Part shown: positions 1 to 64,000 of the stretch, in pieces
Numbering within the stretch: position 1 is the stretch's first letter
Layout of the letters: each line of letters starts with the position of its first letter
NCBI RefSeq assembly: GCF_005503555.1
Contig: NZ_SCNG01000002.1
Location: forward strand, 372,001 to 436,000
Reading direction: 5' to 3'
Source of the DNA: Rudaea sp. 3F27F6
GTDB taxonomy: Bacteria > Pseudomonadota > Gammaproteobacteria > Xanthomonadales > Rhodanobacteraceae
DNA: 64,000 nt
Made by a program: the position numbers and the translations under genes
Notes under the pieces: generated by a model
What the model was told of the DNA's origin: nothing
The model's input: only the letters and a program-made list of their open reading frames with translations
The model's database searches: none

Positions 1-93
1 ATGGTGCTCGGCAATGTCGACGACTGGCTGGCCGGCAAGCGCTTTCCCTTGCACGTACTGCAATCACTGCTGCCCACGGCGCAACCTGCCTGA
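1..93 (+). CDS. 3' end of a Nudix hydrolase (NudJ-like), partial
   Basis: Only the last 30 codons lie in the window; the frame is open from base 1 and stops with TGA at 91-93. The residues [16 protein letters not shown] resemble the C-terminal end of NudJ-type Nudix hydrolases, where a Gly-x-Arg-(F/Y)-Pro-Leu stretch occurs. The TGA overlaps the ATG of mnmA by one base (TGATG), so the two are translationally coupled. In enterobacteria nudJ lies immediately upstream of mnmA and hflD, the same order as here. The Nudix box itself is outside the window, so the call rests on this short tail and on gene order. Confidence 0.5.
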
Positions 94-1232
94 TGAACGA
101 GACGGGACGCATCATGGTCGGCATGTCGGGCGGCGTCGACTCCTCAGTCGCCGCTCTGCTGCTCGCGCGCGAAGGCGCTAAAATTGCCGGCCTGTTCATG
201 CAGAACTGGGAGGAAGACGAACGCTTCGGCGAATGTCAGGCCGACCGTGACCGCGCGGATGCGCTGCGTATCTGCGGCAAGCTCGGCATCGCTTTTCACG
301 CGCGCAATTTTGCTGCCGAATATTGGGACCAGGTTTTCGAGAATTTTCTTTCCGAGTATCGTGCCGGGCGTACGCCGAATCCGGACGTGTTGTGCAACCG
401 CGAAATCAAGTTCAAGACCTTTCTCGAACACGCGCGCACCCTCGGCGCGGACAAGATCGCCACCGGCCACTATGCGCGCACCGACTGCGTCGACGGCCGC
501 CATCGACTGCTACGCGGGCGCGACGCCAATAAGGATCAGAGTTATTTCCTCTACGCGCTCGGACAGGAGCAGCTCGCCTCGACCCTGTTTCCGATCGGCG
601 ATCTGCCCAAACCGGAGGTGCGCGCCCTGGCGCGCGCAGCGGAACTGCCGACGCACGACAAAAAGGATTCGACCGGCATCTGCTTCATCGGCGAGCGCGA
701 TTTCCGCGAATTCCTCGGCCAATACATTCCCGCCCAGCGCGGCGAACTGCGCACACCCGACGAACGCCGCATCGGCGAACACGACGGGGTGATGTACTAC
801 ACGCTCGGTCAGCGCAACGGCCTCGGCATCGGCGGCCGTCGCGACGCGGGAACTGGGGCGTGGTACGTGGTCGGCAAGGACGTGGCGAAAAACGTCCTCT
901 ACGTCGCCCAGGGCGGGGAGAATCAATGGCTGCAGTCGCAGCGCCTCAGCGTCTCCGACTTGAGCTGGACGGCCGGCCACGCTCCGGCTGTCGAGTTCGC
1001 CTGCACGGCGAAGACGCGCTACCGGCAAGCCGACCAAGCCTGCCGCGTGCATATAGCCGGCAGCCGCGGCGAGGTCGAATTCGACCAGCCGCAGCGCGCC
1101 GTCACGCCGGGCCAGTCGATCGTCTTCTATCGCGACGAGGAGTGCCTTGGCGGCGGCATTATTGAAGCCACCGATGCGCCGTTCGGCGGCCTCGCCGAAT
1201 TTCGGCCTGCGAACTATGAGGCTCGCTCGTGA
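93..1232 (+). CDS. mnmA: tRNA-specific 2-thiouridylase MnmA
   Basis: MnmA puts sulfur on C2 of the wobble uridine of tRNA Glu, Gln and Lys, using ATP to adenylate the base and a persulfide relayed from the cysteine desulfurase system. The protein has 379 residues, about the family length. The N-terminal PP-loop SGGVDSS is at residues 12-18. The two catalytic cysteines are visible: C101 in [13 protein letters not shown] and C197 in [17 protein letters not shown] at about 124-129 is another family signature. The ATG overlaps the stop of the upstream Nudix gene by one base, and the gene's own stop overlaps the GTG of hflD (GTGA), so the three form a tight operon. No oddities were seen. Confidence 0.97.
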
Positions 1233-1852
1233 GAGAAGAACGCGTCATCGCCCTCGCCGGCCTGTTCCAGGCGGTCATTCTCGTACGTGCCATCGCCACG
1301 CGCGGTGGCGCCGACACGTTCGCGATGCAGCCAAGCCTGTCGAGCATCTTCAAGATCAACGCCGACAGCCCTGCTGACGTGTTCGGCGGTCTCAACAACC
1401 TGCGTCCGGGCCTGGAAACGCTGATCGCACAGCTCGACGACAGTAAGCGCGACCTCGGAATCACCCGTATCGCGATTTCCGTCATGCGCGTGGAAGGAAA
1501 GCTGTGGCGGCGCACCGACATGCTCGGCAAGCTCCGCGAAGGCATTGAAACCATCGCCCAGCAGACAGCCGGCGAGGAACCGACCAGCCCTATCGTCGCG
1601 GCACGTCTAGCCCGGCTTTACGTCGACACCATCTCGACCTTGCAGCCGCGTATCGTCGTCGAAGGCAACCCGCAGTTTCTGCGTCAGGAAACCCAGGTCG
1701 CGCAGATTCGCGCCTTGCTGCTTTCGGCAATCCGCGCGGCGGTGCTTTGGCGCCAATTGGGCGGCTCGCAATGGCGGCTAATCTTCCGCCGTAAACAATA
1801 TTCGATGATGGCGCGTGGCCTGCTCGCGCAGTGCACGCTCGGCGGCGCATAA
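1229..1852 (+). CDS. hflD: High frequency lysogenization protein HflD homologue
   Basis: This 207-residue protein matches the length and helical, low-complexity-free composition of HflD, a peripheral inner-membrane protein that in E. coli affects lambda lysogeny by binding CII. Its cellular role outside phage infection is not well defined. Recognisable stretches are the N-terminal [16 protein letters not shown] and the central [19 protein letters not shown] segment (here [18 protein letters not shown]). The GTG start overlaps the mnmA stop by four bases (GTGA), the usual arrangement of the mnmA-hflD pair. In enterobacteria purB follows; here an AT-rich gap and a collagen-like gene follow, so the operon seems to end at this gene. 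Confidence 0.9.
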
Positions 1853-2282
1853 AAAGCCCGCGTTTCCGCCTCTCCCCCGAGCACCGGTCCGTTGGAAACA
1901 GGAGACCGGTGGATAAACACGCCATCTTATCTCGTGAAAAACGATGTTTTGTGATGCATATCGCAATTTTTGAATTAATAATTTAAATCGGTCTAAAATA
2001 TTTTAGATGTGTATATAAATGTAAAGGTATATTGCGCAATTACCTAACTCAATACGCGATCCACCTCACGAAGTGATTGGCATACGGTGCGTCAATTCAC
2101 TCTTTTATCGCAATATTCTGACTATTTTTGAAAACTGTGCGCTGCGCCACATATAAAAATTATATTCGACGTTAAAAGCGTAGTTGCAGGGGGCAGCGAC
2201 ATATGCGCGAGCATTTCTTGCCACATGTATCGCAGTACCCGTTGCCTGTGTTTTACATCACGCAACTACAGGAGTGCCGCAT
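1853..2282. other. AT-rich intergenic region, no gene seen
   Basis: These 430 bases hold no convincing coding frame. The stretch from about 1915 to 2175 is strikingly AT-rich against the GC-rich surroundings, with runs such as TTGAATTAATAATTTAAAT near 1970. A short inverted repeat, CACCGGTC (1882-1889) and GACCGGTG (1904-1911), follows hflD but has no T run. The region must hold the promoter of the collagen-like gene. An upstream in-frame ATG at 2184 exists but lacks a ribosome binding site and would place residues ahead of the signal peptide. Confidence 0.7.
2128..2157 (+). promoter_or_regulatory. Putative sigma-70 promoter of the collagen-like gene
   Basis: TTGAAA (2128-2133) and TATAAA (2152-2157) are separated by 18 bases and lie about 125 bases before the ATG at 2283. 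This is the best match in the AT-rich gap, but such DNA gives chance matches easily. Confidence 0.4.
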
Positions 2283-4097
2283 ATGAAAATGCTCGGGACC
2301 AACACATTGCGAGTTGGCTTTTTTGCTTTGTCCTCGCTTACTTTAGCGATAAATTCGGCTATTGCAGCGCAGCAAACGGATGTCCGTTCCGTCTCGTCGG
2401 ACGGCTCGGCCAGCGCGGAGCAGGTCGCTCATGCACAGAGCAAGATCTCCTCGGCCATGTCGATTGCAAACCGATTCTCTGCAGATTTCACTCCGGGCCC
2501 GAACGGATCGCCCGATCCTAATCGCGTGCAACTGATCAATAACCTGCTGCGCGGCGACGCGCGCGGAATGAGCGAAGCGACCACGGCAACCAGTCTGAGC
2601 CAGGCCATGGCCGCCGCCAATGCGGGTGCCACGCGTCGCGCTAATACCGCGATTACCGTTACCGGACAGCAAAACAGCAACGACGTCGCCACACCTAATG
2701 CCATCGGCGACACCACCGACGATTTAGTCTATACACCCATTGTTCCGTGTCGAATTGTCGATACGCGCGTCAATGGCGCCGGCGGTCCGATTCAGGCGCT
2801 GACCAACCGCACTTTCGCGGGCGTGGGCGGTTCGGCACAGGGCGGCGGCAATTGCTCGGGTTATACGGGCGCAATTCCGGCAGCCCTTACGCTCAATGTG
2901 ACGGCCGATACTCACGGCTTCGGAACGCCGGGCCAATACGGATTCGTTGCGGTTTATCCGGCCGGCCTCAATTACCCGCTTTCGAGCTGGCTCAATTTGG
3001 CCGGCGACTCGACTGTGGCCAATGAAGGTATCGCCACGATTAATCCGACCAACGGCAATTTCAACGTATTTACTCAAAATGAAGCCAATATCATCATCGA
3101 TGTTTACGGCTTCTTCCGCGCTCCGACCGGCAATAGCAGCGGTGCGACAGGCGCCACGGGTCCAACCGGAGCGACCGGCGCCACGGGTGCAACGGGTCCG
3201 ACTGGCGCCACGGGTGCAACGGGCGCCACCGGAGCAGGCACGACCGGTGCCGCAGGCGTTACGGGAGCCACTGGCGCCGCAGGTCCAACGGGCGCCACGG
3301 GCGCTACCGGCGCAGGCACGACCGGTGCCACCGGCGCCACCGGAGTCGCGGGCCCCGCAGGTGCAACCGGTGCCACGGGTGCGAACGGCGTTGCCGGTGC
3401 TACAGGTCCGGCCGGTGTGGCTGGCCCTGCGGGCGCAACCGGACCGGCGGGCGCGAACGGCCTAATCGGCCCCACCGGCCCGGCAGGCGTGGCCGGCCCG
3501 ACCGGGGCAGCGGGTACCGCCGGCGCGACGGGTGCCACAGGCGCCGCGGGCGCGACCGGCACAGCAGGTGCGACCGGTGCTACGGGTCCGGGCATGGCGT
3601 TCACGTCGAGCATGGGCGCGGGAACGGTGACGACGGTCCTTGGTGGACTGGTCGGAACGATTGCGGTCCTACCGGTTTCCGGTGCGGAATTGGCGACTCC
3701 ACCCAGCATCACCCTGCTTGGCGGTGCGCTCAACGTGTCCACCAACACGACGCTGCTGACCCAGGTGCAGACGTTCCCGCAGAGTGGCCAGTTCACCTCG
3801 CTGAGAGCCACCTTCATGGAAACGGCCGCCCTGAGCCTCGTCGGCTCCACGGTGACACTGACGGCGACTCTCTACACCGGCAGCTCTCCGACGAACCTCG
3901 TAGCGACGCCACTGAACTGCTCGGCCACGATCACCGGCATCATCACGCTCGGCGCCGTGCAAACCTGTTCGGCTTCGGGTGGAACGGCCACGGTCAATGC
4001 GGGCGACAGCGGACTGATCGTCGTTACCGCCACCGCATCGGGGCTCTCGCTGCTCAATACCGTCGTGATTGGAGCATCGGTCGCCATCGGCCCATAA
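2283..4097 (+). CDS. Secreted collagen-like protein with BclB-type C-terminal region
   Basis: The start is the ATG at 2283, preceded by AGGAG, because it begins directly with a signal peptide ([20 protein letters not shown], cleavage near AIAA about residue 29). The mature protein of 604 total residues has three parts. Residues about 150-285 form a beta-rich domain opening with [15 protein letters not shown] and closing with [10 protein letters not shown], a pattern seen in many bacterial surface proteins. Residues 287-437 are about 50 uninterrupted Gly-X-X triplets, mostly Gly-Ala-Thr, with some Gly-Pro-Thr and Gly-Pro-Ala. Residues 438-604 resemble the domain that follows collagen repeats in BclB-like exosporium proteins (from memory of the family). 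It is probably a trimeric fibre on or outside the outer membrane. No sortase or outer-membrane anchor was seen. A perfect terminator follows, so it is monocistronic. Confidence 0.85.
3141..3593 (+). repeat. Gly-X-X (collagen-like) triplet run, about 50 triplets
   Basis: Nine-base units such as GGCGCCACG GGT are iterated with variation and encode an unbroken Gly-X-X series in which X is mostly Ala and Thr. The low complexity makes this stretch prone to copy-number change and assembly error. Confidence 0.9.
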
Positions 4098-4122
4098 ACC
4101 AAAGCCAGGCAACGACTTATTC

Positions 4123-4152
4123 GAGGGCGCGCATGACGCGCCCTCTTTTTTT
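4123..4152 (+). terminator. Rho-independent terminator after the collagen-like gene
   Basis: A perfect 9-bp stem GAGGGCGCG/CGCGCCCTC with loop CATGA is followed directly by seven T residues, 25 bases after the stop codon. Confidence 0.92.
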
Positions 4153-4236
4153 GTCGCGTTCGGCCTGCGCCACCGCCGCGCCTTGGCCGAATGCGCCGGA
4201 TGAGCTCCGCCGCAGCGGAAGCCGCCAGACCATTGC

Positions 4237-4265
4237 TTCCGCAATGCAGCAGACTGCGCGATAAT
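4237..4265 (+). promoter_or_regulatory. Possible acnA promoter
   Basis: A good -10 hexamer GATAAT (4260-4265) lies 17 bases after a weak -35 TTCCGC (4237-4242), about 50 bases before the acnA ATG. It falls in the only non-coding gap between the preceding terminator and acnA. Confidence 0.35.
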
Positions 4266-4311
4266 AGGAGGCTAACTTCCCCGCCCTCACTCGACACGCC
4301 AGGAGCTTCCC

Positions 4312-7062
<2,751 letters not shown>

Positions 7063-7107
7063 TCTTGGCTGTCGTCGTCCGCGTATGCGAACGACGAAGA
7101 AACACCG

Positions 7108-7140
7108 CGAACGCCCGGCTTTGTCCGGGCGTTCGTTTTT
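7108..7140 (+). terminator. Rho-independent terminator of acnA
   Basis: A perfect 11-bp stem CGAACGCCCGG/CCGGGCGTTCG with loop CTTTGT is followed by five T residues, 45 bases after the acnA stop. Confidence 0.92.
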
Positions 7141-7165
7141 GTGAGTATTGCAATCTCGGTGCCCG

Positions 7166-8014
7166 CTATTCGACGCGCGCGACGCGGGCGCGAACATCGT
7201 CATAGGAGAGCAGGCTCGCGCGCATCCATTCGATCGTACGCGGGCCGAACAGGCTTTCGCTCTTGCGCGAAGGCGGCTCGACGACGCCGGAGAGTGCCGC
7301 GCGCTTCCACGGCTCGGCGGCGAGGTCGGCGATCTTGCCGCCGGGCGCCGCCGCGAGCGGCCGCGCCGCGTCGAAATCGAGGAATTCGCACAGCCTCGCC
7401 CATTCCGGCTCGTAGCGCTCGACCAGATCCTCGAGACAGACCGCATGGTGGCGGGCCGTACCGAGGTGCGTGAGCTGCAGGTCGACGACGCGATTCCAGC
7501 GCCGCACCCAGCGCTTCACCCCGCCGCGGAACGCGCGCGTCGGATGCGCCAGATCGGCGTCGACGATCGAGGCGACGACATCCTCGCCATTGCGCAACAC
7601 ATGGATGAAGAACGCATCGTCCACGTAGCGCGTGATCTCGTCGACGTACATCAAATGGCTCGGAGTCTTTTCGACCCAGACATCGCAGCCCTGCCCCTGC
7701 GCAACGCGGTCGAGCAAGGTGACGTAGCGGCGCACGCAGGGTTTGATCGACACCGGCGACCGGCGCGTCTGGCCGAGCAGCTTGGATTCAAGGCACCGCA
7801 GGCAACGGCGTCCGTGCGAGCGCGCAAAGCCGTGGCGCCGATACCAGGGATCGCGGCGTGCGTCCGGGTCCTGCCAGCGTCGTTCGATGCCGCCGAATAG
7901 CGCCTCGAAGAATCCGGTCTCGGGAAACGTGTGCACGCCCGGATAGCGGGCGAGCAAGGCCTGCACAATGGTAGTGCCGGACCGCGGACAACCGACGACA
8001 AAAATGCGTTTCAT
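7166..8014 (-). CDS. Sulfotransferase family protein
   Basis: The 282-residue protein begins with the 5'-phosphosulfate-binding loop of PAPS-dependent sulfotransferases, VVGCPRSGTT (residues 6-15), directly after the ATG at 8012-8014. A 3'-phosphate-binding segment is likely in the region HVLRNGEDVVASIVDADLAHP (read as two parts), where Arg and a following helix are typical. Upstream in-frame TTG codons exist, but the first ATG puts the loop at the usual distance from the N terminus, so it was chosen; no strong ribosome binding site is visible. The acceptor cannot be told: proteins with this fold act on carbohydrates, lipids or small alcohols. It is convergent with acnA and divergent from fadD. 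The arginine-rich middle (RDPWYRRHGFARSHGRR) is unusual. Confidence 0.75.
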   Translation of the reverse strand: MKRIFVVGCPRSGTTIVQALLARYPGVHTFPETGFFEALFGGIERRWQDPDARRDPWYRRHGFARSHGRRCLRCLESKLLGQTRRSPVSIKPCVRRYVTLLDRVAQGQGCDVWVEKTPSHLMYVDEITRYVDDAFFIHVLRNGEDVVASIVDADLAHPTRAFRGGVKRWVRRWNRVVDLQLTHLGTARHHAVCLEDLVERYEPEWARLCEFLDFDAARPLAAAPGGKIADLAAEPWKRAALSGVVEPPSRKSESLFGPRTIEWMRASLLSYDDVRARVARVE

Positions 8015-8334
8015 ATTGCTGCACTGCGACCCGAACCCCGCCACAACCTTCGCCTGCGAATGTGCAGTCAAGTTGTAATACTTGCCAGCGAACGTAAGCG
8101 GAATGTGGCGATCGGCTTACCTATGTAATCCGACCGCGATACGCCTTCCGGAAGCCGCCACCGCCGCGGTCACCCGGGCTCGCTGCCAAATCGATACTTT
8201 CTGTGCGATCGGTGCACCTCATGCACATCCGCTGCGCCGCCGCTTGCCGACCTCGCCGCAGCATGCTCAAATCGGCTCAAACGAGTGTTTGCGTGGGGTA
8301 CGCGGACACACAGCCACTAGAAGCAGGAGGGAAA
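8015..8334. other. Divergent intergenic region, sulfotransferase/fadD
   Basis: These 320 bases contain no convincing gene. An inverted repeat CAAGT (8069-8073), TGTAAT spacer, ACTTG (8080-8084) lies 55 bases before the sulfotransferase start and could be an operator, but it is short. The frame of fadD is open upstream to 8203; this extension has no family resemblance and is regarded as non-coding. Confidence 0.55.
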
Positions 8335-10035
8335 ATGACGACGAGCAACGACAGTCCTTGGCTGGCGCACTATCCGGCCGGAATCCCCGCGCAGATCGAC
8401 GTGAACAAGTATCAGTCGATCCCCGAAGTGCTCGAAGCCTCCTGCGAGAAATACCGCCACAAGCCGGCCTATATGAATATGGGCAAGGCGCTGAGCTACG
8501 ACGAAGTCGACAAGCTGAGCCTGCAGTTCGCGTCCTACCTGGTCAACGACCTCAAGCTCAAGAAAGGCGAGCGCGTCGCCATCATGCTGCCGAACGTGCT
8601 GCAGTATCCGATCGCCGCATTCGGCATCCTGCGCGCCGGCCTTACCGTGGTGAACGTCAATCCGCTCTATACCGCGCGCGAGCTGAAGCACCAGTTGAAC
8701 GACTCGGGCGCGAGCGCCATCGTCGTGCTCGACAATTTCGCCGCGACCCTGGCCGAAGTGCTGCCGCAGGCGCCTTCGCTCAAGCACGTCGTCACCACCG
8801 CGATCGGCGACATGCTCGGCTTCCCGAAATCGCTGATCACCAATCTCGTCGTGCGCCACGTCAAGAAGATGGTGCCGAAGTACCGCATCGACCACGAAGT
8901 GCGCTTCAACGACGCACTCACGCTCGGCGGCATGGGCACGCTGCCGAAGATCGAGGTCGGCCACGAAGACATCGCCTTCCTGCAGTACACCGGCGGTACG
9001 ACGGGCGTCGCCAAGGGCGCGATGCTGACCCACAAGAACATGGTCGCCAACATGCTGCAGGCGTCCTCCTGGCTCGGCACCAATCTGCGCGAAGCCCAGG
9101 AAGTCGTCATCACCGCGATTCCGCTGTACCACATCTTCGCCCTGACCGCGAACTGCCTGGTTTTCACCCTGATCGGCGGCGTCAGCGTGCTGATCACCAA
9201 TCCGCGCGACATGCCCGGCTTCGTCAAGGAACTCTCCAAGGTCAAGTTCAGCGTGATCACCGGCGTCAACACGCTGTTCAACGGCCTGCTCAATACGCCG
9301 GGATTCGACCGCCTCGATTTCTCCAACATGCGCCTGACCCTCGGTGGCGGCATGGCCGTGCAGCGCACCGTCGCCGACCGCTGGAAGAAGGCGACCCAGT
9401 GCACCCTGGTCGAGGCCTATGGCCTGACTGAAACCGCGCCGGCGGCCTGCATCAATCCGCTCGATCTCGCCGAGTACAACGGCTCGATCGGCATGCCGAT
9501 TCCGTCGACGCAGGCGTGCATCCAGAACGACGACGGCAAGCTGCTCGGCGTCGGCGAAGTCGGCGAACTCTGCATCAAGGGCCCGCAGGTCATGCGCGGC
9601 TACTGGCAGCGTCCGGAAGAGACCGCAAAGGTGATCACGCCCGACGGCTGGCTGCACACCGGCGACATCGCCAAGATGGATGCGAACGGCTACTTCTACA
9701 TTGTCGACCGCAAGAAGGACATGATCCTCGTCTCGGGCTTCAATGTGTATCCGAACGAGATCGAAGACGTCGTCGCCGCCTGCCCCGGCGTGCTCGAATG
9801 CGCGGCGATCGGCATTCCCGACGAGAAGTCGGGCGAGGCGGTCAAGGTCGTCATCGTCAAGAAAGACCCGAACCTCACTGCGGAAATCGTCAAGGAATAC
9901 TGCCGGCACAATTTGACCGGCTACAAGCTGCCGAAGGTGATCGAATTCCGCGAGTCGCTGCCGAAGACCAACGTCGGCAAGATCCTGCGCCGCGAACTGC
10001 GCGACCCACCGGCTGCGCCCAAGGCTGCGGCCTAA
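8335..10035 (+). CDS. fadD: Long-chain fatty acid-CoA ligase FadD
   Basis: The enzyme activates fatty acids with ATP to acyl-AMP and then to acyl-CoA at the inner membrane, feeding beta-oxidation or lipid synthesis. The 566-residue protein has the expected order of adenylate-forming motifs: YTGGTTGVAKGAMLTH at about 218-233, YGLTETAPA near 361, GWLHTGDIA near 437 and the C-terminal lysine segment VGKILRRELRD near 548. The ATG at 8335 was chosen because AGGAGG lies 6 bases upstream and because E. coli FadD (561 residues) starts at the matching point. The gene stands alone and converges on the PAS-GGDEF-EAL gene. It lies 3 kb from the UndA-like gene, whose family also uses medium-chain fatty acids. 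Confidence 0.93.
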   Translation: MTTSNDSPWLAHYPAGIPAQIDVNKYQSIPEVLEASCEKYRHKPAYMNMGKALSYDEVDKLSLQFASYLVNDLKLKKGERVAIMLPNVLQYPIAAFGILRAGLTVVNVNPLYTARELKHQLNDSGASAIVVLDNFAATLAEVLPQAPSLKHVVTTAIGDMLGFPKSLITNLVVRHVKKMVPKYRIDHEVRFNDALTLGGMGTLPKIEVGHEDIAFLQYTGGTTGVAKGAMLTHKNMVANMLQASSWLGTNLREAQEVVITAIPLYHIFALTANCLVFTLIGGVSVLITNPRDMPGFVKELSKVKFSVITGVNTLFNGLLNTPGFDRLDFSNMRLTLGGGMAVQRTVADRWKKATQCTLVEAYGLTETAPAACINPLDLAEYNGSIGMPIPSTQACIQNDDGKLLGVGEVGELCIKGPQVMRGYWQRPEETAKVITPDGWLHTGDIAKMDANGYFYIVDRKKDMILVSGFNVYPNEIEDVVAACPGVLECAAIGIPDEKSGEAVKVVIVKKDPNLTAEIVKEYCRHNLTGYKLPKVIEFRESLPKTNVGKILRRELRDPPAAPKAAA

Positions 10036-10129
10036 GGCATCCTTCGCCGCTTGCCTCGGCTGGCGGCGGAAATCCTCTTTAAATCGGGAGCCGTGCGCGC
10101 CGCTGGCGTGCACGCGCGAACGCCGCGTT

Positions 10130-12889
10130 TCAGGAGCGGTCCGGCGACACCAGCTGCAACCGCGTCTTGATCCGCTTCGCGGCGTTCGGCATCAGCAACC
10201 GCTCGATCTCGGTCGCCTCGAGCGGCTGCGCGTAGAGGAATCCCTGCCCTTCCATACAACCCGCGCGCAGCAGGAAATCGTGCTGTGCTTCGGTCTCGAT
10301 ACCTTCGGCGATCGTGCGCAGGCCGAGACTCTTGCCGATCGCGAGCATCGCCTGGATGATCGCCGCGTCGTTCGCGTTGCTCGGCAGACCGGTGACGAAG
10401 AGGCGGTCGATCTTGAGCCAGGTGATCGCGGGCAGTTTGAGATAGACCAGTGAGGAATAGCCCGTGCCGAAATCGTCGATGGCGACGCTGACGCCGATTT
10501 CGTGCAGGCGGTGCATGATCCGGTCGGTATCCTCGCCGAGACGCAGAACCGAACTCTCGGTGATTTCGAGCACGATGCGCGACGGCGCCACGCCCGTTTC
10601 CGTCAGCGCGCGGCTCAGCGACTCGACGAAGGCCTGATGGCCGAACCAGTTGGCCGACACGTTCAAGGCCACGCGGATCGGCGGCATGCCCATGCGTTCC
10701 CATTCGACCAGTTTGTTCAGCACCGTATGCATGACCCACTGGTCGATCTGGCGCACCACGCCGAGATTCTCCGCGATCGGCACGAACTCGGACGGCGCGA
10801 TCATGCCGCGCAGCGGATGCTGCCAGCGCAGCAGCGCCTCGACCGCGACGATGCGCCCGCTGCGCAGTTCCACGCTCGGCTGGAAGTAGATGCGCAGTTC
10901 GTCGCGTGCGAGCGCTTGGCGCAGTTCCGCAGCCATTTGCAGGCGCGAGCGCGCCTTCGCGTGCATGATCGGTGTGTAGAAGCGCACACAGTTGCGTTCT
11001 TCGACCTTCGCCGCGTACATCGCCGCGTCCGCGTTGGCGATCATGGTCGGCGCGTCGACCGCATCGAGCGGATAACCGGCGATGCCGATGCTCGCGCTGA
11101 TCGCGATCTCGTGATCGTCGATGCGGTAGGGCTCGGACAACGCCGCGAGCAGACGATTGGCCAGACCCATCGCGTCTTCGCGCAGGCCGAGGCCGGTCAT
11201 CAGCACGGTGAATTCGTCGCCGCCGATGCGCCCGGCGACATCGAGCGGAGAAAGCTGCTTGGCGATGCGCGCCGCGGCCACCGCGAGCAGGCGGTCGCCG
11301 ACCGCGTGGCTGAAACTGTCGTTGACGATCTTGAACGCATCGAGGTCGATGAACAGCATCGCCACCGCCTCGCGTGCCTGCTCGGCTGCGGCAATCGCGC
11401 GCGTGCAGTGCTCCTCGAACTGCACGCGGTTGGCCAGGCCGGTCAGCGGATCGTGCCGCGCCAGGTATTCGAGCTGCAGCCGGTCGGACTTCGACGCGGT
11501 GATGTCGGCGATCACCGCGACGTAGCGCTGTACGCGCCCGTGCGCATCGCGGATCACGCTAACGCTGAGACGCTCGTCGTACATGCTGCCGTCACGACGC
11601 CGCGCGCGTACCTCGCCCAGCCAGGTGCCCGTCGCCGCGATCTGCACCCAGATCGACGGCGGCAGCAGGCCGCCGTGCGGCAGCACGCGCATATCGTCGA
11701 TGCGCCGCCCGGTAAGTTCCCCGGCGGTGAAGCCGGTCAGCGCGGTATGCGCGGAATTGACCGCGATCACGCGTCGGTTCGAGTCGGCAATGATCACGCC
11801 TTCGGCGACCGCGCCGAGCGCTTCGGCGGCAATGCGGCGCTCCTGTTCCAGCGCCACGCGTTCGGAAATATCGCGGATGATCGCTTGGCGCACGCGCTTT
11901 TCACCCCAGTCCGCCACGCTCCACTGAGTCTCGACAGGCCGCATCGAACCGTCCGCCGTACGCAGCTCGTCGGTGGCGCCGGCTTCGCGCGACTCCACGC
12001 CCTCGACCAGATCGGAATAGCGCCGACCGACGAGCGTCTCCGAGTCCTCTCCGACCCAGGTCGCCGCGGTGAGGTTCGCATCGAGAACGAGGCCGCTGTT
12101 CTCATCGACCATGACGATCGCGTCGGGCGCGCTGTCGAACAGAACGCGATAGCGCTCCTCCGTGCCGCGGATCTTGGCCACGGTGCGCCGCGCGGTACGC
12201 AGCCAGATCAGCGAGGCAATGCTCGCCACCGCGAACACGCCGCAGAACAGCAGACGCGCGATCCAGATGGTGCCGTCGGCGATCGTGCTCGAGAACAGCT
12301 CGGCGCGCGGCTGGATATACCCGTTGAGCACCGAAATGCGCCCGATCTCGCGCGCGAGACGCGCGTCGTTCCACGACGGCGAATGGCGGTCGCGGCGCAA
12401 TTCTGCGGCGATCGCACCGAGTTCGCCGATCGCCTCGTCGGTCGAACGCCAGGCCGCCAGCGCGCCGCTGACGAACGGCGCATTCGGCAGATAGCGAAAA
12501 ATGAAGATGACGACCGGTATCGCCTCGCGCATGGCGTTGTCGTGATGCAGCGCTTCCACGACCGCCGCGCGGTCGTAGTCCGGTTTGACCGACTCGTCGC
12601 GGGCGAAACGATCGTAGCCGAGCAAGGCGAAATTGCGGTCGAAGTTCGCCAGGGAATCGGCATCGCCGTGGACGGCGTAGGCCTGCAGATCGACGACGAT
12701 CTGCTTCTGCGCCTTCGACCAGATGCTCTCGCCGTTGAGAAACGCCGCAAGCGCAAGTTGCACTTGCAGCGCCCCCCACATCAGAACCAGCAGCAGACCG
12801 ACGAGCCCGACCAGCCCCCACGCCAACGGCATGAGTCTCTGGGTCAACGCTCGCTCGGATGCCACCCGTCTACCCTGCATGGCCGGCAT
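10130..12889 (-). CDS. Membrane PAS-PAS-GGDEF-EAL cyclic di-GMP protein
   Basis: The 919-residue protein has a transmembrane segment near 22-42, a periplasmic helical region of about 165 residues, a second membrane segment near 212-230, then two PAS domains (about 245-480), a GGDEF domain with an intact IGGDEF near 554, and an EAL domain from about 650. The EAL motif (VEALLRW), DDFGTGYSS and EGIETEAQ motifs are all intact, so phosphodiesterase activity is expected. Cyclase activity is possible, since the GGDEF motif is intact, but the inhibitory RxxD site five residues before it is replaced (SPLD). It starts 31 bases after the stop of the UndA-like gene on the same strand, so the two are probably co-transcribed. 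Cyclic di-GMP generally controls biofilm, motility and adhesion; the sensed signal is unknown. Confidence 0.93.
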   Translation of the reverse strand: MPAMQGRRVASERALTQRLMPLAWGLVGLVGLLLVLMWGALQVQLALAAFLNGESIWSKAQKQIVVDLQAYAVHGDADSLANFDRNFALLGYDRFARDESVKPDYDRAAVVEALHHDNAMREAIPVVIFIFRYLPNAPFVSGALAAWRSTDEAIGELGAIAAELRRDRHSPSWNDARLAREIGRISVLNGYIQPRAELFSSTIADGTIWIARLLFCGVFAVASIASLIWLRTARRTVAKIRGTEERYRVLFDSAPDAIVMVDENSGLVLDANLTAATWVGEDSETLVGRRYSDLVEGVESREAGATDELRTADGSMRPVETQWSVADWGEKRVRQAIIRDISERVALEQERRIAAEALGAVAEGVIIADSNRRVIAVNSAHTALTGFTAGELTGRRIDDMRVLPHGGLLPPSIWVQIAATGTWLGEVRARRRDGSMYDERLSVSVIRDAHGRVQRYVAVIADITASKSDRLQLEYLARHDPLTGLANRVQFEEHCTRAIAAAEQAREAVAMLFIDLDAFKIVNDSFSHAVGDRLLAVAAARIAKQLSPLDVAGRIGGDEFTVLMTGLGLREDAMGLANRLLAALSEPYRIDDHEIAISASIGIAGYPLDAVDAPTMIANADAAMYAAKVEERNCVRFYTPIMHAKARSRLQMAAELRQALARDELRIYFQPSVELRSGRIVAVEALLRWQHPLRGMIAPSEFVPIAENLGVVRQIDQWVMHTVLNKLVEWERMGMPPIRVALNVSANWFGHQAFVESLSRALTETGVAPSRIVLEITESSVLRLGEDTDRIMHRLHEIGVSVAIDDFGTGYSSLVYLKLPAITWLKIDRLFVTGLPSNANDAAIIQAMLAIGKSLGLRTIAEGIETEAQHDFLLRAGCMEGQGFLYAQPLEATEIERLLMPNAAKRIKTRLQLVSPDRS

Positions 12890-12920
12890 AATACGCCGAT
12901 ACTATGCAGAGAAATGTCTG

Positions 12921-13691
12921 CTATGCCGCAGCTTCGCTCGGAACGTCGACGACGAACCGCGAGGCCGCGATGCAGCGGTCGGCGAGGATGCGCATGCCCG
13001 CATAGCTCCTGCGGATGCACTCCCGCAGATGCCCTACCTGATGCGTCACCGGGTTGGTGCCGATCAGGGTGCAGACGATTTCCAGCGCTTCCCACGGATG
13101 CTCATCGTCGTAGGCCGCGTGCAGCTTGAGCCAGCGCAGGCTCGGCGTGTTCGGCATACTGCGCCGATAGGTTTCGCTGTCGTAGACGAGCTGCGACCAC
13201 TCTCCCGTCGCGCCTTCGACCGCGTAGTTCGTCGCGGCGATGCCGGCGGCCAGCGTGTCGTGCGTGCTGACCTCCTCGCACCAGTTGGCCAGCGCCATCG
13301 CATCGGCCGGCACCCAGTCGTTGAGCACCTTTTCGCGTGCCACGCCGGCACCCTCGGCCCAGTCGAGCCAATATTCCGCGTGGTTCTGCTCGACGCGGAT
13401 ATTGCGCACGAGCCAGCGCCGGGCCATGTTGTCCCCTTCGCTGCGCCCGTAGCGGGTCTTCATCAGGCTCGCCGCCATGTAGCCCGGGAAGCGCTCGATC
13501 ACCGGCCAGATGCCCACCATGAAGTTCGTGGTGGACTCAATGCTGAGCCGCGTCTCGCGCATCATCGCAAACAACTCGTGACGCACGACCTCGCGCTTGG
13601 CGCCTTCGCATGCGCCGACCATGTCCTGCGCCCACGACGGATAGCTGCTCAACCGATCGATCGGGCCGGAACGCTCAAAACGAATATTCAT
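12921..13691 (-). CDS. undA: UndA-like non-heme iron oxidase (1-alkene forming, putative)
   Basis: The 256-residue protein looks very similar to UndA of Pseudomonas, which converts medium-chain fatty acids such as laurate to terminal alkenes with O2. Shared stretches, from memory of UndA, include ARRWLVRNIRVEQNHAEYW, AATNYAVEGATGEWS and LKLHAAYDDEHPWEALEI. The metal-ligand pattern of this heme-oxygenase-like diiron fold is complete: E66, E101, H104, E159, H191, D195 and H198, with E-x2-H and H-x3-D-x2-H spacing. The start is the ATG at 13689-13691, with GAGGAG 7 bases upstream; the frame stays open 30 codons further but without family resemblance. A PAS-GGDEF-EAL gene follows after 31 bases. 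Related members of this fold (CADD, SznF, PqqC-like, TenA) act on other substrates, so the exact reaction is inferred. Confidence 0.82.
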   Translation of the reverse strand: MNIRFERSGPIDRLSSYPSWAQDMVGACEGAKREVVRHELFAMMRETRLSIESTTNFMVGIWPVIERFPGYMAASLMKTRYGRSEGDNMARRWLVRNIRVEQNHAEYWLDWAEGAGVAREKVLNDWVPADAMALANWCEEVSTHDTLAAGIAATNYAVEGATGEWSQLVYDSETYRRSMPNTPSLRWLKLHAAYDDEHPWEALEIVCTLIGTNPVTHQVGHLRECIRRSYAGMRILADRCIAASRFVVDVPSEAAA

Positions 13692-13826
13692 AAACTTCTC
13701 CTCGGAATCAGAAATGGACAGCCCGGCGGGCGACTCCGAATTTCTCACCGAGCAGGCGCCGGCAAATCGATGCCAACGCAAAAAATCCTCGTCGCTGACG
13801 GAGACGACCGGCAGCGCTACAAGGTG

Positions 13827-13855
13827 GATGCACCTAGCGATGCACTTGCATCATA
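13827..13855 (-). promoter_or_regulatory. Putative promoter and direct-repeat site upstream of undA
   Basis: Read on the minus strand, a -10-like TATGAT (13850-13855) is followed by two direct copies of GTGCATC (13839-13845 and 13827-13833) with a 12-base period, about one helical turn apart. They lie some 140 bases before the undA start and may be a regulator site. No good -35 is present, which would suit an activated promoter. Low certainty. Confidence 0.3.
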
Positions 13856-13914
13856 CGCTGGGCGGCATTCCGCGGTATTGCAAAAAGCAAAATGTATACG
13901 ACGTCGCAAAAACG

Positions 13915-15840
13915 CTACAGATCGCGCGCGACGCGGATGCCAACCTGCGCGTTGCGCGCGTCGGCGGCGAGACTGGTACGGAACGCCGAGCGCGCCTGAT
14001 CCGGCGCACTGCCCCAGGAAGCGCCGCGCACGACGCGCCGTTCGCAACCCGGATTGACCCAGGCGCGGCCGTCGGCGGGCGCGCGCAGATAGTTGTCGTG
14101 CCAGCAGTCCTCGACCCAGTCGGCGACGTTGCCGTCGATGTCGCGCAGGCCGAACGGGTTCGGCGGAAACTTGCCGATCGGCGCCGGTCCCCAGTAGCCG
14201 TCGCTGTACTTCGGAAACGCGTTCGTCCAACGCCGCTGCGTCGGCGACTTGTCGCCGTCGCCGGTCAGGTTCGCGATCTTCGACGTCGGATTTCCGTCGC
14301 CCCACCAGTAGCGCGTCGTCGTGCCGGCACGCAGCGCGTACTCGTACTCGGCCTCGCTCGGCAGGCGGTAGCGCTTGCCGGTGCGCGCCGACAGCCACTG
14401 CGCATAGGCCTTTGCGTCGTTCCAGGAAACGTGGATGACCGGCAGATTGTCGGCCGCGCCGGCGCCGCTGTAGTCGTTGCGCCAGGTGATGCCGCGGCGG
14501 TCGATGGTGCGTCCGGAGTCTTCGTCGTAGACCGTCGACGAGCCGAGCTTCTCCGCATCGGTCTGATACTTCGTGTCGTCGACGAAGGCGCGGAACTCGG
14601 CGACGCTGACTTCGTCCTGGCCGAGGGCGAAGCCGAGCGCGATCTTCACTTCGTGCTGCGGCTCCTCGGTGCTGCGATGGCCGGTTTCCTGCGCCGGCGA
14701 GCCCATCGTGAAACTGCCAATCGGCATGATCACGAGCTGCGGCGCTTTGCCGTTGCGGTCGACGAATGCGTCGGCAATCACCTGCCCCGGCTTGTAGCTC
14801 GCGTACAGCCGCGCATTGCGCAGGCGCTCGTTGAACGCATCGACGCCGCCGACGTCGGGACTGAGGCCGAGCGCGCGCTGGGCGAGCAACTGAGCGAGAT
14901 CGGCATTGCCCGCGTCGAGCGCGGAATTGGCCTGGGCCATGACCGCCGTCGCACGCTGCTCGCGGATGCCCTGGATCTGGCTGCGCGTGTCGAGCAACTG
15001 CTGCGAGCCCGGCCGGATCGAAGAGGCGCCGCGCAATGCCTCCTCGGCGCCCGCGTAGTCGTCCTGGGCGGAGGCGGCGAGCGCACGGTCGAGATAAGTG
15101 CGCTCGATCTGGGCGAGACCCTGGTCGGCGAGCTTGTTGTCCGCATCGATCTTCATGACCTGCCGGTACACGGCAAGCGCCTCGTTGCGATTCTTCGCTG
15201 CCTCGGCATCGTCCTTGGCCTCGCGATGCAAGGTCTCCGCGGCACGCGTCAACAGCGGCGTGGTCTGGCGCAATTTTTTCAGCCGCGACTGCAACTCATC
15301 GATATGCTCGTCGTCGAGCGCCTGGTCGCTGAGCACGGCGATCAGGCGCGCGGATTCGTCTTCATCGCCGCGATCGAGCGCCTCATCGGTGCGCTGCAGG
15401 ATCGCATCGCGCACTTTCTCGACGCCGGCCTTCGCCGCCGCGCTGCGCTTGTCGGTATCGAGCACCTGGCGATAGAAGGCCAGCGCGCCGTCCTTCGGCT
15501 CGAGCAGCCGGCCCTTGGCCAGCGCGTCGTCGGCCTTCTTCAACAGCGCGGCGATCGCTTTCGGCGGCGGCGGCGGTGGCGGCGCAAGGCTGACCGGCGG
15601 CCCCCACTGCACCGCTTCTTCGCGCGCGGACGGCGCGACCTTGGCGCTTTCGCCGCCTTTCTGCGCCTGCGCGGTCAAATTTGGCAGGCCGGCCTTGTAG
15701 TCGTCTACGCTCGGCGACAGCGGCGATCCCGACTGCGGCAGGCCCGGAAAGAAGCGGTAGAGCAGCGCGAACAACAGCAAGGCGATTCCCGCGGCACCGC
15801 CGAGCGTGGTCTGCTTATTGACGACGTCACTACCGGGCAT
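13915..15840 (-). CDS. Membrane-anchored FGE-sulfatase-fold protein with helical repeat region
   Basis: The 641-residue protein has a short cytoplasmic start, one transmembrane segment (about 13-31, GGAAGIALLLFALLYRFF), a proline-rich linker (APPPPPPP near 108-115), a long helical region of TPR-like character (about 115-340), and a C-terminal formylglycine-generating-enzyme-type domain from about 365 (MPIGSFTMGSP, RLPSEAEYEYALRAG, GNVADWVEDCW, VVRGASWGS). Enzymatic FGE needs a cysteine pair near the C terminus; here the last 40 residues have no cysteine, so it is not a sulfatase-activating enzyme and probably serves binding or another reaction, as in many FGE-fold proteins. No sulfatase gene is nearby. 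It is divergent from rnd. The 223-base gap to undA on the same strand argues against a single operon, though read-through is possible. Confidence 0.82.
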   Translation of the reverse strand: MPGSDVVNKQTTLGGAAGIALLLFALLYRFFPGLPQSGSPLSPSVDDYKAGLPNLTAQAQKGGESAKVAPSAREEAVQWGPPVSLAPPPPPPPKAIAALLKKADDALAKGRLLEPKDGALAFYRQVLDTDKRSAAAKAGVEKVRDAILQRTDEALDRGDEDESARLIAVLSDQALDDEHIDELQSRLKKLRQTTPLLTRAAETLHREAKDDAEAAKNRNEALAVYRQVMKIDADNKLADQGLAQIERTYLDRALAASAQDDYAGAEEALRGASSIRPGSQQLLDTRSQIQGIREQRATAVMAQANSALDAGNADLAQLLAQRALGLSPDVGGVDAFNERLRNARLYASYKPGQVIADAFVDRNGKAPQLVIMPIGSFTMGSPAQETGHRSTEEPQHEVKIALGFALGQDEVSVAEFRAFVDDTKYQTDAEKLGSSTVYDEDSGRTIDRRGITWRNDYSGAGAADNLPVIHVSWNDAKAYAQWLSARTGKRYRLPSEAEYEYALRAGTTTRYWWGDGNPTSKIANLTGDGDKSPTQRRWTNAFPKYSDGYWGPAPIGKFPPNPFGLRDIDGNVADWVEDCWHDNYLRAPADGRAWVNPGCERRVVRGASWGSAPDQARSAFRTSLAADARNAQVGIRVARDL

Positions 15841-15864
15841 TGCGGGTTCGACTGGAAAAATCGG

Positions 15865-15893
15865 CTGACATTCTTGCGTCCGAACCTTAGGCT
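15865..15893 (+). promoter_or_regulatory. Possible rnd promoter
   Basis: CTGACA (15865-15870), a 17-base spacer and TAGGCT (15888-15893) lie about 90 bases before the rnd ATG in the divergent gap. The -10 is imperfect. Confidence 0.3.
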
Positions 15894-15985
15894 ATGCGCC
15901 CTTCGACCGCAACCGGGCAAGTACCCGCGGTACAAGCCCATTCACGCCCCGGTTCGGCTCGCGCCCTCAAAAACAAGGTTTCCCC

Positions 15986-17074
15986 ATGCACCAGTGGATC
16001 GACAGTACCGCCGCACTCGGCGCATGGATGGGCAAGCACGCGGCCGCCACCGTGGTCGCGCTCGACACTGAATTCATGCGCGTGAGCACGTTCGCGCCGA
16101 TCCTCGCCCTGGTGCAGGTGAAGATCGGCGACGAGGTCGCGCTGCTCGATTCGCCGCAGCTCGGCGAGCATGCCGCGCTCGCCGCGAGCCTCGCCGATCC
16201 GTCGCATGTTTGCGTGATGCACAGCGCAAGCGAAGATCTCGAAGCCCTGGCCGGCATCGTGCCCGCAGGCCCCGCCGTGCTGTTCGACACCCAAATCGCC
16301 GCGGCGATGGCCGGCCTCGGTTTCGGCCTGTCTTACCAGAAGCTCGTCGCCCATCTGTTCGGCGTCGAGTTGCCGAAATCGGAAACGCGTTCGGACTGGC
16401 TGCAGCGCCCGCTGAGCGCCGCGCAGCTCGACTACGCCGCGCAGGACGTCGTCTGGCTGCCGCAGATCCACGCGCGTCTTGCCGACACGCTCGAATCGCT
16501 CGGTCGCAGCGCGTGGCTCGCCGAAGACTGCCGGCGCATGATCGAACGCGTGCGCACCGCCGCACCCGACTCGCAGCCGCAGCGCGCGTTTCGCAGCGCC
16601 GCCGAATGGCCGCGCGAAAACCAGATCCTGCTGCGCCGCCTGCTGCGCTGGCGCGAATCCGCCGCGCGCCGCTACGACAAGCCGCGTTCGTGGCTGCTCG
16701 ATGACGCGCACGCGCTCGACCTCGCCCAGCGCCCGCCGCTCGACGCCAACGCGCTGTTCGAGCGCACCAAGGGCCTGCGTGCGTTGCGCAGCGCGCAGCG
16801 CACGGAAGTGCTCGAACGCCTGCAGGCGCCGGCCGATGCGGACGACGATGCGACCGTGGCCGTGCCGCCGCCGATGAACAGCAACGAGAAGCGCGCAGTC
16901 GCCGCGATGAAAGACGCGGTCGCTGCGGTCGCGCAGGAACTCGACCTGCCCGAAGGCCTGCTCTGCCCTCGCCGCCATCTCGAAGCCTTCATCACCGATC
17001 GCGCGTGGCCCGCAGCGCTCGAAGGCTGGCGCAAGCCGCTGCTATTCGAGCGGCTGCAGGCTCTGTGTCCTTAG
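15986..17074 (+). CDS. rnd: Ribonuclease D
   Basis: RNase D is a 3'-5' exoribonuclease that trims tRNA 3' ends. The 362-residue protein has the DEDD metal-binding motifs: ALDTEFMR near 30-37 (Exo I), HSASEDLEAL near 78 (Exo II) and YAAQDVVWLPQI near 152 (Exo III). An HRDC domain follows at about 205-285 (REDAARRYDKPRSWLLDDAHAL-like segment), the usual architecture of bacterial RNase D. The ATG is preceded by AAGGTTTCCCC, a modest ribosome binding site. It is divergent from the FGE-fold gene and is followed after 131 bases by the second collagen-like gene, with a hairpin between them. Confidence 0.94.
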   Translation: MHQWIDSTAALGAWMGKHAAATVVALDTEFMRVSTFAPILALVQVKIGDEVALLDSPQLGEHAALAASLADPSHVCVMHSASEDLEALAGIVPAGPAVLFDTQIAAAMAGLGFGLSYQKLVAHLFGVELPKSETRSDWLQRPLSAAQLDYAAQDVVWLPQIHARLADTLESLGRSAWLAEDCRRMIERVRTAAPDSQPQRAFRSAAEWPRENQILLRRLLRWRESAARRYDKPRSWLLDDAHALDLAQRPPLDANALFERTKGLRALRSAQRTEVLERLQAPADADDDATVAVPPPMNSNEKRAVAAMKDAVAAVAQELDLPEGLLCPRRHLEAFITDRAWPAALEGWRKPLLFERLQALCP

Positions 17075-17129
17075 AACGCTTTTTACCGCCCGGCGTACCG
17101 CGGCGAGTTTGATCAAAACTTCCATTGCG

Positions 17130-17163
17130 GCACGCGAAAACGGCATGTCCGTTTTCGCCGTGC
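17130..17163 (+). repeat. Long imperfect hairpin between rnd and the collagen-like gene
   Basis: GCACG-CGAAAACGG (17130-17143) pairs with CCGTTTTCG-C-CGTGC (17149-17163) around the loop CATGT: 14 pairs with one bulged base. It lacks a T run, so it is either a weak or Rho-assisted terminator of rnd or a leader structure of the gene at 17206. Confidence 0.5.
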
Positions 17164-17205
17164 AATGTCGTTGGCCTGCACAGATTTTCCAGACAGGAGA
17201 GATTT

Positions 17206-19482
17206 GTGCGCGTTTCGTGCCTTCGTAGTTCGATTGCAAAACCGACCCGCTCCGCTATCGCCGCGGCGCTTTTTCCCGCGGCCTTGCGCGTCTTCGTGCC
17301 GCTCGCCGCAGCCACGGCGGGATCTTCTGTCTTTGCCGCCGACGTCGTGGTCACGCCGAGCAGCGGCAGTGCCTTCGTCGTCAAGGATTCGAGCAATACC
17401 CTCGACCGCGTGCGCGTCAGCGAGAGCGGTCAAGTCTGGATTCCGGTGCTCGCCGGCGGCCCGCAGCAGAACACGCCGGTTTGCTCGGGAGCCGGCGGTG
17501 TGATCGGCCCGTGCGCGCCCGGTGCTATGGGCGTCGGTCCTACCGGCCCCGCCGGTCCCGCAGGCGCAACCGGCCCCGCTGGCCCGGCCGGCGCCACCGG
17601 TCCGACCGGCCCTGCCGGCCCGCCGGGCGGCGGCGGCTCCTTCACCCTGCCGTATTCCGCCGTGCAATCGGCGGCCGGCGCCTTGTTCTCCCTGACCAAC
17701 TCCGGCAGCGGAGACGCCATCGTCGGATCGAGCAGCGGCGCCTTCGGCGTGCGCGGCATCGCTGCGCTGGCGAATACGGCCGGCGTGATCGGGCGCAATA
17801 CCGGGCCCGGCTACGGCGTGCAGGGCCTCGTCGACACCGACACGAGCGGCAACGGCATCGCCGTATTCGGCCAGGTCGGCGCGGCTTCGAGCACCGGGCG
17901 CGCGGGACGCTTCGAAAACATCAATGCCTCCAACACGTCGAATACTTTGGAGGTCGTGACCAACGGGCCCGGCGTCATCGCCGATCACACCCAGGGCAAC
18001 GCCGGTAATTTCTTCGTCAACAATACCAATGGTGTCGGTGCGGGCGTACGCGGAGAGGTCAACAGCATCTTCGGCAACAACGGCACGGCCGGCGTCTACG
18101 GCGTCGCTTCCGGCACCGGCGGTTACGGCGGCTACTTCGAGCACAGCAATGCATCGGGTTTCGGACTCGCGCTCGAAGTGCTGCAAGCCGGTCTCGGCAT
18201 GGCAGCACGCTTCGAGACCGTGCTGCCCACGAATGCCCAGGCCACGATCTACGCGGTGACCGCCGGCCTCGGCAGCGTGGCGCAACTGACCAATACGAAC
18301 AACGCAAACACCGCCAATACGCTGCAAGTCACCACGAACGGCCCCGGCGTTATCGCCGACCACACCCAGGGCAATGCGGGCAATTTCTTCGTCAACAACA
18401 CCAACGGGGTCGGTGCCGGCGTGCGCGGCGAGGTCAACAGCATTTTCGGCAACAACGGCACGGCCGGCGTCTACGGTACCGCGTCCGGCACCGGCGGCTA
18501 CGGCGGCTATTTCGAGCACAGCAATGCATCGGGTTTCGGACTCGCGCTGTTCACCACCAACGCAGGCCTCGGCGTGACAGCCCATTTCGAGACCACCGCC
18601 ACCGCCAACGCGCAGTCCACCGTCGAGATCGCCCAGGCCGGCACGGGAACCGGTTTGAACGTCTACGCCACCAACAATGCCAATACCTCGAATATCGTCA
18701 ACGTGGTCACCAGCGGGCCGGGCGTCATCGCCGACCACAGCCAGGGCAATGCCGGCAATTTCTTCGTCAACAACACCACCAGCGTGGGCGCCGGCGTGCG
18801 CGGCGAAGTCAACACGATCTTCGGCAACAACGGCGCCGCCGGCGTGTACGGAGTCGCTTCGGGCACCGGCGGCTACGCCGGCTATTTCGAGCACACCGAC
18901 AAGACCGGCTTCGGCATCACCTTGCAGGCCATCAGCAACGATCTGGGCACCGTCATGGTCGTGGATCACGAAGGCACCTCGGGCGATTTGGCCATCTTCC
19001 AGACCGGCGGTTTCAACAAGGCGCGCATCGACCGCACCGGCCGCGGTTTCTTCAACGGCGGCACACAGACCGGAGGCGCCGACCTCGCCGAGTTCATTCC
19101 CGTCGAAGGCACCGAGCCGCAGCCCGGCGACGTCGTCGAAATCGACCCGGACCACTCCAATAGTTTCCGTCTTTCCAGCGCAGCGCATTCGGCGCTCGTC
19201 GCCGGCGTGATCTCGACCGACCCGGGCGTGACCATGAATGCGAAGACCGGCGCCGTTGCCGCGGGCCACGGCCCGGCGCTCGCACTCGCAGGGCGCGTGC
19301 CGGTCAAGGTGACCAATGCCAACGGCGCCATCCATATCGGCGACCTGCTCGTCGCTTCGTCGACACCCGGACACGCCATGCGCGGCGGCGATTTCGAGCG
19401 CACCGGCGCGGTGATCGGCAAGGCGCTGGAGAACTTCGACGCCGCCGACGGCAGCATCCAGATGCTGGTCTGGGCACACTGA
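17206..19482 (+). CDS. Secreted repeat protein with short collagen-like segment
   Basis: The GTG at 17206 was chosen because AGGAGA lies 6 bases upstream and a signal peptide follows (hydrophobic stretch ending VFAADVV near residue 46). The protein has 758 residues. After about 55 residues comes a run of some ten Gly-X-X triplets ([16 protein letters not shown]...), then a Gly/Asn/Thr-rich region with three copies of a 125-residue repeat carrying GPGVIADHTQGNAGNFFVNN and GNNGTAGVYG motifs, probably a beta-helical shaft. The C-terminal about 140 residues (from GGADLAEFIPVEG) resemble the end domains of phage tail fibre-like and other trimeric fibre proteins, sometimes annotated with G2-type autoproteolysis; this is a loose resemblance. 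It is likely an extracellular fibre. The next gene starts 8 bases later, so the two are co-transcribed. Confidence 0.8.
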   Translation: MRVSCLRSSIAKPTRSAIAAALFPAALRVFVPLAAATAGSSVFAADVVVTPSSGSAFVVKDSSNTLDRVRVSESGQVWIPVLAGGPQQNTPVCSGAGGVIGPCAPGAMGVGPTGPAGPAGATGPAGPAGATGPTGPAGPPGGGGSFTLPYSAVQSAAGALFSLTNSGSGDAIVGSSSGAFGVRGIAALANTAGVIGRNTGPGYGVQGLVDTDTSGNGIAVFGQVGAASSTGRAGRFENINASNTSNTLEVVTNGPGVIADHTQGNAGNFFVNNTNGVGAGVRGEVNSIFGNNGTAGVYGVASGTGGYGGYFEHSNASGFGLALEVLQAGLGMAARFETVLPTNAQATIYAVTAGLGSVAQLTNTNNANTANTLQVTTNGPGVIADHTQGNAGNFFVNNTNGVGAGVRGEVNSIFGNNGTAGVYGTASGTGGYGGYFEHSNASGFGLALFTTNAGLGVTAHFETTATANAQSTVEIAQAGTGTGLNVYATNNANTSNIVNVVTSGPGVIADHSQGNAGNFFVNNTTSVGAGVRGEVNTIFGNNGAAGVYGVASGTGGYAGYFEHTDKTGFGITLQAISNDLGTVMVVDHEGTSGDLAIFQTGGFNKARIDRTGRGFFNGGTQTGGADLAEFIPVEGTEPQPGDVVEIDPDHSNSFRLSSAAHSALVAGVISTDPGVTMNAKTGAVAAGHGPALALAGRVPVKVTNANGAIHIGDLLVASSTPGHAMRGGDFERTGAVIGKALENFDAADGSIQMLVWAH
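17930..18940 (+). repeat. Three tandem 375-bp coding repeats
   Basis: The same coding segment recurs with anchors at 17971, 18346 and 18721, exactly 375 bases (125 codons) apart. The first 60 codons of each copy are nearly identical in protein; the remainder diverges. Synonymous changes between copies show the duplication is not very recent. Confidence 0.9.
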
Positions 19483-19490
19483 GAACCGCC

Positions 19491-20255
19491 ATGCGCAGCC
19501 TTCTCCGCGGTTCCGCCCTCCTCGCCTGCTCGCTTGCGGTGCCCGCCTTCGCCCAGATCAGTATCGGCGCGGGCTCGGCCGTGCAGTTCGGCGACGCCAC
19601 GATCAACTTCGGCTGCTCGGACCTGTCCATCGCCGGGCAAGCCGGCGCTGCGGCAGGCTCGCTGACCGGCCTGCGCAATTTCAGCGTCGCGCCGGGTGGC
19701 GGTTTCAGCGCGGGCAACGGTCAGATCACCCTCGGCGGCAACTTCGTCAACGGCGGCGCATTCAATGCCGGCGGCGGCGCAGTCGGCATCGTCGATGCGT
19801 GCGGCAGCGGCACCAGTCAACTTTCTGGAGCGACGAATTTCTTTCGCTTCGCGGCCAGCACCAGTACCGGAAAACAGCTGCAACTGCCGGCGAACACGAC
19901 ACAGAGCGTGGCCGGCGCGCTGAGCCTCACCGGCAGCGCGGGCAATCTGCTGCAGGTGCAGAGCACGGCGCCGGGCCAGCGCGCGAATCTCGCCGTCGCT
20001 ACGGGCGCGGCGCAGACCATCGCCTATGTCGCGGCGCGCGACAATGCGGCAACCGCGGCGTCGATTGCGCCGGGCTCGCCCGCGTCGTATTCCTCGGTGG
20101 ACGGCGGCAATCTCATCAACTGGTTCCTCGCCGTCAGCCAAGGTGGGCCGATTCCCGCGCCAGGCCTCGGCCTGCTCGGTCGCCTGCTGTTGCTCGGCGG
20201 CCTCGTCGGCACGGCCTGGCAGGCGGCGAGAAAGCGCCGTCCACGCGGTGTGTAG
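19491..20255 (+). CDS. Small secreted protein with C-terminal sorting-signal-like tail
   Basis: This 254-residue protein has a clear signal peptide (MRSLLRGSALLACSLAVPAF, cleavage AFA-Q near 21), a Gly/Ala/Ser-rich beta-type body with two cysteines in FGCSDL and DACGSG, and a C-terminal tail made of a PIPAP motif, about 20 hydrophobic residues (LGLLGRLLLLGGLVGTAW) and a basic end (KRRPRG). That tripartite tail resembles exosortase-type (PEP/IPTL-CTERM) sorting signals, although the exact consensus is not met. No exosortase gene is in the window. It lies 8 bases after the collagen-like gene and probably works with it at the cell surface. No enzymatic motif was recognised. Confidence 0.75.
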   Translation: MRSLLRGSALLACSLAVPAFAQISIGAGSAVQFGDATINFGCSDLSIAGQAGAAAGSLTGLRNFSVAPGGGFSAGNGQITLGGNFVNGGAFNAGGGAVGIVDACGSGTSQLSGATNFFRFAASTSTGKQLQLPANTTQSVAGALSLTGSAGNLLQVQSTAPGQRANLAVATGAAQTIAYVAARDNAATAASIAPGSPASYSSVDGGNLINWFLAVSQGGPIPAPGLGLLGRLLLLGGLVGTAWQAARKRRPRGV

Positions 20256-20265
20256 CAGATCGTCA

Positions 20266-20293
20266 CGCGGGCAGGCTCACGGGCCTGCCCGCG
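20266..20293. terminator. Hairpin between convergent genes, probable bidirectional terminator
   Basis: A perfect 11-bp stem CGCGGGCAGGC/GCCTGCCCGCG with loop TCACGG lies between the stops of the plus-strand gene at 20255 and the minus-strand kinase at 20313. There is no T run on either side, so the call rests on position and stem strength. Confidence 0.6.
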
Positions 20294-20312
20294 CGATGAA
20301 CGATCCGGCTTG

Positions 20313-23117
20313 CTAGCGCAGCGCCGTCTGACTCCGGCGCATATCGCGGTGCTCACGCGAGGGGCTTCCCTCCGCATCGTAGACCGTGCTCGCCTGCCAC
20401 GCGCGATCCTCCCACTGCTGCGCCTCGTCGAAGTCGCCTGCGGCGGCGAGCGCATCGGCACGGATTCTCTGCAGATAAGGCTCGCGGCGGATGTCGAAAA
20501 AAGCCGTGCGTCCCTTCCACAGATCGAGCGCGCTGGCGCTTTCGCTCAGTGCCGCCGGCACATCTCTATGCATCAGAGCGAGACGCGCCATGCCTCCGTG
20601 TGCGGCGGCGTTGCGCTCGGAGCCGCCGTGTCCCGGACTCTTGTAGAACTGCAGGACCTTGGCGAGTTGAATTTCCGCCTCGGCCGCGTCGCCGCGATCG
20701 AGCAGAAAGCGCGCATAGCGCTCGCGCGCGGTCAGCATCATCATCATTTCGCTCGGCGTCGTCTCGGTGCTTTCCGCAAGCGCGGTTTGAAACAAGGTTC
20801 GCGCCTGCTCGAACCGGCCGAGCCGGTCGTACGCGTCGGCGAGGCGCGCTTGCGCGCGGCGCAAGTCGGCCTTGTGCTCGGGTTTCTTCTCCCAGTAGGC
20901 GACGGCCGGCTCGATCCAGGCCAAAGCCAGGTCCGGACGTCCTTCCGCGGCCAAGGATTTGCCGTAGAGTTCGCGTGCGGACACCGTCGTTTCGTCGGCG
21001 TCGCCGGGCGGCAGCCGCTTCATCGCGCGCTCGAACAAATCGATGGCCTGCGCACGCGCGCCCATATCGAAGATGAGCCCCGCGTTATTGGCGCGCATCG
21101 AGCCGGCGCCGGCATTGCCGGCGCCCCAGCGCCTGGACACCTCGTCGGATTTTTCGAAGGCCGACTCCGACGCCACCGCATCTCCGCTCAACTGCTGCGC
21201 CACCGCCAATCGTTCGTAGAGCGTCTGCAATTCTTCCGCATAGCGATCGGGTTTGTCCTGGACCAGGCGCACAGCTTCGGCGTAGATATCCGCATCGGCG
21301 AGAAGCAGCAGATCGCTCGAGTAGGACGTCAGCTCGCCGACCAGCAGAGAAAGCCCACGCTCGTCGCGATCCGCGCCGCGCACATGTTCCAGCGCGGACC
21401 GCAGCAGTTCACGCCTCGATTTTTCTTCGGCAAAGCGCGCGCCGAGCAGGCGCTCTTGCAGAAGCTTCTCGACCGCCACCAACAAACCCGGTTTCGAGCC
21501 GAGGTGATCGAACAGATCCTGCGTTCGTGTGAGCGCGGCTTCGCAGGCCGGCACGTCGCGTCTGCGGCATGCGAGCGAGGCGGTCTTCAGCGCGCCTTCG
21601 GCGGCGGCGACGCTGTACGGCCCCAAAGTACGCTCCGCGGTTTCGACGACGCGCCGGTTCATGTCCGCGAACAATGCGGTCTCGCCGAGTTGCAGATAAA
21701 TGTCGGAAACGATGCCGAGCAGTTCAATCCTGATCTCGGGATGGTCGGGGAACCGGCTTTCGATTTCCCCGCTCGCGCGATTCAGCAAATCACGCGCCGT
21801 GATCTGGCCGTGCGAGCGGTCCGCATTGGCGCGTGGATCGCTCGCCTTGAACAGTCCGATCAGAAAATTCTTGGTCGCTTCTGCCTGTACGCGCAACGCG
21901 CGCTCGTGGCGCATCGCGATGAGGGCGAAAGCGGTGGCTGCGCAGAGGCCGACTATGCAGACCGCGGCGAGGGTGACGGCCAGCGCATGCCGGCGCAGAA
22001 ATTTGCCGATCCGATAACGCGGCGATTCGCCGACCGCGCGCACCGGCCTGCCGTGCAGATAGCGCACGAGATCGTCGGCCAGCGCGCCGGCGCTCTCGTA
22101 GCGGCGCGACGCCTCCGCGGCCAGCGCCTGCTGGGTGATCTTCTCCAGATCGCCGCGCAGCGCGCGGCGCAGCGAACCTGGCGTCGATTGGCGCGCCGCG
22201 GCTATCGCCGACGCCGCCGGATCGACGTCGAAGCGCAGCGTGTGATGATTCTGCGCCGGTCTCGCACGCTGCCCGCATAGCAATTCGTAGAGCACGGCAC
22301 CGAGCTGATAGACGTCGGTAGCGGTCGTGACCGGGCCGCCATCGCGCTGTTCCGGCGCAGCGTAATCGGGAGTGAAGAACTTGAGTTGCGACTGCGTCTT
22401 CGCTTCGGCGCCGTCGCCGAGCAGCTTGGCAATGCCGAAGTCGAGCAGCTTCACCTGCCCCTCCGCGTCGACGAGGATGTTGGACGGCTTCAAGTCCCGA
22501 TGCACGACGAGGTTGCGATGCGCGTGCTGTACGGCACCGCATACCGTCACGAACAGCTCGATGCGCTGGGCCAGCGTGGCCCGCCGCGCATCGCACCACT
22601 CGGTGATCGGCACGCCATCGACGATTTCCATGGCCAGCCAGGCGCGGCCCGATTCGGTCGCGCCGCCGTCGATCAGCCGCGTGATATGCGGATGCCGCAG
22701 TTGGGCGAGAATCTCGCGCTCGCGGCCGAAGCGGCGCAGGATCTCGTCGGTATCCATGCCGCGCTTGACGATCTTCAGCGCCACCTTATGCCCGGTGACG
22801 CCGCCGATGCGCTCCGCGCAATAGACTTCGCCCATGCCGCCGCGGCCGAGTGGGTGCAGAAGCCGGTACGGGCCGACGACCGTCCCCGTCGCGCTATCGC
22901 CGTCCGCCTGTGCGGCGACGCGGGGCGCGTCGAGGAACCTGTCATCGAGCGACTCGCGTTCGATCAGCATGCGCCGCAGCCATGGCACCGCGGCGGCGTA
23001 CTCGACCGGCAGATTCCCGATCCAGGCGGCGCGCGCGGCCGGCGCGAGGTCGAGCGCCTCGTCGAGGAGGCGCGACAATTCCGGCAACAGCTCGGGCGGG
23101 CAGGAAGCAGAGGTCAT
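20313..23117 (-). CDS. Receptor-type Ser/Thr protein kinase with TPR-like C terminus
   Basis: The 934-residue protein has a PknB-type kinase domain: glycine loop GRGGMGEVY (91-99), ATP-binding K115 in VALKIVKRG, HRDLKPSN (206-213) and DFG (226-228), all intact, so it should be active. An N-terminal region of about 80 residues precedes it. A single transmembrane segment (about 378-401) separates it from a large helical region with TPR-like repeats to the C terminus. The ECF sigma gene lies 119 bases upstream on the same strand. In xanthomonads and planctomycetes this class of sigma factor is often encoded next to such kinases, which suggests that the kinase and sigma factor act in one pathway. 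Its substrates and signal are unknown. Confidence 0.92.
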   Translation of the reverse strand: MTSASCPPELLPELSRLLDEALDLAPAARAAWIGNLPVEYAAAVPWLRRMLIERESLDDRFLDAPRVAAQADGDSATGTVVGPYRLLHPLGRGGMGEVYCAERIGGVTGHKVALKIVKRGMDTDEILRRFGREREILAQLRHPHITRLIDGGATESGRAWLAMEIVDGVPITEWCDARRATLAQRIELFVTVCGAVQHAHRNLVVHRDLKPSNILVDAEGQVKLLDFGIAKLLGDGAEAKTQSQLKFFTPDYAAPEQRDGGPVTTATDVYQLGAVLYELLCGQRARPAQNHHTLRFDVDPAASAIAAARQSTPGSLRRALRGDLEKITQQALAAEASRRYESAGALADDLVRYLHGRPVRAVGESPRYRIGKFLRRHALAVTLAAVCIVGLCAATAFALIAMRHERALRVQAEATKNFLIGLFKASDPRANADRSHGQITARDLLNRASGEIESRFPDHPEIRIELLGIVSDIYLQLGETALFADMNRRVVETAERTLGPYSVAAAEGALKTASLACRRRDVPACEAALTRTQDLFDHLGSKPGLLVAVEKLLQERLLGARFAEEKSRRELLRSALEHVRGADRDERGLSLLVGELTSYSSDLLLLADADIYAEAVRLVQDKPDRYAEELQTLYERLAVAQQLSGDAVASESAFEKSDEVSRRWGAGNAGAGSMRANNAGLIFDMGARAQAIDLFERAMKRLPPGDADETTVSARELYGKSLAAEGRPDLALAWIEPAVAYWEKKPEHKADLRRAQARLADAYDRLGRFEQARTLFQTALAESTETTPSEMMMMLTARERYARFLLDRGDAAEAEIQLAKVLQFYKSPGHGGSERNAAAHGGMARLALMHRDVPAALSESASALDLWKGRTAFFDIRREPYLQRIRADALAAAGDFDEAQQWEDRAWQASTVYDAEGSPSREHRDMRRSQTALR

Positions 23118-23236
23118 CGTCGTACGTTTCGCTTATTCGGGTCAAAACTCCAAACGACAAACGGACGGAAAGACGGCCATACGGCCAGATTCCGCCTCGA
23201 ACGCAGGAACGCGACCGCCAGTCTGGCGGCGATCGG

Positions 23237-23782
23237 TTATTCCGACAGAATTTCGCGCAGCAGCAGGCGCGCCTTGTCCCAGTCGCGGCGTACCGTGCGT
23301 TCGTTGACGCCGAGCGCTTCGGCGATCTCGTTCTCGCTCAGCCCGGCGAAGTAACGCATTTCGACCACTTGGCCGAGGCGTGGCACGCGGGCTTCGAGTT
23401 CACGCAAGGCTTCGTCCAGGCGCACCGGCTCGCTCGTCGCCAGCGCCGCATCGGGGCCGGTTGAAAGCTCGAGCGTCACGTCGCCCGCACCGCCACCGCG
23501 CTTCTGCCGGCCGCGCGCCTTGGCGATATCGACGATGACCGAGCGCATCACTTTGCCGACATAAGCAAAGAACTGACCGCGATGATCCATGCTGAGGTGC
23601 TCGACCGCGGACAGCTTGAGCCAGGACTCGTGCACCAGGGCCGTCGTGTCGATGAGCCGGGCCGAGCCCGAATCGCGGATGCGCAGACGCGCCAGGACTT
23701 TCAGCTCCGCATATATCGCAGGCGACACGAAGCTCGGCAAATCTGCCGGAATCAATTCGTCGCGCGGCGCCTCGCTCAGCAT
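23237..23782 (-). CDS. ECF-type RNA polymerase sigma factor, kinase-associated class
   Basis: The 181-residue protein contains sigma region 2 (ALVHESWLKL ... GQFFAYVGKVMRSVIVDIA) and region 4 (EMRYFAGLSENEIAEALGVN with the ERTVRRDWDKAR recognition helix). Its length and sequence fit the small ECF class (TIGR02999-like, from memory) found beside Ser/Thr kinases. The ATG at 23780-23782 was chosen because it gives the family length and GGGATAGAG lies about 7 bases upstream. The frame is open to 24040, but that extension overlaps the thr leader on the other strand and has no domain. No anti-sigma factor gene was seen; the downstream kinase may take that regulatory role, which is inference. Confidence 0.9.
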   Translation of the reverse strand: MLSEAPRDELIPADLPSFVSPAIYAELKVLARLRIRDSGSARLIDTTALVHESWLKLSAVEHLSMDHRGQFFAYVGKVMRSVIVDIAKARGRQKRGGGAGDVTLELSTGPDAALATSEPVRLDEALRELEARVPRLGQVVEMRYFAGLSENEIAEALGVNERTVRRDWDKARLLLREILSE

Positions 23783-23921
23783 TTTCGCTCTATCCCGGAA
23801 GGCGCGCAGAGAATACTCGAACCGGCCGGGCGCTGCAGCCGCGGAGGGCGGCAATTGCGCGGACCGGCGAAGATCGATAACCCCGCGCCGGGCATGGTTT
23901 GGGCCTTCCGCCGCCGCGTTG

Positions 23922-23950
23922 TTGACAGGCGCTGCCGTATCGGTTCCACT
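23922..23950 (+). promoter_or_regulatory. Putative thr operon promoter
   Basis: A perfect -35 TTGACA (23922-23927) is followed after 17 bases by a weak -10 TCCACT (23945-23950). Transcription would start at or very near the leader ATG at 23957, so the leader message could be almost leaderless. Confidence 0.45.
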
Positions 23951-23956
23951 ACGGCC

Positions 23957-24031
23957 ATGCAGTTCGCCACGACGATTATTATGACGACCACTACCACTAC
24001 CCACGTGGTGCGGTACGTCGTGCGCAGATAG
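23957..24031 (+). CDS. thrL: thr operon leader peptide
   Basis: This 24-codon frame starts with MQFATTIIM and continues with six consecutive Thr codons, then HVVRYVVRR and a stop. It has eight Thr and two Ile codons, the amino acids that signal in the classic thr attenuator, and lies 90 bases before thrA in the same direction. Ribosome stalling on these codons when charged tRNA-Thr or tRNA-Ile is scarce would change the folding of the downstream leader RNA. The peptide is not expected to have a function of its own. No clear ribosome binding site precedes it (ACTACGGCC), which fits the near-leaderless start suggested by the promoter position. Confidence 0.85.
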   Translation: MQFATTIIMTTTTTTHVVRYVVRR

Positions 24032-24051
24032 GTTTCCCAAAGCAAACGGCC

Positions 24052-24117
24052 CCGCACCTCGAAGAGGATGCGGATCGCGCCGCTTCCTCCGGTAGAATGC
24101 CCGGCCCTCCCCGGAGG
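24052..24117 (+). promoter_or_regulatory. thr leader RNA structures, attenuator region
   Basis: Two hairpins lie between thrL and thrA. The first is CCGCACCTC (24052-24060), loop GAA, then GAGG-A-TGCGG (24064-24073), nine pairs with one bulge. The second pairs CCTCCGG (24086-24092) with CCGGAGG (24111-24117), which is the Shine-Dalgarno sequence of thrA. Neither is followed by a T run, so the usual intrinsic terminator is missing; control at translation start or by Rho is possible. Confidence 0.55.
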
Positions 24118-24121
24118 TTCC

Positions 24122-26641
24122 ATGAGTACGCTCGCAAATCCGCCTCTCCCTGCCGCCGCAGTTTCTTCGGCGTCACAACGCATTAATACGTTGACCAACG
24201 TCGCGCACAAGTTCGGCGGCACCTCGATGGCCGACGCGGCACGCATCCGCCACGTCGCCGAGCTGATGCGCGCGCGGCCGGAAACCACGCAGATCGTCGT
24301 CGTCTCGGCCATGTCCGGCGTGACCGACGCCCTGCTCTCGCTCGTGCAGACCGCCGCGACCAACCAGCCCTGGCGCGAAAAATTCGAGGCGCTGCGCAAG
24401 CGCCATCTCGATACCGCGGCGGAGCTGTTTCCGGCGAAGCCCGCGCCGACACACGACTGGCTCAATGCGCGTTTCGACGAACTAGCCAAGGTGCTCGATG
24501 CGATCGCAGTGCTGCGCGGCGCCGGCCAGGGCGTGGCCGAAGCGATCAGCGGCAACGGCGAGGTCTGGTCCTCGTGGCTGCTGCACGCCCTGTTGCAATC
24601 GACCGGCGCGGACTATGCCTGGTGCGATGCGCGCGAGGTGCTCGTCGTGCGCCACGAGGAACTCGGCGTCGCGGTGAACTGGGAAGCCACCGAGGCCAAG
24701 CTCGCACCATGGCGCGAGACGCATCCGTCGACGCGCCTGATCGTCACCGGCTACGTGGCGCGCGACGAAGAAGGCCGCGACACCGTGCTCGGACGCAACG
24801 GCAGCGACTATTCCGGCGCGATTTTCGCCGCGCTGTACGGTTCGGAGGAACTGCATATCTGGACCGACGTCGACGGCGTGCTCAGCGCCGATCCGCGCAT
24901 CGAACCCGAAGCGGTGACTCTGTCGGCGATGAGCTACAACGAAGCCTGCGAGCTCGCCTATTTCGGCGCCAAAGTCATTCATCCGCAGACCATGGCGCCG
25001 GCCATCGCACGCGGCCTGCCGATCCTGATCCGCAACACCTTCCGGCCCGACGTGCCCGGCACGCGCATCGACGCGCTCGGCGACGAAAACGGCCCGGTCA
25101 AAGGGCTGACCCTCGCCCACGGGCTCGCCCTGCTCAACGTCGAAGGTACCGGCATGATCGGCGTGCCGGGCACGGCGGAAAGAGTCTTCGCCGCGCTGCG
25201 CGCCGCGCGCGTGTCGGTCGTGATGATTTCGCAGGGTTCGAGCGAGCATTCGATCTGCTGCGTGGTCAAGCTCGTCGAAGCCGACACCGCGCGCGCCGCG
25301 ATCGAAGGCGCGTTCGCGCGCGAGCTGCACGGCGGCCAGATCAGCGGCGTGCAAGTCGCGCGCGACATCAGCGTGCTCGCCGTGGTCGGCGACCGCATGG
25401 CCGGCGTGCCCGGCGTCGCTGCGCGCCTGTTCGACGCGCTCGCGCGTTCGCGGGTCAACATCCGCGCGATCGCCCAGGGCGCATCCGAGCGCAACATCTC
25501 CGTCGCCATCGCCAACGACCAGGCCACGCTCGCGCTGCGCGCCGCGCATGCCGCGTTCTGGCTGTCGCCGCAGACGATCTCGGTCGGCCTGATCGGACCG
25601 GGCAAGGTCGGTGCCGCCCTGCTCGACCAGATTTCCGCCGCGGCACCGCGCCTGCGCCGCGAATCCGGCCTCGACCTGCGCCTGCGCGCAATCCTCTCGA
25701 CCAAGTACCTGCTCGCCGACGAGCGCGATCTCGGTGCAAACTGGCGCGACCGCGACGCCGACTTCGTCAGCAATGACATCGACGGCTTCATGCGCCATCT
25801 GATCGCGGCGCATCTGCCGCATACGGTGATCCTCGACTGCTCCGGCAGCAACGAGGTCGCGGCGAAATATGCGCAGTGGCTCGCCACGGGCATCCACGTC
25901 ATCACGCCGAACAAACAGGCCGGCGCGGGACCGCTGGAGCGCTACCGCGCAATCCGCGCAGCCGCGGCGCAGGGCGGCGGCCGCTTCCGCTACGAAGCCA
26001 CAGTCGGCGCCGGCCTGCCGGTGATCCAGACCCTGCGCGACCTGATCGACACGGGCGACGAACTCACCGCGGTCGCCGGCATCTTCTCCGGCACGCTGGC
26101 GTGGCTGTTCAACCGTTACGACGGCAGCATCGCCTTCTCGGAACTGATCCGCGAAGCGCATCAGCTCGGCTATACCGAACCGGACCCGCGTGACGATCTT
26201 TCCGGCATCGACGTCGCGCGCAAGCTCGTGATCCTCGCGCGCGAAGCGGGACGCGAACTGTCGCTGGCCGACGTCGCGGTCGAGAATCTTGTGCCTGCAT
26301 CGCTACAGGGCGCGGGGCGCGAAGAATTCATGTCGCGTCTCGCGGAACTCGACGCGCCGATCGCACAGCGCTACGCCGACGCGAAGGCGAAGAACTGCGT
26401 GCTGCGCTACGTCGCCCAACTCGGAAAAGACGGCAAAGCCAGCGTCGGGCTCGTCGAGCTGCCAAGTTCGCACACCTTCGCCAACCTGCAGTTGACCGAC
26501 AACGTCGTGCAGTTCTCGACCAAGCGCTACAACAGCAATCCGATGGTCATCCAGGGCCCCGGCGCGGGGCCGGAAGTCACCGCGGCCGGCGTCTTCGCCG
26601 ACTTGCTGCGCGTCTCCGCCTCGCTCGGTGCGCGCGTATGA
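24122..26641 (+). CDS. thrA: Bifunctional aspartokinase/homoserine dehydrogenase
   Basis: This fused enzyme catalyses the first and third steps from aspartate to threonine. The 839-residue protein has the aspartokinase KFGGTS motif at 30-35, a regulatory central region with ACT-type folds (about 300-460), and a homoserine dehydrogenase half that begins with the NAD(P)-binding [13 protein letters not shown] near 489. The E. coli ThrA is 820 residues; the extra length is mainly an N-terminal extension of about 25 residues. The ATG at 24122 was chosen because GGAGG lies 4 bases upstream; this site is also part of a leader hairpin. The stop overlaps the thrB ATG by four bases. It is the first gene of thrABC and should be feedback-inhibited by threonine, as known for the family. 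Confidence 0.96.
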
Positions 26642-27561
26642 GGATGGAAGCCAGCGCCTTTTCGCCCGCCAGCATCGGCAATCTCGGTATCGGCTTCGAC
26701 ATCCTCGGCCAGAGCTTCGAGGGCGCGGGCGACCGCGCCACCGTGCGGCGTATACAAAGCGGCAAAGTACAGATCGCAGCGATCCGCAACGCCCCGGTCG
26801 CGCTGCCGCTCGATGCGGAGAAAAACACCGCGGGCGCCGCGCTGATCGCGCTGCGCGAAGGTCTCGGCCTGCCGTTCGGTTTCGAGATCGAACTCGACAA
26901 AGGCATCCCGTTCGGCTCGGGCATGGGCGGCTCGGCCGCATCGTGCGTCGCCGCCCTGGTTGCGGCCAACGCGCTGCTCGACGCGCCGCTCGATGCGGAC
27001 CAGTTGTACCCGTACGCACTCGCCGGCGAAGCCGTCGCGAGCGGCGGCCTCCACGGCGACAACGTCGGCCCGATGCTGCTCGGCGGCGTCGTGCTCGCCA
27101 CACTGCAGCATCTGGTCAAGATTGCCGTGCCGGACGCGTGGCACAGCGTGCTCGTGCATCCCGACGCCGTACTCGAAACGCGGCGCGCACGCGAGGCGCT
27201 CAAGGGTGCCTATGCGATCGGCGATTTCGTCGCGCAAAGCGCGAACCTCTCCCTGGTCCTGGCCGGCTGCCAGCGCGGCGATGCGAGTCTGGTGCGCGCG
27301 GGCCTCAGCGACGTACTCGTCGAACCGCGCCGCGCCCCGCTGATCGCGGGTTTCGATCGGGTCAAACAGGCCGCGCTCGACCATCGCGCCATGGGCGCAA
27401 GCATTTCCGGCGCCGGACCTTCCGTCTTCGCCTGGTTCGAATCGCGCGCGGAGGCCGAGGCCGCCGCGCCGGCGATGCAGTCCGGCTTTGCCGCAGCCGG
27501 CATCGCCAGTGAAGCCTTTATTTCGCCCGTCAACGGGCCCGCAGCGCGAGTCCTCGCATGA
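26638..27561 (+). CDS. thrB: Homoserine kinase
   Basis: ThrB phosphorylates homoserine to O-phosphohomoserine with ATP. The 307-residue protein is a GHMP-type kinase: the N-terminal [17 protein letters not shown] motif is at about 9-25, the phosphate-binding loop [19 protein letters not shown] near 89-107, and the C-terminal [14 protein letters not shown] near 253. Its ATG overlaps the thrA stop by four bases and its own stop overlaps the thrC ATG by four bases, so the three are translationally coupled. Length and motif order are as expected. Confidence 0.96.
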
Positions 27562-28853
27562 AATACGCCAGCACCCGCGGAAACGCTCCCGCGCTGAACC
27601 TGTCCGCTGCGATCGCCGCTGGCCTCGCACCGGACGGCGGCCTGTACGTGCCGCAATTGCTACCGACGTTCGCCATCTCCGATTTCGACGGCTGCGAAGA
27701 TCTGCCAAGTGTCGCCGCACGCCTGCTCGCGCCGTTCTTCGCCGACGACGCACTCGCCGCGGAACTGCCGGCGATCTGCCGCCAGGCCTTTACCTTCGCG
27801 GCACCGCTGCACGCGCTCGCAACGCCGGACGATCACGTCCTCGAACTGTTCCACGGCCCGACCGCGGCGTTCAAGGACTTCGGCGCGCGCTTCCTCGCCG
27901 CGTGCATGCAGCGGCTTCCGCACGAATCGAATCACGACCTGACCATCGTCGTCGCCACGTCGGGCGACACCGGAGCCGCGGTCGGTGCGGCATTCGCCGG
28001 GCTGCCCGGCTTCAAGGTCGCTATTCTCTATCCCGACGGCCGCGTCTCGCCGCGTCAGGCACACCAGCTCGGCTGCTTCGGCGGCAACGTGCGTGCACTT
28101 CGCGTCGACGGCGCGTTCGACGACTGTCAGCGCATGGCCAAGCAGGCGCTCAGCGACAACGAATTGCGCCAAGCCGCGCCACTCAGCTCGGCCAACAGCA
28201 TCAGCCTTGGCCGCCTGCTGCCGCAGATGGCCTATTACGCCGATTCGTCTTTGCGCAGCTATCGCGCGACCGGAGTACCGCTGAATTTCGTCGTGCCGAC
28301 CGGCAACCTCGGCAACGCCGTCGCCTGCGCGCTCGCGCGTGCGTGCGGTCTGCCGATCGGCCGCATCGCGCTCGCCACTAACGCGAATAAAGTGCTGCCC
28401 GATTTTTTCGCCGGTGCCGACTACGCGGCGCAGCCGAGCGTGGCGACCATCGCCAACGCGATGGACGTCGGCGCCCCGAGCAACTTCGAGCGCCTGACTT
28501 GGCTGTATCCCGATGCCGCCGCGCTGCGCCGCGAATTCGCCTCAGCCTCGATCGATGACGACACCATCCGCGCGACGATCCGCGCACGCCACCGGCAATA
28601 CGGCGAAGTGTTCTGCCCGCACACCGCGACCGCCGTGCATCTGCTCGAAGGCCTGCGCACGCAGGGCGTCGGCGGACACTGGGCCGTGGCCGCCACCGCA
28701 CACCCGGCCAAGTTCGACAGCGTTGTCGAACCCTTGATCGGCGCGCCGGTGCCTGTGCCGGCCAGCCTTGCCGCCCTGCTCGAACGGCCCGCCCACGCCG
28801 ACCCGCTCGCCAACGACTACGCCGCGTTCAGGGCGGTGCTTCGCGGCGTTTGA
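27558..28853 (+). CDS. thrC: Threonine synthase
   Basis: ThrC is the PLP enzyme that turns O-phosphohomoserine into threonine, the last step of the pathway. The 431-residue protein has the PLP lysine K106 in [14 protein letters not shown], the substrate- and cofactor-binding segments [14 protein letters not shown] near 134 and [15 protein letters not shown] near 247. This matches the class of E. coli ThrC in length and motifs. The ATG overlaps the thrB stop. The promoter of the tRNA gene overlaps the last codons and stop, and no intrinsic terminator of the thr operon is visible before it, so read-through into the tRNA is possible. Confidence 0.96.
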
Positions 28854-28879
28854 CGATAAACGCGACGACCCTGTAAAAT
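28850..28879 (+). promoter_or_regulatory. Promoter of the tRNA-Ala gene
   Basis: TTGACG (28850-28855), an 18-base spacer and TAAAAT (28874-28879) lie 66 bases before the tRNA. A GC-rich discriminator (GCGCGG) follows the -10, as in stringently controlled stable-RNA promoters. The -35 overlaps the thrC stop codon. Confidence 0.65.
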
Positions 28880-28945
28880 GCGCGGCTCGCTGTACGGTAG
28901 GCTCTGTAATGCGCTCTGCATCAGGCCCTACGCTCAAGAAAATTT

Positions 28946-29021
<76 letters not shown>

Positions 29022-29059
29022 AATACCTAAGTTTCAAGACAACTTGAAGACTTCAAAGA

Positions 29060-29086
29060 CCCCGCCGCAAGCGGGGTTTTTCTTTT
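29060..29086 (+). terminator. Terminator of the tRNA-Ala gene
   Basis: Stem CCCCGC/GCGGGG with loop CGCAA is followed by TTTTTCTTTT, 38 bases after the tRNA. Confidence 0.9.
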
Positions 29087-29143
29087 CGCGGACGCCAAAT
29101 CGGGCCCGGAAGCGAATCGGCCAGCTTCTTATCGAAGGGATGA

Positions 29144-30007
29144 CTAAACCGCGACGGATGAATGGATACCGCTCGCGGCGTCCTCATCACGAAGACGTGC
29201 GCAGAGCGCCGCGGTTTTTTCGTCACCGGGGAACGAGCATTCAATCCTCAGTTCGTCGAGCGTCACGTCCTGCGCGCCGGCAAACGTGGTTATCGTCTCG
29301 AAGAAACGGATTTCCCCGATCGGACTGCGGAACACCAGGTTGAGGATCGGCGGCACTTCCTCTTCGACGTCGCGATAGCGCCAGCCGCCGGGTACATCCG
29401 GATACGTGAGGATCTCGTCCAACAACCGACGCGAAACGGCGTCGGACGGCGCAGCCGCGATCTCCTCGTGCAGCAGACGGACGAAACGCCCGGCAACGTC
29501 GCTCCAGTTGACGATCACGGGACGGAAATCGTCCGGGTCAAATACCTGATGCAGCATATTGGCGTGACGCAGCGCCTTGCCGCCCATAAGAAACGCATTC
29601 ATCCGCTTCGCCGCCTCGTTCGCCAGGACGATTTCCCAGTGACGGTTGACGACGAAGGCGGGATACGGCTCTTGGTGCCGCAGGATCAGCTCGATCGCTT
29701 CGCGCATTCGCTCCAGCGCCGGCGTCGGCAACGGGCTCTCGGAAAATTCCGGAACGAAACCCGCCGCGCGCATGAGCCGGTTGCGCTCGCGCAGCGGCAT
29801 GCGCAAGGCATTTGCGAGGCGATGCACGGTTTCCCGGCTCGGTCCGGACTTTCCCGTTTCGATGTAGCTCAGATGCCGCGCGGATATCCCCGCTTCGAGC
29901 GCGAGGTCGAGCTGGCTCATCCTGCGCGCGGCGCGCCACTCGCGCAGCAATCCTCCGACGGCAGGCTGGGAAAGCTCGCTTATCGACGACGCTGCGTTTT
30001 TCAGCAT
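29144..30007 (-). CDS. XRE-family regulator with MmyB-like ligand domain
   Basis: The 287-residue protein has an N-terminal Cro/C1-type helix-turn-helix (about 20-75, with MSQLDLALEAGISARHLSYI) and a C-terminal MmyB-like ligand-binding domain (about 100-270; AFVVNRHWEIVLANEA is characteristic). Such regulators are thought to bind fatty acids or related ligands; the ligand here is unknown. The ATG at 30005-30007 was chosen as the first start before the helix-turn-helix. It is divergent from the Tat-exported alpha/beta hydrolase with a 120-base gap, so regulation of that gene is the natural guess, as MmyB-type regulators often control a neighbouring oxidoreductase or hydrolase. Confidence 0.9.
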   Translation of the reverse strand: MLKNAASSISELSQPAVGGLLREWRAARRMSQLDLALEAGISARHLSYIETGKSGPSRETVHRLANALRMPLRERNRLMRAAGFVPEFSESPLPTPALERMREAIELILRHQEPYPAFVVNRHWEIVLANEAAKRMNAFLMGGKALRHANMLHQVFDPDDFRPVIVNWSDVAGRFVRLLHEEIAAAPSDAVSRRLLDEILTYPDVPGGWRYRDVEEEVPPILNLVFRSPIGEIRFFETITTFAGAQDVTLDELRIECSFPGDEKTAALCARLRDEDAASGIHSSVAV

Positions 30008-30127
30008 GGGAAACTCCGCTTCGGATCACCGCTGTCTCGACCACAGCATATGACCTCGCACGTCATTGATGCCCGCATTTCCTACCTCGTACGCTGCGGA
30101 CGCCCAATTCGTCCCCAGGAGAAACGT

Positions 30128-31102
30128 ATGTCGAGACGCGATTTTCTGCTTCAATCCACCCTGCTGTCGATTGCCGCCACGCTTCAACCGCTGCGCGCAT
30201 TCGCGGCCGCGAGCAGCGACCATCTACACACGAAAGAATTCAGCGTCGCCGATTTTCATGCCGCGCGGCGCTTCGTTCAAATCGGCGCAAGCAAGGTCGC
30301 CTACGTCGAACAAGGCGCCGGCGATACCGCGCTTTTTTTGCACGGCTATCCGCTCAACGGCTTTCAGTGGCGCGGCATCATGGCTCGGCTGGCGACGTTG
30401 CGCCGCTGCGTCGCTCCCGACCTTCTCGGCCTCGGCTACACCGATGCGCCCGGCGACGCCGATCTCTCCCCACGCGCTCAGATGGCCATGGTGCTCGCCT
30501 TTATGGACAAACTCGGCATCGGACAGGCGGACTTCGTTGCGAACGACAGCTCGACCGGCATTGCCCAACTGATCATCGCCGAGCATCCCGAGCGTGTGCG
30601 CAGCTTGCTCGCGACGAACGGCGACGTGCACACGAACAGTCCGCCCGAAACCTTGGCGCCGTTCCTCGAAAAGTGCCGGCGTAACGAAGCGCAGGCCTGG
30701 TTCGAGCAGCATCTGACCGACAACGACTTCGCCCGCTCGCGCGATGGCATCGGCAACGCCTACCACGCGCCCGAACGCGCGCTGACCCATGACATTATCG
30801 AAAACTATTTCCGGCCGCTGGTGAGTTCGCCGAAGCGCCGGCAACAGGGACAGCAGTACGGCCTGGCGATGCTGCCCAATCCGCTGCCGGCGATCGAACC
30901 GCGCCTGCGCCAGTTCGGCAAGCCGGTACGCATTGTCTGGGCGCGCAACAACGAACTGTTCCCGGACCGCTGGGCGCATTGGCTCGACCAGACGTTTCCG
31001 GGCTCGCGCGGCATTCGCTTCGTCGATGACGCGCAGCTTTTCTTCCCGGAAGAGAATCCCGATCTGATCGCTGCCGAAGCGCGAGCCTTGTGGCAAGCCT
31101 AG
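30128..31102 (+). CDS. Tat-exported alpha/beta hydrolase, His of the triad missing
   Basis: The ATG at 30128 follows AGGAG by 7 bases and opens a Tat-type signal (SRRDFLLQS, cleavage near AFA-A at 27). The 324-residue protein has the alpha/beta-hydrolase oxyanion motif HGYP (72-75) and an Asp at the nucleophile elbow (D140 in VANDSSTG), as in haloalkane dehalogenases and epoxide hydrolases. At the place of the catalytic histidine, usually GH followed by a hydrophobic and a Glu-Pro stretch, it reads DAQLFFPEENP, so Gln303 replaces His. The acid residue position reads WARNNELFP. It may therefore use another mechanism, bind without hydrolysis, or belong to a known His-less branch. It is divergent from an MmyB-like regulator. 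Confidence 0.8.
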   Translation: MSRRDFLLQSTLLSIAATLQPLRAFAAASSDHLHTKEFSVADFHAARRFVQIGASKVAYVEQGAGDTALFLHGYPLNGFQWRGIMARLATLRRCVAPDLLGLGYTDAPGDADLSPRAQMAMVLAFMDKLGIGQADFVANDSSTGIAQLIIAEHPERVRSLLATNGDVHTNSPPETLAPFLEKCRRNEAQAWFEQHLTDNDFARSRDGIGNAYHAPERALTHDIIENYFRPLVSSPKRRQQGQQYGLAMLPNPLPAIEPRLRQFGKPVRIVWARNNELFPDRWAHWLDQTFPGSRGIRFVDDAQLFFPEENPDLIAAEARALWQA

Positions 31103-31260
31103 GCGAAAACACTGCGTCCACAAACGGCGTCAATCGAGGACTTCGAAGGTAAACAACTAAGCGGCGTAAACCACGCGACCGGATGAACGTCGCGAACTCC
31201 GCGTCGGAATCGGCATTCCTTTCCGTAATGGCCGTTCGAGTCGGATCGACGAATCGCAAC

Positions 31261-31286
31261 ACGGCGCAGAAATCTTTCTGTGCCGT
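31261..31286. terminator. Hairpin between convergent genes, possible terminator
   Basis: ACGGCGCAGAAA (31261-31272) and TTTCTGTGCCGT (31275-31286) pair over 12 positions with one G-U, around a two-base loop. It lies between the convergent hydrolase and giant-protein genes; no T run follows on either strand. The rest of the 261-base gap shows nothing. Confidence 0.45.
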
Positions 31287-31363
31287 GCCGGAAATCGAAT
31301 GCGAACTGTCCGTTCGGTAGTTCGCCCCGTCGATGCTTCACTTATCTCCGACGACTTGTCTCC

Positions 31364-34300
31364 TTACTTCCGCCGCAGCCCGCGTATTGCCGGATACGCG
31401 AGCATGACCATCATCAGCCAGAGCATCCAGCGCGAGTCCATCGGCGCCGGTACGGGCGGCGTTGGCGGCGCCGACGGCGTGTACTGCGCACTGCCCTGCA
31501 CCGTCTGCTGGCAGGCCGTGACGTTCGTCGTGCTGTTGTGCGCATCCCAGCAAGCCAAGGCCGTGTTCGTCACCGCAACGGGCGTCGTCACGTAGCGCGC
31601 GGAGAAATCGATCATGATCCGATTCGGCGCCGTCGCCGGATTGGCGACGCCGAGATCGGACTGCATCAACGCATCGACCACGATGCGATTGTTCGCTGTA
31701 TCGAATGTGCACTTGCTGATCGTCGACGCACCGAACGCGGTGCACGTCAGCGTGCCGCTGGCGAAGGTCATGCTCGTCGGCATCGGATCGCGGATCTCGA
31801 GATTCTGCGCCGCCAGGTTCTGATTGTTGTCGACCACGATCGTCCAGCGCAGAGTCTGCGTGTCGACCACGGTCACCGCCTTGGTGATGAACGGCGGATC
31901 GAACGCATTCGGCGGGGAACTCGTGGTCGAACCCGAGCAAGGCGGCGGCGTGTTGTTCGGCAGGCACAGGCTGCCGGTTGGCGGCGTCAGGCTCGCGGTG
32001 TTGGTAACCGCTCCCGCTGGCGCGTTGCTCACCGTCGCCGTGATCGTGTAGACCACGCTACTACCGGCCGGGAACGTCGCGATCGTCTCGTTGAGCGCGC
32101 CGGGGTTCGGGCCGGCGCCGTTCGGACACACCGCACCGCCCGATGCCGCACACGTCGTCGAGTACGCAGTCAAACCGCTCGCGATCGGATCGGACACCAG
32201 CGTGCCGTTCGCCGACACCGTGCCGCCGTTGCTCGCCACGACCGTGTAGACGATCGTGCCGCCCGGGGTCAGCGTCTGCGTGTTCGCCGTTTTCGTGATG
32301 CTGACCTGCGGTACCGGCGGCGTTACCACAATGCCGGAGCATGGCGGCGGCGTGTTGTTCGGCAGACACAAGCCGGTCGTGGTGACCATCGCCGTGTTGG
32401 TCACGTGCGCTGGCGGGTTCGCGCTGACCGTCGCGGTCAACGTGTACGTGAGCGAACTGCCCGCTGGGAACGTGGCGATCGTCTGGTTCAGTGCACCCGT
32501 GCCGCTCGCACTTGGGCACACGGCACCACCATTTGCTGCACACGTCCAGCTTGCGGCCGTGATGCCGGCCGGAATCGGATCGCTCACTTGTGCGCCGCCT
32601 GCATCGACCGAACCGCCATTACTTGCCACGACCATGTAGACGATCGTGCCACCCGGCGTCAGCGTCTGCGTATTCGCGGTCTTGGTGATGCTGACCTGCG
32701 GTACCGGCGGCGTCACCACGATGCCGGAGCATGGCGGCGGCGTGTTGTTCGGCAGACACAAGCCGGTCGTGGTGACCGTCGCCGTGTTGGTCACGTGCGC
32801 TGGCGGGTTCGCGCTGACCGTCGCGGTCAACGTGTACGTCAGCGAACTGCCCGCTGGGAACGTGGTGATCGTTTGGTTCAGTGCACCCGTGCCGCTCGCA
32901 CTCGGGCACACGGCACCACCATTTGCTGCGCAGATCCAACTCACGGCCGTGATGCCGGCCGGAATCGGATCGCTCACTTGTGCGCCGCCTGCGTCGACCG
33001 CGCCACCGTTGCTCGCGATAACCGTATAGACGATCGTGCCGCCCGGGGTCAGCGTTTGCGTGTTCGCCGTCTTTGTGATGCTGACCTGCGGCAACGGTGG
33101 CGTCACCACGATGCCGGAACACGGCGGCGGCGTGTTGTTCGGCAAGCACAGGCTCGGCGTCGGCGTGGTGATGGTCGCCGTGTTCGTTACGTGTGCTGGC
33201 GGGGTCGCGCTCACTGTCGCTGTCAGCGTGTAGGTCAGCGAACCGCCTGCTGGGAACGTTGCGATCGTTTCGTTCAATGCGCCATTTCCGCTCGCGTTCG
33301 GACATACCGCACCGCCTGCGGCGCTACACGTCCAGCTTACGGCCGTAATGCCGGCCGGAATCGGATCGCTCACTTGCACCCCGCTCGCATCGACGGCGCC
33401 ACCATTGCTCGCCACGACCGTGTAGACGATCGTGCCGCCCGGCGTCAGCGTTTGCGTATTCGCCGTCTTCGTAATGCTGACTTGCGGCAGCGGTGGCGTC
33501 ACCACGATGCCGGAGCACGGTGGTGGCGTGTTGTTCGGTAGACACAGACTTGGCGTCGGCGTGGTGATCGTCGCCGTGTTGGTTACGTGTGCCGGCGGAT
33601 TCGCGCTAACTGTCGCGGTCAGCGTGTACGTCAGCGAGCCGCCCGCTGGGAACGTGGCGATCGTCTGGTTCAACGCACCCGTGCCGCTCGCGTTCGGACA
33701 CACCGCACCACCCGCAGCACTACATGTCCAGCTCACGGCCGTGATGCCTGCCGGGATCGGATCGCTCACTTGCGCTCCGCTCGCATCGACGGTGCCACCG
33801 TTGCTCGCCACAACCGTGTAGACGATCGTGCCGCCTGGCGTCAGCGTCTGCGTATTCGCTGTCTTCGTGATGCTCACCTGCGGTATCGGCGGCGTGACCA
33901 CAATGCCCGAGCACGGAGGCGGCGTGTTGTTCGGCAGGCACAGGCTCGGTGTCGGCGTCGTGAGTATCGCCGTGTTCGTCACATGCGCCGGTGGGTTCGC
34001 GCTGACCGTCGCGGTCAACGTGTAAGTCAGCGAACTGCCCGCTGGGAACGTGGCGATCGTCTGGCTCAACGCACCCGTGCCGCTTGCGTTCGGACACACC
34101 GCACCGCCATTCGCAGCGCAGGTCCAGCTCACGGCCGTGATGCCGGCGGGAATCGGATCGGACACTTGCGCCCCGCTTGCATCGACGGCGCCGCCATTGC
34201 TCGCCACGACCGTATAGACGATCGTGCCGCCCGGGGTCAGCGTCTGCGTGTTCGCGGTCTTCGTGATGCTGACCTGTGGCAGCGGCGGCGTTACCACGAT

Positions 34301-37300
34301 GCCCGAACACGGCGGCGGCGTATTGTTCGGCAAGCACAGGCTCGGCGTGGGCGTCGTGAGTGTCGCCGTGTTCGTCACATGCGCTGGCGGATTCGCACTG
34401 ACCGTTGCGGTCAGCGTGTACGTCAGCGAGCTGCCAGCGGGGAACGTCGCGATGGTTTCATTCAATGCGCCATTGCCGCTCGCATTCGGACACACGGCAC
34501 CACCCGCAGCGCTACATGTCCAGCTCACGGCCGTAATGCCCGCCGGAATCGGATCGCTCACTTGCGCTCCGCTTGCATCGACCGAACCGCCGTTGCTCGC
34601 CACAACCGTGTAGACGATCGTGCCGCCCGGCGTCAGCGTCTGCGTATTCGCCGTCTTCGTGATGCTGACCTGCGGTATCGGCGGCGTCACCACAATGCCC
34701 GAGCAGGGTGGTGGCGTATTGTTCGGCAGGCACAGGCTCGGCGTTGGAGTCGTGATCGTCGCCGTGTTCGTCACATGCGCCGGCGGATTCGCACTGACCG
34801 TCGCAGTCAGCGTGTACGTCAGCGAGCCGCCCGCTGGGAACGTGGCGATCGTCTGGTTCAACGCACCCGTACCGCTTGCGTTCGGACATACCGCACCGCC
34901 TGCAGCGCTACACGTCCAGCTCACCGCCGTGATACCGGCCGGAATCGAGTCGCTCACTTGCACCCCGCCCGCATCGACCGAGCCGCCGTTGCTCGCCACG
35001 ACCGTGTAGACGATCGTGCCGCCCGGCGTCAGTGTTTGCGTGTTCGCGGTCTTGGTGATGCTCACCTGCGGTATTGGTGGCGTCACCACGATGCCGGAGC
35101 ACGGTGGTGGCGTGTTGTTCGGCAGACACAGGCTTGGCGTCGGCGTTGTGATCGTTGCGGTGTTAGTTACGTGCGCCGGTGGGTTCGCGCTGACTGTCGC
35201 AGTCAACGTGTAGGTCAGCGAGCTGGCCGCCGGGAACGTGGCTATCGTCTGGTTCAACGCACCCGTGCCGCTCGCGTTCGGACACACCGCACCGCCCGCA
35301 GCGCTGCACGTCCAGCTCACGGCCGTAATGCCGGCAGGGATCGGATCGGACACTTGTGCGCCGCTCGCATCGACCGATCCACCGTTGCTCGCCACGACCG
35401 TGTAGACGATCGTGCTACCTGGGGTCAGAGTCTGCGTGTTCGCCGTCTTGGTGATGCTGACTTGCGGAAGCGGTGGTGTCACTACGATGCCCGAGCACGG
35501 TGGCGGTGTGTTGTTCGGCAAGCACAGGCTCGGCGTCGGCGTCGTGAGTGTCGCCGTGTTCGTCACGTGTGCGGGAGGATTCGCGCTAACCGTTGCGGTC
35601 AGCGTGTAGGTCAGCGAACTGCCCGCTGGGAACGTGGCGACCGTTTCGTTCAATGCGCCGTTGCCGCTTGCGTTCGGACACACCGCACCGCCCGCAGCGC
35701 TACACGTCCAGCTCACGGCCGTAATGCCCGCCGGAATCGGGTCGCTCACTTGCGCCCCGCCCGCATCAACCGAGCCGCCGTTGCTCGCCACGACCGTGTA
35801 GACGATAGTGCCGCCCGGCGTCAGTGTTTGCGTGTTCGCGGTCTTGATGATGCTCACCTGCGGTATCGGTGGCGTCACCACGATGCCGGAGCACGGTGGT
35901 GGCGTGTTGTTCGGCAGGCACAGGCTCGGCGTTGGCGTCGTGATCGTCGCCGTGTTCGTCACGTGCGCCGGTGGGTTCGCGCTGACTGTCGCGGTCAGCG
36001 TGTAGGTCAGCGAGCTGCCGGCGGGGAACGTCGCGATCGTTTCGTTCAACGCACCGTTGCCCGAGGCGTTCGGACACACTGCGCCGCCATTTGCTACGCA
36101 CGTCCAGCTCACGGCCGTAATGCCCGCCGGGATCGGATCGCTGACCTGCGCCCCGCTTGCATCGACGGCGCCGCCATTGCTCGCCACGACCGTGTAGACG
36201 ATTGTGCCGCCCGGGGTCAGCGTCTGCGTGTTCGCTGTCTTGGTAATGCTCACCTGCGGTATCGGCGGCGTCACCACAATGCCTTCGCACGGCGGCGGTG
36301 TGTTGTTCGGCAAGCACAGACTCGGCGTAGGTGTGGTAATCGTCGCCGTGTTTGTTACGTGCGCGGGTGGGTTCGCGCTGACCGTCGCGGTCAGCGTGTA
36401 GGTCAGCGAACTACCCGCCGGGAATGTTGCGATCGTTTGGTTCAACGCGCCGCTGCCTGTAGCGTTCGGGCACACAGCGCCGCCCGCGGCGCTGCAGGTC
36501 CAGCTCACGGCCGTGATGCCGGCCGGGATCGGATCGCTCACTTGCGCTCCGCTTGCATCGACCGAACCGCCATTGCTCGCGACGACCGTATAGACGATCG
36601 TGCCGCCTGGCGTCAGCGTCTGCGTGTTCGCTGTCTTGGTGATGCTGACTTGCGGCAGCGGCGGCGTTACCACGATGCCCGAGCATGGCGGTGGCGTGTT
36701 GTTCGGCAGACACAAGCCCGTCGTCGTGACCGTTGCGGTGTTCGTTACCTGCGCTGGCGGGTTCGCACTGACCGTCGCGGTCAGCGTGTACGTCACGCTG
36801 CTCCCTGCCGGGAATGTCGCAATCGTCTGGCTCAACGCGCCCGTGCCGTTTGCATTCGGGCACACCGCGCCGCCATTCGCTGCGCAGGTCCAGCTCACCG
36901 CCGTGATACCGGCCGGGATCGGATCGCTCACTTGCGCTCCGTTTGCATCGACCGAGCCGCCATTGCTCGCTACGACCGTATAGACAATCGTGCCGCCTGG
37001 CGTCAGGGTCTGCGTGTTCGCTGTCTTGGTGATGCTGACTTGCGGCAGCGGCGGCGTTACCGCGATGCCCGAGCACGGCGGCGGTGTGTTGTTCGGCAGG
37101 CACAAGCCGGTCGTGGTGACCGTCGCCGTATTGGTGACATGTGCCGGCGGATTCGCGCTGACCGTCGCGGTCAGCGTGTACGTCACGTTGCTACCGACCG
37201 GGAACGTCGCGATCGTTTCGTTCAATGCGCCGCTGCCCGAGGCGTTCGGACATACCGCGCCGCCATTCGCTGCGCAGGTCCAGCTTACGGCGGTGATGCC

Positions 37301-40300
37301 GGCCGGAATCGGATCGCTGACCTGCGCGCCGCCTGCATCGACCGAGCCACCATTGCTCGCCACAACCGTGTAGACGATTGTGCCGCCTGGCGTCAGCGTC
37401 TGCGTGTTCGCCGTCTTGGTGATGCTGACCTGCGGTACCGGTGGCGTCACCACAATGCCCGAGCACGGCGGCGGCGTATTGTTCGGCAAGCACAGACCGG
37501 TTGTGGTGACGGTCGCCGTATTGGTGACATGCGCCGGCGGATTCGCACTGACCGTCGCGGTCAGCATGTACGTCAGCGAACTGCCGGCGGGGAATGTCGC
37601 GATCGTCTGGTTCAACGCACCGCTGCCCGATGTATTCGGACACACGGCACCGTTTGCGGCGGCACACGTCCAGCTCACGGCCGTGATGCCGGCCGGAATC
37701 GGATCGCTGACCTGCGCGCCGCCTGCATCGACCGAGCCACCGTTGCTCGCCACGACCGTGTAGACGATCGTGCCGCCCGGGATCAACGTCTGCGTGTTCG
37801 CTGTCTTGGTGATACTCACCTGCGGTATCGGCGGCACTGTCACCGTGCTCGTACAGGGCGGCTGCGTATTGCCCGGCGTGCATATGCCGCCGGTCGGCGG
37901 CGTCGCCGTCGCCGTATTGACCACATGGGCCGGCGGGTTCGCACTGATCGTCGCCGCGACCGTATAGGTCACCGAGCCGTTCGCCGGGAACGTCGCCAGC
38001 GTTTCACTCAATGCCCCTGTTCCACTCGCATTCGGACAAGCCGCGCCGCCGCTGGCCGCACAGGTCCAAGTCTGACTCGTTATGCCGGCGGGGATCGGAT
38101 CGCTCACTTGCGTTCCCGACGCGTCGACCGTGCCGGTATTGCCCACCACGATCGTGTAGGCGACTGTGCCGTTCGGCGTCAGCGTCGTTGCCAGCGTGCT
38201 CTTCTGGATGCTCACCTGCGGCACCGGCGGGACCGTCACCGTGCTGTTGCACGGCGGCGTCATCGTCGTCGGCGTACACAGACTGCCCGGAGGCGGCGAT
38301 GCGGTTGCCGTATTCGTCACGTGTGCGGGCGGATTCGCCGATACCGTCCCGGTCACCGTATAGGTCACCGTGCTGCCGCCGGGGAACGTCGCCAGGGTTT
38401 GACTCAGCGCGCCCGTACCGCTTGCGTTCGGACACACTGCGCCACCGCTCGCCGAGCAGGTCCAGGTCTGGCTTGCGATGCCGGTCGGGATCGGATCGGC
38501 GACGACCGTGCCGGCCGCACTGGAGGCGCCCGTGTTGCTAGCGACGATCGTATAGACGATCTGTCCGCTCGGCGTCACCGTCGTTGCCGGCGTGCTCTTC
38601 TTGATCGCCACATGCGCCGGACAGAGCGAACTCGGACGGACCTGCGCATCGAATCCTTCCACCGGACGTCCGCTCTTGATCTGGACGATGATGGTGTTGA
38701 GCCCGGTCTGCCAATTGTGATTGAGCGTCGTCGACGCCGCATTGGCCGTCAAATATCCGATGCCTTGATACGGATCGGGAACCGAAGTTGCCTGCGGCAA
38801 ACCGGTGGTCTGCGGGCTCTGCGCGACGCCGTTGACGTAAACCTCCATGACGCTGTTGTCGGAGAGGAAATTCATCGCCAGCGAGAAACTCGTCGGATCG
38901 ACGGCCGGGTCCATCGTGAATTGATATCGGTAGTACCAATCTCCGTCGGGGCTGTTCGGATTCGCGATCGTTTGCTGAGAAATCCACTGCGCATTGCCGT
39001 AAGGGCTGGCGGACCAGGCCGTAGGCGCCATGTTGCCGACGTTGGCCGCAGCCCAGACGGCGTTTGCAGGAGGCATCGAGACCGCATTCGCCGGCGTGGT
39101 GACCGCGAACGGTCCCGCAACCTGCCAATGCGCATCGAACGAATTGTCCGGCAAGATGCCGCCGGTGCCCGCGTTGTAACCCGTGTTGAAAATGTTCGGG
39201 TTGGCGTTACAGGTGATCGGCGGTCCCGGCGAGTTGATGACCGTGCAAACGTAAGCGTCGCCCGGCGAGCCGCCGGTGACGGTCCACGCACCGACCGTGC
39301 CGCCGACCGTCACCGCGTTGCCGGTCGTCGTGTTGACGCAGGAAGCCGACGGCACATAGGCCCCGAGCGTATTCGGCGATCCCGCGGCCATCGCGTCGGT
39401 AATCGTATAGGTCGCGCCTTGCGTGACCGGCCAGTTGACGGTCGTCGCCGTATTGCCGGTGCCCGAGGTGGTCGCCGAGGTGAGCACCGTGCCGCCGCTG
39501 TTCTTCAGTGCGACGGTGAATTGGTCCGCGGCCAGAATTCTGCTCGTGACCTGTTTTTGCACGGTGATCGACGGAACCGCGGTATTCGCGATCGTGCAGG
39601 AAATCACCGCGCCGAGAACCGGTGTGATCGAAAATCCGGTCGCGGCGCTGTAAGGCTGATTGTTCGGCAATCCCGTCTGCACGCCGTTCGCGTCGGTGCA
39701 GGTGATCGTCGAGGTGTAGTTGCCGAGCACGGCCGCCGGTGTGCCCGCGCCGCTTTCGGTCAGGAAGTAGGCAGTGTTGGCGGCCGTGCCCGAGTAGGCG
39801 CCCGTCGTACCGAAACCGCCCGTGAGCGTCGAGCCCGTACCGGCCGTCGTCGAGTTGGCCGTCGAGTTCACCACAGTGCCGCTCGCACTGCCCGTGCGAA
39901 TCGCAACCGTGAACTGATCGCCTGCGGCGAAGCGATTGGTCGTCAAGGCCTTCGTCAACGCCAGTGAGTAGCAACTGCCGATCGTCGTCGTCGACGACGA
40001 CAACATCGGCAAGCCGGTGTGCGCGGCGATGGAGTTGGCCGAGTTGACGAGCAACTGCCCCGGCTTGTTGTCGGTCGGCGCCGGCGCTGCGCAACTCGTT
40101 CCCGCCGGTGTAGTGAAGGCTATGCGGATCGTCTGCGATGCGCCGGGCGCAAGCGCCGGACCGATCACGCGGATCGCGGTCGGCGCGGCCGGCTTGGTCG
40201 TCGTCCAGCCGACGGTGTTTCCGGCGATGCTGCCCGGCGCCGTGCCGTTCGAGGCCGTGCGCGGATCGTTGCTCAGCGTGGAGGGATTGGCGCTCGTGTA

Positions 40301-42865
40301 GTACACCGTCGCGCCGGCCGCGGTCACCGCACCGATCGTGTACGTGCCGCTGATATTGGTGCCGCGTCCGTCGCCCGCGTACGGCAGGATGTCGATCGTG
40401 TCGGTGAACGAATTCGACACGGAGTCTTGCGAATTGATCGTCAGGTTCCACGCCGACGAATCGCCGAGGAACGAGAGCAGGTTCGAGTCGACCGATTTCG
40501 CCAGCGTCGTCGCGCCGTTGTTCGGCACGGTAAGGCTGGCGGTCACTTGCTTGGCGGCGACGGCGCGATTGTCTCCGACGACATTGATCTGGGCGGTGTT
40601 GGTGAGCACCGTGCCCGGTGTGATCGAACTGTTCGCGGCGGTCTGCGCCTGATAAGTGATCGGCTGGGCGACGTTCGCCGGCACATTCGTAAACGTGTAC
40701 GTGAGCACTTGCTGCCCCGAACCGTTGACCGAGAGCACCGGCACCGGCGTGCCCGAGCCGGTGACATAGGTCATGCCGGTCGGCAGCGTGTCGACCACGG
40801 TGAAGGTCTGCGCCGGCGGATTCACGGTAGCGAGATCCGCTTCCGCGCTGAGGGTGAAGGTCACCGGCACGCCCGGCAGCGCCGACGGGTTCGACGCCGT
40901 CTTGGTGATCGCGCCATTCGGACCTTGGATGCGCATCGCGTCGCGGATGCCGTTGGTGTTCGGCCCGTAGGTGCTGCCGGGGATGGTCCCGGTCACTGCA
41001 GGCGAGGTGCTGATGTTGATGTAGTTGTTGAGGGTCGGATAGCCGGGGAAGACCGTCGCCGTGTTGTAGGGTGCGTTGAATGTCCCGGCCACCCAGGACT
41101 CGGCGCCGATCGGCGCCGTCGTCGGAACGTAGCCCCAGACCCGCAGGAAGTGGTGGAATTGCTTGTCCACCGCCGGGTTCCAGGTCATCTTCACCGCGGT
41201 GACTCCCGGCGGAACGCTGACGATGCATTGGTCGTCGGAGTACGCCGGCGAAATCGACGCGGTCTGCGTGGCGCAGCCCGCCGGGAGCGGAGCCGAGATC
41301 CAAGGACTTCCCGCCACGCCGACAGGCTCGCCGCAGGTCGCGGTCTTGGTGTTCAACGTATCCGTGCGATACCACAGATGCGCGGTCGGCATGTTCGAGT
41401 ACGAGGCGCCGTCGGCGGCGAGAAAGTCCACCCAGCGCGGAGTAAACGCGGCCGGGTTCTGTATCAGCACGCAGGAGCCGGCCATGTCCGCACCGCCTGG
41501 CCCGCTGTAGGTGGACCAGGTGACGCTGTCGGCCTGCGCTCCGAGCGGCTGATCGCTAAGCGAGTAAGGGCCGGGATTGGTCGAGGATCCGGCAGCCGGC
41601 CAGGGAAATACGCGATTCTGCGCCGCTCCGGGTGCGGCCCACATGTTGGCATCCCAGGGCACGCGGCCGGCCGAAGGACTGCCCATCCAGATCATCGAGA
41701 AGACCCCCGGAACGACCAGAGTGGTGCTCGAAACATCGTTGGCGGTGTTGGTCTCGGGCTGGGTGACGTTGTCGATGAACGTGAACGGAGTCGGGGTAGC
41801 GCTGAAGGTCACGCCCGTGGTCGCCGTAATCGGCGTCGTGTAGCTGAAGATGAGCTGCCCTGCGGCGATGAAGTTCGTCGCCGACGGGATCGCTTGATAA
41901 AGACTGTCTACGGTGGGGACGTGCTGAAGCGAATAGTCCAGGCCGCTCAACGTGACCGTGTAGTGTGTGCCGCTGCCGCTGATCGTGCAGGTCGGAAAGT
42001 TCGTCCGGTCGGTGAAGCTCGTGGCGGAGTGCGGGATACCCGGAGCCTGCGCGGAGTCGTCGATTGGCGCGCAACCTTCCCACTGCAACCCCGGCAATTG
42101 CCCGGCGACAGACACCGCGATGTCCAGCGTGAACGTATATGTCGACGGCCCCGGAATGCTGCCGGCCGTCATCGAAATGCCGTAATCGACCATGATCGAC
42201 GGACGGTTGCCGCCGCTACGGCTGGCTACGGTGTTCTGCTGATAATTCTGATTCGGTGCGCCGATCGCCAGGTCCATGCCGTGACTGCCGGTGATCGGCA
42301 GTCCCGACGGGGCTGTCGGCGCCGTCGGTGCGGCGGCGGAATCGGAGGTGACGGATCCCGTCGTCGACAATGTCGATCCAACGACACCGTTTGGCAGAAT
42401 CTGCGTCTGCACGACGGTCGAAGTTCCTTCAGTAACCGTGCCGAGATTGCACAGCAGTTGCGTGCCGTTGGCGCTGATCGCCGACGGCGGGGTCACTCCC
42501 GTCGTCTTGCATATCGTCGGCATGTTCGCAAAAACGCCGTTGGTCGCCGTCAACGTAAGACGCACGTTGTTGACCGGATTGTTCGCTTGAGGATTGTTCG
42601 CGTCGTTCGTATTGATGTGCCACTCGGCGGTGAGCGCACTGCCGTACGGCGCCGATGCCGGCGAGCCGACCCAGTTCGAGGTCATCTCGTGCTTGGCGGA
42701 TGTGGCCGCCAACGCCGCCGGCGCCAGTGCAAACGAAAGCAGCAAGCACGCCGCAGCAACGAGGCGAGTGAAGCCGCTCTTTAGCCGCTGAACTTCGGCG
42801 AAAGCCGTCAGGAAAGAAGCCGGCGCGCAAAGTATTCCGTGAGCACTCTGCATCGGCTTGCGCAT
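31364..42865 (-). CDS. Giant secreted DUF11-repeat surface protein
   Basis: At 3833 residues this is by far the largest gene. The ATG at 42863-42865 was chosen because AGAGAGAAG precedes it and a signal peptide follows (GFTRLVAAACLLLSFALAPA, cleavage after ALA at 53). Upstream in-frame codons have no family character. Layout: residues 54 to about 640, beta-rich unknown domains; about 645-960, two degenerate DUF11-type domains; about 960-1215, SpaA/prealbumin-like domains; about 1220-1410, a lectin-like domain with QWISQQTIANPNSPDGDWYY; about 1417-3650, 17 tandem DUF11-type repeats each with four cysteines; then a last domain and a tail with PVPAP, a hydrophobic stretch (WMLWLMMVMLAYPAI) and a basic end (RGLRRK), like an IPTL-CTERM sorting signal. 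It is likely a long fibrous adhesin on the outer surface. It is divergent from the two-component cluster. Copy number may be affected by assembly. Confidence 0.9.
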   Translation of the reverse strand: MRKPMQSAHGILCAPASFLTAFAEVQRLKSGFTRLVAAACLLLSFALAPAALAATSAKHEMTSNWVGSPASAPYGSALTAEWHINTNDANNPQANNPVNNVRLTLTATNGVFANMPTICKTTGVTPPSAISANGTQLLCNLGTVTEGTSTVVQTQILPNGVVGSTLSTTGSVTSDSAAAPTAPTAPSGLPITGSHGMDLAIGAPNQNYQQNTVASRSGGNRPSIMVDYGISMTAGSIPGPSTYTFTLDIAVSVAGQLPGLQWEGCAPIDDSAQAPGIPHSATSFTDRTNFPTCTISGSGTHYTVTLSGLDYSLQHVPTVDSLYQAIPSATNFIAAGQLIFSYTTPITATTGVTFSATPTPFTFIDNVTQPETNTANDVSSTTLVVPGVFSMIWMGSPSAGRVPWDANMWAAPGAAQNRVFPWPAAGSSTNPGPYSLSDQPLGAQADSVTWSTYSGPGGADMAGSCVLIQNPAAFTPRWVDFLAADGASYSNMPTAHLWYRTDTLNTKTATCGEPVGVAGSPWISAPLPAGCATQTASISPAYSDDQCIVSVPPGVTAVKMTWNPAVDKQFHHFLRVWGYVPTTAPIGAESWVAGTFNAPYNTATVFPGYPTLNNYINISTSPAVTGTIPGSTYGPNTNGIRDAMRIQGPNGAITKTASNPSALPGVPVTFTLSAEADLATVNPPAQTFTVVDTLPTGMTYVTGSGTPVPVLSVNGSGQQVLTYTFTNVPANVAQPITYQAQTAANSSITPGTVLTNTAQINVVGDNRAVAAKQVTASLTVPNNGATTLAKSVDSNLLSFLGDSSAWNLTINSQDSVSNSFTDTIDILPYAGDGRGTNISGTYTIGAVTAAGATVYYTSANPSTLSNDPRTASNGTAPGSIAGNTVGWTTTKPAAPTAIRVIGPALAPGASQTIRIAFTTPAGTSCAAPAPTDNKPGQLLVNSANSIAAHTGLPMLSSSTTTIGSCYSLALTKALTTNRFAAGDQFTVAIRTGSASGTVVNSTANSTTAGTGSTLTGGFGTTGAYSGTAANTAYFLTESGAGTPAAVLGNYTSTITCTDANGVQTGLPNNQPYSAATGFSITPVLGAVISCTIANTAVPSITVQKQVTSRILAADQFTVALKNSGGTVLTSATTSGTGNTATTVNWPVTQGATYTITDAMAAGSPNTLGAYVPSASCVNTTTGNAVTVGGTVGAWTVTGGSPGDAYVCTVINSPGPPITCNANPNIFNTGYNAGTGGILPDNSFDAHWQVAGPFAVTTPANAVSMPPANAVWAAANVGNMAPTAWSASPYGNAQWISQQTIANPNSPDGDWYYRYQFTMDPAVDPTSFSLAMNFLSDNSVMEVYVNGVAQSPQTTGLPQATSVPDPYQGIGYLTANAASTTLNHNWQTGLNTIIVQIKSGRPVEGFDAQVRPSSLCPAHVAIKKSTPATTVTPSGQIVYTIVASNTGASSAAGTVVADPIPTGIASQTWTCSASGGAVCPNASGTGALSQTLATFPGGSTVTYTVTGTVSANPPAHVTNTATASPPPGSLCTPTTMTPPCNSTVTVPPVPQVSIQKSTLATTLTPNGTVAYTIVVGNTGTVDASGTQVSDPIPAGITSQTWTCAASGGAACPNASGTGALSETLATFPANGSVTYTVAATISANPPAHVVNTATATPPTGGICTPGNTQPPCTSTVTVPPIPQVSITKTANTQTLIPGGTIVYTVVASNGGSVDAGGAQVSDPIPAGITAVSWTCAAANGAVCPNTSGSGALNQTIATFPAGSSLTYMLTATVSANPPAHVTNTATVTTTGLCLPNNTPPPCSGIVVTPPVPQVSITKTANTQTLTPGGTIVYTVVASNGGSVDAGGAQVSDPIPAGITAVSWTCAANGGAVCPNASGSGALNETIATFPVGSNVTYTLTATVSANPPAHVTNTATVTTTGLCLPNNTPPPCSGIAVTPPLPQVSITKTANTQTLTPGGTIVYTVVASNGGSVDANGAQVSDPIPAGITAVSWTCAANGGAVCPNANGTGALSQTIATFPAGSSVTYTLTATVSANPPAQVTNTATVTTTGLCLPNNTPPPCSGIVVTPPLPQVSITKTANTQTLTPGGTIVYTVVASNGGSVDASGAQVSDPIPAGITAVSWTCSAAGGAVCPNATGSGALNQTIATFPAGSSLTYTLTATVSANPPAHVTNTATITTPTPSLCLPNNTPPPCEGIVVTPPIPQVSITKTANTQTLTPGGTIVYTVVASNGGAVDASGAQVSDPIPAGITAVSWTCVANGGAVCPNASGNGALNETIATFPAGSSLTYTLTATVSANPPAHVTNTATITTPTPSLCLPNNTPPPCSGIVVTPPIPQVSIIKTANTQTLTPGGTIVYTVVASNGGSVDAGGAQVSDPIPAGITAVSWTCSAAGGAVCPNASGNGALNETVATFPAGSSLTYTLTATVSANPPAHVTNTATLTTPTPSLCLPNNTPPPCSGIVVTPPLPQVSITKTANTQTLTPGSTIVYTVVASNGGSVDASGAQVSDPIPAGITAVSWTCSAAGGAVCPNASGTGALNQTIATFPAASSLTYTLTATVSANPPAHVTNTATITTPTPSLCLPNNTPPPCSGIVVTPPIPQVSITKTANTQTLTPGGTIVYTVVASNGGSVDAGGVQVSDSIPAGITAVSWTCSAAGGAVCPNASGTGALNQTIATFPAGGSLTYTLTATVSANPPAHVTNTATITTPTPSLCLPNNTPPPCSGIVVTPPIPQVSITKTANTQTLTPGGTIVYTVVASNGGSVDASGAQVSDPIPAGITAVSWTCSAAGGAVCPNASGNGALNETIATFPAGSSLTYTLTATVSANPPAHVTNTATLTTPTPSLCLPNNTPPPCSGIVVTPPLPQVSITKTANTQTLTPGGTIVYTVVASNGGAVDASGAQVSDPIPAGITAVSWTCAANGGAVCPNASGTGALSQTIATFPAGSSLTYTLTATVSANPPAHVTNTAILTTPTPSLCLPNNTPPPCSGIVVTPPIPQVSITKTANTQTLTPGGTIVYTVVASNGGTVDASGAQVSDPIPAGITAVSWTCSAAGGAVCPNASGTGALNQTIATFPAGGSLTYTLTATVSANPPAHVTNTATITTPTPSLCLPNNTPPPCSGIVVTPPLPQVSITKTANTQTLTPGGTIVYTVVASNGGAVDASGVQVSDPIPAGITAVSWTCSAAGGAVCPNASGNGALNETIATFPAGGSLTYTLTATVSATPPAHVTNTATITTPTPSLCLPNNTPPPCSGIVVTPPLPQVSITKTANTQTLTPGGTIVYTVIASNGGAVDAGGAQVSDPIPAGITAVSWICAANGGAVCPSASGTGALNQTITTFPAGSSLTYTLTATVSANPPAHVTNTATVTTTGLCLPNNTPPPCSGIVVTPPVPQVSITKTANTQTLTPGGTIVYMVVASNGGSVDAGGAQVSDPIPAGITAASWTCAANGGAVCPSASGTGALNQTIATFPAGSSLTYTLTATVSANPPAHVTNTAMVTTTGLCLPNNTPPPCSGIVVTPPVPQVSITKTANTQTLTPGGTIVYTVVASNGGTVSANGTLVSDPIASGLTAYSTTCAASGGAVCPNGAGPNPGALNETIATFPAGSSVVYTITATVSNAPAGAVTNTASLTPPTGSLCLPNNTPPPCSGSTTSSPPNAFDPPFITKAVTVVDTQTLRWTIVVDNNQNLAAQNLEIRDPMPTSMTFASGTLTCTAFGASTISKCTFDTANNRIVVDALMQSDLGVANPATAPNRIMIDFSARYVTTPVAVTNTALACWDAHNSTTNVTACQQTVQGSAQYTPSAPPTPPVPAPMDSRWMLWLMMVMLAYPAIRGLRRK
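31920..38615 (-). repeat. 17 tandem DUF11-type coding repeats, 390 or 396 bp each
   Basis: The units carry SITKTANTQTLTPGGTIVYT, then SDPIPAGITAVSWTC and CLPNNTPPPC. The anchors near 32268, 32658, 33048, 33444 and 33840 show spacings of 390, 390, 396 and 396 bases. The two lengths differ by the linker TVTTTG versus TITTPTPS. The first two units in protein order are more divergent (AIKKSTPATT and SIQKSTLATT); the other 15 are nearly identical. Confidence 0.93.
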
Positions 42866-43636
42866 GGTCTTCTCTCTCTGCGTGAATTTGGTGGTGCGGG
42901 ATTCGGGGCGGATTTGCGCAGCCGCATCGCGGGTGTGCGGCGGAGTGCTTGCTGCGATGGCGGAGGCTCGCCATCTATCTCGCGGAGGAGGCCGCATTGA
43001 TCGGGCCGTCGACTCCGGGTGAGTTGGGATCGCGCCGATCGACGGCGGTATGGTTTCGACGGCGTCCGCCGTTCGCGTCGCGCTCGTCCGATGTGCGTCG
43101 CTGTCCGCCAAGTTCTTGCGCATGCTTACCCCCTCTTGCCCATTCCTTCGTGCAGCGGCGCGCACTGGCGATGCGTGCTCGCTCGATCATCGGAATGCAG
43201 CGGTCGGACGTAGCGCATCTATGCGCATTTCGTCGACGCACCCCGCGTACTGCAGTCCGTGCGCGAAGCGGATCGTGCATGGCACATCCGCGCAGCGAGC
43301 CTAAACAATCGAATGCAGCGATTCATTCACCGAACTTCACGAAACCTCACCGCGGTTGTTCGAGTTCACGGAATGCGCAATTCGCAGATGAAGAAAAATT
43401 TACGCAGCATCAATTTGCCGCGATCGGACGCGCTGCCGAGGCGCTCGCTCGCAATCGACAAGTGATCCGCCTTCGCAGCAAAGCGACATCTGTGAGAATG
43501 TGCATCGCGAGCATCGCCGAGAAATTTTGCGATGCCTCGGATCGAGTCGCGCTCTCCGATTCGCGCGTACCCGTGCGTACGGTCGACACAGGAAATGCTG
43601 CGATCGACGGTTCTCACGCGTTGCATTTATGACAAG

Positions 43637-43652
43637 CGTGATTGTGATCACT
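43637..43652. promoter_or_regulatory. Putative Crp/Clp-family binding site
   Basis: GTGA (43638-43641), six bases, TCAC (43648-43651) is the core of the Crp-family palindrome. In xanthomonads the homologue Clp binds such sites and is controlled by cyclic di-GMP. The site lies 66 bases before the response regulator start and about 770 bases before the giant gene. An 8-base core match can occur by chance. Confidence 0.4.
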
Positions 43653-43692
43653 CCAGAAACCACGCAGTAACGGCAAAATCAAAGTCGCCGTG

Positions 43693-43705
43693 ACTTGCCG
43701 CAAGT
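43693..43705. promoter_or_regulatory. Short inverted repeat upstream of the response regulator
   Basis: ACTTGC-C-GCAAGT is a perfect 6-bp palindrome around one base, ending 11 bases before the GTG. It may be an autoregulatory operator or a translation-affecting hairpin; low certainty. Confidence 0.3.
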
Positions 43706-43716
43706 GATCGACTGTC

Positions 43717-44430
43717 GTGCCTTTGAAAGTTGCTGTACTAGAAGATGACTCCACCCTGCGCGACGACATACTCATTCCCGGATTGATCGCTTCGGGATTC
43801 GATGCCGAGGGCTTCGGCATTGCCGCAGACTTGTATCGCCGCATGCTCGCCATGCCTTTCGACGTCATCGTGCTCGACATCGGCTTGCCCGACGAAGACG
43901 GCTTCGAGGTCGCACGCTACCTGCGCGCTCACTCCAAACTCGCGATCGTCGCCCTGACCGGGCTGCGCTTCGACGAGGCGAACAAATCGGCGGCGCAAGC
44001 CGACGCATGGCTGACCAAGCCCATCGACATGGAAGTGCTCACCGCCGTGATTGCGAATACGCGGCGGCGAGTCGGCATCGGCAGCTCGGGCGACTCCACA
44101 GTGAAGAAATGGCGGCTCGACGAATACGACTGGGCGCTCTACGCGCCGGACGGGCGCAGTGTCGAACTCGGCCTGTCCGAGCGCCTGATCATGGAACAAC
44201 TGCTCGCGGCGCCGGGCGAAGTCGTGCCGCGCGAAGATCTCATCGTCGCCCTCACCGACAGCGCCTACGATTTCGATCCGCACCGGCTCGAGATGCTGAT
44301 CCACCGCCTGCGCCGCAAAGTCAGCAGCGTGCTCAATCTTTCCCTGCCGCTGCGCACCGTACGCGGCAAGGGCTATACGATGCTGCCGACTGCGGACCCA
44401 CGCGCGGAAAGCCGCGAAGCCGCGGAATGA
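43717..44430 (+). CDS. OmpR/PhoB-family response regulator
   Basis: The 237-residue protein has a receiver domain (1-120) with the acidic pair D10/D11, phospho-acceptor D54 in VLDIGLP, T81 and K101, all intact, and a winged-helix DNA-binding domain (about 130-225; LIHRLRRKVSSV is the recognition helix). The GTG at 43717 is the only start in reach of the receiver. No strong ribosome binding site is visible. It is followed after 142 bases by the hybrid kinase and then the REC-GGDEF protein on the same strand, which are its likely partners. It is divergent from the giant surface-protein gene. Confidence 0.93.
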   Translation: MPLKVAVLEDDSTLRDDILIPGLIASGFDAEGFGIAADLYRRMLAMPFDVIVLDIGLPDEDGFEVARYLRAHSKLAIVALTGLRFDEANKSAAQADAWLTKPIDMEVLTAVIANTRRRVGIGSSGDSTVKKWRLDEYDWALYAPDGRSVELGLSERLIMEQLLAAPGEVVPREDLIVALTDSAYDFDPHRLEMLIHRLRRKVSSVLNLSLPLRTVRGKGYTMLPTADPRAESREAAE

Positions 44431-44572
44431 ACACGCCGCCGGGTTGATCACTGCCGCTGCGCCGCACATGCCTGCACGCGGATTGGACAGGCGCCGCTCG
44501 CTGGATCATGCTTGCCGCACAGGCAGGAGGCCGGGGATTCCTGCCCGCCCTACATAGCATCGAGGCGCCCGC

Positions 44573-47500
44573 ATGGCTGGGGGAGACCGGGAAGACGCGA
44601 ACGCACCTGCGCCATCAGGCCGGGCGGCGGATCGCGACGATTCGCCTGCGGCCCCGGTGCGCACTGACGAAAACGCGACAGGGTCCGATTCAACCTACCT
44701 GCGCTCCCTGATCGATCACGCAGCCGACGCCTTTATCCTGATCGATGCCAAAGGGCGCATCGTCGACGTCAACCAGCGCGCCTGCCGCGATACCGCATAT
44801 ACGCGCGCAGAGTTGCTGCAGATGGAAATCTTCGATCTGTCGATCGACACCGATCGCGGACGCGCCGAAAAAATCTGGGATCATTTGCAGCACGGCGACA
44901 CGTTCGCTGCGCTCTTACGCTATCGGCGCAAGGACGGCAGCTTTTATCCGGTCGATGTGCGTGTCTCCTGCCATTTCGTCGACGGCAGGAAAACCTTCCT
45001 CGGCCTGGCCCGCGACATCAGCGACCATGTCGAAGCCGAGCGTGCGATTCGTCTGCTCAACGAGCAGCTCGAGCAGCGCGTCGCCGAAAGTACCGAGCAA
45101 TGGCGGAGCACGGCCGCTCTGCTGCAGGCGGTCATGGACGCGGCTCCCGACCTGATCTACGTCAAGGACGCCGAAGGCCGCTACCTGTTCGTCAATCACG
45201 CCACGTCGAAGCTTATGGGCCGCGCACGCGCCGACCTGCTCGGCCGCAACGACAGCGAAATTTTTCCGCCCGAGCTTGCGCGCGAACTGATCGTCAACGA
45301 CCACGGCGTCATGGTCGGCGGCGAGCCGCGCACGATCGAAGAATGGGCGATGCTCGGCGGGGTCTTGCACAGCTACTCGTCGAACAAGGCGCCCTATCGC
45401 GACCCGGACGGCCGCATCATTGGCCTGATCGGCATCTCGCGCGACATCACCGAAGAGAAGAAAGCCGAAGCCGCGCTGCGCCAAAGCGAGGCGCGCTGGC
45501 AGTTCGCTCTCGACGGCTCCGGCGACGGCATCTGGGACTGGAACCTGCACACCGGGCACGTGTTCTATTCGCGCCAGTGGAAGCTGATGCTGGGCTACGC
45601 CGAAGAGGAGATCGGCTCGGGCACGAACGAATGGTCCGACCGCGTGCACCCGGACGACCTTGCACGTTGCTGGGAACTCATCCAGGCGCACCTGCGCGGC
45701 GAGACGCCGGACTTCGCGCTCGAACATCGCATGCGCACGAAGGGCGGCACCTGGCGCTGGATCTACGACCGCGGCAAGCTGATCGAACACGACGCGAGCG
45801 GCGCGCCGCTGCGCATCGTCGGCACGCACACCGACATCACCGAGCGCAAGCAAAGCGAAGCGGCGATCCTCGAACTCAACCAGCGCCTGCGACTCGCCAA
45901 CCGGGTCAGCGGCGTCGGCGTGTGGGAACTCAACGATCCGGCCAACGCCCGCTTCGTCTGGGACGAACAGATGCACATCGTCTACGGGATCAAGCCGGGC
46001 GACTTCGACGGCAGTCTCGCACAGTGGCTCGCGCGTCTGCACCCCGCCGACGCCGATCGCGTCGCGGCAGACTGGAGCGCCGCGCTGGCCGATCCCGCCG
46101 CGCCGTTCTACCGCGGCGAATTCCGCATTGTGCTGCCAACACGCGAGCAGCGCTACATTCGTGCGCAGGCGCAAATCTTCCGCGCGGCCGACGGCTCCGT
46201 GCTGCGCGCACTCGGCGTCAACTGGGACATCACCGCGACGCGGCTCGCCGCGGAAGCGATGCAGCGGGCCAAGGAAGCCGCGGAAGCCGCCGAACACGCG
46301 AAGAGCGAATTCCTCGCCGTGATGAGCCATGAAATCCGCACGCCGATGAACACGGTTCTCGGCATGACCCGCCTGGCGCTGCAGACCGAACTCGCGCCGA
46401 GGCAGCGCAACTACCTCGACAAGGTCAACGCCTCCGCACAGACCTTGATCACGATCATCAACAATATTCTCGACTTCTCCAAGATCGAGGCGGGCAAGCT
46501 CGATCTCGAAGAAGCGGAATTCGCGCTCGAATCGGTGCTTGAGTCGGTGTCCGCGGTCACCGCGATGAAAGCCGAGGAAAAAGGTCTGGAGATCGCCTAC
46601 GCGATCGCGCCGGAAGTGCCGACGCGGCTGATCGGCGATTCGCTGCGGCTCGGTCAGGTGCTGATCAACCTGGTCAACAACGCAGTCAAGTTCACCGAGC
46701 GCGGCGAAGTCGTCGTCTCGATCGGCGTGGAGAGCAGGCACGACGATCGCCTCACCCTGCGTTTCGCGGTGCGCGATACCGGCGTGGGCCTCGACGCCGG
46801 CCAGATAGCCGGCCTGTTCCGTGCCTTCTCCCAGGCCGACAGCCACGTCTCGCGCACGCACGGCGGCAGCGGGCTCGGACTGGCGATCTGCAAGCAGCTC
46901 GTCGAACTGATGGGCGGCCACATCGGCGTGTCGAGCGAGCCCGGCAAAGGCAGCACCTTTCATTTCAACGCCGAAATGCGCGAGCCGCATGCGAAACGCA
47001 ACGCCACGCCACGGCCCGAGCGGCTCAGCGGCCGGCGTGTGCTTGTCACCGACGATAACGCCGCGGCGCGCGACATTCTTTCGCAAATGCTGCTCGGCTT
47101 CGGCATGGACGTCGAGGTCGCCGAATCGGGTGCGACCGCGCTGCGCCTGCTCAAGCAGGCCGCCGCGCGGCAGCGGCCGTTCCAGATCGTATTGATGGAC
47201 TGGCAGATGCCGGGCATGGACGGGCTGGAGACGGCACAGCAGATCCGCGCAACGCCCGAACTGCAGCAGATGCCGGCCGTGCTCATGGTCACTGCGTACG
47301 GCCGCGAGGAAGTGCTGCGCCGCGCCGAACAGCTCGGCCTGCAAGGCGTGCTGATCAAGCCCGTCACCGAGTCGACGATGTTCGACACCATCGCCGACGT
47401 GATCGGCGACGAGCATAAAGGCGAGCGAGCGCTGGACGCGCATACCGCGCATGCGGCGATGCCGTCTAAAGCGCGCCTGCGCAGCCTCGCCGGCCGGCAC

Positions 47501-48514
47501 GCGCTGGTCGTCGACGACAATGCGCTCAACCGCGAAGTCGCCGGCGATTTCCTCGCCGCGGCCGGCATGCACGTCGCTACCGCGGTCGACGGCCTCGACG
47601 CGCTCTCGCAGCTGAACCACGCCGATTACGACGTCGTTCTGATGGACATCCATATGCCCGGCATCGACGGTCTCACTGCCACGCGCGAAATCCGCAAGCA
47701 GGCGCGCTGGGCGACTCTGCCGATCGTCGCCTTGACCGCGCGCGCGCGGCCGGAAGACCGCCACAGCAGCTCGGCGGCCGGCATGAACGCGCACCTGACC
47801 AAGCCGATCGACGAAGCGACCTTGTACGAAACGCTACTGCAGATACTGCCCGAGACGCCAGCATCGCAAGATCATGCCGACAAGCCGGCTGCCGGCTTGC
47901 GCAACGACGGCGCGTTCGACTTGCCGGTGCCTTCGCCGCATCTCGATCTGCCCGCCGCGCTCAAGCATCTCGGCGGCAAGCGTGAACTGCTGCTGCGCTT
48001 GTTGCGCAGTTTCGCCGAAGACTTCGCCGACACTCCCGTCCAGATCGCCGCAGATGCTCGCGGCGGCCGCAACGACGCCATCGCCGCACAAGCGCACGCG
48101 GTGAAAGGCGCCGCCGCTTATCTGCGCGCCGACGCACTTTGTACGACAGCGGCCCTGCTCGAAGAAGCGGCACGCGACGGCCGCGCCGATGAGGCGCAGG
48201 CACATTTGCCGCGTTTCGTCGAGGAACTCGAAGCCGTCCTCGGCGAGCTTCGGCAAATTCTTGTTCGGACTCGCATGCACTCGCCGGAGGCACGCTCGTA
48301 CGACAAGACTCTCGTGCTCAAGCGGCTCGCCCAGGCCGAACCGTTGATCGCCGCGGGCGATTACGCGGCGCAATCGCTGCTCGCAGAAATCGATGCGCTT
48401 CTTGCGCCCACGCCGCTGGCCGTGCTGGCCGCAGCGATGCACACGCATTTCGATCTGCTCGAACTCGAAAACGCGCGCAGCGTACTGCAACGCCTGCGCG
48501 AAGCCATTGAATGA
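44573..48514 (+). CDS. Cytosolic hybrid histidine kinase, PAS x4-HisKA-HATPase-REC-REC-HPt
   Basis: The 1313-residue protein has no membrane segment, so it senses an internal signal. It has four PAS domains (about 42-165, 180-300, 305-425 and 440-560), each ending in a PAC-like segment. The dimerisation domain has phospho-acceptor H586 in MSHEIRTPMN. The ATPase domain has the N box LINLVNNAVKF and GGSGLGLAI. Two receiver domains follow with D876 (LMDWQMPGMDG) and D1025 (LMDIHMPGIDG), and an HPt domain with H1175 in AQAHAVKGAA. All phospho-residues are intact, so a full His-Asp-His-Asp relay is possible. The output receivers are probably the flanking regulators. ATG at 44573 has no strong ribosome binding site; a slightly different start is possible. 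Confidence 0.93.
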   Translation: MAGGDREDANAPAPSGRAADRDDSPAAPVRTDENATGSDSTYLRSLIDHAADAFILIDAKGRIVDVNQRACRDTAYTRAELLQMEIFDLSIDTDRGRAEKIWDHLQHGDTFAALLRYRRKDGSFYPVDVRVSCHFVDGRKTFLGLARDISDHVEAERAIRLLNEQLEQRVAESTEQWRSTAALLQAVMDAAPDLIYVKDAEGRYLFVNHATSKLMGRARADLLGRNDSEIFPPELARELIVNDHGVMVGGEPRTIEEWAMLGGVLHSYSSNKAPYRDPDGRIIGLIGISRDITEEKKAEAALRQSEARWQFALDGSGDGIWDWNLHTGHVFYSRQWKLMLGYAEEEIGSGTNEWSDRVHPDDLARCWELIQAHLRGETPDFALEHRMRTKGGTWRWIYDRGKLIEHDASGAPLRIVGTHTDITERKQSEAAILELNQRLRLANRVSGVGVWELNDPANARFVWDEQMHIVYGIKPGDFDGSLAQWLARLHPADADRVAADWSAALADPAAPFYRGEFRIVLPTREQRYIRAQAQIFRAADGSVLRALGVNWDITATRLAAEAMQRAKEAAEAAEHAKSEFLAVMSHEIRTPMNTVLGMTRLALQTELAPRQRNYLDKVNASAQTLITIINNILDFSKIEAGKLDLEEAEFALESVLESVSAVTAMKAEEKGLEIAYAIAPEVPTRLIGDSLRLGQVLINLVNNAVKFTERGEVVVSIGVESRHDDRLTLRFAVRDTGVGLDAGQIAGLFRAFSQADSHVSRTHGGSGLGLAICKQLVELMGGHIGVSSEPGKGSTFHFNAEMREPHAKRNATPRPERLSGRRVLVTDDNAAARDILSQMLLGFGMDVEVAESGATALRLLKQAAARQRPFQIVLMDWQMPGMDGLETAQQIRATPELQQMPAVLMVTAYGREEVLRRAEQLGLQGVLIKPVTESTMFDTIADVIGDEHKGERALDAHTAHAAMPSKARLRSLAGRHALVVDDNALNREVAGDFLAAAGMHVATAVDGLDALSQLNHADYDVVLMDIHMPGIDGLTATREIRKQARWATLPIVALTARARPEDRHSSSAAGMNAHLTKPIDEATLYETLLQILPETPASQDHADKPAAGLRNDGAFDLPVPSPHLDLPAALKHLGGKRELLLRLLRSFAEDFADTPVQIAADARGGRNDAIAAQAHAVKGAAAYLRADALCTTAALLEEAARDGRADEAQAHLPRFVEELEAVLGELRQILVRTRMHSPEARSYDKTLVLKRLAQAEPLIAAGDYAAQSLLAEIDALLAPTPLAVLAAAMHTHFDLLELENARSVLQRLREAIE

Positions 48515-48554
48515 AAGGACCACCCTGAAAGACTACACAAGGAGCTTCGCCGGC

Positions 48555-49490
48555 ATGAACCAGCCACCTCTACCCACCGTCCTGATCGTCGACGACGACC
48601 GCATCAACCGCACCCTGCTCGCCGAACTGCTGCAGAAGGAATGCCGCATCCTGCTCGCCAAGGACGGACCGTCGGCGATCGCGCGCATGCGCGAAGGCGC
48701 CGACATCGACCTGATCCTGCTCGACGTGTCGATGCCGCAGATGGACGGCTACGAAGTGATGCGCAAGCTGCGCGCCGAGCCGCACAGCGCCGAGACCGCG
48801 GTGATCTTCATTACCGCATCGACCGAAGCCGATGCGGAAGAGCGCGGCCTCTCGCTCGGCGCGATGGACTATCTGCACAAGCCGATCCGCCCGGCGCTCG
48901 TGCGCGCACGCGTGCGCAACCACCTCAAGCTCGTCGCCCAGCGCAAGGAACTCGAACGCCTTGCCGACCGCGACGGCCTCACCGGCATCGCCAACCGCCG
49001 CCATTTCGACCAGGCCCTCGAACTGGCGTGGCGGCGCGCGATACGCACGGGCGAAACGCTTAGCATCGCGATGATCGACGTCGATCATTTCAAACGCTAC
49101 AACGACCGCTACGGCCACGGCGCCGGCGACGAAGTCCTGCGCGAAATCGCCCAGGTGCTCGCCGGCGCGACGCGGCGCGCCTACGACGTCGCCGCGCGCT
49201 ACGGCGGTGAGGAGTTCATCCTGCTGTTGCCCGGCGATGTCGATCTCGAAAGCCTGCTCGACCGCGTGCGTCGCGACATCGCGGCCCTGCATCTGACCCA
49301 CGAGGATTCGGGCATGGATACCGCCGTCGTCACCGTCAGTTGCGGCGGCGTGACCGCGGACACGCGCACGACGGAATCGCCCGCCGCGCTGCTCAAGCAG
49401 GCGGACACCCTGCTCTACGAAGCTAAGCGCCGCGGCCGCAATCGTGTGCTCGTGCGGCGCTTCGATACACTGTCCGAGCTGATTCCCTAG
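48555..49490 (+). CDS. Response regulator diguanylate cyclase (REC-GGDEF)
   Basis: The 311-residue protein joins a receiver domain (1-125; D57 in LLDVSMPQMDG, K109) to a GGDEF domain (about 140-305) with an intact GGEEF (217-221). The inhibitory site RAYD (208-211) lies exactly five residues before it, so product feedback inhibition is expected. It should make cyclic di-GMP when phosphorylated, like WspR. The ATG at 48555 follows AAGGAG by 10 bases; a longer frame overlapping the kinase gene has no family character. The gene starts 40 bases after the hybrid kinase, whose HPt domain is the likely phosphate donor. Its stop overlaps that of the convergent YcaQ gene in the palindrome CTAG. Confidence 0.94.
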   Translation: MNQPPLPTVLIVDDDRINRTLLAELLQKECRILLAKDGPSAIARMREGADIDLILLDVSMPQMDGYEVMRKLRAEPHSAETAVIFITASTEADAEERGLSLGAMDYLHKPIRPALVRARVRNHLKLVAQRKELERLADRDGLTGIANRRHFDQALELAWRRAIRTGETLSIAMIDVDHFKRYNDRYGHGAGDEVLREIAQVLAGATRRAYDVAARYGGEEFILLLPGDVDLESLLDRVRRDIAALHLTHEDSGMDTAVVTVSCGGVTADTRTTESPAALLKQADTLLYEAKRRGRNRVLVRRFDTLSELIP

Positions 49491-50788
49491 GGTGTTTTCG
49501 CGGCGCGGCTCGACGTCTTGAGGGCGGCGCGCAACGCAGCCGCAAATGCTTTCGGATCGCTGCGGCGCACGACCACGTTCGGCGTGCGATGCCAATCCGC
49601 CGCACGCTGGATCGCAGCGGCCAGGTCGGCCGCAAGCGCCTCGTCCGGCTCGACCTCGGGTTCAAGATAGATCGCCTTTACCTCGAACTCGCCGCTCACG
49701 CGATGCGCCTTCGCATCGAGCCTGCCGACCAGGCGACCGCGATGCAGGATCGGCAGCACGAAGTAGCCGTAGCGGCGTTTGTGGTCCGGCACATAACACT
49801 CGATCGTGTAGTCGAAACCGAACATCGTGCTGGCGCGCTCGCGATGCCAGACGACCGGATCGAACGGCGACAGCAAGGTCGTGTGCGTCGCACGCAAGCC
49901 TCCACGTGCAGCGCGTGCGAGCAGCGGTACATTGTCGCGATGCACGTAGCCTGGATTTTCCCAGCCGCGCACTTCGACGCGAATCAGCTCGCCCGACTCG
50001 ACATGCGCATCGAGCGCGCTGTCCTTGAATTTCTTGTTGAGGCGGAAGTAGTCGTCGATCCAGCGCGCCTGGGTGATGCCGAGCGCGCGCACCGCGCCGA
50101 CGAGAAATTCGCGACGGATGTCCGCCTCGCTCGCAAGCACGTCGATTTCGGCCCGCTCGACCGAATCCACTTTGCTCCTGCGGATGTCGGCGAGCACCCT
50201 CGCCTGCGCAGTCGCGAGCACGCGTTCGGAAAGGTCGTAGACGCGCTGGAAGTTTTCACGCCGCGCGATCATGAGCCGGCCGAGCACGAAACCGGCTTCG
50301 AGCCAACGCTTTTCGTCGGAGCGATTCCACCAGCCGCCGAGGCCCTTGGTCTTGCGCTCGAAATCGGACGATTTCACCGCGCCGTTCGTGCGGATATGCT
50401 CGACCAGGGCATCGATTTCCGCTCGATGCTCGCGCTGCATGCGCGCCGCGTTCCTATGCGCCCAGTGGCCGGCGCGGACCGCGGAAGGATGCCGGTGCAG
50501 GGCGAAATCGCCCATCGGCGCGAAGCAGGCCTCGTGCGCCCAGCATTCGAACACTTCGGTGCGCGCAAGCAATTCGTCGAGCCAGCGGGTCTCGTAATCG
50601 CCGAGCCGGGAAAACAGCACGAGATACGGGCTGCGCGCGACGACGTGGATCGTATCGATCTGCAGCAGACGCATGCGTTCGATCGCCGTCAGGACCGATT
50701 TGCGCTTCGCCCGCGCGCGCGGCGGCGCGAGCAGACCCTGCGCGGCGAGATGCAGGTTGCGCGCCTGCTGCAGGCTCAGCGGCGCCAT
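49487..50788 (-). CDS. YcaQ-family winged-helix protein (crosslink repair glycosylase type)
   Basis: The 433-residue protein fits the YcaQ/HTH_42 family. In E. coli, YcaQ is a DNA glycosylase that removes alkylated bases and unhooks interstrand crosslinks. Recognisable segments are LLQIDTIHVVARSPYLVLFSR (read as two parts near 42-60), WAHEACFAPMGDFALHRH near 90, and LLSPFDPVVWHRERA near 300. Length agrees with the family. The catalytic residues could not be assigned with certainty by eye. The stop overlaps the stop of the convergent REC-GGDEF gene (CTAG, 49487-49490). It is divergent from the EF-hand gene with an 86-base gap. Confidence 0.88.
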   Translation of the reverse strand: MAPLSLQQARNLHLAAQGLLAPPRARAKRKSVLTAIERMRLLQIDTIHVVARSPYLVLFSRLGDYETRWLDELLARTEVFECWAHEACFAPMGDFALHRHPSAVRAGHWAHRNAARMQREHRAEIDALVEHIRTNGAVKSSDFERKTKGLGGWWNRSDEKRWLEAGFVLGRLMIARRENFQRVYDLSERVLATAQARVLADIRRSKVDSVERAEIDVLASEADIRREFLVGAVRALGITQARWIDDYFRLNKKFKDSALDAHVESGELIRVEVRGWENPGYVHRDNVPLLARAARGGLRATHTTLLSPFDPVVWHRERASTMFGFDYTIECYVPDHKRRYGYFVLPILHRGRLVGRLDAKAHRVSGEFEVKAIYLEPEVEPDEALAADLAAAIQRAADWHRTPNVVVRRSDPKAFAAALRAALKTSSRAAKTP

Positions 50789-50874
50789 GCGGCGGTTATC
50801 TCGCAGTCATGCTGCACAGAACTTGGTATCTTCATCCGAGTCACAATCAATGCCATTCCACCTGGAGAATTTCC

Positions 50875-51186
50875 ATGAATGCCATCTCACGCGTTGCGAT
50901 CGCCGCATCGGTCCTGCTTGCGGTTTCGATGCCGTCTTTCGCTCAGCAGACCACGCGCAGCATTGTCGATTCCAACGGCCGCGAAGTCATCGTGCGCACC
51001 GGCATGCCCGCCGCGCAACACTATGGACCCAAGCCGGCTTTCGCCCAGCTCGACCGCAACGGCGACGGCGCGATCAGCCGCGAAGAAGCCGAAGCATTCC
51101 CACCGCTGCTCAACGATTTCGACTTTCTCGCGCACGGTGCTGAGCGTATTTCAAAGCGCCAGTACGCGCAGTGGGATTATCACTGA
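50875..51186 (+). CDS. Small secreted EF-hand protein
   Basis: The ATG at 50875 follows TGGAGAA by 6 bases and opens a signal peptide (MNAISRVAIAASVLLAVSMP, cleavage SFA-Q at 23). The 103-residue product has one canonical EF-hand loop, D60-R-N-G-D-G-A-I-S-R-E-E71, with Ca2+ ligands at positions 1, 3, 5, 9 and 12. A second, degenerate loop may exist near DFDFLAHGAERISKRQY. It should be a periplasmic or secreted calcium-binding protein of unknown role. It ends at a strong bidirectional terminator. Confidence 0.85.
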   Translation: MNAISRVAIAASVLLAVSMPSFAQQTTRSIVDSNGREVIVRTGMPAAQHYGPKPAFAQLDRNGDGAISREEAEAFPPLLNDFDFLAHGAERISKRQYAQWDYH

Positions 51187-51214
51187 TCCGCCGATGCGGT
51201 AGCGCAAAAAATAA

Positions 51215-51247
51215 CCCCGTGCCTTGAATCCAAGGCACGGGGTTTTT
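51215..51247. terminator. Strong bidirectional terminator
   Basis: A perfect 12-bp stem CCCCGTGCCTTG/CAAGGCACGGGG with loop AATC has TTTTT after it on the plus strand and an A run before it (a T run on the minus strand). It serves both the EF-hand gene and the convergent lipoprotein gene. Confidence 0.95.
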
Positions 51248-51282
51248 CTTGCCTGTACTCCGTCGAGCGACGGAGACGCTGA

Positions 51283-51696
51283 TTAGTGACGCGAGCCGCG
51301 GCTCAGCGGGGCGATATTGCGCGCGCCGCCCGATATGGAGCTGCGGCCACCGCCGTTCCAATGGCCGCCGCCGTTCCAACCGCCGCGCCACGGGCCACGA
51401 TCGTGATAGTGATGACCGCCCCAATAGCCGCCGTAGAAGCCCAGGCTCACCGCGGGCCAACCGTAGCCGTAACCGTAACCGTAGTAGCCCGGACCGTACC
51501 AGTACGGATCGGCGTAATAACCCGAATACGCCGGGGCGTAATAGGTGGTGGCGTCGTTATAGTCGACCACCGCGTTGCCGTCGACCGGATCGCCGTAGGC
51601 GACGCCGGTGCGCACCGGGTAGTAAACGCAGCCGCCGAGGCCGAGACCGGCCACAGCCAATAAAGCGATCGTGCCGGTTTTGATGAACTTGTTCAT
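51283..51696 (-). CDS. Tyr/Gly-rich lipoprotein
   Basis: The 137-residue protein has a lipoprotein signal with lipobox LGGC (C23 is the lipidation site), then a stretch very rich in Tyr, Gly and aromatic residues (YYADPYWYGPGYYGYGYGYG near 59-78) and a Gly/Trp/His-rich end (WNGGGHWNGGGRS). The residue after C23 is Val, not Asp, so outer-membrane sorting is likely. GGCGGAG lies 9 bases before the ATG. Function is unknown; similar low-complexity lipoproteins are common in Proteobacteria. It ends at the bidirectional terminator. Confidence 0.85.
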   Translation of the reverse strand: MNKFIKTGTIALLAVAGLGLGGCVYYPVRTGVAYGDPVDGNAVVDYNDATTYYAPAYSGYYADPYWYGPGYYGYGYGYGWPAVSLGFYGGYWGGHHYHDRGPWRGGWNGGGHWNGGGRSSISGGARNIAPLSRGSRH

Positions 51697-51782
51697 GGCG
51701 ATGCTCCGCCTGTGGAATGCCTACAAAATATACGCTTGCCGGGCTAAATCAAGTCTGAGCGGGGCCGTTCACAAAACTTCAC

Positions 51783-52337
51783 TCAGCCCCCGGCAATCTT
51801 GTCCACCCAGGCGGCGAACGACTGCATGAACTTGCCGAGAAATTCGGCCGTTGCCGGCACGAGCTTTCCGTCCGCCTGAATGAGCTTGTCGACGCTGCCC
51901 AAATACGCTTCCTGCTGTAATAGCGGAACGTTGAGGAAGGTCATCGGTTGACGCAGGTGATGGTTCGCGCCGAAGCCGCCTATATGCCCCGGCGAGCAGC
52001 TCACGATCGCACCGGGTTTGCCGCCCCACACGCTCTTGCCGTAGGGGCGCGAACCGACGTCGAGCGCGTTCTTCAACCCTCCCGGCACCGAGCGGTTGTA
52101 CTCGGGTGTGACGAACAGCAGGCCTTGCGCCGGGCGCACGCGGTCGCGGAACGCCTGCCATGCCTGCGGCGGTGTCTCCGTTTCGAGATCCTGGTTGTAC
52201 AGCGGCAGATCGCCGATCTCGACGATGGCGAGTTCGAGCGACTTCGGCGCCAGCTCGATCAAATTATGCGCGACCTTGCGGCTGAACGATTCTTTGCGCA
52301 GGCTGCCGACGAGAACGGCAATTTGTCGGGTGCTCAT
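51783..52337 (-). CDS. NADPH-dependent FMN reductase (ChrR/YieF-like)
   Basis: The 184-residue flavodoxin-fold protein has the phosphate-binding loop GSLRKESFSRK (12-22) and the FMN-contact motif PEYNRSVPGGLKNALD (about 78-93) of the NADPH-dependent FMN reductase family, whose members reduce quinones and chromate. It lies 31 bases downstream of the rhomboid gene on the same strand, so the two are probably co-transcribed. The cellular substrate cannot be told from sequence. Confidence 0.93.
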   Translation of the reverse strand: MSTRQIAVLVGSLRKESFSRKVAHNLIELAPKSLELAIVEIGDLPLYNQDLETETPPQAWQAFRDRVRPAQGLLFVTPEYNRSVPGGLKNALDVGSRPYGKSVWGGKPGAIVSCSPGHIGGFGANHHLRQPMTFLNVPLLQQEAYLGSVDKLIQADGKLVPATAEFLGKFMQSFAAWVDKIAGG

Positions 52338-52368
52338 GGACGGACTCCTTTCGATAGTGCGGAACGAC

Positions 52369-52974
52369 TCAGAAACCGAATCGCGGATGCGAGAGCTGCT
52401 CGAAGAAATAGCTGAGGACGCGCGGCGCCGCCAGCACGGTGAACAGCACGCCGTAGACGGCGCCCCAGAGATGCGCGCTGTGGTTGATATTGTCGCTGCG
52501 CTGACGGTCCATGTAGAACGAATAGACCACGTAGGCGACCGCGTAGAGAATTGCCGGCACCGGCACGAACCAGACCAGGATCGTCGCCCAGGGATTGATC
52601 AGAATGAAGGCGAACAACACCGCCGAAACGCCGCCCGAAGCGCCGAGGCTGCGATAGCCGGGATTGTCGCGATTGGCCAGATAGCTCGGCAGCATCGCCA
52701 CGATTACGGCGCCGGCATAGAACAAGGTGAAGCCGAACGGCCCGAGCAGGCGTTCGTACAGCCCCTCCATAGCACGGCCGAAAAAGTACAGGGTGATCAT
52801 ATTGAACAGCAGATGCGCGCCGTCGGCATGAATCAGCGCATGGCTCAGAAAACGGTAGTACTGGCCGCGTTTAACCGCGGGCGGCCAGAAAATGAGCTTG
52901 TCGATCAACTGCGGGTTGTTGAAACCCATGAACGATACGATGCAGGTGACGGCTATGAGGATGATCGTGGTCAT
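52369..52974 (-). CDS. Rhomboid-family intramembrane serine protease
   Basis: The 201-residue protein has six hydrophobic segments and the rhomboid catalytic pair: S113 in LGASGG and H168 in NHSAHLWGA. The HxxxN-like element HALIHADGAHLLFN (45-58) also fits the family. It is a general bacterial rhomboid, not obviously a rhombosortase, which has a different histidine context. Its substrate is unknown. It is divergent from corA and precedes the FMN reductase gene. Confidence 0.93.
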   Translation of the reverse strand: MTTIILIAVTCIVSFMGFNNPQLIDKLIFWPPAVKRGQYYRFLSHALIHADGAHLLFNMITLYFFGRAMEGLYERLLGPFGFTLFYAGAVIVAMLPSYLANRDNPGYRSLGASGGVSAVLFAFILINPWATILVWFVPVPAILYAVAYVVYSFYMDRQRSDNINHSAHLWGAVYGVLFTVLAAPRVLSYFFEQLSHPRFGF

Positions 52975-53097
52975 CGGTGTCCTTGAACGGTTTGGAATTT
53001 CCTGACGAACGCTGCACTATGCTGGCCGAAATCGGCGGCCGTCCGGGCATGGAACGAGCGGTTCCGTAATAGATTCGGCAATGGTAGAGGAAAAACC

Positions 53098-54057
53098 GTG
53101 CTAACGATTCACTCGACGAATCCCCCGGCGATGAGCGTATGGAAGAACGGCGCTCCGGTGTCGGCCGGTACGCCGGTCTGGCTCGACCTGGTCGATCCCG
53201 ACGAGGCCGAACGCGCCCACGCAGAAAGCCTGCTCGGCGCCACCTTGCCCCGGCGCGATCAGATCAGCGCGATCGAGTTGTCGAGCCGCTTCCGCTCGGA
53301 CAAGCAGATCCTGCGCCTCAATATTCCCGCCTTCGTCCGCGCCGAATCCGGCCGCGGCGCGATGACGCCGCTCGGCTTCGTGCTGACGCCGAGGCTGCTC
53401 GTCTCGCTGCGCTACGCGGACTCGCTCGCGTTCACGCATACGAGCGAACTCGCGACGTCAGCCAATGCACCCGAAGGCAGCGTCGACATTTTCATCGGCC
53501 TGATCGAAAGCATCGTCAATGTCGCCGCGGATCGCATGGAGGAAACCGCCGGCGAATTGTCGAAACTGTCGCGCGCGGTTTTCTCCGACGAGCGCGGCCA
53601 GCGCGGACTGCTGCGCGGCACGCTGTTCAAGGTCGGCGCGGCGCAGCGCCAGATCGTGCAACTGCGCTCCGCGATGCTCGGCGTCTCGCGCGTGATCGGC
53701 TATCTCTGCGAGGTGTCGCCGGACTGGATCGATGCCAAACACGTGCAGCGGTTCAAGACGATCCAGGCCGACATCGGCTCGCTCAGCGAATTCGACCAGC
53801 AGTTGTCCGACCGCCTGCAGTTCCTGCTCGACGCCGTACTCGGCTTCATCAACAACAACCAGAACGACATCATGAAGGTGCTGACCATCGTTTCGGTCGT
53901 GACGATCGGACCGATGACACTAGCCGGCATCTGGGGCATGAACTTCAAATCCATCGCCGAATACGACTGGCCGCACGGCTACGCGATGGCGCTGACCGCG
54001 ATGGCGATCAGCGTGATCGTGCCGCTGGCGATCTTCAAATGGAAAAAATGGTTCTGA
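53098..54057 (+). CDS. corA: CorA-family magnesium/cobalt transporter
   Basis: The 319-residue protein has an N-terminal cytosolic domain, a long helix (about 130-255) and two C-terminal transmembrane segments. The selectivity motif GMN (280-282) is intact in GIWGMNFKSIAEYDWPHG. The C-terminal end is basic (KWKKWF), as in CorA. GTG at 53098 follows GAGG by 6 bases. It is divergent from the rhomboid gene and convergent with the YdeI-like gene 15 bases downstream. CorA usually moves Mg2+; related ZntB moves Zn2+, and the two are hard to separate by eye. Confidence 0.9.
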   Translation: MLTIHSTNPPAMSVWKNGAPVSAGTPVWLDLVDPDEAERAHAESLLGATLPRRDQISAIELSSRFRSDKQILRLNIPAFVRAESGRGAMTPLGFVLTPRLLVSLRYADSLAFTHTSELATSANAPEGSVDIFIGLIESIVNVAADRMEETAGELSKLSRAVFSDERGQRGLLRGTLFKVGAAQRQIVQLRSAMLGVSRVIGYLCEVSPDWIDAKHVQRFKTIQADIGSLSEFDQQLSDRLQFLLDAVLGFINNNQNDIMKVLTIVSVVTIGPMTLAGIWGMNFKSIAEYDWPHGYAMALTAMAISVIVPLAIFKWKKWF

Positions 54058-54072
54058 CCCAGCGCCGCGCGT

Positions 54073-54678
54073 TCAACCGTTCTGGTATTTCCAGTTGCGC
54101 TGCTTGCCTTCGGCCATCCACTCGACCGCTTGATCGATGCGGCTTGCACGCGTCGCTTCGCGCTTGGCCTCGACGATCCACTCGATGTACTCACGCTTGC
54201 AGCTCGCGCTGAAGGCGTCGAAGATCGCCTGTGCTTTCTTGTTCTTCTTCAGCGCCGCGACCAGATCGTCGGGCGCGGGCGGTGCGGGCTTCGGCGGTTT
54301 CTTTGGCTTCGGCCCCGCCGCGGCACGCTCATCGCCGCGCTTCATCGCCTGCTTGACGTAGCCGATCAGCACCTTCTTCGACGGCAGATCTTTGAGCGAC
54401 GCGATGCGCCCGAACTGGCCCATCGCATCGTCGCGTCGCTCTTCGTTGCCGATCAAGCCGCGGCCGCCCCAGAAACCCAACGCGCAGTGCTGCTTGAACG
54501 CGGCGATGCCGCAGAGGATGCGGCCGCTATAGAGGAACGCCGGCATGCCCCACTTGATCGCCTCTTCGGCATCGGGACAGCCCGCATGAATCGTATCGCG
54601 CAAATGCATGAGGATCGGCCGGGCGAACTCCGCCGATTTGGCGATATACGCATCGACCCTCGGATCACGCTGCCCCAT
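54073..54678 (-). CDS. YdeI/OmdA-like protein (DUF1801 type)
   Basis: The 201-residue protein matches the YdeI family: an N-terminal DUF1801-type domain (MGQRDPRVDAYIAK, EEAIKWGMPAFLYSGRIL) and a C-terminal OmdA-type region (about 130-195, DLVAALKKNKKAQAIFDAFS) joined by a Pro/Lys-rich linker (GPKPKKPPKPAPPAPD). The ATG at 54676-54678 follows GGGAGAA by 6 bases; a longer frame overlapping lysS is not coding. It lies 34 bases after lysS on the same strand. The family has been linked to peptide resistance in enterobacteria, but the function here is unknown. Confidence 0.85.
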   Translation of the reverse strand: MGQRDPRVDAYIAKSAEFARPILMHLRDTIHAGCPDAEEAIKWGMPAFLYSGRILCGIAAFKQHCALGFWGGRGLIGNEERRDDAMGQFGRIASLKDLPSKKVLIGYVKQAMKRGDERAAAGPKPKKPPKPAPPAPDDLVAALKKNKKAQAIFDAFSASCKREYIEWIVEAKREATRASRIDQAVEWMAEGKQRNWKYQNG

Positions 54679-54712
54679 GACATTCTCCCGCCGAAGCCGG
54701 AGAGAAATGCTA

Positions 54713-56227
54713 TCAGGCCTCGGGGCGCATGTACGGAAACAACAGCACGTCGCGTATCGAGGGCACGTCGGCGAGCAGCATGACGAGACGATCGATGCCG
54801 ACGCCGAGGCCGCCGGTCGGCGGCAGGCCGACTTCGAGCGCGCGGATGTAGTCGGCGTCGAAATGCATCGCTTCGTCGTCACCGGAATCCTTGGCATCGA
54901 CCTGCGCGCGGAAGCGCTCCGCCTGTTCTTCGGGATCGTTCAGCTCGGAAAAGCCGTTCGCGATTTCCTTGCCGCCGATAAACAGCTCGAAACGATCTGT
55001 CACCTCGGGATCGCGATCGTTCGAGCGCGACAGCGGCGAGACCTCGGTCGGGTGCGTGGTGATGAAAGTCGGCTGGATCAGGGCCTGTTCGACCGTCTTC
55101 TCGAAGATTTCCAACACGATCTTGCCCCAGCCATAACCGGGCTTGACGTGCACGCCGAGCTTCTCGGCATGCGCGGCGATCTTCGTGCGGTCGCGCAGGT
55201 CTTCGCGCGAAATCTGCGGGTTGTGCTCGAGCACCGCGTCTTCCATCTTCCAGCGGCGGAACGCGGGGCCGACGTCGATCTCGCGCCCTTCCCAGGTCAA
55301 CGCGGTGTTGCCGACCACGTCGCGCGCTGCGGTGCGGATCATTTCTTCGGTGATGTCCATGATCTCGTTGTACGTGGCGTAGGCCTGGTACAGCTCGAGC
55401 ATGGTGAACTCGGGGTTGTGCCGCGTCGACACGCCCTCGTTGCGGAAGTTGCGGTTGATCTCATAGACGCGATCGAAGCCGCCAACGGTGAGGCGCTTCA
55501 GATACAACTCCGGCGCGACGCGCAGATACAAGTCCATGTCGAGCGCGTTGTGATGGGTGACGAACGGCCGCGCGGTGGCGCCGCCCGGAATCACGTGCAT
55601 CATCGGCGTTTCGACTTCGAGGAAGCGCTTGCCGTCGAGCAGGTTGCGGATATGCCGCACGATGCGCGAACGCAGCTCGAACACGCGCCGCGATTCCGGC
55701 GTGACGATCAGATCGACGTAACGCTGGCGATAGCGCTGCTCCACGTCGGCCATGCCGTGCCACTTGTCCGGCAGCGGACGCAGCGACTTGGTCAGCAGGC
55801 GCAGGGTGTCGACCTTGACCGACAACTCGCCGGTCTTGGTGCGCATCAGCGGACCTTCCGCGGCGACGATGTCGCCAATGTCCCAGCCCTTGAACGCTTT
55901 GTACGTGTCCTCGCCGACCGCATTGATCTGAATGAACAACTGGATGCGGCCCGTCATGTCCTGAATGTGCACGAACGCGAGCTTGCCGGTGTCGCGGCGG
56001 CTCATCATGCGCCCGGCGACCTTCACGCGGCGCGCGGCGGCTTCGACTTCTTCGGCCTTCTTGCCTTCGAACTCGACGAGCAGGTCGCCCGCGAACGCGT
56101 CGGGCGCGAAGTCGTTCGGGAACGCGATGCCGTGGCCGCGCAGCGCGCGCAGCTTCTCGCGGCGCTCGGCGATCAGCTTGTTTTCGTCCTGCGGCGCGGC
56201 GGTGTTGGCCGTTTCGGTCTCACTCAT
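54713..56227 (-). CDS. lysS: Lysyl-tRNA synthetase, class II
   Basis: LysS charges tRNA-Lys. The 504-residue protein has an N-terminal OB-fold anticodon-binding domain (about 55-180) and the class II core with motif 1 ([17 protein letters not shown] near 185), motif 2 ([18 protein letters not shown] near 260) and motif 3 ([13 protein letters not shown] near 478). All are intact. It follows prfB by 111 bases, the prfB-lysS order known from E. coli and xanthomonads. In xanthomonads the pair lies close to the rpf genes for DSF signalling; rpfB, F, C and G are not found in this window. Confidence 0.97.
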
Positions 56228-56338
56228 ATAGAAATTCCTTCCACTGCGTTCGCGGCGAGGTATCGCACCGCAAGCGCCAACTTTGACATGCCGCTCGTCC
56301 TTGGATGCCGCCGGACGAACGGAAACACTTCGCGAATC

Positions 56339-57464
56339 TCAGGCATCGATGCGTTTCGCACCGGCTTCGAGACCGGACTTCAGGCTGCCTTCGATGAATT
56401 CGTCGAGATCGCCGTCGAGCACTTTCTGCGTGTCGGTGCGCTCGATGCCCGTGCGCAGATCCTTGATGCGCGACTGGTCGAGTACGTAGTTGCGGATCTG
56501 GCTGCCCCAACCGATGTCCGACTTCGTTGCCTCAAGCTTGTCCTTCTCGGCGTTGCGCTTCTGTATCTCGATTTCGTAGAGCTTCGCCTTGAGCATCTTC
56601 ATCGCGCGGTCGCGGTTGGCATGCTGGCTGCGCTCGGTCTGGCAGGCGACGACGACGCCCGACGGCACATGGGTAATACGCACCGCCGATTCGGTCTTGT
56701 TGACGTGCTGGCCGCCCGCGCCCGACGAGCGATAGACGTCGGTCTTCAGGTCGGCCGGATTGATCTCGATGTCGATGTCGTCGTCGACTTCGGGCGAAAC
56801 GAACACCGAGGTGAAACTCGTATGGCGGCGATTGTCGGAATCGAACGGCGACTTGCGCACGAGGCGGTGCACGCCGATTTCGGTCTTCAGCCAGCCGTAG
56901 GCGTACTCGCCCTCGACGCGGAACGTCGCACTCTTGATGCCGGCGACTTCGCCCGCGGAGGCTTCGAGCAGTTCGGTTTTCCAGCCTTTGTGCTCGGCCC
57001 AGCGCAGATACATGCGCAGCAGCATTTCCGCCCAGTCCTGCGCTTCGGTGCCGCCGGCGCCGGCCTGCACGTCAACGAAGGCGTTGTGCGAATCCATCTT
57101 GCCCGAGAACATGCGCTGGAACTCGAGTCCCTCGATGCGCAGAGTCAGCTTGTCGACGTCGGCCGAGACGGCCAGCGCCGTGCCTTCGTCGCTCTCGGAT
57201 TCGGCCAGTTGCAGCAGTTCGTCGGCGCCGCCGAGGCCCTCGGTCAGCTCGCGGATACCGGTGACGATGCGATCGAGCGCAGCGCGCTCTTTGCCGAGAT
57301 TCTGTGCGCGCTCGGGATCGTCCCAGACATTGGGGCTTTCGAGTTCGCGGCTTACTTCTTCGAGACGTTCGGCTTTCGTCTCGTAGTCAAAGATACCCCC
57401 TAAGCGAAGCGACGCGTGCCTGCAGGTCCGCAATGCGGGCGTGGATGGGGTTGGTTTCGATCAT
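56339..57464 (-). CDS. prfB: Peptide chain release factor 2, with programmed +1 frameshift
   Basis: RF2 releases peptides at UGA and UAA. The gene starts at ATG 57462-57464 and reads 25 codons to an in-frame TGA at 57387-57389, as codon 26, then continues in the +1 frame to 56339. The product has 374 residues. It carries the codon-recognising tripeptide SPF (in [13 protein letters not shown]) and the GGQ motif ([14 protein letters not shown]). The autoregulatory site is identical in form to that of E. coli: when RF2 is scarce, ribosomes slip at CTT-TGA. Without the frameshift an open frame of 364 codons would appear to start inside the gene. lysS follows 111 bases downstream; the Tat-exported protein gene lies 135 bases upstream. 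Confidence 0.96.
57386..57401 (-). other. prfB +1 frameshift signal
   Basis: On the minus strand the sequence is AGG GGG TAT CTT TGA C. AGGGGG is the internal Shine-Dalgarno element three bases before the slippery codon CTT, and TGA followed by C is the weak stop. Base 57389 is skipped. Confidence 0.96.
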
Positions 57465-57599
57465 GGCGCAACACGAATGAAAAATCGGTCGCGAAGGATA
57501 GCAGGTGCGGCAGGCGGACGAGTAGACCGGGCCTGCGCGCGGCGGCGTCCCGGCTCGAACCGGCCGCGTCGTCTTCGCCGTTGTGGACCGGCCGCCGCC

Positions 57600-58685
57600 T
57601 TACGCCGTGCGCACGAAATCGCTCACCCAGTTCATCTCCCAGGTCTTGCCGCCGTCGGCCGAGCAGGCCTGCTCCCAGCGCGCCGAGTTCGCAGTGATGC
57701 GCGACCAGACCACCCGCGTCTTGATCGGGCGTCCGTCGAGTTCGTCGTCGGCAAGCAAGGTGCCGGTGCCGTCGGCAAAGGCGCCGCGCTGCGGCGTGGT
57801 GAATTCCGTCGGCGAGCGCGCGTCGAGCCACCAGCTCGACCATTGCTTCGATTTCGCATCGAAGGTGCGCAGGCCGATGCCGCGTATCGTGCCGCTAGGC
57901 GCATTCATCACGTTGTCGCCGACATTGCCGTGGCCGCCGAGCACGGGCCAGTTCACCAGAGTGCCGTCGAACTCGTCCCAGTCGTTGTTGCCGACGAGGC
58001 GATGGCGCAGTTTGCGATGGCTCACCTTCCAGCTGCCGACCAGAAATCCAAAATCCTTGGGCGCATCCGCGAGCGCGGCCAGCGGGCTCGGCTTGGGCGA
58101 GGTGCGCGTGAACCAGTTGCGCCAGTTGACCTCCCAAGTCTTGCCGCCGTCGGCGGAGAACGCCTGTTCCCACCACGGGCGCTTGCCGTTCAAGTCCTGC
58201 CACTTGAAGCGCATGACGATTGGCCGGCCCTTGAAGGTCGCATCGCCGAAAAACGTGCCGACGCCATGCTCGAAACCGCCGCGCACCGGCACGTCGATGG
58301 TCCTCGGCTCGCGCCCGTCGACCCACCAGATCGCCCAACGATCCGTCTCGGGATCGTAGGCGCGCACGGTCAGGCCGCGATAGGTCTCTCCGGGCAACTC
58401 GACGATGTCGTCGTCGATATTGCCGAGACCGCCGAGCGTCTGCCAGAAGGCACTCCTGCCGGCGAATTCCTCCCAGCGCGTGTCGCCGGCGAGGCGCTCC
58501 TTCAGACGGCGATGATGGACGTCCCAGGTGCCGACGAGCCAGTCCCAATCATGCGCACGGGCAGCCAGGTCGCGCCCTGCCCCGGCCGCGGCGGCCGGCC
58601 ACGCCTTACGCTGCGGCCATAGGGCGGCCGCAGCGCCTGCGGAAGCCAGGAGAGCCAGAAACTCGCGACGCGTCTGCACAGCCAT
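57600..58685 (-). CDS. Tat-exported protein with two tandem lipocalin-like (DUF1579-type) domains
   Basis: The ATG at 58683-58685 opens a Tat signal (QTRREFLALLASAGAAAAL). The 361-residue protein then has two similar domains of about 150 residues (about 44-195 and 210-361). Each begins with FLVGSW or WLVGTW followed by a His-Arg stretch, has a central GGxGNxxDxxxxxPxG-like motif, and ends with WEQAxSADGGKTWExNW. The shape suggests a lipocalin-like beta barrel such as DUF1579; this is inferred from the WLVGTW start. It is probably periplasmic. Function is unknown. It is divergent from a LysR gene, 96 bases away, which may regulate it. Confidence 0.75.
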   Translation of the reverse strand: MAVQTRREFLALLASAGAAAALWPQRKAWPAAAAGAGRDLAARAHDWDWLVGTWDVHHRRLKERLAGDTRWEEFAGRSAFWQTLGGLGNIDDDIVELPGETYRGLTVRAYDPETDRWAIWWVDGREPRTIDVPVRGGFEHGVGTFFGDATFKGRPIVMRFKWQDLNGKRPWWEQAFSADGGKTWEVNWRNWFTRTSPKPSPLAALADAPKDFGFLVGSWKVSHRKLRHRLVGNNDWDEFDGTLVNWPVLGGHGNVGDNVMNAPSGTIRGIGLRTFDAKSKQWSSWWLDARSPTEFTTPQRGAFADGTGTLLADDELDGRPIKTRVVWSRITANSARWEQACSADGGKTWEMNWVSDFVRTA

Positions 58686-58741
58686 GGAAGCCCTCGCCTG
58701 GGTCGGAACGACTGCCACAGCGTGCGCGCTCGCGCCACCGG

Positions 58742-58777
58742 TTGACTACGCGAAAATCCGGCGACAGGCTAAGTCAA
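58742..58777. promoter_or_regulatory. Inverted repeat in the divergent LysR promoter region
   Basis: TTGACT (58742-58747) and AGTCAA (58772-58777) form a perfect inverted repeat with a 24-base spacer, just before the LysR ATG at 58782. TTGACT could be a -35 element; no good -10 follows. It may be the LysR operator. Confidence 0.35.
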
Positions 58778-58781
58778 ACTT

Positions 58782-59726
58782 ATGCTCAGCACCCGTCACC
58801 TCCCCTCGCTGGCTTCGATCCGCGCTTTCGAGGCGGCGGCACGCCACTGCAGCTTCGCCAAGGCCGCGCGCGAGCTCGACACGACCGCCGCGTCGGTCAG
58901 CTATCACGTGCGCTGCCTCGAACAGGAAACCGGCGTACGCCTGTTCCTGCGCTTTGCGCAGCGCGTGGAATTGACCGAATCCGGCGCTGCGGTCGCACGC
59001 GAGGCGACCGCGGCGTTCGACGCTCTGCGTGCGAGCTTCCTGCATGCCGCGGCGGCCGAAGAAACGCGCCTGTCGCTGACCACTCTGCCGAGCCTCGGCA
59101 CCAGCTGGCTGACGCCAAAACTCGGCCGCTTCCGCGCCAAGCACGCGAGTATCGCGCTCGAAATCGAACTCTCGGCCGACGCTCAGGATCTTGTCGGCGG
59201 CCGTTTCGACGCGGCCATTCGCAACGGCTACGGGAATTGGCCGGGTCTGCGCACGCATGCGCTGTTCCCGAGCGTCTTTATGCCGTTGTGTGCGCCTGCG
59301 CTGCGTGAAACCGCGAAGGCGCTCGACGATCCACAGCGCACGCTCGAAGTACCCCTGCTCGGCCGCCCCGACTGGTGGGCCCTGTGGTACCGCGCCCACG
59401 GCCGCATGCCATTGCCGCCTGCGAGTCATTTCGGCCCGCTGCTTTCGGCCGAGTACCTCGATATCGCCGCGGCCGTGGCCGGACAAGGCATCGCGATCGG
59501 ATCGCCGATCCTGTTCCGCAGCGAGATCGACGCCGGCCGGCTCGTGCCGGCGCACGCGCTGGTCGTCGGCACGGGCCGCACGTTCTGGTTTACCTATCCG
59601 GCTGCGCGCGCGCAGAGCCGCAAGATCGGCGCCTTCCGCGACTGGCTCGAAGACGAGGCCGCACGCGACCGCGAGGCCGCGCGTCCGTTCCTGCGCAAGA
59701 TCAAGATCGTCGAGCCGCAATCCTGA
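58782..59726 (+). CDS. LysR-family transcriptional regulator, GcvA-like
   Basis: The 314-residue protein has an N-terminal LysR helix-turn-helix (about 4-62; SLASIRAFEAAARHCSFAKA and ARELDTTAASVSYHVRCLEQ) and a substrate-binding domain (about 90-295). The sequence looks closest to the GcvA subgroup, which also includes AmpR-type regulators. The ligand is unknown. It is divergent from the Tat-exported protein gene, the usual layout for a LysR target, and convergent with recJ 24 bases away. Confidence 0.92.
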   Translation: MLSTRHLPSLASIRAFEAAARHCSFAKAARELDTTAASVSYHVRCLEQETGVRLFLRFAQRVELTESGAAVAREATAAFDALRASFLHAAAAEETRLSLTTLPSLGTSWLTPKLGRFRAKHASIALEIELSADAQDLVGGRFDAAIRNGYGNWPGLRTHALFPSVFMPLCAPALRETAKALDDPQRTLEVPLLGRPDWWALWYRAHGRMPLPPASHFGPLLSAEYLDIAAAVAGQGIAIGSPILFRSEIDAGRLVPAHALVVGTGRTFWFTYPAARAQSRKIGAFRDWLEDEAARDREAARPFLRKIKIVEPQS

Positions 59727-59750
59727 GACAGCACCGCGCAGCGGCACGCA

Positions 59751-61565
59751 TCAGTCGATCTTTTCGATGTGCCGCAGCAGCAATTGCAGTCGGCGCGTGC
59801 CGTTCCATTCGTTGACGTCGAGCGAATACGCGGCACGCAGGTGCGACGGCGGCGGTGTGCCGTCGTAGCCGCCGAACAGCATCGCCTCGATCGGCGCGAC
59901 GAATCCGTCGGCCGAGAGGCGCAAGCGCAGATGCGTCTCGCCGACGACGCGAAAGTCGACAACAGTGAACTCTCCGTCGAACAGCGGCTCGGGGAAGGCC
60001 TGTCCCCACGGTCCGGCATAGCGCAACTGCTCGGCGAGTTCCAACGTGAAATCAGCGGCATCGAGCGCGCCGTCGGTCAGCAACACGGCATCGAGCTGTT
60101 CGGGCGCGATGCGTTCGCGCGCGACCGCGTCGAACACCTCGGCGAAGCGCGCGACGTCGTCGCAGCGCAGGCTCAAGCCGGCCGCCATCGCGTGCCCGCC
60201 GTAACGCTGCAACAAACCCGGTGCGCGCGCATCGACCTCCGCGAGCGCATCGCGCAGATGGAATCCGGCGATCGAGCGGCACGATCCTTTCGCTTCGTCG
60301 CTGCCGTCACCCGCCGCTGCGCAGGCCACCACCGGGCGGTGGAAGCGCTCTTTGAGCTTGGATGCGACCAGGCCGACGACGCCGTGGTGCCAGCCGGGCT
60401 CGAACAGAACGATGCCGGTCGGCAACGCCTGCGCGCCGTGCCGGCGCAGCCAGTCTTCCACTGCGCGCTCGGCCTGCTCGACCATGCCGGCCTGGAGATC
60501 GCGGCGTTCGTTGTTGATCGCGGACAACTGCTCGGCGAGCCGCTGCGCGCGCGCACGATCGTCGGTCAGCAGGCATTCGATGCCGAGGCGGATGTCTTCG
60601 AGGCGCCCCGCTGCGTTGATACGCGGACCGACGACATAGCCGAGGTCGCTCGCGACTGCACGCGCCGGGTCGCGCTTGCCGCTCTCCAGCAGCGCGGCGA
60701 CGCCGGCGCAGGCGCGGCCCGCGCGGATGCGTTTCAAGCCCGCGTCGACGAGGATGCGGTTGTTGTGGTCGAGCGGTACGAGGTCGGCGACGGTGCCGAG
60801 TGCGACCAGATCGAGCAGGCTCGACAGATCGGGCTCGGCCATTTTTTTGCGTTCGTTTGGGTCGCGAGAATCGGCAGGCAGCGATCCTTGGCCGCGCTTT
60901 TCAACTGACGCGAACCAGCCACCGTCGCGCAGGTGCGCGCGCAGCGCGAGCAGCAAGTAAAACATCACGCCGGCGCCACAAAGCGCCTTGCTCGGGAACG
61001 CATCGCCGTCGAGATTCGGATTGACGATCGCGTCGGCGGCGGGCAGCGTTTCGCCCGGCAGATGATGATCGGTTACGACGACGCGCATGCCGAGCGCCGT
61101 CGCCGCAGCGACACCCGCATGTGCGGAAACGCCGTTGTCGACCGTGATCAGCAGACCGCCGGCGGCCAGCCGCGGATGCCGCGCGGCGAGTTCCTCCACC
61201 AGCGCCGGGCTCAAGCCGTAGCCATGAGTGAAGCGATTCGGCACGCCATAGTCGACGCGGTTCGCTCCAAACATGCGCAGGCCGCGCACGGCGATGGCCG
61301 TGCCGGTCGCGCCGTCTGCGTCAAAGTCGCCGACGATCACGATTGCCGCGTCTTCACGCAGCGCATTCTCGATCAACTCACAGGCGCGCACGACGCCGCC
61401 GAGCTGCGCCGGCGCCAGCAGGCCGATCAATCGATGCGCGATGTCTGCACTCGCGGTCACCCCGCGCGAGGCATAGACGCGACGCAGCACCGGATGCAGT
61501 CCAGCCAGCCGGTCTGCGTCCGCCAGCGGCACGGGGCGGCGCTGAATGCGCGGACGGCCGATCAC
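59751..61565 (-). CDS. recJ: Single-stranded-DNA exonuclease RecJ
   Basis: RecJ is the 5'-3' single-strand exonuclease of RecF-path repair. The 604-residue protein has the DHH-phosphoesterase motifs VGDFDADGATGTA (D80, D82, D84) and VVTDHHLPG (D166, H167, H168), and C-terminal DHHA1-type GYGGHAMAAGLSL. The start is the GTG at 61563-61565, which overlaps the stop of the rpfE-like gene (GTGA) and gives a length close to E. coli RecJ (577). The frame stays open far upstream inside the neighbouring gene, but that is the wrong frame of that gene. Confidence 0.95.
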   Translation of the reverse strand: MIGRPRIQRRPVPLADADRLAGLHPVLRRVYASRGVTASADIAHRLIGLLAPAQLGGVVRACELIENALREDAAIVIVGDFDADGATGTAIAVRGLRMFGANRVDYGVPNRFTHGYGLSPALVEELAARHPRLAAGGLLITVDNGVSAHAGVAAATALGMRVVVTDHHLPGETLPAADAIVNPNLDGDAFPSKALCGAGVMFYLLLALRAHLRDGGWFASVEKRGQGSLPADSRDPNERKKMAEPDLSSLLDLVALGTVADLVPLDHNNRILVDAGLKRIRAGRACAGVAALLESGKRDPARAVASDLGYVVGPRINAAGRLEDIRLGIECLLTDDRARAQRLAEQLSAINNERRDLQAGMVEQAERAVEDWLRRHGAQALPTGIVLFEPGWHHGVVGLVASKLKERFHRPVVACAAAGDGSDEAKGSCRSIAGFHLRDALAEVDARAPGLLQRYGGHAMAAGLSLRCDDVARFAEVFDAVARERIAPEQLDAVLLTDGALDAADFTLELAEQLRYAGPWGQAFPEPLFDGEFTVVDFRVVGETHLRLRLSADGFVAPIEAMLFGGYDGTPPPSHLRAAYSLDVNEWNGTRRLQLLLRHIEKID

Positions 61566-62527
61566 GCCCGCGGTTTCGCGCGGCGCCAGAAACGCCAGCG
61601 GTGCGCCGGCTTGAAAACGACAAGCTCGCCACTCTCGAAGCGCAGATCGAGACGATCGATCCTGCGCTGCTTCAACGCCGCATCGATCGGCGCGAACCAG
61701 TCGGATTCCAACTGCGCGGAATCTCGGCAATGCGCGAGATCGATCAGAACCTTCGTGTTCTCGCGCGTACTTGCCGACGCAGAAGAGGCAGAAAAAAGCT
61801 CGCGCGCGTCGGCGAGCGATGCGAATTTCGCGACTTTCGCCGAAACCGCCAGCGCCGCAACGATCTCGTCGTCGCTGTACACCTGGGCAAATTCGCAGCG
61901 CACCGAATCGGGCATCGTGCCTGCGCCCCAGAACCATAGGCTGTTGACCGGCGGCAGCCCGCGCTGCGCGCGCCGGGCGTTGGCTGGATGCTGGGTCAGG
62001 ACGATCTGCACTTCGTTGAGCAGGCTGCGCCATTGGCGTGCGTTCTCGCCCTCGGGCAGGTGTCGCGCGAGGTCGTCGCCGAGCGCGTCCTCGGGCGGCG
62101 AGAATGTCGGCAGCTTCGCGTCCATCGCGCAGCGCAGATACCAGCGTTGCGCATGCGGCGCGTCGAACTCGAATCCCAGCTCGGCAAACAAGGGCTGCAA
62201 GGCCTGCGCGAACGCCGCGACTTCTTCGTTCGAGACGGAAAGGTTTCCGCAGGCGAGCAGACGCAAGGTCACCGCGTCGGCCATCACGAAGGCCGGATCG
62301 GCGCGCAGCCACAATGCGCCGGCCGCGTCGGTCGCATCGGCGCTGCGCGTCAGCGCGGCTGCCGGAAGCGTGTCTGCGTCAAACTGGAAGGCTTCGTGCA
62401 AAACGACGTCACGACCGGCTGGACCTGCGCTGACGCAGTCTCCGCGCGACGACCAGTACTTCAAAACGGAAGACCGCTCGAGGCGTTTTTGCGCGGGCAG
62501 CAGCAGTTCCAGTCGCATCGGGGACAT
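61562..62527 (-). CDS. rpfE: RpfE-like protein
   Basis: The 321-residue protein sits between greA and recJ, the place of rpfE in xanthomonads. It has the features annotated there: an N-terminal region with MRLELLLPAQKRLERS, a central APHAQRWYLRCAMDAKLPTF stretch and VNSLWFWGAGTMP. It is sometimes annotated as a phosphoglycerate-mutase-related protein; no catalytic motif of that family was recognised here. rpfE mutants of Xanthomonas were reported to affect extracellular enzymes, and its biochemical role is unclear. The GTG of recJ overlaps its TGA. greA lies 26 bases upstream. GGAGC precedes the ATG at a loose 13 bases. Confidence 0.65.
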   Translation of the reverse strand: MSPMRLELLLPAQKRLERSSVLKYWSSRGDCVSAGPAGRDVVLHEAFQFDADTLPAAALTRSADATDAAGALWLRADPAFVMADAVTLRLLACGNLSVSNEEVAAFAQALQPLFAELGFEFDAPHAQRWYLRCAMDAKLPTFSPPEDALGDDLARHLPEGENARQWRSLLNEVQIVLTQHPANARRAQRGLPPVNSLWFWGAGTMPDSVRCEFAQVYSDDEIVAALAVSAKVAKFASLADARELFSASSASASTRENTKVLIDLAHCRDSAQLESDWFAPIDAALKQRRIDRLDLRFESGELVVFKPAHRWRFWRRAKPRA

Positions 62528-62553
62528 CGTGCCCTGCTCCGCGCCGGAAACGA

Positions 62554-63033
62554 TCAGGCCTCGTAGCGCACGGCGACGATCTCGTAGCTCTTCATGCCGT
62601 TCGGCGCCTGGAACTCGAAGCTGTCGCCTTCGCTTTTGCCGATCAGCGCGCGCGCGAGCGGCGAGTTGACCGCGATCAGGCGCAACTTGATGTCGGCCTC
62701 GAGGTCGCCGACGATCTGGTAGGTCACCTCCGCGCCGCTCGCCTCTTCGACCAGTTCGACGGTCGCGCCGAACACGATCTTGCCGTTCGGATTGAGGCGG
62801 GACACGTCGATCACCTCGGCGAAGCTCAGCGCGGCTTCGAGTTCGTTGACGCGGCCTTCGATGAAGCCTTGCTGTTCGCGCGCGGCATGGTACTCGGCGT
62901 TCTCGCGCAGGTCGCCGTGCGCGCGCGCCTCGGCGATCGCAGCGATGATGCGCGGGCGCTCTGCGGATTTCAGGCGCTCGAGTTCGTTGCGTAGGCGCTC
63001 GGCGCCTTTGGCGGTCATCGGGGCACGCTTCAT
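62554..63033 (-). CDS. greA: Transcription elongation factor GreA
   Basis: GreA rescues backtracked RNA polymerase by stimulating RNA cleavage. The 159-residue protein has the N-terminal coiled coil with the acidic tip residues D41 and E44 in [14 protein letters not shown], and the C-terminal FKBP-like domain ending [10 protein letters not shown]. The start is the ATG at 63031-63033 with AAGGAA upstream, which gives the family length (158 in E. coli). carB lies 135 bases upstream on the same strand; the carB-greA order is usual in Proteobacteria. Confidence 0.96.
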
Positions 63034-63168
63034 TTCGCGTTCCTTGTTCCTTTGGGCAAAACGCCGTTCACCCTCGGCATCGAGAGGCGACGGCAATATG
63101 AATGAGGCCGCCTGCGGTTCGCTGGGTCGCCGCAGGCGGAAAGAGTCGTTCCGGCCGCAATACTACGG

Positions 63169-64000
63169 TCAGGCCAGTTCTTTGTGTAGTTCCTGCAGGC
63201 TGAAAACGTCGCCGCCGCTGCGGAAGTCGAGCGAATGCACCAGCGCGCGCGCACCGGCGACCGTGGTCGAATAGGTGATGCGCTGCTGCAGCGCCTCGCG
63301 GCGGATCGAGAACGAATCGGTGATCGCCTGCCGGCCTTCGGTGGTGTTGACGATGAAGACGATTTCGCCGTTCTTGATCGCATCGAGGATGTGCGGGCGG
63401 CCTTCGAGCACCTTGTTGATGCGCTCGCAGGCAACGCCGTGCTCGATGAGATAGCTGTGCGTGCCCGCAGTCGCGATCAGGCTGTAGCCGCGGCGCGCCA
63501 GATCCTGCGCGACCGGCAGCAGGCGCGGCTTGTCGGCGTCGCGCACCGACACAAACACTTTGCCGACCTTCGGCGCGGAAATATTCGCCGCCTCGTGCGC
63601 GCGTGCGAACGCGGCGCCGAAGCTGCGGCCGACGCCCATCACTTCGCCGGTCGAGCGCATCTCGGGGCCGAGAATCGGGTCGACGTTCTGGAACTTTGCA
63701 AATGGGAAGATCGCTTCCTTGACCGAGTAGTAGTCGGGCACGATTTCACGCGTCGCGCCCTGTTCGGCAAGGCTCTTGCCGGCCATGCAGCGCGCGGCGA
63801 TCTTGGCCAGCGATACGCCGGTCGCCTTGCACACGAACGGCACGGTGCGCGAAGCGCGCGGATTGACTTCGAGGATGTAGATCGTCGAGTCGCCGTTCTC
63901 CTGCGCGATCGCGAACTGGGTGTTCATCAGGCCGACGACCTTGAGTTCACGGGCCATCTGGGTGACCTGCGCGCGCAGCTCGTTCTGCACTTTTTCGCTG
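63169..64000 (-). CDS. carB: Carbamoyl-phosphate synthase large subunit, C-terminal part
   Basis: The last 277 codons are in the window; the frame runs out at base 64000. It ends with the allosteric MGS-like domain (from about KVFVSVRDADKPRLLPVAQ; NTTEGRQAITDSFSIRREAL binds UMP and ornithine in the family). The preceding part is the end of the second ATP-grasp half, with LEVNPRASRTVPF. The large subunit makes carbamoyl phosphate for arginine and pyrimidine synthesis. greA follows after 135 bases. Confidence 0.95.
   Translation of the reverse strand, partial: SEKVQNELRAQVTQMARELKVVGLMNTQFAIAQENGDSTIYILEVNPRASRTVPFVCKATGVSLAKIAARCMAGKSLAEQGATREIVPDYYSVKEAIFPFAKFQNVDPILGPEMRSTGEVMGVGRSFGAAFARAHEAANISAPKVGKVFVSVRDADKPRLLPVAQDLARRGYSLIATAGTHSYLIEHGVACERINKVLEGRPHILDAIKNGEIVFIVNTTEGRQAITDSFSIRREALQQRITYSTTVAGARALVHSLDFRSGGDVFSLQELHKELA

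Follow-up and report, generated by a model that had tools for sequence, protein, structure and literature searches.

A likely Rhodanobacteraceae ortholog of the alkene-forming oxidase UndA, with predicted iso-branched products, beside a c-di-GMP signaling gene

UndA is known from the Pseudomonas structures 4wwj, 6p5q and 3oql, and a review describes it, in its available text, as a 3H/3C enzyme with six metal ligands, noting that heme-oxygenase-like diiron (HDO) enzymes can share almost all of this ligand set and still catalyze different chemistry (PMC13108848). The enzyme accepts C10–C14 acids (PMC12344977), and the title of the entry 4wx0 states that it was crystallized with a 3-hydroxy acid. 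1-Undecene has been suggested as a Pseudomonas-specific volatile (PMC8246062). Within Pseudomonas, undA is said always to occur with rbdA, a statement attributed to Rui 2014 (PMC10614000); UndA homologs in Acinetobacter are attributed to the same work in a report where Acinetobacter baylyi carrying an empty plasmid gave traces of 1-undecene, which in the authors' view a homolog could explain (PMC6410514). The undA–rbdA pairing of Pseudomonas is therefore already in print, and its spread to Rhodanobacteraceae was not found in the literature searched. More generally, in the text available to us, the literature on UndA, undecene, branched alkenes and rbdA yielded no link between UndA and Rhodanobacteraceae, and a search for undecene together with rhodanobacter gave no match. 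New here are a conserved partner gene with reversed order and a swapped core, and the matching of a reported branched alkene to a gene.

We analyzed a 64,000-nucleotide stretch of DNA from Rudaea sp. 3F27F6 (the window), in which an undA open reading frame of 256 codons plus the stop codon occupies positions 12921–13691 on the minus strand. A preliminary description, made from the letters only, had proposed a UndA-like HDO enzyme in a Lysobacterales-type genome, and both parts held: the genome is placed in Rhodanobacteraceae, and the nearest solved sequences and the seven best fold matches of the protein are all UndA. Searching the PDB with phmmer returned 3oql (E 1.4e-78), 4wwj (5.3e-76) and 6p5q (9e-76), all three of them UndA, and the next match was CT610/CADD at E 0.09; at the level of sequence, the matches to UndA are far beyond chance. 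The stretch AATNYAVEGATGEWS, which had been pointed out as shared with UndA, is indeed present in the protein. Over aligned columns, the protein is 47.7% identical to 3oql (241 columns) and 46.7% to 4wwj (244 columns), which just misses the figure of more than about 50% that the preliminary description had set itself, a working threshold rather than a biological definition; the UndA of one Pseudomonas genome (L121) is 50% identical. Relatives of UndA carry the label 'TenA family transcriptional regulator' in public records.

The preliminary description had also listed seven metal ligands in register with UndA. Six of these, E101, H104, E159, H191, D195 and H198, align with their counterparts in 4wwj and 3oql and are kept in every row that reaches the column in an alignment of 120 rows; owing to gaps, this means 118 rows for H198 and 119 for each of the others. 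The seventh, E66, is conserved in 116 of the 120 rows, being alanine in an Acinetobacter protein (L119), and we did not count it as a ligand because the 3H/3C set described for UndA has six members. The structure prediction that had been proposed as a check pointed to UndA first: an AlphaFold2 model built from 36 sequences had a mean pLDDT of 91.5, and UndA chains filled Foldseek ranks 1–7 (TMq 0.89–0.93). The window protein thus resembles Pseudomonas UndA in length, predicted fold, six diiron ligands and the NYAxEGATGEWS core, but it is only 47–48% identical to it and falls in a separate clade. It shares the fold and, according to the review (PMC13108848), the ligand pattern with CADD and BesC; these HDO enzymes differ from it in having other chemistry, 15–18% identity and a lower TM.

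UndA extends beyond Pseudomonas, as had been anticipated. In a Rhodanobacteraceae family sample, the gene was present in 131 of 197 genomes and in 20 of 26 genera. An order-level sample of 60 genomes contained 19 with UndA: our own, 2 of the 15 further members of the genus and 16 of the 20 further members of the family. None of its 24 genomes from other families of the order had it. The class sample gave 5 of 369 genomes (our own, one at 61% and three with weaker or incomplete matches), and the phylum sample gave 12 of 398: our own, one more of the family, eight of a single family at 48–52%, one at 43% and one at 24%. The family of the eight appears, from its sequences, to be Pseudomonadaceae. 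UndA also occurs in plasmid records of Caballeronia, Burkholderia ambifaria and Pseudomonas aeruginosa (a megaplasmid), together with an Acinetobacter type that matches less well and, in Methylibium, a partial match.

In a tree of 48 rows, 29 of them Rhodanobacteraceae selected from the available rows, 45 UndA rows were split from three distant rows, the Acinetobacter type and two others, with support of 100/100. Rhodanobacteraceae (99/100), Pseudomonas (86/75) and Burkholderiaceae (95/88) each formed a clade, and the Rhodanobacteraceae sub-clade lay outside Pseudomonas UndA. Because the gene has its own clade in this family and is carried by 131 of the 197 genomes, we ruled out recent transfer from Pseudomonas; undA looks native to Rhodanobacteraceae. 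The UndA of Burkholderiaceae (Caballeronia and the B. ambifaria plasmid) is 45–48% identical to the window protein and that of the Acinetobacter-type clade 31–36%, the latter with other sensors alongside; both share the six ligands.

Several single records deserve mention. One UndA assigned to another family (L101, genome G317) is nested among Rhodanobacteraceae on a 6.6 kb contig, reflecting either transfer or a binning error. The Rhodanobacteraceae genome G027 has two diverged undA genes (57% and 61% identical to that of the window), each with its own sensor GGDEF–EAL gene downstream, and G871 likewise has two undA genes. Two records named Acinetobacter phage (CAKLQH020000018.1 and CAKLQF020000010.1) contain an Acinetobacter UndA-type gene, which is probably host DNA.

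Downstream of undA in the window, at 10130–12889 on the same strand, lies a gene for a 919-residue protein with an N-terminal helical sensor region, two PAS domains, GGDEF and EAL. The sensor region (residues 1–245; 12155–12889, minus strand) is of the RbdA type, bears the motif ESIWSK and forms two long helices in the predicted model, with putative membrane spans; the GGDEF, EAL and DDFG motifs are intact. The two genes are separated by 31 bases (12890–12920, minus strand). Since we found no terminator-like site in this gap, they are likely to be co-transcribed. The region upstream of undA (13692–13914, minus strand) has GAGGAG just before the ATG, which resembles a ribosome-binding site by eye, and a terminator-like hairpin with a T-rich tail at 13808–13791, between undA and the preceding SUMF1-type gene; no sigma-70-like promoter site was found in it.

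The pairing is conserved across the family. At all 80 of the loci L002–L081, the best match to the partner starts 25 to 246 bases past the UndA match on the same strand. In the family sample of 197 genomes, the sensor part lies downstream on the same strand at 134 of 134 UndA places (one UndA in a draft genome counting as two), with 31–576 bases between match ends. The genome of the window has 12 GGDEF matches in 5.7 Mb, so the neighbor is unlikely to be there by accident, and a count of 134 out of 134 does not arise by chance, although the genomes are related. L103 has an incomplete UndA at the edge of a contig, and the sequence stretch examined there contained no partner. The wider surroundings carried little information: the flanks of L002–L081 fell into 11 upstream groups, from 75 loci, and 10 downstream groups, from 72 loci, which is uninformative because most loci share one context.

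Directly upstream of undA, 13915–15840 (minus strand) encodes a protein of 641 residues that contains a sulfatase-modifying-factor (FGE-type) domain and matches TPR weakly. Among the loci scanned, this SUMF1-type gene precedes undA only in our own locus, L002, L003, L082 and L083. FadD, SUMF1-type and RNase D neighbors were considered as functional partners and found unsupported, as they recur only in our own locus, L002 and L003 (SUMF1 also in L082 and L083), many of the scanned loci being too short to show all three.

In Pseudomonas and Burkholderiaceae the neighborhood likewise has a GGDEF–EAL gene carrying an ESxWSK sensor, but in reversed order, undA coming first in Rhodanobacteraceae. 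Nine Pseudomonas loci (L116 and L121–L128) and two from Burkholderiaceae (L117 and L118) have that gene upstream of undA on the same strand, with gaps of 13–76 bases. The partner at L116 matches PA0861/5xgb almost letter for letter over all 568 residues, and PA0861 (5xgb) is RbdA itself. L116 is on the P. aeruginosa plasmid p2014S05-249-1, a megaplasmid typed as conjugative, with an rbdA–undA–hppD segment. L124–L128 have a second, convergent GGDEF gene after undA, so that c-di-GMP genes lie on both sides. At L120, whose record has the partner fragmented and gave no sensor match, a piece of a GGDEF–EAL gene precedes UndA. One of the two UndA copies of Caballeronia SBC1 adjoins an RbdA-like gene; by our reading of the open reading frames, the undA paralog on a Caballeronia sp. 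SBC1 plasmid (L115) instead stands beside an apparent hybrid sensor kinase and a response regulator, with no GGDEF–EAL gene. GGDEF genes also adjoin the UndA-like gene in all three rows of the distant clade, upstream with a gap of 22 (L132), downstream with a gap of 112 (L129) or as a divergent diguanylate cyclase (L119). Unlike L116, which has both, these three have neither a sensor-profile match nor ESxWSK. Overall, a GGDEF-type gene (a fragment at L120) adjoins all but one of the Burkholderiaceae and Acinetobacter copies examined.

We then compared the sensor and the enzymatic core of the partner separately. Its N-terminus aligns with RbdA at 24% identity over 257 residues (E 1e-16, a single comparison). 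ESxWSK is found in 83 of 83 Rhodanobacteraceae rows, some of them twice from the same genome, and in 11 of 11 Pseudomonas and Burkholderiaceae rows. The sensor profile gave one match per genome in four Pseudomonas genomes, at undA, and a search of the sensor fold against the PDB gave no match better than E 0.098. RbdA and the partner thus share a homologous N-terminal sensor, PAS, GGDEF, EAL and a position adjoining undA. They differ in that the partner has one more PAS, the gene order is reversed and the Rhodanobacteraceae core is not a sister of that of RbdA: a clade of 13 Rhodanobacteraceae and six RbdA cores against 25 others was rejected with a p-AU of 1.9e-34. The partner is therefore not simply RbdA as far as the core is concerned, with long branches in play. 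A quick tree likewise rejected the grouping of all 31 cores that bear the sensor to the exclusion of 23 others (p-AU 1.2e-5). Among solved structures, the closest to the core of the partner are 5m3c (MucR, listed as a diguanylate cyclase; 401 bits) and the 'Motility regulator' 4rnh (341 bits), compared with 205 bits for 5xgb. The motifs differ as well: EAL is kept in 82 and DDFG in 83 of 83 Rhodanobacteraceae rows, whereas EIL or ELL stands in place of EAL in the 11 Pseudomonas and Burkholderiaceae rows, nine of which have DDFC.

The sensor is not confined to UndA-bearing genomes. It occurs in 46 of 396 phylum-sample genomes, a survey compared with the UndA sample of 398 and in which matches per genome are lower bounds; these comprise every one of the 10 genomes whose UndA is at least 48% identical, plus 36 more, which ruled out the idea of a sensor found only with UndA. 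Within Rhodanobacteraceae, UndA is missing from 16 of 147 sensor-bearing genomes, some of whose sensor matches are weak. A sensor tree, for which 16 UndA-less rows were chosen from outside the Rhodanobacteraceae group, separated the two UndA-linked groups by a split with support of 99/97 and gave each of them relatives that lack UndA; no UndA was found in the stretches around those UndA-less rows. Either the pair is old, with frequent losses and a change of order and core, or UndA and the sensor family came together on two occasions.

A volatile of this family bears on the product. In one study, 10-methyl-1-undecene, identified by comparison with the NIST20 library and with no standard mentioned in the available text, was specifically emitted by Dyella yeojuensis and suggested to be a nematode attractant or egg-laying trigger; the same text does not say that Dyella japonica emits it and does not mention UndA (PMC9330711). 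Dyella yeojuensis is Luteibacter yeojuensis in NCBI naming, and both the partner and an undA that keeps every ligand are present in the genome of its strain SU11 (L026), which links gene and emitter at the species level. Removal of CO2 from iso-C13:0 (11-methyldodecanoic acid) with formation of a terminal double bond would give exactly 10-methyl-1-undecene. Luteibacter fatty acids are mostly iso-branched; Table 2 of another report gives iso-C11:0 (3.8%), iso-C11:0 3-OH (4.2%) and iso-C13:0 3-OH (2.4%) for L. yeojuensis, in which iso-C13:0 itself was not detected or not reported, and has no C12:0 row (PMC9965599).

These data bear on what the enzyme makes. It could be the same enzyme acting on straight-chain laurate to give 1-undecene as in Pseudomonas, with branched acids as poor substrates. 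The UndA clade has 37 invariant positions and only 12 that cleanly distinguish Rhodanobacteraceae from Pseudomonas, and the acceptance of C10–C14 acids (PMC12344977) would accommodate laurate. We nevertheless think this unlikely, as the Luteibacter table offers iso-C11 and the 3-hydroxy form of iso-C13 rather than C12:0 (PMC9965599) and the alkene reported from L. yeojuensis is iso-branched (PMC9330711). Given the predominance of iso-branched fatty acids in Luteibacter and the reported emission of 10-methyl-1-undecene by a gene-bearing species, 1-undecene from laurate, the product named in the preliminary description, is probably not the main one here.

A departure in chemistry rather than in substrate seems still less probable. 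Nearly the same ligand set serves different reactions among HDO enzymes (PMC13108848) and identity to solved UndA is below 50%, so the likeness might be one of shared scaffold only, with another oxidative cleavage or a desaturation acting on another acid or lipid; against this, sequence and fold are much nearer to UndA than to CADD or BesC, the pairing with an RbdA-type sensor protein is conserved as in Pseudomonas, and the L. yeojuensis product is an iso-alkene (PMC9330711). That TenA or PqqC might prove the nearer homolog had been raised at the outset, and a TenA, PqqC or CADD-type protein is now hardly credible. Matches to Pfam TENA_THI-4 and NCBIfam CADD do exist, but at 14.4 versus 22 and 41.9 versus 200 both fall under their curated cut-offs, whereas Pfam Haem_oxygenas_2 is passed (46.8 versus 28.9). 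Among the best 50 Foldseek matches, TenA, CADD, BesC, PqqC and their kin reached a TMq of 0.58–0.75 (PqqC 0.67–0.75, at 12–13% identity), below every UndA chain. We therefore ruled out membership of these groups.

Taken together, the evidence makes it likely that the window gene is the Rhodanobacteraceae ortholog of UndA, making iso-branched 1-alkenes and tied to c-di-GMP signaling. Its diiron site would bind a free medium-chain fatty acid through the carboxylate, activate O2 and release CO2 and a terminal alkene one carbon shorter. In this family the medium-chain acids carry iso branches, being the iso-C11 and iso-C13 acids and 3-hydroxy derivatives listed for Luteibacter, so the likely natural substrates would differ from those in Pseudomonas, and the products are probably iso-branched 1-alkenes, 10-methyl-1-undecene from iso-C13:0 and 8-methyl-1-nonene from iso-C11:0, and not mainly 1-undecene. 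Other UndA-bearing Rhodanobacteraceae would probably emit branched alkenes too. From the probable co-transcription of undA with the membrane GGDEF–EAL gene bearing the RbdA-type sensor, it would follow that alkene output and c-di-GMP-controlled biofilm behavior are linked, any direction assigned to that link being conjectural.

If the clade is active, a second family, in which roughly two of every three sampled genomes (131/197) carry the gene, would also produce UndA-type terminal alkenes, here in branched form, and there would be a candidate gene for the 10-methyl-1-undecene of L. yeojuensis. UndA is paired repeatedly with c-di-GMP enzymes, with order and output core swapped, and this opens two questions to direct test: why alkene synthesis goes hand in hand with c-di-GMP control, and whether the alkene is what the sensor detects. 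On a more speculative and rather doubtful reading, UndA and its neighbor would be a synthase–receptor pair for a volatile alkene signal, in which the ESxWSK sensor reads the alkene or its fatty-acid precursor and sets c-di-GMP. UndA would then have become attached to members of the sensor family on two or more occasions, lying upstream of the sensor gene in Rhodanobacteraceae and downstream of it in Pseudomonas and Burkholderiaceae, the two c-di-GMP cores being unrelated; iso-alkenes would be the Rhodanobacteraceae dialect, and sensors in UndA-less genomes would be listeners.

Elsewhere in the window, a 785-residue open reading frame at 17125–19482 on the plus strand has a collagen-like stretch of Gly-X-Y units; after it come long repeats, in which GPGVIADHTQGNAGNFFVNN occurs, and a C-terminal part that includes PVEGTEPQPGDVVEIDP.
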